From a virus, in IMG/VR virus record IMGVR_UViG_3300006922_000177, positions 1 through 24,406 of that record: a stretch of 24,406 nt of DNA, one strand, 5' to 3'. This document shows positions 1-24,406 of this stretch, one piece after another (within the stretch, counting starts at the first letter, position 1; every line of letters starts with the position of its first letter). Made by a program: the position numbers and the translations under genes. The notes below the pieces were generated by a model. That model ran no database searches, was not told the origin of the DNA, and saw only the letters and a list, made by a program, of their open reading frames with translations.

Positions 1-703
1 CAGGTCCTAATGATTTATGGACTGTGGGTGAAACAACATATTGACCTGTTATTAGTGGCGAAATAAATGAGCCACAAGCAAGTGTCAAATTAGTCATTAT
101 CAGTCCCGTATTTGTATCTGTTGTTAAGGAATAACTAATATTTGTAATAACAAGTAAATGTGTTAAAAAGTGCTCACTGCGTAAAAGTGGGTCATCTATT
201 TTATTATTAGACGTTGGAGCACTTTTTTGTCTGATAGAAATAAATCCACCAGTATCTAATCTGCCTCCACCGTTTTTAAATAAAACTTGAATATGCTCAA
301 AAGGTAATTTAAGATTTATTGTTGCTGTTGTATATGGAGCATCAATGATTTCATTTACTGATAGATTTGTTATAAAAGGTGTTAAAGGGAGCGGAATAGG
401 AATATCGTGATTATGATACATTACAGAAAACTTAGCACCAAAATCTGTTTTATCTACTTTTAAGTATTCTTTAACTTTCTGCACCATCCATTGAATAAGT
501 GTAACAATACTTTGTCCGTGTTTACCACCTTGCTTATCTCTAAGTTTAGCAGCATCTGCTACTGGAAAAGGTTGTCTTTGACTTGCTGGAAGTGTGCCTT
601 GTTCATCTACAGGTGTAACAGGTTCGCCATTTCGATGAGTAACAGTAAAAACAGCAGTGCTGCCTCCGCTACCTCCTGATGATGGTTGATTTTGTGTTGC
701 CAT
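1..703 (-). CDS. Probable baseplate or tail structural protein, 3' end cut by the window edge
   Basis: The frame is open from the ATG at 703 to the window edge (234 codons seen). The start is preceded by AAGGGAG at a good distance and lies 12 bases after the tape-measure-like gene. The N-terminus is a flexible Ser/Gly/Gln stretch of about 20 residues. It is followed by a short helical region and then a beta-rich part with FITNLSVNEIIDAP and alternating hydrophobic strands, as in many hub-like baseplate proteins. In myovirus tail operons the genes after the tape measure usually encode baseplate components, and that position is the main argument for this role. No enzymatic motif is visible in the part present. 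The exact baseplate role is inference. Confidence 0.55.
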   Translation of the reverse strand, partial: MATQNQPSSGGSGGSTAVFTVTHRNGEPVTPVDEQGTLPASQRQPFPVADAAKLRDKQGGKHGQSIVTLIQWMVQKVKEYLKVDKTDFGAKFSVMYHNHDIPIPLPLTPFITNLSVNEIIDAPYTTATINLKLPFEHIQVLFKNGGGRLDTGGFISIRQKSAPTSNNKIDDPLLRSEHFLTHLLVITNISYSLTTDTNTGLIMTNLTLACGSFISPLITGQYVVSPTVHKSLGP

Positions 704-715
704 TTATTCTCTCCC

Positions 716-2743
716 TTAAATTGATGGTATTTGTTTACCTTTAGGCAATTTCTTATTAATTGCTTTTATTAACTCGTTCATCGTTTTAACTAAATCACCT
801 GAGGTCTGCTCAAAAACTGTATTTAAAGATAATACTGCGTTTGTATGTGCTTTTTGAAGCTCAGCATTGTCAAATAATTGTTTTTGAAGAGCATTGTTCG
901 AGTCAACAAGAGTTGTAACTTTGTCTATATTGTCATATGTTTGCTTAACTCTTTCAAACTGTCCCGCAGCTTGCTTTGACGTGATTTTCATTTTTGAACC
1001 AGGGCCACCTTTTCTTACAGCAGCTCTACCTGCTATAATATCTGATGTTATTCTGGCACTACCTGCTGCTTGTGTATCGTCTAAAGCAAACTGAATTTGT
1101 GCTTCATCTAATCCCTCACCTAACAATCTTGCTTGTATGACATCCTCAGACATACCTGCTTCTCTCATTTGCTGGACTTTTTGTTGTGGTGTGCGAGCTC
1201 TGCTAAGTCTATTAGCTTCTCTCATTATTTGAACACCACTTGCTCCAGCACCTAAGTTTTGTCTTGCAGCTCTAACATCCATAGCAAACCCAAGATTATC
1301 AGCCATACCTCCAAACATTCTACCCATTTGACCAGAAGTGCCTTCAAACATTTGCTGATGTGTCATAAATGACCTGTTTATTGCATTCTGAAAACCTTTA
1401 AAGGATGTGGGATTGCCATCTTGATTTTCAAATCCCATAGCTTCTTCGAATAATCTTCTACGACCTCCTGTCATACCAAACATATTTGCTTGTTGTCCTA
1501 AAGCTTTCATACTTTCTGTAAGAACGTTCATACCTCGAGCACCTAATTGATTACCTGCACCAAAGTTAGCAATATTACTTATGGCACCACCTATTAATCC
1601 TCGAGCTCCACTACCCCTCATCTGCATTTCTTGTATGCCACCTAAAACAGTTGAGCCAAAACCTACGTTTTTAAATTTAAAAATATCACCAACTGTAAAG
1701 CTTTTCTCTAAAGCATCACGTCCAGTGCCACCTATTCTATTAGTCCTAAATCCACCTGTTGTATATACGTCTAAGATGTTCTCCATAGCCATTTCAGGTG
1801 AATATCCATATTTCGCTGCCATCCCCCCACCATTTGCAGTCGCGACCATATTTGCAACTCCACCAAAGCCGCCACCAATAGAAGCACTTGTTCTAAAAGC
1901 CATTCTTTCAAGGCCAGCCATTTGACTTGCTCTATGTTCTAAAACAGCAGCATCCTGTGCCTTTTCAGCGCCAAGTCCAAAAGGAAGATTACTAAAAATG
2001 CCACTAACAGTTGTCCCAGCACCTATTTGACCGATGCCTAAAAGGTGTTTACCAATTGTTGATGAAATACCACCTAATTCTCTAACAGCCTTAGGTATTT
2101 TAAACTCAAATAAGTTTTTAGGTCCTCCAAATCTGTGTAATGGATTAGGTATTTTAAAGTCTGGGATGTGTTTAGCACCAAGACCTAAACCCAACATTAA
2201 TCCACCCACTATAGGCTGCGACATTTTTGAACCTGAATTTGGGTCATCTGGGAAATCTCCGTCATCACCTCCACCACCGCGGCCTCCGCCTCCTCCACGT
2301 ATTTTAGGGTCTTTCTGAAGGTTTAACTGCTCGAATATACCCATTGGGTCTCCGCCACCGGCTCCGCCACCCATAGAGCCCATACCAAATCCACCTCCAC
2401 TTTTGCCCATAGCTGCTGCTAATTTATTTAATGCACCTACAAGTTTATTGTTGCTTGCAATAAGTTTATTTATAGAGCTACTAAGACCTGCCATCCCTCC
2501 GCCACTTTGGCCTCCACCAGGGCCGGACATCATAGGTAATTTAGAAGCAGCAGCACCTGCAGCACCACTCATAGCGAATGGATTAGTCGCACCTGCGGCT
2601 GCCAGATTATTTTGACCTCCAAATTGAGCACCACTAAAGTCAGGCATCTTAGGCCCTGCTTGACCAAAGGCTGATAGAGCGTCTAATGCTCCTTGGGGTG
2701 CAGCGTTTTTATTTGCACTCCCTAATAATGACAAGGCATCCAT
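716..2743 (-). CDS. Putative tail tape measure protein (675 aa)
   Basis: Tape measure proteins set tail length and are injected or displaced when DNA is ejected. This call rests mostly on position: the gene follows the two overlapping tail chaperone frames, where the tape measure normally sits. The protein starts with about 180 residues rich in Gly, Ala, Ser and Met, including several GGGG runs. A hydrophobic Gly-rich segment (VGGLMLGLGLGAKHI) and more Gly-rich, weakly hydrophobic helical sequence follow. The C-terminal third is charged and helical (for example VKQTYDNIDKVTTLVDSNN) and could form a coiled coil. The start has AGGAG overlapping the previous stop (TAGGAG). With the usual figure of about 0.15 nm per residue, 675 residues would fit a tail near 100 nm. 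It is shorter than many tape measures, so another tail protein is possible. Confidence 0.6.
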   Translation of the reverse strand: MDALSLLGSANKNAAPQGALDALSAFGQAGPKMPDFSGAQFGGQNNLAAAGATNPFAMSGAAGAAASKLPMMSGPGGGQSGGGMAGLSSSINKLIASNNKLVGALNKLAAAMGKSGGGFGMGSMGGGAGGGDPMGIFEQLNLQKDPKIRGGGGGRGGGGDDGDFPDDPNSGSKMSQPIVGGLMLGLGLGAKHIPDFKIPNPLHRFGGPKNLFEFKIPKAVRELGGISSTIGKHLLGIGQIGAGTTVSGIFSNLPFGLGAEKAQDAAVLEHRASQMAGLERMAFRTSASIGGGFGGVANMVATANGGGMAAKYGYSPEMAMENILDVYTTGGFRTNRIGGTGRDALEKSFTVGDIFKFKNVGFGSTVLGGIQEMQMRGSGARGLIGGAISNIANFGAGNQLGARGMNVLTESMKALGQQANMFGMTGGRRRLFEEAMGFENQDGNPTSFKGFQNAINRSFMTHQQMFEGTSGQMGRMFGGMADNLGFAMDVRAARQNLGAGASGVQIMREANRLSRARTPQQKVQQMREAGMSEDVIQARLLGEGLDEAQIQFALDDTQAAGSARITSDIIAGRAAVRKGGPGSKMKITSKQAAGQFERVKQTYDNIDKVTTLVDSNNALQKQLFDNAELQKAHTNAVLSLNTVFEQTSGDLVKTMNELIKAINKKLPKGKQIPSI

Positions 2744-2753
2744 ATAATAACTC

Positions 2754-3122
2754 CTATTGGTATTTCTTTAGCATATCCATTAATGAACTGTTATCACCTT
2801 CTGCGAAAGCTTTCTCCATTTCAAATATTGATTGTTCAGCAACAATTTCATCTTTGATACTTTCAATGTCAATATTCTCTTCGTCTGAAGTTTTCTTAGG
2901 TGCAGCTTTAAGTTTAATGATTTCTTTCTTTTTAAGTTGTTCTTTGGATTTACTTTTAAAGTCTCTCCATAATATGTCAAATTGCTCGTTCTCTAAAGAC
3001 AGTAAAGAGAACTCTAAATTCTCCCAACAAGTGATATTTTCTGTATCTAATACAGGCAAAGCTGAGTGTTCGAGTTTAGTCCTTACCAAAACGAAAGCGG
3101 GGTTTGCTCTCTGTTTCTTCAT
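2754..3122 (-). CDS. Downstream frame of the tail assembly chaperone (gpT-like), probably made as a frameshift fusion
   Basis: This 122-codon frame overlaps the end of the preceding gene by 47 bases in the +1 frame and ends just before the tape-measure-like gene. In lambda and many myoviruses the gene before the tape measure is expressed as a short protein and a frameshifted longer one, and both chaperone tail assembly. The product is highly charged, with a Lys-rich centre and an acidic C-terminus, as is common for the T part. Its own ATG at 3,122 has GAGG directly abutting it, with no spacer, so independent initiation looks poor. Fusion through the CCC.C site at 3,099-3,102 would give a product of about 268 residues. 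The frame is open upstream of the ATG as far as a TAG about 60 bases earlier, so the overlap could also accommodate other slip sites. Confidence 0.7.
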   Translation of the reverse strand: MKKQRANPAFVLVRTKLEHSALPVLDTENITCWENLEFSLLSLENEQFDILWRDFKSKSKEQLKKKEIIKLKAAPKKTSDEENIDIESIKDEIVAEQSIFEMEKAFAEGDNSSLMDMLKKYQ

Positions 3123-3561
3123 CCTCGGGACTATTGTTTCGAAAAAATGCGCCTTCGTGCTGAAGAAGCCTCCCTCCTAACTCAAAACAAAACTCTAAGT
3201 CTTCTCCTGCTGCTTCTAATACCCAACTTGGTGGTGCGTCGAGCTGACAAACAATACGCGCAACGCATAAATGTCTATTTTTAGTCTCATAAGGTAATCT
3301 ATCAAAATAAACACCATCAGATAGAGCTGATAATACTCTTTCATACTCTAAACGAGACTTACTGTTCATAACTTTAGAAATAAGTTTACATTTCTTTATT
3401 GTGCCATCATCAAGCATATATTCAAGAGGAAACTCTTTTACTCTTGGCTCAAAAGTATTGTCTTCTTCGCTGATTTGTGATGTTTTCTTTTGCTTTTTAA
3501 TTTCAGTAATGCTCGGTGCTTCTGCACTGTCTACTTCTTCTTTAAGTTTATTTAAATCCAT
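3076..3561 (-). CDS. Tail assembly chaperone, upstream frame (gpG-like, 161 aa)
   Basis: This small acidic protein is encoded between the tail tube gene and the tape-measure-like gene, the usual place of the gpG-type tail chaperone that keeps the tape measure soluble while the tube polymerises on it. The N-terminal 40 residues are charged and probably disordered. The middle has a compact mixed region (EFPLEYMLDDGTIKKCKLIS) followed by helical segments, as in phage tail chaperones with a short beta-hairpin and helices. The start at 3,561 is supported by GGGAG eight bases upstream and by a promoter-like sequence. The last eight codons overlap the next frame, where a CCCC run could shift ribosomes by +1. 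Family assignment is by position and architecture, not by a recognised signature. Confidence 0.68.
   Translation of the reverse strand: MDLNKLKEEVDSAEAPSITEIKKQKKTSQISEEDNTFEPRVKEFPLEYMLDDGTIKKCKLISKVMNSKSRLEYERVLSALSDGVYFDRLPYETKNRHLCVARIVCQLDAPPSWVLEAAGEDLEFCFELGGRLLQHEGAFFRNNSPEDEETESKPRFRFGKD
3099..3105 (-). other. Candidate +1 programmed ribosomal frameshift site (AAA CCC C)
   Basis: In the upstream frame the codons are AAA CCC CGC, with CCC as codon 154. A proline tRNA on CCC could slip one base forward onto the second CCC of the CCCC run, after which GCT is read in the downstream chaperone frame. The downstream frame lies exactly in +1 relative to the upstream one. A CCC-type +1 shift is known for the tail genes of Listeria phage PSA. 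No usual -1 heptamer in the correct phase was found in the overlap. Confidence 0.5.
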
Positions 3562-3577
3562 TTTGCTACTCCCAGAT

Positions 3578-3607
3578 TTTATATTACTATATATAATTAT
3601 ATGTCAA
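3578..3607 (-). promoter_or_regulatory. Candidate sigma70-like promoter for the tail chaperone/tape measure genes
   Basis: Reading the minus strand, TTGACA (3,607-3,602) is followed after 18 bases by TATAAA (3,583-3,578). It lies about 20 bases before the chaperone start and after the terminator that follows the tube gene. The -35 box is a perfect consensus match. The AT-richness of the region makes the -10 less certain. Confidence 0.45.
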
Positions 3608-3714
3608 ATCGCGTTTTTTTTATTTTATTTGCTATGTTTATTACAATATTGTGGATTTGACTTAATAAGTTGTATGTTTTTGATGTCGCAACGAATACTT
3701 TTATTACTTTTATT

Positions 3715-3776
3715 AAATAAAAAAATACCGATTAAATTGATACACAGAATAACGTGCAGCAACTTAGCCGGTATTT
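3715..3776 (-). terminator. Probable intrinsic terminator after the tail tube gene
   Basis: On the minus strand AAATACCG (3,776-3,769) and CGGTATTT (3,730-3,723) form an 8 bp stem followed at once by a run of T. The loop is long at 38 bases, which is unusual and lowers certainty. The position, between the tube gene and the promoter-like sequence of the chaperone gene, fits a transcript boundary. Confidence 0.5.
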
Positions 3777-3838
3777 AAGTATATATTTATAGGTGATTTC
3801 GTAAATATATAAACAGAGATAAACGTCGTTTCTTTATA

Positions 3839-4366
3839 TTATGCTTCTATGCCATCAGGGTGTCTGATAAGATAGAGTGCGTCAACAGAGACCTGCACAC
3901 CCATAAGTGAGCCACGGTCAACAACGATGCTTTGTGATGATGGACGACATCCCACAACTGTATAAATCTTACGGTCTTCATCTTGAATACTGCCGTCAGC
4001 TTCGCCTGGTGCAGCACTGTCGTAAATCTCTAAGTCGAATGCTGAAGATGAAAGTGCATTGTCAGTTCTTGCAGAAGCTGTTGGATTTTGTCCTTCAGCA
4101 ACTTGCTCAGTTGTAATCATTGAGCTTTCATCTACTTCTTCGGCCTCAACAAGTCCGTTGTTAGAATTAGTTTTAAAAATACGTATAAAGTTAATAGTTG
4201 CTGTAACGATGCGTGAAATAGGTGTAATCTCTCGACTATCAATAAAACCTAAACTCTCTACACGTCCATTAAGCTGACTTTCTTGTATAGAAATGCCTGT
4301 TGCATATCCACATACTTTGCCGTCGACCTTAACTATTGCTTTAGCTCCTGTAATTATGTTTGCCAT
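3839..4366 (-). CDS. Tail tube protein (175 aa)
   Basis: The tube protein polymerises into the inner pipe of the contractile tail through which DNA passes. The call rests on position directly after the sheath gene (11-base gap) and on size, since myovirus tubes are commonly about 130-190 residues. The N-terminus MANIITGAKAIVKVDGK and the alternating strands after it (YATGISIQESQLNGRVESLG, IVTATINFIRIF) fit the beta-barrel tube fold. The middle is an acidic, Ser/Ala-rich loop (about residues 75-110) that could be surface-exposed or line the lumen. The C-terminus returns to beta strands (GVQVSVDALYLIRHPDG). The start has AAGGAG at normal spacing. A probable terminator follows the gene. Confidence 0.78.
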   Translation of the reverse strand: MANIITGAKAIVKVDGKVCGYATGISIQESQLNGRVESLGFIDSREITPISRIVTATINFIRIFKTNSNNGLVEAEEVDESSMITTEQVAEGQNPTASARTDNALSSSAFDLEIYDSAAPGEADGSIQDEDRKIYTVVGCRPSSQSIVVDRGSLMGVQVSVDALYLIRHPDGIEA

Positions 4367-4377
4367 TGTTTATCTCC

Positions 4378-6069
4378 TTATTGGCCTGCTACGATATTAG
4401 CAGTAATGCGAATGAAGTTGAGTGGCTCGATAAGTGCAACGTCAAAGTCAATAAAAATAGTATCAGCCTCACGTCGGAGTTGAATATTTCTAAAGTCTTG
4501 GATAGCACCTAAATCACGAAGTTGAGTTAAACGCTGCTTAGCAAGCGCTGATACTCTATTACCAGTTGAATTAGTAATACGTGAGCCAAGCTCGGATGTT
4601 AAAAATTTACGAAGTTCTCTTACACATACGTCAATACTTTCTCTACAAGATACTTCAGTATTAACTGAAAGGTCATCTTTACGCCAAGATGTTAGTGAGC
4701 GAATAACCTCAAGTTCATTGCTTGACCCAAGTTTAACAGCAACGATACTCTTTTGAGCAACGCTATTGCTGGCACGCTCTCTATCCCAGTTTTCTTTTGT
4801 ATCAAAGATGTTAAGTGCTTTACGAGTTAGTGGCTCTGCAGGAGGCAATGCACCTTGAGCACACATCAACATAAATGCTAAATACTCAGGTCCTTCATCT
4901 CTACGTGCGCCTTTATGGTCTGCAAAAGTAATGTCTTGACCAACAACTGATATTCTAAAGTCGTTCATCTTTAAAACGTATCCACTGTAAATATCAGCAA
5001 GACTTGTTTGTGAAGGTGCACCGACCCAAGCATTTCTCTCACGACCTGCAATGTATGCAAGGTCTAAGTGTCCTTTAAGAAGGTCGTGATGGTCCTGGTC
5101 TGTTGAGAAAACTGTGATTGTTGTAATGTCTTTATTCTCAACAGAAGCAAAAGCAGCAGAATACTGTGCATCTGTTGGAGCTCCACCGTTAACTGCAGCA
5201 GTTGATGGACCAGTATATACAAAGTCTGGAAGTAATCTATATCCATCAGCAAGCTCAACATCAAATGGAAGGCTTGAGAAAGACTCGATAGTATCGATAA
5301 GTTCTGCAGTATGTGCGTGTAATGCGATAGTGTTTTGTCCCACTGATGTATAATCTAATACGTCGAGCTTTGATGGGACGCTAAATGATAAAGCGATACC
5401 AGCTAAAGCAGCAGGTAAAACAGCAACTAATTCATCCATACGAGAATAATCTGAAAGTATGAATGTTTGTGCAGCTTGACCGCTTGGCGTATAAACCATT
5501 GTCTTAGAAGTTGTAATCTCAAGCTGGTCTCCGTCTGCAAGAGTAAGTTGCAATTGGTCACCGCCGTCGATTACATATTCAGCATCTGTGTCTTGCCAGG
5601 GTGCGCGAAGACTTAGTTTATAGTATGGTCCGGAAGCGGAAAGCTCTGCAGGCAACGATGAAGGGTCGTCAAGTTGAAGTCTAATATCATTGCCGCTTGT
5701 GCCGTAATATGTTGACTTAAGTGTGAGTGCATCCGTCGCAGTTGCGTCTTGCAAGACCCATTGAGCCTGTGTGCTTTGTGCTGCACTAACGTAAGTGATA
5801 GATTTGGAAATGCCGTCTGCAACAGCTAATGAGCGTCTCCAAATTTTATCAAGTGTTAGCAATTTCGCGTCCATAGGATAAACTTCAGTTAAATCGAAGC
5901 CTCCTTGACCGAATTTGTATGGTGTATCTTTTTTGAGTATGGGGAACTCCCCAACTACACAAAGATTTTTTGCTCCAAGCTGACCACTGGTATCGAGTGT
6001 ATTTACAACATCGACAACAACGCTTGGCTCATAAAGCCTTGTGCCTCTAAATGTAATTGATGATGGCAT
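4378..6069 (-). CDS. Tail sheath protein (563 aa)
   Basis: The sheath protein forms the contractile outer sleeve of the tail and makes this phage a myovirus. The C-terminal about 140 residues have the conserved sheath-domain pattern: a helical segment with CRESIDVCVRELRKFL, a variable loop, then LRDLGAIQDFRNIQL and the closing strands FIDFDVALIEPLNFIRITAN, which in known sheaths link neighbouring subunits. The region around AYIAGRERNAWVGAPS also matches sheaths, where people-of-origin variation is low and Gly/Pro turns recur. The N-terminus (ITFRGTRLYEPSVVVDV) is the usual start of the sheath's subunit-linking arm. A less conserved beta-rich insertion occupies about residues 110-290 and probably faces outward. 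The start has AAGGAG. It is followed directly by the tube gene. Confidence 0.9.
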   Translation of the reverse strand: MPSSITFRGTRLYEPSVVVDVVNTLDTSGQLGAKNLCVVGEFPILKKDTPYKFGQGGFDLTEVYPMDAKLLTLDKIWRRSLAVADGISKSITYVSAAQSTQAQWVLQDATATDALTLKSTYYGTSGNDIRLQLDDPSSLPAELSASGPYYKLSLRAPWQDTDAEYVIDGGDQLQLTLADGDQLEITTSKTMVYTPSGQAAQTFILSDYSRMDELVAVLPAALAGIALSFSVPSKLDVLDYTSVGQNTIALHAHTAELIDTIESFSSLPFDVELADGYRLLPDFVYTGPSTAAVNGGAPTDAQYSAAFASVENKDITTITVFSTDQDHHDLLKGHLDLAYIAGRERNAWVGAPSQTSLADIYSGYVLKMNDFRISVVGQDITFADHKGARRDEGPEYLAFMLMCAQGALPPAEPLTRKALNIFDTKENWDRERASNSVAQKSIVAVKLGSSNELEVIRSLTSWRKDDLSVNTEVSCRESIDVCVRELRKFLTSELGSRITNSTGNRVSALAKQRLTQLRDLGAIQDFRNIQLRREADTIFIDFDVALIEPLNFIRITANIVAGQ

Positions 6070-6101
6070 ATTATCTCCTTGTTTATTTAATAAATATAAT
6101 G

Positions 6102-6680
6102 TTAGCTTTCGATGATGTTAGGATTTAACTCCCAAGGTCCGTCCCAAACAACTACTGGAGGCTTGGCGTTAATTTGCTTCTGTGCAGTAAATGTCAATGA
6201 ACGAGCGTAAATATCTACGCCTGATGTGATTAACTCATCTTCAACTTCTAAGTTTGTGCTTTTTTGAAACTGTATATTTAAATATCCAATAGCTAAGAAA
6301 TTTTTCTTAAAAATCAACATTGAAGCCTGAATTAGTCTATGCAATATCCTAATACTGTCTAAATCGTCAACATATATATTAATATCGCATACTTGATTAA
6401 CGAGCAGAGATAAGTTTGACTGAATGCCTCTATTACCTAAAGGTTGAATTGCATCACTGCTCTTTTCTTCTACAGACACTGTTATTAATGGGAATTTATC
6501 GTGCTTTTTACGAAACGCCACATCATATTTTATGTCTAAAGCTAAAAGTTTATCGTGATAAGCAGCTTTTAAGTTTGCACCAATGTCATAAAACAGTTCG
6601 TTGAATGCATTCTCATTATCAGCATAATACTTAATGCCGTTAGCAATAGTATGTGTTATGTGTAAGTCAACAACACTCAT
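6102..6680 (-). CDS. Neck / tail-completion protein candidate (192 aa)
   Basis: The gene sits between the connector genes and the sheath, where phages encode the tail terminator (tail completion) protein that caps the tube and joins it to the head. The length of 192 residues fits such proteins. The sequence starts with a helix (HITHTIANGIKYYADNE) and continues with mixed strands and helices, including LSLLVNQVCDINIYVDDLDS and a helix with RILHRLIQASMLIFKKN, which resembles the alpha/beta layout of tail terminators. Its ATG overlaps the stop of the preceding gene by one base (TAATG), so translation is probably coupled. No diagnostic motif was recognised; the role is inferred from position and fold pattern. 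Confidence 0.55.
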   Translation of the reverse strand: MSVVDLHITHTIANGIKYYADNENAFNELFYDIGANLKAAYHDKLLALDIKYDVAFRKKHDKFPLITVSVEEKSSDAIQPLGNRGIQSNLSLLVNQVCDINIYVDDLDSIRILHRLIQASMLIFKKNFLAIGYLNIQFQKSTNLEVEDELITSGVDIYARSLTFTAQKQINAKPPVVVWDGPWELNPNIIES

Positions 6681-7468
6681 TAGTCAATCTCCATTATACA
6701 TTCTACTTGAACTGGCATAGGAGAAGGGACTTCAACTTGATTTGTTCTTACGAATGTGTCTCTTATTGTATGAGGATGCCCAACAGCAATGAAAGTTGGT
6801 GAATGATAATACGATACAGAAATCTTTGCTCCTTGTGGAGGTGAATTTGCTGCGTTATTAAACGTTATTGTATCGCCGTTTAGTGTTATATCACTTACAG
6901 GTATTTCTGCATTAAGTTGAGCAATACCATTAGCGTCTGAAGGATAGATATGTAAAATATTTACATCAGTTTGTCCTCCGGCTAATGTTAATGTCCTTGT
7001 TTGTGGAGGATTTCTTAGTGTTGCACTACCTTGTGCTACAATATCAACTACTTCACGTTTAACATAGACACTGTCTAATAGTAAAAATTTATCACCATAG
7101 CTTGGCAAATGCTCAGGCTCTAATGTAATCTTACATCTTTCTTTTCTGTGCAGACCGAATTTTTCTACTGTTTCTTCGCCTGCTGATGATGTCATTATTG
7201 CTTTGATTTCTTGTGCTGAATGTCTTATCTGCCCTGTCCCTTTACAAGCTGGACAGTTTGGATTAGGACCTGCTTCATTAGCATCAATATCTTGAACTTC
7301 TATTAAATTCATACCAACACTTGTTGAAGACTTAAGAAAACAAGGACAAGAAACGGTTTGCTCCCATTGAAGTCTAATGCCTTTTTGTTGAATGAGCTTT
7401 CTAAACTCTTCTATTCTAAAATCGGCTCTTGTTTTTGTTAAGCTTTGTTGTGGTGTTTGTAAAATCAT
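6680..7468 (-). CDS. Head-tail joining protein candidate with a Cys-rich zinc-knuckle-like motif (262 aa)
   Basis: The gene lies between the adaptor-like protein and the tail-completion candidate, so a head-closure (stopper) or neck role is likely. It starts two bases after the upstream stop and is followed by a coupled start. Near residues 40-85 it has CPC followed about 35 residues later by CPACKGTG, a CxC...CxxCxGxG arrangement like the zinc-binding knuckles of DnaJ and some phage neck proteins. The four cysteines could bind one zinc ion. A middle part with LPSYGDKFLLLDSVYVKREV resembles the beta-barrel start of head-closure proteins. The C-terminal half is beta-rich with Gly/Asn turns. 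The exact role is inference. Confidence 0.55.
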   Translation of the reverse strand: MILQTPQQSLTKTRADFRIEEFRKLIQQKGIRLQWEQTVSCPCFLKSSTSVGMNLIEVQDIDANEAGPNPNCPACKGTGQIRHSAQEIKAIMTSSAGEETVEKFGLHRKERCKITLEPEHLPSYGDKFLLLDSVYVKREVVDIVAQGSATLRNPPQTRTLTLAGGQTDVNILHIYPSDANGIAQLNAEIPVSDITLNGDTITFNNAANSPPQGAKISVSYYHSPTFIAVGHPHTIRDTFVRTNQVEVPSPMPVQVECIMEID

Positions 7469-7470
7469 AA

Positions 7471-8472
7471 TTAGAAGCCTGCAGCAATCTTAGAAACTTT
7501 ATATTTCTTTTTAAGTGTTGCCATAGCAGTTTTCAGCTGGTCTTTATAAGAAATAATCTTAGCGCCATAACCTGCTGAAGTTGCTGAAGATGTTGTTGCA
7601 ATGTTTTGACTTAGTCCGTCAACTGCAACACTAAACTGTCCTATACCTGCTCCTGCAAGTAAATCACCTGCAGTATCTAAAGGTAAAATAGCAGCTGTGT
7701 ATAGTATTGCCTTAACAATAAGAGGTGGCACTGTGTGTAATTTATAACTAATAACTACATCACCTTGTGCTCCAGCTGTGCTAATCTCTACACTAAATGA
7801 TTTATCAGATAATCCGAATGGCTTAACAGTGGGAGGTGTTGCACCTGCTTGATTACCATTGCCATCGTCTGTGATTTCAAAAATAAATCTTGGTCTATCA
7901 ATTAAGTTTTCGCTAATAGAAATATCAGAAACTTCTGTTTGACCTTGTGGGACCGTAATAGTGCCTTCTAACATCGTAAATCCTGCTGTATAGTCATAAC
8001 TAAAGTATGCAGGCACTCTGCTATATACACCGTGATTTGCTATTGGGTCAATCAAAAGAGGTAAAACATTACTAAATCTAAAAGTCCCAATACTTTCAGC
8101 AGTTGGTATTAAGCTGACAGATGATGTTTCTGGGGATGTTATATTAAGCCAAGCGTCTGGTATTTGAACTGGTGTATATTTGCCATATGAAATTGTTAAA
8201 TCTTTAACTTCTTTAAGTGGCCTTCTATCTAATTGTTGTCCATACCAAGCATTTCTTTGGTCGTTATATAAATCGTGTCTTTCGTTATTGACTGTAAATG
8301 GGTCTATTGTTATTTCTAATTCTTCTTCTATTAAACTTATTGCTTGTTCTATAGCTTCTTCAAAAAGCTCATCAGGATATGCATTACCAGCGTCGTCTGT
8401 TAGGTCAACACCTGTAAGCATTGTCTTTTTTAATAGGTCTGCTGTAATAATGTCTCTTAATACTAATGCCAT
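7471..8472 (-). CDS. Head-tail adaptor / connector protein candidate (333 aa)
   Basis: This is the first gene after the major capsid protein. Its N-terminal 60 residues are helical and acidic (ITADLLKKTMLTGVDLTDD, then AIEQAISLIEEELEI), the pattern of gp6/gp15-type head-tail connectors that form a ring under the portal. After them comes a typical bridging segment with Tyr, Asp and DRRPLKEVKDLTISYG. The rest is beta-rich and longer than in classical connectors of about 100-150 residues, so the protein carries extra domains of unknown role. The C-terminus is basic and helical (KDQLKTAMATLKKKYKVS). The start is supported by AAGGA upstream and by a -10-like TATAAT about 65 bases before it. Confidence 0.6.
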   Translation of the reverse strand: MALVLRDIITADLLKKTMLTGVDLTDDAGNAYPDELFEEAIEQAISLIEEELEITIDPFTVNNERHDLYNDQRNAWYGQQLDRRPLKEVKDLTISYGKYTPVQIPDAWLNITSPETSSVSLIPTAESIGTFRFSNVLPLLIDPIANHGVYSRVPAYFSYDYTAGFTMLEGTITVPQGQTEVSDISISENLIDRPRFIFEITDDGNGNQAGATPPTVKPFGLSDKSFSVEISTAGAQGDVVISYKLHTVPPLIVKAILYTAAILPLDTAGDLLAGAGIGQFSVAVDGLSQNIATTSSATSAGYGAKIISYKDQLKTAMATLKKKYKVSKIAAGF

Positions 8473-8534
8473 ATTTGTTGTCCTTATGAGTTATCTGTTT
8501 GATGTCGGTGAAACTTTCTTTGATTATCTATGGT

Positions 8535-8540
8535 ATTATA
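8535..8540 (-). promoter_or_regulatory. Candidate -10 element for the connector and tail genes
   Basis: On the minus strand a perfect TATAAT lies 63 bases before the adaptor start and downstream of the structured terminator region behind the capsid gene. A clear -35 box is not visible at 16-18 bases (GTTAAA or TTAAAA are the best matches), so a promoter is only plausible. The following bases, ACCATAGATA, resemble those after a TATAAT near 12,870. Confidence 0.35.
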
Positions 8541-8582
8541 ATAAATCTAAGTTTCTTTTTAACTACGTCTAATCTGCGTATG

Positions 8583-8694
8583 AAAAAAAACCTCTCTAAT
8601 CTGACTGGGAGAGCAAGAGCCATTTCGAGAGGTTAAAAAATCTGAATATATCGAACTTCTGATTTTTTGAAAGACTAATAGTGCCTCTCCCAGT
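8583..8694 (-). terminator. Structured terminator / possible attenuator behind the capsid gene
   Basis: On the minus strand this region holds two perfect inverted repeats that interleave. ACTGGGAGAG (8,694-8,685) pairs with CTCTCCCAGT (8,613-8,604), and AACCTCTC (8,634-8,627) pairs with GAGAGGTT (8,596-8,589), which runs into eight T. The second pair plus the T-run is a terminator. The first arm can also pair with the third (GAGAGG with CCTCTC), and the fourth-arm GAGAG can pair with the nearer CTCTC, giving a compact hairpin before the same T-run. The alternatives compete, so termination could be adjustable. This is the boundary between the abundant capsid transcript and the connector and tail genes. 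Confidence 0.65.
8635..8668 (-). other. AT-rich hairpin inside the capsid-gene terminator region
   Basis: On the minus strand AAAAAATC and GATTTTTT flank GAA and TTC with one A-A mismatch, giving a stem of 8 + 3 bp around a 10-base loop. It lies within the outer 10 bp inverted repeat and would stack under it. A T-run forms its own 3' arm, so it could terminate weakly alone. Confidence 0.5.
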
Positions 8695-8716
8695 TTTTCT
8701 AAATCCTAATTAAAGA

Positions 8717-10234
8717 TTATTTAGAAGCTGCGTTTCTAAGAACGAAGTTCTTCTTAGGCACCTTAACTGATGGAGCACCGAAGAGCATAAGAAGGAATTG
8801 CTTAGCAGCGCCAACTTCTGCAAGAGGACGACGGATGAAGTCGAGAAGACGTGCAAACTCGATAACACCTTGGTCGAGCTGAGTAATGAGAACGCTGTCG
8901 CAATCATTTTGCTCAAATCCTGCGTCAAACCAATCAGCACCAATAATCTCATCAGCCTTAACTTCACCGATGAGCTGTGCTTTACGAAGACACTGTGCAT
9001 CACTAAGGTCGCCTTTGCAACGATAGATACGAACGTAAAGAGGAGCATCACCTGCAGTTTGAGCAGCGAGGTTGAACTTAGGAATTTGACCGTCGTGTGC
9101 ATCAACAGCGTCAGAAAGAATAGGGTCAGAATAACCTTTCTTATTAACCATTACGAATACATAGCGATAATCACCTTGGTGGTCGCCATTACCAGTTGGG
9201 TCCCAACCTACTGAAGTATCAAGGTCAGCATTTAATGCAGTAACAGCAGCGCGATAATTTACATCTGTATCAACACCTTGTGAAGTGAAACGTGCAGCGC
9301 CGTTTTGGAGAGTAAGGTCAGAGCTTGCAGATTTAACTGAAGGTGGAGCAAGACGACGGCTGATAAATGGAGCAGCAACTACAGGTACGGGTCCCATAGG
9401 TCCCATAACGTGGATGCGAGGTCCAGCACCAATAGTGTGAACGCCTTGGTCTCCTTGATTAACCATAATCATTGAGTCGTGGCGACCATTCTGTGCACTA
9501 TCGCTGATAAGCTTGCTGTATGCCTTAGGAGACATAAAGATTGCGTCAGGCTGTCCAAAACGAGGAGCAGAGTAAAGCTCACCAAGAACTTCGTGAAGCT
9601 TCTCACCAGTTAAAGCAGAACCGCCTAGGTCCTCTTGGTTGTCAGAGAAATCACGGCCAAAACGGAATGGATTACGTCGACCGCTATCGCCACGCTCAAT
9701 TTGCTTAAGAACACCGTCAAATGCATTAACATTTACGTCTTCATCACCGTGGAAAAGTTGAACCTCCATTTTACGAAGAAGGCTCATTGTGCCGCGCTCA
9801 GTCTCTTCAGCAAGAGCGTCTGCGTTAGGACCAACAATACCTACAAGGCTTGCAACGTCAGAGATGCTGCGTTTTTCTGCCATATATTTAATCTTTACAG
9901 ATTTTCTCTCGTATTGTGATGCTGATGCACCAAACTCACTACCGCCACCTTCGCTGATGAATGGGTCGAGGTCTTCACCGTGGTCGCGAATAACTGCATA
10001 CTCGTGAAGAGTGTTAGTTGCTTGGACCTTAGGAAGCATTGGCCATAGAGCCAAATCGCGCATAGTGTGAGCAGCAGAAGCTAAAGTTCCTTCAATTGAC
10101 TGAGGGACGATAGGTGAAAGTGAGCCTGCGCCCATAGTGTTGCTCTGATAACCTACTTCGCTGCTTTTGCGAAGAGTATCATTTAGACGGGTAAGTTCGT
10201 TAATAGTAACGTTTTCATTGATATTAGGTAACAT
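8717..10234 (-). CDS. Major capsid protein, HK97-fold (505 aa)
   Basis: The major capsid protein builds the icosahedral head. The length, the position after protease and scaffold genes, and the sequence fit an HK97-fold capsid. The N-terminal arm is flexible. ALWPMLPKVQATNTLHEYAV and an acidic Gly-rich loop (ISEGGGSEFGASASQYERKS) correspond to the E-loop region. KIKYMAEKRSISDVASLVG matches the spine-helix entry and LLRKMEVQLFHGDEDVN the P-domain. Residues about 300-440 are unlike the rest: strands and turns such as YRYVFVMVNKKGYSDPI and YVRIYRCKGD resemble an Ig/fibronectin-like insertion. The C-terminal part returns to capsid-type sequence (LLDFIRRPLAEVGAAKQFLL). The start has AAGGAG at good spacing. 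Codon use is more GC-rich than in most neighbours, as expected for a very highly expressed gene. Confidence 0.88.
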   Translation of the reverse strand: MLPNINENVTINELTRLNDTLRKSSEVGYQSNTMGAGSLSPIVPQSIEGTLASAAHTMRDLALWPMLPKVQATNTLHEYAVIRDHGEDLDPFISEGGGSEFGASASQYERKSVKIKYMAEKRSISDVASLVGIVGPNADALAEETERGTMSLLRKMEVQLFHGDEDVNVNAFDGVLKQIERGDSGRRNPFRFGRDFSDNQEDLGGSALTGEKLHEVLGELYSAPRFGQPDAIFMSPKAYSKLISDSAQNGRHDSMIMVNQGDQGVHTIGAGPRIHVMGPMGPVPVVAAPFISRRLAPPSVKSASSDLTLQNGAARFTSQGVDTDVNYRAAVTALNADLDTSVGWDPTGNGDHQGDYRYVFVMVNKKGYSDPILSDAVDAHDGQIPKFNLAAQTAGDAPLYVRIYRCKGDLSDAQCLRKAQLIGEVKADEIIGADWFDAGFEQNDCDSVLITQLDQGVIEFARLLDFIRRPLAEVGAAKQFLLMLFGAPSVKVPKKNFVLRNAASK

Positions 10235-10246
10235 TATGTATTCTCC

Positions 10247-10771
10247 TTAAAAATTTACTTTATCAATATCTACACCCGCCTCAAGACGACTAATCGCTTT
10301 AAAGAGTTGGGCTTTTCTTTCGAAAGAGGCAGAAGATAGCTCTGCCATAGCTTTGTTAATTAATTCGGTGCGAGTTGGAGCAGCAGCTTCTGGAGCTTCT
10401 ACGCTAACTTCTTCTTCTACGACTACAGTTGCTGATTTAACTACTGGCTCATTCTCAAGGTCTTCTACCTTTTTATTAAGCTCTTCAGTTTTTTCTTCAA
10501 CGTTTTTCGTAATCTCTTCAGCTTTAACTTCAATTGCTTTCTCAATATCCTCTTGTGAAGGGATGTTAAGAGCAGCTACTGCGTTAAGGATGCTGTCAAG
10601 TTTTGCTGAAAGTTCATCTACAGATTTGCTTAGACCTTCAAACTTAGCCGTATGCTCGGCTACTAAGGCGTCTGCTGACTTAGCAAGCTCTGTTGAAACT
10701 TTATTTTCAATTTCGAGAGTTTCCTTAATCTCAGTAAGGATTGTCTCAACATTATTATTAGTTTCTGACAT
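10247..10771 (-). CDS. Putative head scaffold protein, coiled coil (174 aa)
   Basis: The gene lies between the prohead protease and the capsid gene, the standard place of the scaffold that guides capsid assembly and is then digested. The product is almost entirely charged helix with heptad-like spacing (VEEKTEELNKKVEDLENE; LSKSVDELSAKLDSILNAV), typical of scaffolds. A short Ala/Pro/Val-rich linker at about residue 120 leads to a conserved-looking C-terminal helix (LSSASFERKAQLFKAISRLE) that could be the capsid-binding end. The start at 10,771 is chosen because AGGAGA lies seven bases before it. An in-frame ATG at 10,819 has no such site. The gene ends 12 bases before the capsid start, so they share a transcript. 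Confidence 0.68.
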   Translation of the reverse strand: MSETNNNVETILTEIKETLEIENKVSTELAKSADALVAEHTAKFEGLSKSVDELSAKLDSILNAVAALNIPSQEDIEKAIEVKAEEITKNVEEKTEELNKKVEDLENEPVVKSATVVVEEEVSVEAPEAAAPTRTELINKAMAELSSASFERKAQLFKAISRLEAGVDIDKVNF

Positions 10772-10778
10772 TGTGTTT

Positions 10779-10784
10779 TCTCCT
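10779..10784 (-). promoter_or_regulatory. Ribosome-binding site that decides the scaffold start
   Basis: On the minus strand AGGAGA stands seven bases upstream of the ATG at 10,771. The alternative ATG at 10,819 has only AGCCT before it. The later start is therefore the better one. Confidence 0.75.
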
Positions 10785-10847
10785 ATAGAATTTATAATCT
10801 TATTTGATGCCGTTTGCATAGGCTTTGCTTGTTGCTATTGTTTGTGC

Positions 10848-10876
10848 AATATATACAAATATACCTTACTTGACAA
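10848..10876 (-). promoter_or_regulatory. Candidate sigma70-like promoter of the scaffold-capsid transcript
   Basis: On the minus strand TTGTCA (10,876-10,871) and TATATT (10,853-10,848) are separated by exactly 17 bases, about 80 bases upstream of the scaffold start. This is a good match to a bacterial housekeeping promoter. It sits in a gene-free stretch of 346 bases (10,772-11,117) that also holds a long inverted repeat. A strong promoter here would explain high capsid output. Confidence 0.5.
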
Positions 10877-11036
10877 TAGAAAAACAATTAGAGCGAATTT
10901 TAGCGCGTTCCTATATTATATATACTGCAACTGATTAATTTATTTAGTTATAAGTATATTTTTTTTATGTTTTGTTAGTTTAGATGTCGAAAACTTTATC
11001 TTTATATATTAAAAGCAAGTTTTATTTATTTATTAT

Positions 11037-11099
11037 TCTGTTTTTATAGAAATATTTTTTTATATGTTTAATAATATATTTAAATTCTATAAAAACAGA
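11037..11099. repeat. 15 bp perfect inverted repeat in the gap between protease and scaffold
   Basis: TCTGTTTTTATAGAA at 11,037-11,051 is matched perfectly by its reverse complement at 11,085-11,099. The 33-base centre is almost pure A/T. No T-run follows the repeat on either strand, so it is not a normal intrinsic terminator. It could be a protein-binding site, a processing hairpin or a stabilising end for the protease message. The rest of this 346-base gap shows only the promoter-like sequence and AT-rich DNA. Confidence 0.6.
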
Positions 11100-11117
11100 G
11101 TTAATCTGGGTTGTCTA

Positions 11118-12392
11118 TTAGCTACAATATTGTTTGATATATTCTTGCATTTTATCGACAGGTAATCCCATTTCAAGCATACCCAAAATAAGTTGCTTCA
11201 ATTCTTCAGGTGAAAGTCCTTCTGGCATTTCTACCTCAGGCATATCTTCTTTATCCATAGGCTCCATATTCATATCTTCTGAAGCTAAAGGCTGCTCATC
11301 GTCTTCTAAGCTTTCAGGCTGAATAGGACTTAGGTCAGACATTTTATCCATTTGACTATGTATTTCTGCCATAATCTCAGGGTCTGCTAATTCTGGATGA
11401 ATTTCTAAAAGTTTTTGGGCTTTACTCTTTGGGTCTTCACCGTCTTCGTAATCGATTTTCTCTTTCTTAAGACCTTCTAAGAAACGAGCATATTCCATCA
11501 TTTGTTGTCTGTCCATTTTATCCATCTCTTCGTCAGACTTATAATATCCCTTTTCCATCTCAAAAGATTGAGGATAATCATTATCTCTATCGTAAAGTGG
11601 TGGCTCAACATCTTCGGGAGCATCTACTACTTCTTCTCGCAGTGCGTCAATATCTTTATCCATCTCTTCTTGCATCTCTACTTCAAGATAGTGATATGCT
11701 GCCTGAAGGTAATCAAGAGCTTTTGTAATCTTTCCTTGGACCCATTCTGGTAAGTCTGCATCCATTGGCATTGATTTGAGTAATGCACAAAGCTTTTCAG
11801 AATAGTCTTCGAGCATTTTACTTTGCTTATATGTCATAGGCAAATCATCGTATTGTTTTTCCATAGTTTCTGTTTTCTCCATATCTGTCAAAATAGATTT
11901 AACTAAAGCTACAGTTGCTTCAGTATTACAAGGTTGATGTGTCAATGAAACATTTAAAACCTTCGCACGAGTAATAATATGTGGATTTTTATTATCTCTT
12001 GCTAAGACTTGGCCTTCTATACTAAAGCCTAATTGTCTAATATCTCCTGCGCTCTTCATTGCTTTATAGTTTTCGACTAAGTCTTTAACTATTTGTTTTT
12101 TAGCATAAAGAATGCCTTTAATTGATGTTGCGTTTTTACCTCTATGTTTAATCCTATTAACGGATTGAGGAGCACCTACAATAAAACGTGGTTCATTCTG
12201 GTGGTCGTAATTAAATGCACCATTTTTAAGACAATAGCTCCAGTCAATACCATCTTGCAGAATAATCTCTCCTGCACTATCTTGATGTTCTGTTGTTGCT
12301 ATGCCTTCAATATCTATAGTCTCTTTCTCATCATCTTTATTAAGATTTAAAGTTAGAGGCTGAAATTTACTAAATACGTCAAGTTTGCTCAT
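11118..12392 (-). CDS. Prohead maturation protease with long acidic C-terminal tail (424 aa)
   Basis: This serine protease cleaves scaffold and capsid proteins during head maturation. The first about 165 residues show the caudovirus prohead protease pattern: IEGIATTEHQDSAGEII, His64 in FNYDHQNEP, Ser124 in RQLGFSIEG, and the closing strand with LNVSLTHQPCN (His152), which ends as in S78-type proteases. His64, Ser124 and His152 are the likely catalytic residues by analogy. The remaining about 255 residues are strongly acidic, Met-rich and helical, with many Glu/Asp runs; they are not part of the protease fold and may act as an additional scaffold or delta-like domain. The ATG overlaps the upstream stop by four bases (ATGA), so translation is probably coupled. 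Confidence 0.82.
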   Translation of the reverse strand: MSKLDVFSKFQPLTLNLNKDDEKETIDIEGIATTEHQDSAGEIILQDGIDWSYCLKNGAFNYDHQNEPRFIVGAPQSVNRIKHRGKNATSIKGILYAKKQIVKDLVENYKAMKSAGDIRQLGFSIEGQVLARDNKNPHIITRAKVLNVSLTHQPCNTEATVALVKSILTDMEKTETMEKQYDDLPMTYKQSKMLEDYSEKLCALLKSMPMDADLPEWVQGKITKALDYLQAAYHYLEVEMQEEMDKDIDALREEVVDAPEDVEPPLYDRDNDYPQSFEMEKGYYKSDEEMDKMDRQQMMEYARFLEGLKKEKIDYEDGEDPKSKAQKLLEIHPELADPEIMAEIHSQMDKMSDLSPIQPESLEDDEQPLASEDMNMEPMDKEDMPEVEMPEGLSPEELKQLILGMLEMGLPVDKMQEYIKQYCS

Positions 12393-12844
12393 TTATCTTT
12401 CCTCTCAAATTGTGTATTTAACGCCTCATTGAGAGGCTTGCCACTATCTAATAGTTTTTGAAGCTCTTCTAAAGCATAACTTCCTACAACGTGCCACTCA
12501 GGTCTTTTATAACCAAATCTTTGCTGAATTGTAAATGCTTTTTGTAATTGTGATAGTTTAATGTTTTTAGCAGCTATAGCTTTTGCTATTCTTCTACTTG
12601 CCCCATTAGGACCTTTTAGTTTACTTTTCTTTACTTTTTGTATTGCAGCTGCAGACTGTTCGATAATAGCATCACCAATAGTAATGACGTTTTCTTCTGT
12701 TTTATTTATTTCTTCTTTATGAGTATTTATAGGTTGTTCATCTAAATTATGAACGTCAGCTAAACGACTAACATCTTTTGATTTATTTAGAGTTTGTCTT
12801 GCTTCTGACCTTGCTTTTTTTAATATGTCTTGAAATGTTGTCAT
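12389..12844 (-). CDS. Uncharacterised protein between portal and protease (151 aa)
   Basis: The family is not recognised. The product is mostly charged and helical. The N-terminal half is hydrophilic with many Asn, Glu and Lys. A basic segment follows at about residues 72-92 (VKKSKLKGPNGASRRIAKAI). The C-terminal part has aromatic residues (QQRFGYKRPEWHVVGSYALE) and a last helix. Its place in the head operon, with translation coupled to the protease through an ATGA overlap, suggests a head-assembly or internal head protein. The basic segment could bind DNA or the acidic tail of the protease, but that is a guess. The ribosome site is weak (TAGG 10 bases upstream) and falls within a short repeated sequence. 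Confidence 0.6.
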   Translation of the reverse strand: MTTFQDILKKARSEARQTLNKSKDVSRLADVHNLDEQPINTHKEEINKTEENVITIGDAIIEQSAAAIQKVKKSKLKGPNGASRRIAKAIAAKNIKLSQLQKAFTIQQRFGYKRPEWHVVGSYALEELQKLLDSGKPLNEALNTQFERKDK

Positions 12845-12846
12845 TG

Positions 12847-12920
12847 TTAACTGCCTATCATTGGTATTATATATATTATTATTTGTTTTTTAGTTTGGAT
12901 TAACTCTTAACTGCCTATCA
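12847..12920 (-). repeat. Two near-identical copies of a 14-base sequence 60 bases apart
   Basis: TTAACTGCCTATCA occurs at 12,847-12,860 and again at 12,907-12,920. Each is followed on the plus strand by a similar AT-rich stretch (TTGGTATTATATATATT and ATGTTATATATTATATT). On the minus strand this reads as TATA-rich sequence followed by TGATAGGCAGTTAA. The first copy sits directly before the start codon of the 151-residue gene. A diverged tandem duplication of about 60 bases or a repeated regulatory site are both possible. Confidence 0.6.
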
Positions 12921-12935
12921 ATGTTATATATTATA

Positions 12936-13040
12936 TTATTTAGACTTATTACGTTTACCGTATTCTGAAGGTGGGACTTTATCTTGTTGTTTACTTTGAA
13001 TAGATATCCAGTATGCCCATTGTTGTTCTAAATCACTCAT
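12936..13040 (-). CDS. Small ORF translationally coupled to the portal gene (34 aa)
   Basis: The ATG at 13,040 overlaps the portal stop codon by one base (TAATG). The same junction occurs between the two connector genes at 6,680, so coupling is credible. The peptide is hydrophilic with two Trp and one Tyr near the start (LEQQWAYWISIQSKQQ) and a basic end (YGKRNKSK). No family is recognised. It lies in the otherwise gene-free 195 bases between the portal and the 151-residue gene. It may be a true microprotein or a vestige. Confidence 0.45.
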   Translation of the reverse strand: MSDLEQQWAYWISIQSKQQDKVPPSEYGKRNKSK

Positions 13041-15595
13041 TAATCTTTTAATCCTTCTACAAATATTTCTTTAGTTTCTTTTATAGACAGAGATTTTTTA
13101 CTTTCTAAATGTTTATCCCATAAGTGCTTATCAGCTTTACGTGCTCCACTCTTACTGTCAAATAAGAAGGCATAGCAACGGGCTCTTGCCCAAGATTGTG
13201 GTGTTTGTCCCGGTCTATGTCCACTTGTTGCTGCAGCAGCTAAACCTTTATCATATACTTCTTCAATAATCTTCTTAGAAACACCACTTACTTTACTTGC
13301 AGCACGAATAAATTCATCTTTACCGGGCTTTTTAATCTCTTCTCTTACTTCATCAGCCTTTTTAGACTTAGTGCCTTTATTTTGTTCAGCTTTATCAAAA
13401 TCGTAATCATCTCCAGGGAGTGGTCCATAAATCTGTTCACCAGTCTCCTTGAAATGTTCTTGGCGTCTTTCTATTTCTTTTTCTCTTTCTCTCGCAATAT
13501 CCTCAGGTAATCCTTCAAAGTATTGTGCTGGGTGTCCTTCTCCGTCTCCGTCAAAATCTACCTTAGCTTTTTCCATATCTTCTGAAGTTTTTCTATCTAC
13601 TTCGTATAATAATTCTTCTACCCAAGCTAATGCTTCAAATCCACCCCATAACATATATGAGATATATCCTCTATCAGTCCAAGGTTTATCCTCGTTTGAT
13701 GGCTTTGCGTTTTTCTTATGCCTTATAAGAAAGCTATACATTCTTTCAATGATGTTTAACGAGAGTTTTTCTCCATTTGCTAATTGATTAACTCTCTTTT
13801 TACCTACAGCTGTTCCACCCTGAACTTCATCACCAAACTCTTCTTTAAGTTTATAATATTCTTTAGCAACAGCTACTACTTCAGATGGGACTTCAAATAT
13901 AGCATCATCATCACTGAATTTATCCCAGTTAATCTTATCTAAATAGTCAAAGTTAAATGTAAGGTCTTTTACTTCCTTCATTTCTGCTTCAACTTCCTTA
14001 TCACTAAACTCTGCTTTGACTACGTCTTCTGAAGGAGTTTTAGGTGCTACTTCACCTTCTAATTGAAGCTCTTTTTCGTGCTCTTCATTAATAACTTCTT
14101 CTAAATCACTGTCAATATCATCTTTACCTACTTCGTTGGCAACAAGAATACCTTGCTCTTTAATAACTGCAGTCTTAATTGCTGTATAAGCTGCTGCAAG
14201 AATATCACCGTCTTCTAACTCAGGTAAATCGTGATATGTGCGTATCTCATTTAAGGTCATATATTTCATCTTGTGCTCTTCTAACTTCATCTTATCCATT
14301 AGAGAAACACTGTCAAGACCTGTAAATATTAATTTATATCTGTCATCAATCTGGTCGATAATATAACGATTAATCCACGATTGTAATGACCTAACTAAAG
14401 GACGTAAACCTTTTTCTTTGCCCATTAAAACACGAGCAGAAGGGTCTGTCCCAAATAAACTGCTGTTTTGGCTCTCATTACCAAAAACAAATCCTATTTC
14501 AGCAGGGTCAATTTGATAAACTGAGCAAGTAATCTTAATTAAATAGTTTACCCAAGTATCATACTCCATCTCTTTGTTAGAAGGCTGAAGATTGATTGAC
14601 GAGATGTCTTCTTTCTCATCAGGGTCTAATTGTATAAGTGGTGTGCGTTTTGCATTGCCTACACCATTAAGCATTTGATAAAATTCACGTCTAAAACTTC
14701 TAAATAGCTTAGGGTTCATCTTAGACTTAATAGCAATAATACCGTTTGCATTTATACCGTTTGTAAAGTTTGCTGCGTTATATGTTTCTGCATTAAATAG
14801 ATTGTTAAGCACACCGTATAACTCAAATAACTCTGAATATCCATATCCTTTTGATTTAATCTCACTACGAGGACGTCTAACACCAAAACAGAGTTCATCT
14901 TGTTTATATTCAGCAACAACTTTATTGTTTATTACCTGAACATAACGAATACCATCAGCGTCTCTACGACCTCTTGCTACTTCTTCTTTAGTTAGTGGAG
15001 CTTTTTTAATAGTTGTTGCATCAACAGGCATAAATCTACTGATTTGTCCTTTTCTATTTTTAACTATTTCGAAGCAAGCTTGGTCATAAATCAAACTATC
15101 TCTAATAATTTGTCTAATAAAACTCTCAAAAGTTAACTCGTAATCTTCTATAGATGAGCCACATTGATGAAGAAAGCGTTGAAGTGCTTTTATGTTTTCT
15201 CTATCATCATCTGATAACTCTTGATGTTCGTCTTTTAAAACGATTTTATAACCTAAATCCTCATCAGGTGAATATTGAGCAAACTCTGCACACTGATTTA
15301 TACGACTACCTATGATTGAGCTGATAATATGGTGCTTTGAAAGATTTTTTAGTGCATCTACATTTAATTTGTCTGATTGCGCTTCTTCAAAGTAATATTT
15401 TTTCCCACTACCTTCATAACTATTCATCATCATCGCGTTTGCGTGGTCGTATGGGTCAACGTTATGATATTTAGCTTCTTTAGCTATTGTTTCTAAAACG
15501 TGCTCACCACTGGGAGTAACATCCAAAGGCTCAACACTTTTTGTAAGAGCGTTCTCATCTTCAGATTTTCTTGTAAAAATGTCATACCAAGCCAT
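13040..15595 (-). CDS. Portal protein with an extended C-terminal region (851 aa)
   Basis: The portal is the dodecameric ring at one head vertex through which DNA is packed and ejected. The first about 500 residues show the portal pattern: an N-terminal region leading to HIISSIIGSRINQCAEFAQY, a wing with ESFIRQIIRDSLIYDQACFE, the strand-turn part ISRFMPVDATTIKK, and the GYGYSELFELYGVLNNLFNA helix with PLIQLDPDEKEDIS before the crown/stem helices. An acidic linker is at about 510-560. From about residue 640 there is extra sequence (YISYMLWGGFEALAWVEELL) and, at about 785-830, SGHRPGQTPQSWARARCYAF, a motif seen at the ends of several phage head-associated proteins. The total is well above the usual 450-600 residues. 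GAGGAG within the preceding ORF serves as ribosome site. Confidence 0.85.
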   Translation of the reverse strand: MAWYDIFTRKSEDENALTKSVEPLDVTPSGEHVLETIAKEAKYHNVDPYDHANAMMMNSYEGSGKKYYFEEAQSDKLNVDALKNLSKHHIISSIIGSRINQCAEFAQYSPDEDLGYKIVLKDEHQELSDDDRENIKALQRFLHQCGSSIEDYELTFESFIRQIIRDSLIYDQACFEIVKNRKGQISRFMPVDATTIKKAPLTKEEVARGRRDADGIRYVQVINNKVVAEYKQDELCFGVRRPRSEIKSKGYGYSELFELYGVLNNLFNAETYNAANFTNGINANGIIAIKSKMNPKLFRSFRREFYQMLNGVGNAKRTPLIQLDPDEKEDISSINLQPSNKEMEYDTWVNYLIKITCSVYQIDPAEIGFVFGNESQNSSLFGTDPSARVLMGKEKGLRPLVRSLQSWINRYIIDQIDDRYKLIFTGLDSVSLMDKMKLEEHKMKYMTLNEIRTYHDLPELEDGDILAAAYTAIKTAVIKEQGILVANEVGKDDIDSDLEEVINEEHEKELQLEGEVAPKTPSEDVVKAEFSDKEVEAEMKEVKDLTFNFDYLDKINWDKFSDDDAIFEVPSEVVAVAKEYYKLKEEFGDEVQGGTAVGKKRVNQLANGEKLSLNIIERMYSFLIRHKKNAKPSNEDKPWTDRGYISYMLWGGFEALAWVEELLYEVDRKTSEDMEKAKVDFDGDGEGHPAQYFEGLPEDIAREREKEIERRQEHFKETGEQIYGPLPGDDYDFDKAEQNKGTKSKKADEVREEIKKPGKDEFIRAASKVSGVSKKIIEEVYDKGLAAAATSGHRPGQTPQSWARARCYAFLFDSKSGARKADKHLWDKHLESKKSLSIKETKEIFVEGLKD

Positions 15596-15600
15596 CTAAT

Positions 15601-15765
15601 TTACTCCTCATTGTTAGTTTGCTTTTTATCTTTTTCTAATATTATATCGAGATTTGCTATGATTTTATCAAGTCTATCATTCATAGAGTTTGCCATAGCA
15701 TTAATCTCGTCAAGTGTTGTTTTGATTTTAACTGAAACTTCTTCAAATTGTTTTTCGTTTTTCAT
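15601..15765 (-). CDS. Small helical protein upstream of the portal (54 aa)
   Basis: The ATG at 15,765 has a strong AAGGAGAG eight bases upstream, and the stop lies five bases before the portal start, so the portal ribosome site overlaps its end. The product is one amphipathic, probably coiled-coil helix (FEEVSVKIKTTLDEINAMAN; LDKIIANLDIILEKDKK) with an acidic end. No family is recognised. The helix pattern and the neighbouring 87-residue membrane protein suggest that the two could interact, but that is inference. Confidence 0.65.
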   Translation of the reverse strand: MKNEKQFEEVSVKIKTTLDEINAMANSMNDRLDKIIANLDIILEKDKKQTNNEE

Positions 15766-15829
15766 TGTGTCTCTCCTTTTAAGTATATATTAATAAATAT
15801 CTCTTAAACGTGAAAAGTAATGTAAAACT

Positions 15830-16093
15830 TTAACGTTCTTCCATTAAATGCTGAACATTTGTATCAATTCTCGCTAAGGTTAGTTGAATGGAGCCTGTTG
15901 TCGTTTTAAGCGCGTCAATCTCCTGTTTTATTTCCTTAATGTCTTGCTTATGTTCTTTTAATGTTTCTACTTCAGTCTCTAATTTTTGAATTTGTTTAGC
16001 AGTATCTTTGCTATCTTTATGAAAAGTATAGAATAAGCCCACAAGGCCAAAAATACTCCCTAAACTCATTACTAATTGTGTTTCTGCTCCCAT
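15830..16093 (-). CDS. Small membrane-anchored coiled-coil protein (87 aa)
   Basis: A single hydrophobic segment at residues 8-23 (MSLGSIFGLVGLFYTF) is followed by a charged coiled coil of about 60 residues (KLETEVETLKEHKQDIKEI and on). That is an N-terminal anchor with a long helix on one side of the membrane. Similar small phage proteins include holin-associated XhlA-like proteins (whose membrane segment is, however, C-terminal) and inner-membrane spanins. A role in lysis is possible but no endolysin is present in the window. AGGAG at eight bases supports the start. A structured leader lies upstream. Confidence 0.6.
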   Translation of the reverse strand: MGAETQLVMSLGSIFGLVGLFYTFHKDSKDTAKQIQKLETEVETLKEHKQDIKEIKQEIDALKTTTGSIQLTLARIDTNVQHLMEER

Positions 16094-16133
16094 TATTTTT
16101 TTGCTCCTGTGTTTTGGCTTATCTACATACTAT

Positions 16134-16187
16134 CACAGGCCCCGCCAGCCTGTGGGTGCCTTAAATGGCTCCACCTATTAAAATAGG
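16134..16187 (-). promoter_or_regulatory. Leader with three consecutive hairpins before the 87-residue gene
   Basis: On the minus strand, in order, CCTAT/ATAGG (16,187-16,183 with 16,178-16,174), GCC/GGC flanked by GGT/ACC (within 16,175-16,155) and CACAGGC/GCCTGTG (16,154-16,148 with 16,140-16,134, loop of 7) can pair. The last stem is GC-rich in an AT-rich region, and no T-run follows, so it is not an intrinsic terminator. It lies about 40 bases before the start codon. No known riboswitch class is recognised. Confidence 0.45.
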
Positions 16188-16241
16188 GAGTCTACATTTG
16201 TCTCTGTTTAATAGAAAGTAATATTCTATATAAACAATAAT

Positions 16242-16267
16242 AAAAAACGCAATGTTTAAACTGCGTT
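16242..16267 (-). terminator. Intrinsic terminator after the 946-residue fibre gene
   Basis: On the minus strand AACGCA (16,267-16,262) pairs with TGCGTT (16,251-16,246) around a 10-base loop, followed by a T-rich tract (TTTTTTATTATT). It stands 14 bases after the fibre stop codon, which is the expected place. Confidence 0.7.
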
Positions 16268-16280
16268 AATCCTAATAATC

Positions 16281-19121
16281 TTAGAATGAGCCTATAGCTA
16301 CTCTTTTCCAAGTATTAGTTGAGACACAAACATAGATAAAGCCTGAGTCAAAGCGAATATCACCAGCTGTCCCACTTGCAGAAGCAGAAGCAGGTTCTGA
16401 ACCTTCAAGTCTTATTTGACCAGCAACTGCACCAGAGCAATCAACTTCTGATGTGGTCATCTTAGCAACCTTAAAGTCAGCAGCTGAGTGTGTTCCTACA
16501 GTTGTTGTTGGCTCACCTGAAGAAGTAAATGCGATGAATTCATCAGCACTTTCGTCAAAAGCAACACCAGCAAATCCGTTAGAACCACCGATACCATCAC
16601 CACGTTGTCCATAGAAGCCAATATCTTCAAGGTCTGTATTGCTAACACCGAGCTCTAACAAGTTATCTGCGAATGAAACGTTAGCTCCTGTTGCAGAAAG
16701 ACCGGCCGCTGAAATATTACCTGTAATAACAGCATTACCACCTACAGAAAGACCAGCGCCAACATCAAGGTTAGTTGTAACATTGACAGAAGCTGGGAGA
16801 CCAACTGTGAATTTGTTAAGAGCAGCACTATATGCAACTTCAACCTCAGAAGAAGTTCCGCCGATAAATAGTGTGCTACCAAGCTCAAGTGTCTCTGAGT
16901 TAGATGTATCAGAAACGGTAAATCCTGGATTAACAAGCATATCGTTAGTAATTTGGTCATCACCAATAGTTGTTGAAAGGCTTAGATTACCTGTGCCATC
17001 AAAACTAACTGCTCCAGCTTGAACTGGTCCAGAGCCAATGCTAAAGTTTCTTGCAGTTTCTAAAGCAGTTGCTGTTGCAGCGTTACCAGAAGTATCGTTC
17101 TGAATTGTATTAGGTAATCCGATAGTAAATACGGGGCCAGTTGCTGAGTGTGAAACAGAGCAATCTACCTCATTACTTGTGCCTTGGATTACAACGTTTT
17201 TACCAAGTTCTGAAGTTGCAGGAGTTCCACCATCACCAAATCCGAAGCCTGGGTTAGCAAGCATTGTGTTTGTAATTTCATCAGCAGCGATAGTTGAAGT
17301 TAGACCAACGTTTCCTGTCGCGTCGAATGAGATATTAGCAGCTCTAACAGGTCCAGCAGTAATACCGATATTACGTGCAGTCTCTAAAGCAGTTGCTGTT
17401 GCAGCATTACCACTTGTATCACTACCAATAGATGCTGGGAGACCATAAATAACTTTATCTTCAGATGCTGAATAGCTTAGGTCTAAGTTAGTTGCATCAA
17501 ATTCTAATGTTGTGCCTAATGCTCTATCATAATCAACACCATCAACTTGAATAACGAGTTTGTCGTTCTCAAGCATTGCATTTGTAATTTGGTCTGCAGC
17601 GATAGTTGAAGTAAAGTTCGCGTTGCCTGTTCCGTCGAAGCTAACTGCTCCAGCTCTAACTGGTCCAGCATTAATTTCGAAATTACGAGCAGTTGCTAAA
17701 GCAGTCGCAGTTGCTGCATTACCAGAAGTTGCTGATGAAATTGTGCTTGGCAATCCGATAGTATAAGTCCCTGCATTCTCAGCAACCTCAACTTCGTTTG
17801 AAGTTCCTTGAATGGTAAGAGTGCCACCAAGAGATACTGGAGAAGTATTTGAGCCATCGCTGAAAGTAATAGAAGAGTTAGCAAGTCTTCCGTTTGCAAC
17901 AGAGCCATTTTTAAGAGCAATGTCTAAAGCAACATTAGCTGTGCCGTCATAACTAATAGCAGAAGCTTCCATTTCAGTTGAAGAAACAGAGAAGTTTCTT
18001 GCAGTCTCTTGAGCTGTTGCAGTTGCTGCGTTTCCAGTTGTTGCTACGTTAATAGTTGATGGGAGACTGAATGTAAGGTCATTGCCACCAGCAGAATATG
18101 CGATAGCAACTTGGTTAGCTGTTCCGTTAAAGTCGATTGTCTCACCAAGAGCAATACTCTCACCACCAGTGCCATCAATTGTAATACCAATAGTGCTATT
18201 ATCAAGCATACTGTTTTCTACAGCACCACCTTGGATAGTTGCTGCGATATTAATAGCATTTGAGCCATCAAAGTTTGCTGTTCCCGCTACGTCTCCAGAA
18301 ATCTGGATAGCTCGTGCAGTCTCAAGTGCAGATGCAGTCGAAGCATTACCTGTAAGAGCACCAGTAAATCCAGTTGAAGAAACAGAAGTTAAGCCAGAAA
18401 CAGTTGAAGGTAATCCTACTGTAAATGTGCCATCAACACGAGCAACTTCTACCTCGTTGCTTGTTCCTTGAATAACTATAGCTGTTCCAAGCTCTCTAAG
18501 TGCTGGAGTTGTTCCATCACCAAAAGTATATCCTGGGTTAGCAATCATTGAGTTTTCAACAGCGTCTGATTGGATAGTTGCTGTAATACTTACGTCAGCT
18601 GAGCCGTCGAAATTAACTGTGCCGCCTAAATCACCACCAAGTGCGATTGCGCGTGCTGTTTCGAGTGCGTCAGCAGTATCTGCTTTACCGGTCAAATCAC
18701 CTGTAACATCACCTTCGAGGTGTGAAACGAGTGTTGCTTTATTACCACTTGCAAGAGTTCCTACAGTTGTTGAAGGCTCAGAAGCTAAATCTTTAAATAG
18801 TTTAAATTTTCCTCCATCACTTTGGTCGCGATATAAACCGTGGTATTTATCAGAACCGTCATTTGACTGTCCGTAAAAACCAATGTCAAGAGTATCACCA
18901 CTGTTTCCACGAGCAAGTTTGATAAGGGGGTCTTCTGCTTCTACTGTTGAAACTTGAAGAGAAGTTTGTGTTCCAGTAACTGTAAGATTACCTTCAACTG
19001 TTAAGTTGCTTGAGAATGTTCCTGTCTCTGACTTGAGGTCTCCCAAGTGAGCAGTGCCCCATTTAACGGAGCTTGAGCCTAAATCGTGGCCCTTATTACT
19101 ATCAGGTCTTAATGCTGACAT
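16281..19121 (-). CDS. Tail fibre protein with six ~107-residue repeats (946 aa)
   Basis: Tail fibres recognise the host surface. The N-terminal about 120 residues (LGSSSVKWGTAHLGDLKSET; TVEGNLTVTGTQTSLQVSTV; LDIGFYGQSNDGSDKYHGLY) match the fibre-module style common in marine T4-like phages. Then come six repeats that begin GNAATATALETARNF, pass through a strand-rich SFDGTGN part and TIAADQITNAML, and end with QGTSNEVEVA and FTIGLPSTI. The C-terminal about 150 residues resemble the N-terminal module again (DLEDIGFYGQRGDG, GEPTTTVGT) and end in GDIRFDSGFIYVCVSTNTWK, a tip-like ending typical of phage fibres. Ala, Thr, Ser, Gly and Asn dominate, as in beta-fibrous shafts. AAGGAAA precedes the start. 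A terminator follows. The receptor is unknown. Confidence 0.85.
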   Translation of the reverse strand: MSALRPDSNKGHDLGSSSVKWGTAHLGDLKSETGTFSSNLTVEGNLTVTGTQTSLQVSTVEAEDPLIKLARGNSGDTLDIGFYGQSNDGSDKYHGLYRDQSDGGKFKLFKDLASEPSTTVGTLASGNKATLVSHLEGDVTGDLTGKADTADALETARAIALGGDLGGTVNFDGSADVSITATIQSDAVENSMIANPGYTFGDGTTPALRELGTAIVIQGTSNEVEVARVDGTFTVGLPSTVSGLTSVSSTGFTGALTGNASTASALETARAIQISGDVAGTANFDGSNAINIAATIQGGAVENSMLDNSTIGITIDGTGGESIALGETIDFNGTANQVAIAYSAGGNDLTFSLPSTINVATTGNAATATAQETARNFSVSSTEMEASAISYDGTANVALDIALKNGSVANGRLANSSITFSDGSNTSPVSLGGTLTIQGTSNEVEVAENAGTYTIGLPSTISSATSGNAATATALATARNFEINAGPVRAGAVSFDGTGNANFTSTIAADQITNAMLENDKLVIQVDGVDYDRALGTTLEFDATNLDLSYSASEDKVIYGLPASIGSDTSGNAATATALETARNIGITAGPVRAANISFDATGNVGLTSTIAADEITNTMLANPGFGFGDGGTPATSELGKNVVIQGTSNEVDCSVSHSATGPVFTIGLPNTIQNDTSGNAATATALETARNFSIGSGPVQAGAVSFDGTGNLSLSTTIGDDQITNDMLVNPGFTVSDTSNSETLELGSTLFIGGTSSEVEVAYSAALNKFTVGLPASVNVTTNLDVGAGLSVGGNAVITGNISAAGLSATGANVSFADNLLELGVSNTDLEDIGFYGQRGDGIGGSNGFAGVAFDESADEFIAFTSSGEPTTTVGTHSAADFKVAKMTTSEVDCSGAVAGQIRLEGSEPASASASGTAGDIRFDSGFIYVCVSTNTWKRVAIGSF
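16770..18695 (-). repeat. Six tandem protein-level repeats in the 946-residue fibre
   Basis: Units of about 105-113 residues start with G(N/K)A(A/S/D)TA.A.ETAR and end with LP(S/A/N)(T/S)(I/V). The third, fourth, fifth and sixth are most alike. DNA identity is only moderate, so the copies are not recent. Limits are approximate. Confidence 0.75.
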
Positions 19122-19245
19122 AATGATTTCCTTTCATAGTGCTATCTATGTGCGTATTTAATCTGTTTTTAGATAAATCTATTTAGATGCAAAGCTTTGT
19201 TTATTATTTTAAGCGTATTTTTTTTAATGTTAATTTTGAGGTCGT

Positions 19246-19289
19246 GGTCGAGTGCGCCTTTATTATATATAACACACTCGGCCTTTTTT
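19246..19289 (+). terminator. Hairpin with T-run facing the plus strand
   Basis: On the plus strand GGTCGAGTG (19,246-19,254) pairs with CACTCGGCC (19,275-19,283), with one U-G pair, and a further G-C pair past a C-A mismatch, then six T follow (19,284-19,289). The orientation is opposite to both flanking fibre genes. On the minus strand no T-run follows the stem. The direction given reflects the T-run; the hairpin itself could also serve the minus-strand transcript. Confidence 0.55.
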
Positions 19290-19323
19290 ATTAGAAAACT
19301 TTAAATAAGTCTTCTTTTTTTAC

Positions 19324-22300
19324 TTAAGCGTGCTTGCCTGCGAAGACTGCGTCTCCACTTACAGGATGAATAGCGAAGTGTCTGTCTCCATCTCTTTCGC
19401 CCTTGCTTCCAAAGAATACCAAGTCTGTTGTGCCGCCACTAATAAGTGTTGCAAAGTTAATCTGAAATGGACCACTCTTAGATTGAAAAGAGCTAATAGT
19501 ATCGTCCATCTCAACAGCATCGTCAGAAGAATGGTCAAGGAGAACACCTCCATCGCCAATCTCTAACTGTGTAACTCTAAGGTCAAGTGCTGAAAGTGTT
19601 GTGCTATTAGCCTTAGTTGCAATTGCATCTTCGTTAGTCTTAATCTGCGCATCTAATCTGTCGTCTGCATCCTTTAATGAAGTTGCAGATTGAAGATAGT
19701 TAGAAGAAGCGTCTGCTGTATAATCTCCATCTGTATCTAATCCGGCACCTGCTTGAGTTGCGTCTAATTCAGTTTGAAGTGCAGCAATGTTAGAGCTTCC
19801 TAATGAAGATATAGAAGAAGCATTTGTGCTTACCTGTGTATCAAGAGCTTCAATAGCAGCTTTTAAACTATCAGAATTTGAGATATAGTTTGTATTGCTA
19901 TAGTTAGTCTTTGTTCCATCTGCCTGTGTCCCAGCTGATGCACGTATGTTAGTTTGGATTTGATTAAGTAAATTAACATTTGTATCCAGAACTTTAACTG
20001 CATTTAAAACAGAAGATTGTCCGTTAATAAAGTTAGTGCCACTTATAGTTAGACTTCCGTCTGTATTTAATCCTACACTTGCTTCGACTGTATCAATCTT
20101 ACCACTTAGAGTATTATCATCAGCTAAACGAGTTGCTGCTTCGGCTGTAATTGCTGTTTCACGAGCTTTAACAGCTGTATCTAATAACTCAAGACTTCCC
20201 TTAATAGAAGAAGCTGCATCAATATAATTAGTGCTGCTGTGAGATACGAAATCTCCGTTAGCATCTAATCCTACAGCTGCCTCAATCCCATCAACTTCTG
20301 TTTGAAGCGTGCTTAAACTACTTGATGAAGCCTTAGTTGCTATGGCTGTTTCATTAGTTTTAATCTGTGCATCAAGCAGTGAGCTTTCGCCTACTACTGA
20401 AGAAGCACTGTCAAGATAATTACTTCCACTACGACTAACATAAGCTCCAGCAGTTGATAATCCAATTGCTGCTTCTTGAGCTGTTTGTAAAGTATTTAAA
20501 GATGCAATGTCTGCCTCTGCAGTATCAAGGTCATCTTGTGTGCTCTTAAGCTGTGTATCTAATTGTTCTACAGCAGCTTTTAAGTTTGAAGATGAAGTTG
20601 CATAGTTTGCACCGCTAATCGCTGAATAACTACCATTTGCTCCAAGACCTACACCAGCCTGTGTCGCATCTACTTCAGTTTGTAATGCAGAAACAGAGCT
20701 TGAAGAAGCTTTACCTGATACATCAGACTGTAAAGAAGATATATCACTGTCGTTAGAAGAAATAGCAGAAGCATTTGCAGCAATTGCAGCATCTAAATCA
20801 TCGTCAGCGTCTTTAAGACTTGTTGCTGACGCAATGTATGTTGCACCAGTGTTAGCTGTATAAGCTCCAGCACTTGTTAAACCTGCACCAGTTTGTGTTG
20901 CATCAACTTCACTCTGAAGAGTTGAGATTGTGCTATTAATAGTGCTATCAGCACTTTGTCTTGCACTTGTCTCAGCAGCAATAGCATCTTCGTTTGTTTT
21001 AACTTGAGTATCTAATGCTGATGCTTCACCTACAACAGATGTTGCACTGTCAAGATAATTAGAACCACTTCGACCAACATAACTACCGCTTGCTGATAGA
21101 CCAACTGCGCTTTCGTGAGTGTCTGCCAAGCTTTCCAAATCACTAATATCAGATGCGTTAGCAGCAATATCTGTATCATTTGAAGCGATATCATCAGCAC
21201 GGGACTTGATTTGAGTATCAAGCGCAGATAAACCACCCTTAAGAGTTGTAATACTTCCAAGGTAATTAGAAGAAGTCGGTGCTGTAAGACTACCATTTGC
21301 GTTTAATCCTGCTCCAGCTTGTGTTGCATCCAATTCTGTTTGGAGTGCAGTTGTAACAGATGTATCAGCTTTACCACTTTGCAATGTTGATATATCACTG
21401 TCGTTATTAGATATAGCAGTTGTATTTGCTGTAACATCACTCTGTAATGAAGAAATATCACTATCGTTAGATGTAATATTGCCTTCTGCAGATGTAACAC
21501 GAGTTGTAAGAGCTGTTAAATCACTATCATCAGCTTTAAGAGCTATAGCAGTCTCGTTAGTCTTGATTTGTGCATCTAATTTATTATCAGCATCTTTAAG
21601 ACTACTTGCAGCAGTCAAATAATTACTTCCACTATTTGCAGCATAAGCTCCAGTTGTCCCTAAGCCTGCGCCTGCTTGAGTTGCATCTATTTCATTTTCT
21701 AATGCGGTAATCTCACTTGCATTAGTTGAGCCAGCACTTGACAATGTCGATACTGTGGATGATAGATTTGAAATATCACCTGCGTTAGTTGCGACCTGTG
21801 TATCAAGAGCATTGATTTCTCCTCTTACAGAAGAAGCACCTGATATATAATTGCCACCACTGTTAGCAGTAAATCCACCAGAAGTCGTTAGACCAACACT
21901 CGCCTCAACTGTATCAACAACACTTGTTAATGCACTAAGACCAGAAGCATCTGCCTTATTACCAATTGCACTTGTATTAGACACGATAGCAGCTTCTGCT
22001 GTATCTAAATCACCCTGTGTGGTATTAAGTTGTGTATCTAAAGCGTTAATCTCTCCTCTAACTGATGATGCAGAAGCAATAAAGTTTCCACCTGTATTAG
22101 CAGAGAAAGTCCCGTTAGTATTAATACCTACAGAAGCTTCAATAGCATCAACTTCTGCCTGATTAGGTGCGCCAGTCTGAAGATTAGAAACGGTTGTCTC
22201 TAAAGTATCAAGGTCGTCCTGAGTGCTCTTAATTTGAGTATCAAGTTGTCCTACAGCTGCTTTAAGAGTGCTGCTTGATGTTGCATAATTTGCTCCACTA

Positions 22301-23298
22301 ATCGCAGCATAACTTCCATCAGCCTCAAGTCCTACAGAAGCTTCAACAACATTGATTTGTGAAACGTTTGCAGCAATATCAGTATCGTTAGAAGTAATAT
22401 CACTTTCAGTCTGTGTAACTCTGCCAGCCAGTGTTGTTAATGCAGATGATGCTGCTTTTAAGGCAATAGCATCCTCATTAGTTTTTATTTGCGCATCAAG
22501 AAGTGTAATCTCACCTACGATAGATGATGCGCTGTCTATATATTCTGACCCACTACGTGAAACATATGCGCCAGCCACTGATAGACCAATAGAAGATTGT
22601 GATGCATCTAATTCACTCTGTAAAGCTGTAATAGCTGCATTTGAACCTAATCCTGCGATTGCTGTGGTGTTAGCAGCTACTTGAGCATCAACACCTTCGA
22701 TAGCTGCCTTGATAGAAGCTGTGCCGCTATAGTTATTAGCATTAGCGTATGTGCCTAACGTCCCGTCTGATGCAATACCTACCGAGCTTTCAATTGCGTC
22801 TATTTCTGTTTGTATTGCAGATAGATTACCATTTCCTAATGTTGCAATAGCATCTGCATTAGTTTTTATTTGAGCATCAAGCAAAGTATCAGCATTCTTG
22901 AGTGAAGATGCTGAGCCTAAGAAGTTAGTGCCAGTTGGAGCTGTGAATGTCCCGTCTGAGTTAAGACCTGAACCTGCTTCAATTGCATCAATCTCAGTTG
23001 TTAGATTACCAAGGTTTGTCCCTGATAGTGTATTGATTTGAGATTGAAGATTTGCGACTTGTGCATCGACAGTGTCGTGATAATCAGGGTCGTTATTGAT
23101 AGCTTCTGCCAATTTTTCAATTGAGTTTAAGTTAGCAGGAGCATTACCAGAGAGCCCGTCGATTTGAGCCTTTACTAATGCGGGTGTCATTGCGACGTCA
23201 TCACGTAATCCTAAAGACGCCTCTGCTTGTTGAGCAAAGCGAACGAGACCTTCTGATGATTTCGATGCCTTGTCTTTAACCGAAATTAATATAGCCAT
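19324..23298 (-). CDS. Giant repetitive tail fibre protein (1,324 aa)
   Basis: The protein is a long shaft made of about 16 copies of a module of about 45-50 residues joined by variable helical spacers. A typical module reads LDATQAGAGL, then a Gly-Ser-rich turn with SGSNYLDSASSVVGE, then LDAQIKTNEDAIA, after which Ser/Asn/Asp-rich coiled-coil spacers (SSNDSDISSLQSDV) follow. Similar Ser/Thr/Asn-rich repeats are found in cyanophage and pelagiphage fibres. The N-terminus (VKDKASKSSEGLVRFAQQ; APANLNSIEKLAEAINNDPD) is like the anchor end of phage fibres, which attaches to the baseplate. The last about 75 residues differ and are rich in Gly and aromatic residues (FFGSKGERDGDRHFAIHPVS), suiting a receptor-binding tip. 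AAGGAAA precedes the start. Trimeric fibre is inferred from family knowledge. Confidence 0.83.
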   Translation of the reverse strand: MAILISVKDKASKSSEGLVRFAQQAEASLGLRDDVAMTPALVKAQIDGLSGNAPANLNSIEKLAEAINNDPDYHDTVDAQVANLQSQINTLSGTNLGNLTTEIDAIEAGSGLNSDGTFTAPTGTNFLGSASSLKNADTLLDAQIKTNADAIATLGNGNLSAIQTEIDAIESSVGIASDGTLGTYANANNYSGTASIKAAIEGVDAQVAANTTAIAGLGSNAAITALQSELDASQSSIGLSVAGAYVSRSGSEYIDSASSIVGEITLLDAQIKTNEDAIALKAASSALTTLAGRVTQTESDITSNDTDIAANVSQINVVEASVGLEADGSYAAISGANYATSSSTLKAAVGQLDTQIKSTQDDLDTLETTVSNLQTGAPNQAEVDAIEASVGINTNGTFSANTGGNFIASASSVRGEINALDTQLNTTQGDLDTAEAAIVSNTSAIGNKADASGLSALTSVVDTVEASVGLTTSGGFTANSGGNYISGASSVRGEINALDTQVATNAGDISNLSSTVSTLSSAGSTNASEITALENEIDATQAGAGLGTTGAYAANSGSNYLTAASSLKDADNKLDAQIKTNETAIALKADDSDLTALTTRVTSAEGNITSNDSDISSLQSDVTANTTAISNNDSDISTLQSGKADTSVTTALQTELDATQAGAGLNANGSLTAPTSSNYLGSITTLKGGLSALDTQIKSRADDIASNDTDIAANASDISDLESLADTHESAVGLSASGSYVGRSGSNYLDSATSVVGEASALDTQVKTNEDAIAAETSARQSADSTINSTISTLQSEVDATQTGAGLTSAGAYTANTGATYIASATSLKDADDDLDAAIAANASAISSNDSDISSLQSDVSGKASSSSVSALQTEVDATQAGVGLGANGSYSAISGANYATSSSNLKAAVEQLDTQLKSTQDDLDTAEADIASLNTLQTAQEAAIGLSTAGAYVSRSGSNYLDSASSVVGESSLLDAQIKTNETAIATKASSSSLSTLQTEVDGIEAAVGLDANGDFVSHSSTNYIDAASSIKGSLELLDTAVKARETAITAEAATRLADDNTLSGKIDTVEASVGLNTDGSLTISGTNFINGQSSVLNAVKVLDTNVNLLNQIQTNIRASAGTQADGTKTNYSNTNYISNSDSLKAAIEALDTQVSTNASSISSLGSSNIAALQTELDATQAGAGLDTDGDYTADASSNYLQSATSLKDADDRLDAQIKTNEDAIATKANSTTLSALDLRVTQLEIGDGGVLLDHSSDDAVEMDDTISSFQSKSGPFQINFATLISGGTTDLVFFGSKGERDGDRHFAIHPVSGDAVFAGKHA
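19600..22998 (-). repeat. About 16 modules repeated in the giant fibre
   Basis: Each module holds a GL/VGL motif followed by a Gly-Ser turn, an (N/E)Y aromatic site and a LD(A/T)Q(I/V/L)KT-type helix end. Subtypes recur out of order: the YVSRSG type is at modules 3, 9 and 12, the AISGANYATSSS type at 4 and 11, and the GAGL..LKDAD type at 1, 7, 10 and 16. Limits are approximate and counts were made by eye. Confidence 0.7.
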
Positions 23299-23324
23299 TG
23301 TTTTTGTTTCCTTTCGTTATATTT

Positions 23325-23693
23325 TTATTCTTCAATAAATCCAACGTATAGTTGAACGTCTGCTGCAGCAACACCGCTGAATTTTATTCTGAGTGCGTCG
23401 AATACAGGGTCAATTCCAGGACGTCCTAATAGAACGATGTCTTCGCCTGCTGAAGCAGCGCCACCTTCTTGTGAAACGAAAGGCAAAAAGAAATCGTCAT
23501 CAGCTCCTGAAGGCCTAAATTCTACAGTAAACGTTCCTGCTGCATCATACTCATTACAAGCAATTTGTGCCTTAGAATGTTTGTGAGTTGGATTAAATCC
23601 GATGTTAGATGCATCTAAAGTGATGCTTAGTTCGTTTTGAGCGTTTTTATCTGCTGCTTCGAGAGTGAAGCGTCTTACTTTTACACCAGCCAT
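23325..23693 (-). CDS. Uncharacterised beta-rich protein before the giant fibre (122 aa)
   Basis: No family is recognised. The start at 23,693 is chosen because AAAGGAGA precedes it by five bases; an earlier in-frame ATG at 23,732 lacks such a site. The protein alternates hydrophobic and polar residues in strand-like fashion (VKVRRFTLEAADK; AGTFTVEFRPSG; ALRIKFSGV; VQLYVGFIEE), with a His/Lys-containing loop (FNPTHKHSK) and no membrane segment. That suits a small beta-sandwich. It lies 26 bases before the giant fibre gene and is probably cotranscribed, so a fibre-attachment or decoration role is possible but not shown. Confidence 0.65.
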   Translation of the reverse strand: MAGVKVRRFTLEAADKNAQNELSITLDASNIGFNPTHKHSKAQIACNEYDAAGTFTVEFRPSGADDDFFLPFVSQEGGAASAGEDIVLLGRPGIDPVFDALRIKFSGVAAADVQLYVGFIEE

Positions 23694-23733
23694 AATTATC
23701 TCCTTTGTTGTGATTATGTTTGAGGTGTGCAAC

Positions 23734-24003
23734 TCATAATGAGTGTGCGTTATTAATAGGTAATTTTAAATATGGATAGACACCTCTTATTTTACTAAAG
23801 AAGTATCGTCCTTTACTTTCAGCTATACAAAAGCTTCTATAGACTGAAGGTGGGAGTGCCGAATACAGATATACGTTGCCACCACTAAATTTGATGACTA
23901 ACGTATTAGTATATGAGCAATATTTAGCTTTATCTATATTACTGCTTTCACTTAACTCATCTCTTTCGTCAAACGAATACAATAAAGGATTTATGCTTTT
24001 CAT
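23734..24003 (-). CDS. KTSC-domain protein (89 aa)
   Basis: The C-terminal about 55 residues match the small KTSC domain, which occurs in many phages and bacteria and whose function is unknown: a strand with TLVIKFSGGNVYLYSALPPS, a helix with VYRSFCIAESKGRYF and the closing IRGVYPY. The usual core (aromatic strand, Pro turn, S-x-G-x-YF) is present. The first 25 residues are a charged N-terminal extension. The start has CGGAGTG at six bases. It is the first minus-strand gene of this group, 123 bases from the divergent gene. Some KTSC proteins are thought to bind nucleic acid; that is not shown here. Confidence 0.75.
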   Translation of the reverse strand: MKSINPLLYSFDERDELSESSNIDKAKYCSYTNTLVIKFSGGNVYLYSALPPSVYRSFCIAESKGRYFFSKIRGVYPYLKLPINNAHSL

Positions 24004-24126
24004 TTTACACTCCGTCTATACTATATATATCAATAATAGCTAATTTATTTTACATTTGTTTATAAAAAAAAAGTTATTTTATATCTAACTAAATATTTAT
24101 ATACTAAATGAAAGGGATTTTTAAAA
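24004..24126. promoter_or_regulatory. Divergent intergenic region, probable promoters both ways
   Basis: The 123 bases separate a minus-strand operon from a plus-strand gene. They are nearly pure A/T with several TATA-like words: TATACT at 24,100-24,105 on the plus strand, and TATAAATA on the minus strand at 24,101-24,094. No good -35 boxes are apparent. Promoters for both sides must lie here or farther out; precise sites cannot be assigned. Confidence 0.4.
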
Positions 24127-24399
24127 ATGAATAAAAAAAAATATGCATCTAATCCAGATTATATGAATTTAACTGAAATTGCAGACATAATGACAAAGGA
24201 TGGAGATAAAATGAACCATTCTACAGCTCGTAAATATCTTTTAACTGGATTAGCTAAGTTAGCCTATGGTATGCTTATCTGGAGTGGTATGTCTGAAGAA
24301 GAAGCAGAGAAACAAGCACCTATAGTTGCTAAGAAGCCAGATTTTCACGAAGGTATGAAAGATATGTTGCAAAGCATCTATTCTCAAAAAAATAATTAA
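24127..24399 (+). CDS. Putative small DNA-binding protein, helix-turn-helix-like (90 aa)
   Basis: The only plus-strand gene in the window. The segment at residues 13-45 (MNLTEIADIMTKDGDKMNHS, then TARKYLLTGLAKLAYG) has the pattern of a helix-turn-helix as in sigma-factor region 4 and in small phage regulators: a Leu-rich first helix, a turn and a Thr/Ala-Arg-Lys recognition helix. The turn is longer than in classical HTHs, so the fold is tentative. The C-terminal half is helical and charged. AAGGGA nine bases upstream supports the start. The divergent placement opposite the late genes would fit a regulator of the late operon, but that is inference. Confidence 0.6.
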   Translation: MNKKKYASNPDYMNLTEIADIMTKDGDKMNHSTARKYLLTGLAKLAYGMLIWSGMSEEEAEKQAPIVAKKPDFHEGMKDMLQSIYSQKNN

Positions 24400-24406
24400 T
24401 ATACCA

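Follow-up and report, generated by a model that had tools for sequence, protein, structure and literature searches.

In-place exchange of short module cores and transfer of whole bodies between virion lineages in a probable viral tail fibre

The window, a 24,406-nucleotide stretch of viral DNA, encodes a 1,324-residue fibre (FIB, Table 1) that is probably a long tail fibre's proximal half, built as a looped, segmented coiled coil and diversified by both loop exchange and body swaps. Its layout would run from an N-terminal anchor through the looped rod to a C-terminal tip, which may meet fib946, the proposed distal fibre half. We detected the FIB gene on nine further virus contigs, with gene order constant in all ten fibre loci. 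The virion genes are distant relatives of those of SPO1-like phages, with identities of 31-37% for the portal and 22-29% for the capsid among the matches listed.

Table 1. Coordinates of the fibre gene, its neighbours and its modules in the window
Feature	Coordinates	Strand	Basis or remark
FIB, 1,324-residue fibre	19324..23298	-	open reading frame
N terminus of FIB (~100 residues), putative virion anchor	22999..23298	-	N-terminal tree, identity windows
FIB C-terminal tip, 64 residues	19327..19518	-	97% identical, L078 vs L003
fib946, 946-residue repeat protein, proposed distal fibre half	16281..19121	-	PHROG matches; identity pattern like FIB body
135-residue protein upstream of FIB	23325..23732	-	identity pattern of the virion lineage
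16-module array, residues 99-1259	19522..23004	-	~30-residue cores and coiled-coil linkers
Module 3, V type (YVSRSG)	22369..22623	-	
Module 4, C type (AISGANYATSSS)	22165..22368	-	
Modules 5-6, neighbouring pair of R type (VRGEINALD)	21703..22164	-	63% identical
Module 7, B type (LKDAD)	21346..21702	-	longest linker; type constant here in five fibres
Module 9, V type	20920..21138	-	L076 has a B-type core at this position
Modules 11-12, C then V type	20308..20685	-	similar two-module block is L011 modules 5-6
Module 16, B type	19522..19779	-	L076 has a V-type core between 90-100% identical flanks

Sixteen modules were counted in FIB, and their span is close to the 19600-22998 at which the original prediction had placed about 16; spacings between them range from 47 to 119 residues. 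With types assigned by clustering and hand-set motifs, the predicted recurrence of subtypes out of sequence held, though the motifs are slightly looser than first written. The YVSRSG type at modules 3, 9 and 12 reads YV(S/G)RSG (60-69% amino acid identity; YVGRSG in module 9), the AISGANYATSSS type at modules 4 and 11 shares 69%, and the LKDAD type at modules 1, 7, 10 and 16 reads LK(D/N)AD (52-69%; GSGL/LKNAD in module 1). Modules 3-4 and 11-12 carry the YVSRSG and AISGANYATSSS types in opposite order, as had been described. Module 8 resembles the LKDAD type in its first half only. In a genome scan, low-copy modules were also seen at three loci on Flavobacteriales MAG contigs, a signal too weak for naming a host.

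Positional tests covered five of the ten fibres (window, L078, L076, L003 and L005), those with alignable spacings, using a position map hand-written from the spacing series; a single surplus module in each of L076 and L003 was kept out of the positional pairs, L005 lacks position 3, and a 16-residue fragment among the 18 modules called in L003 was removed by score, leaving 17. Spacing order was kept by position in all 10 pairs of these close fibres, with 0 of 500 shuffles as high for each pair, and was not clearly conserved between the window and the farther fibres L079, L011 and L077. Core type differs at 8 of the 16 positions among the five fibres and is constant at the other 8. In type-changed positional pairs (n = 49) core identity was 38.7%, versus 37.8% in non-positional pairs of different type (n = 2077), and length-matched mid-linkers at type-changed positions shared 47.0% (n = 60) versus 24.9% (n = 580). 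In a label-free comparison at equal length (24 residues), 178 of 272 linker centres and 112 of 272 cores had their best match at their own position, with discordant pairs at 98 versus 32. Because cores at changed positions lie at background identity while their linkers remain position-specific, short cores of ~24-35 residues appear to have been swapped in place within constant spacing.

These comparisons refine the mechanism first proposed, duplication and recombination between modules: comparison with the nine other fibres supports recombination, but in a different mode, with cores replaced in place at half of the positions. Shuffling had also been expected to change fibre length, and module number does vary between species (11-20 across the fibres of the nine further contigs), yet most changes are length-neutral because cores are replaced within a conserved spacing. 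Whole modules were also gained or lost: L076 has two neighbouring modules that are alike, and L011 a block of two modules. Type frequencies at positions 3, 12 and 4 differ among the close fibres, with YVSRSG at position 3 in all four that have it and at position 12 in four of five, and AISGANYATSSS at position 4 only in the window and L076, so the reversed order of modules 3-4 and 11-12 most plausibly reflects single cores placed separately rather than a block inversion. The module tree suggested as a check was run, also against a linker tree, and did not discriminate: the module tree needed 28 changes of position label, where 15 would be the minimum, and the linker tree 30, where 14 would be, with linkers not separated from cores.

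If one module had expanded in tandem and its copies had then diverged without interchange, this would account for the adjacent, alike modules 5 and 6 of the window and for the adjacent like modules of L076, where the adjacent similarity was reached in 7 of 2000 permutations. In the window, however, the most similar module is adjacent for only 3 of 16 modules, and the mean distance to it is 6.75 versus 5.67 when permuted (1714 of 2000 permuted orders gave a mean no higher), indicating more than a simple tandem series; this permutation test led us to drop tandem expansion for the window array. One core type is also found at non-homologous positions of other fibres, and we consider the explanation very improbable overall. 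Exchange between positions could also be absent if cores diverged fast and converged, under slot-specific selection, on a small number of types. Such convergence agrees with the 8 positions of constant type and with the exact DNA repeats of at least 14 bp in window FIB, which occur at the level expected from the protein (8, versus a mean of 7.3 and sd of 2.7 in 30 synonymous-codon shuffles), but it sits poorly with the 96 of 98 changed cores that are better matched at another position (mean 66.1 versus 38.7%) and with the sharp edges at position 16, where window and L076 share 90-100% of amino acids in the flanks and 12-75% in the core bins, making it improbable. In-place exchange, our preferred reading, would then be old, since module-to-module DNA identity in window FIB is only ~40-67% and exact repeats are not in excess. 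Recent gene conversion in the window was dropped as a candidate, exact repeats being no more frequent than in synonymous shuffles.

Linkers between the cores carry a coiled-coil signature. With heptads counted from the L of LD, V, I, L or M occupies offsets 0, 4 and 11 in 99, 88 and 91% of the linkers and N occupies offset 7 in 69%, and period-3.5 power is 0.597 versus a shuffled maximum of 0.345. Among 141 linkers, which are not independent, no length is a multiple of 7. Single-chain predicted models have helices broken by non-helical cores (pLDDT 57.6 and 72.6, pTM 0.19 and 0.28), and the rod is probably a segmented, trimeric coiled coil in which the module cores would form 16 short loops. 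The membrane anchor of trimeric autotransporter adhesins had no Pfam match in FIB up to E 0.1, and the asparagine layer of the coil is presumably the sole resemblance to these adhesins.

Trees of the virion genes and of FIB conflict, and they show L078 and L011 bearing FIB bodies and partner distal fibres that apparently come from another virion lineage. On the virion tree, L078 groups with L006 (100/100), and L078+L003 and L011+L077 are rejected (AU p 6e-93 and 5e-5, for groups chosen after identities were known). The FIB C-terminal tree instead recovers L078+L003 and L011+L077, both at 100/100, whereas L078+L006 and the virion clade are rejected there (AU p 7e-4 and 3e-9, groups chosen likewise). 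By these tests, parts of one protein have conflicting histories, as in receptor-binding protein mosaics. On the N-terminal tree L078 again groups with L006 (100/100). For L011 that tree rejects neither grouping (p 0.53 for L011+L077; p 0.058, not clearly, for the virion clade), so the claim for its anchor is based on identity windows, which place the lineage switch near residues 50-80, in a conserved stretch of the FIB N-terminus. The tip is 97% identical between L078 and L003 despite distant virion genes, L011 and L077 share 85% of DNA, and the identity pattern of fib946 tracks the FIB body. Covariation of the tip with the fib946 N-terminus is partial: between L078 and L003, fib946 residues 80-180 share 77%, the best match for both, and the first 80 share 72%, which is not the best.

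Such cross-lineage mosaics might be assembly chimeras, because repetitive genes assemble poorly and two of the three contigs nearly identical to the window do not extend to FIB (L043 and L042, the former ending inside fib946). The mosaic pairs are nevertheless similar rather than identical, unlike a chimera of co-assembled reads, and the third contig, L128, agrees with the window at 99.9% across 15,882 bp that include an intact FIB, so that this origin is most unlikely. L128, the sole near-identical contig covering FIB, has 15 differing sites, 5 of them within FIB, and no length variant: its protein is 100% identical and its modules are unchanged. A further alternative, which we regard as unlikely though well short of negligible, is that FIB forms a fibritin-like whisker on the neck or head, with the same loop exchange and a role in fibre control or first contact. 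The fibritin shaft is described as a looped, segmented coiled coil in PMC3797505, the PHROG "minor head protein" and "tail needle" families are matched by 2 of 6 and 1 of 6 fibres, respectively, and the FIB gene is on the portal and capsid side of the locus. Against a whisker, the FIB body moves together with fib946, which matches tail fibre families including phrog_11011 at E 3e-14 (long tail fibre distal subunit), a label that is weak because the matches fall on repeats; window FIB itself has a PHROG tail match, and its relative in Vibrio phage VB_VaC_SRILMA is a "tail fiber protein" gene immediately followed by one for a "distal subunit". Another relative is the structural protein EST35_0305 of Pseudomonas phage PA5oct, whose record carries the note ESI-MS/MS.

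We suggest that FIB, probably a proximal tail fibre rod, diversifies at three scales. Single cores of ~24-35 residues would recombine in place, perhaps by homologous recombination at conserved flanks, from a donor core type present at another site of that fibre or in a different one, leaving coiled-coil segments and their lengths unchanged. One or two whole modules are gained or lost, changing fibre length. Finally, body, tip and fib946 transfer together between distant virion lineages, and since the switch at residues ~50-80 falls within a conserved N-terminal stretch, the anchor would remain with its own virion. Selection for new host contacts may favour these changes. It is conceivable, if rather doubtful, that the rod acts as a bar-code-like combinatorial display of roughly ten loop types in ~16 slots of fixed spacing, aiding host binding independently of the tip.

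As described by Letarov and Krisch (2013, PMC3797505), T4 fibritin (wac) has a conserved N-terminal anchor, a coiled-coil shaft with small loops and a swapped C-terminal domain, and the swaps described concern that domain, are old and are consistent with the capsid tree. FIB would similarly join an anchor to a long looped coiled-coil shaft, but exchanges loops and its whole body, in conflict with the virion tree. The Pfam matches of FIB include no fibritin family, and searches of PDB sequences gave nothing for either the C-terminal alignment (E up to 1) or the full-length protein (E up to 0.1). In a survey whose sequence search was restricted to fragments of 50 residues or more (PMC10684548), tail fibres belong to the phage receptor-binding classes with recent mosaicism, even across families, whereas the FIB unit is ~24-35 residues at a fixed slot. 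A literature search, largely without full texts, found no description of this fixed-spacing arrangement of loop exchange. FIB offers a natural case in which exchange units of ~25-35 residues can be mapped on a fixed scaffold and the body moves between lineages as the anchor stays; it shows natural joints at which fibre parts can be exchanged with the rod unbroken, and allows a test of whether the side loops of a tail fibre, besides its tip, contact the host. Studies by Tetart from 1996 and 1998, cited in PMC6466182, reportedly concern the plasticity of T-even tail fibre adhesins, in which conserved motifs recombine and a small domain is duplicated. To judge by their titles, FIB resembles the T-even adhesins in swapping fibre parts at conserved motifs and in small-domain duplication, though theirs is a distal adhesin and FIB a proximal-type rod with many loops at fixed spacing. 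As in two-part long tail fibres, a candidate distal subunit, fib946, lies directly downstream of FIB, an order kept in ten loci, and the PA5oct (3 module copies) and VB_VaC_SRILMA (1 clear copy) relatives have the same module as FIB without its long array.

Using a profile of the repeated core, we found 16 modules in FIB, the repeat fibre protein of the window, the same number as in the original prediction, and the V, C and B core types lay where they had been placed. That prediction had also suggested that these modules were shuffled, as opposed to expanded in simple tandem without interchange. The module nearest in similarity was adjacent in only 3 of 16 cases, and the mean distance was not below that of permuted orders in a permutation test, so the FIB array is not a simple tandem series; modules 5 and 6 do form a like pair, side by side. 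DNA identity between the window modules is low (about 40-67%) and exact DNA repeats in the window FIB showed no excess over synonymous shuffles, so no event in the window looks recent.

Window coordinates of FIB and other genes, module types in FIB, and core types of five close fibres
Feature	Position	Strand	Detail
FIB open frame	19324-23298	minus	1,324 residues encoded
FIB module array (cores and linkers)	19522-23004	minus	
fib946	16281-19121		
Portal protein	13040-15595		
Sheath	4378-6069		
Tube	3839-4366		
V type	modules 3, 9, 12		YV[SG]RSG
C type	modules 4, 11		AISGANYATSSS
B type	modules 1, 7, 10, 16		LK[DN]AD; module 8 is a half-match
Window types	positions 1-16		BFVCRRBBVBCVMEDB
L078 types	positions 1-16		BRVRRHBHVBHCMEDV
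L076 types	positions 1-16		BFVCRRBBBBCVMEDV
L003 types	positions 1-16		BFVRRHBVBBHVMEDV
L005 types	positions 1-16		BD.RRHBHRBHVMEDV

Scans of viral contigs revealed nine more distinct full-length fibres, on contigs L003, L004, L005, L006, L011, L076, L077, L078 and L079. The gene order p135 (a 135-residue protein upstream of FIB), FIB, fib946 (the adjoining 946-residue repeat protein), portal, p151, protease is common to all ten fibre loci, with p135 of L011 cut by the contig end. FIB ranges from 1,021 to 1,598 residues and from 11 modules (L077) through 12 (L011), 13 (L006), 14 (L004), 15 (L005), 16 (window and L078) and 17 (L076 and L003) to 20 (L079). Some of these length changes can be localized: L076 has two neighbouring F-type modules, against none or one in every other fibre; L003 has one additional C-type module; and at residues about 391-549 L011 carries a C-V pair missing from L077. 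This pair matches window modules 11-12 at 69.5% DNA identity over 443 nt and, partially, L076 at 81% over 165 nt. The length of fib946, which has its own repeat (NAATATALETAR...) and six stretches matched to phrog_7389, also differs among relatives. Single FIB-type modules occur in proteins of about 325-416 residues on further viral contigs (L083, L084, L086, L088-L092, L095, L097-L099, L102-L104, L106-L110), and low-copy modules in proteins of more than 500 residues on three Flavobacteriales MAG contigs (L131, L132, L133), possibly phage contigs binned with a host.

Across the ten fibres every core is near 30 residues, and linker length depends on position. The spacing order was kept in all 10 pairs of the window, L078, L076, L003 and L005, above all 500 shuffles per pair; with positions assigned by this spacing, core type differs at eight (2, 4, 6, 8, 9, 11, 12, 16) and is constant at the other eight. 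Where type changed, cores at the same position were 38.7% identical (n=49), on a par with the 37.8% for different types at different positions (n=2,077), whereas the middle of the length-matched linkers beside them kept 47.0% identity (n=60) vs 24.9% for non-homologous linkers of like length (n=580). Cores of the same type were 61.5% identical at different positions (n=263), not far below the 67.5% at the same position (n=107). Because types were defined by clustering and motif, the test was redone type-free with equal lengths: the best match lay at the same position for 178/272 linker centres vs 112/272 cores, with discordant cases favouring the linker in 98 and the core in 32. Nearly all changed-position cores (96/98) resembled another position of the other fibre more, and 71/98 had the same type elsewhere in it. 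At position 16, window and L076 are 90-100% identical ahead of the core, 12-75% within it and 92% behind. A tree count speaks against core replacement with retained linkers, as it did not separate linkers and cores (30 vs 28 position changes). The identity comparisons show cores changing type while linkers stay at their positions.

Larger parts of FIB appear to have moved between virion lineages. L078 resembles L006 in portal (80%), protease (69%), p190 (74%), p135 (68%) and FIB N-terminus (71%), but shares with L006 only 49% identity in the FIB body, 46% in the tip and 48% in fib946, against 61-63% with L003/L005/L004, 97% with L003 and 64-66% with window/L076/L003/L005, respectively. Similarly, the portal (79%), capsid (74%) and tube (84%) of L011 lie close to those of the window, whereas L077 is the nearest match to its FIB body (74%), tip (89%) and fib946 (74%); the L077 portal is only 62% identical to that of L011. 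In AU tests of groups picked once identities were known, the virion tree rejected L078+L003 (p 6e-93) and L011+L077 (p 5e-5), and the FIB C-terminal tree, which supports each at 100/100, rejected L078+L006 (p 7e-4) as well as the virion clade that includes L011 (p 3e-9). The FIB N-terminal tree groups L078+L006 (100/100) and leaves the placement of L011 undecided. Identity windows track L078 to L006 over residues 1-60 (78-90%) and then to L005/L076. Across the same 60 residues L011 tracks window/L005 (best 78-82%), and from about 61 it tracks L077 (80-90%); both DNA switch points lie near nt 150-240, within or just past the conserved stretch APxALDTLNELAAAIN. Separately, the sheath and tube of L076 (IMGVR 3300023180_000362) share 35-37% and 52-55% identity with their counterparts in the window, L003 and L011 though the capsid is 76-81% identical, so these genes look exchanged as well.

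Across the linkers of all ten fibres, offsets 0, 4 and 11 from the L of LD hold V/I/L/M in 99, 88 and 91%, and offset 7 holds asparagine in 69%. The period-3.5 signal of the window FIB exceeded all 1,000 shuffles, and two single-chain models (pLDDT 57.6 and 72.6) show helices across the linkers and non-helical stretches at the cores, consistent with a coiled coil segmented by loops, of the kind that PMC3797505 describes in the fibritin shaft. Pfam and PDB sequence searches found no sequence relation of FIB to fibritin or any solved structure. We infer that the rod is a trimer. Linker length was a multiple of 7 in 0/141 (linkers not being independent) and mostly 4 or 6 modulo 7, which may reflect coil register between loops.

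The window is a viral record of 24,406 bp. Besides the fibre genes it encodes portal, protease, major capsid and sheath proteins of a myovirus, its virion genes being distant relatives of those of SPO1-like phages. A PA5oct relative of FIB is a structural protein annotated ESI-MS/MS. A relative in Vibrio phage, a tail fibre gene, stands immediately ahead of a distal-subunit gene, as FIB precedes fib946. The latter matches distal-fibre PHROGs, and a short repeat is common to it and the Vibrio distal protein. These features lead us to prefer FIB as the proximal part of a tail fibre. That FIB is instead a whisker, as matches of 2/6 fibres to the PHROG 'minor head protein' might suggest, seems rather unlikely.

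Contig L128 matches the window at 99.9% over 15,882 bp; L043 and L042 are >99.9% identical to it and cover only the capsid side, stopping within fib946 (window 16999) and the portal gene (window 13759), respectively. At its C-terminal end, in residues 689-820, the portal protein has a DUF5824 domain (PF19141, E 4e-15). In L025, L029, L030, L032 and L037 about 630 residues of portal match are spread over about 3.25-3.4 kb of DNA, and in several other loci the match breaks off near residue 466-470; this points to a ~1.4 kb insert, possibly an intein or intron, in the portal gene of related viruses.

The Tetart papers, by their titles, reportedly describe the same kind of event in tail fibres. 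What the compared sequences show is the outcome of exchange; recombination in mixed infections or inside one genome would be its simplest account, in which conserved residues flanking the core on both sides could guide core recombination and the conserved N-terminal stretch that of the FIB body. Exchange events of this kind are known in tail fibres, as PMC10684548 describes, and FIB differs from that known recombination in its small exchange unit and fixed slots.
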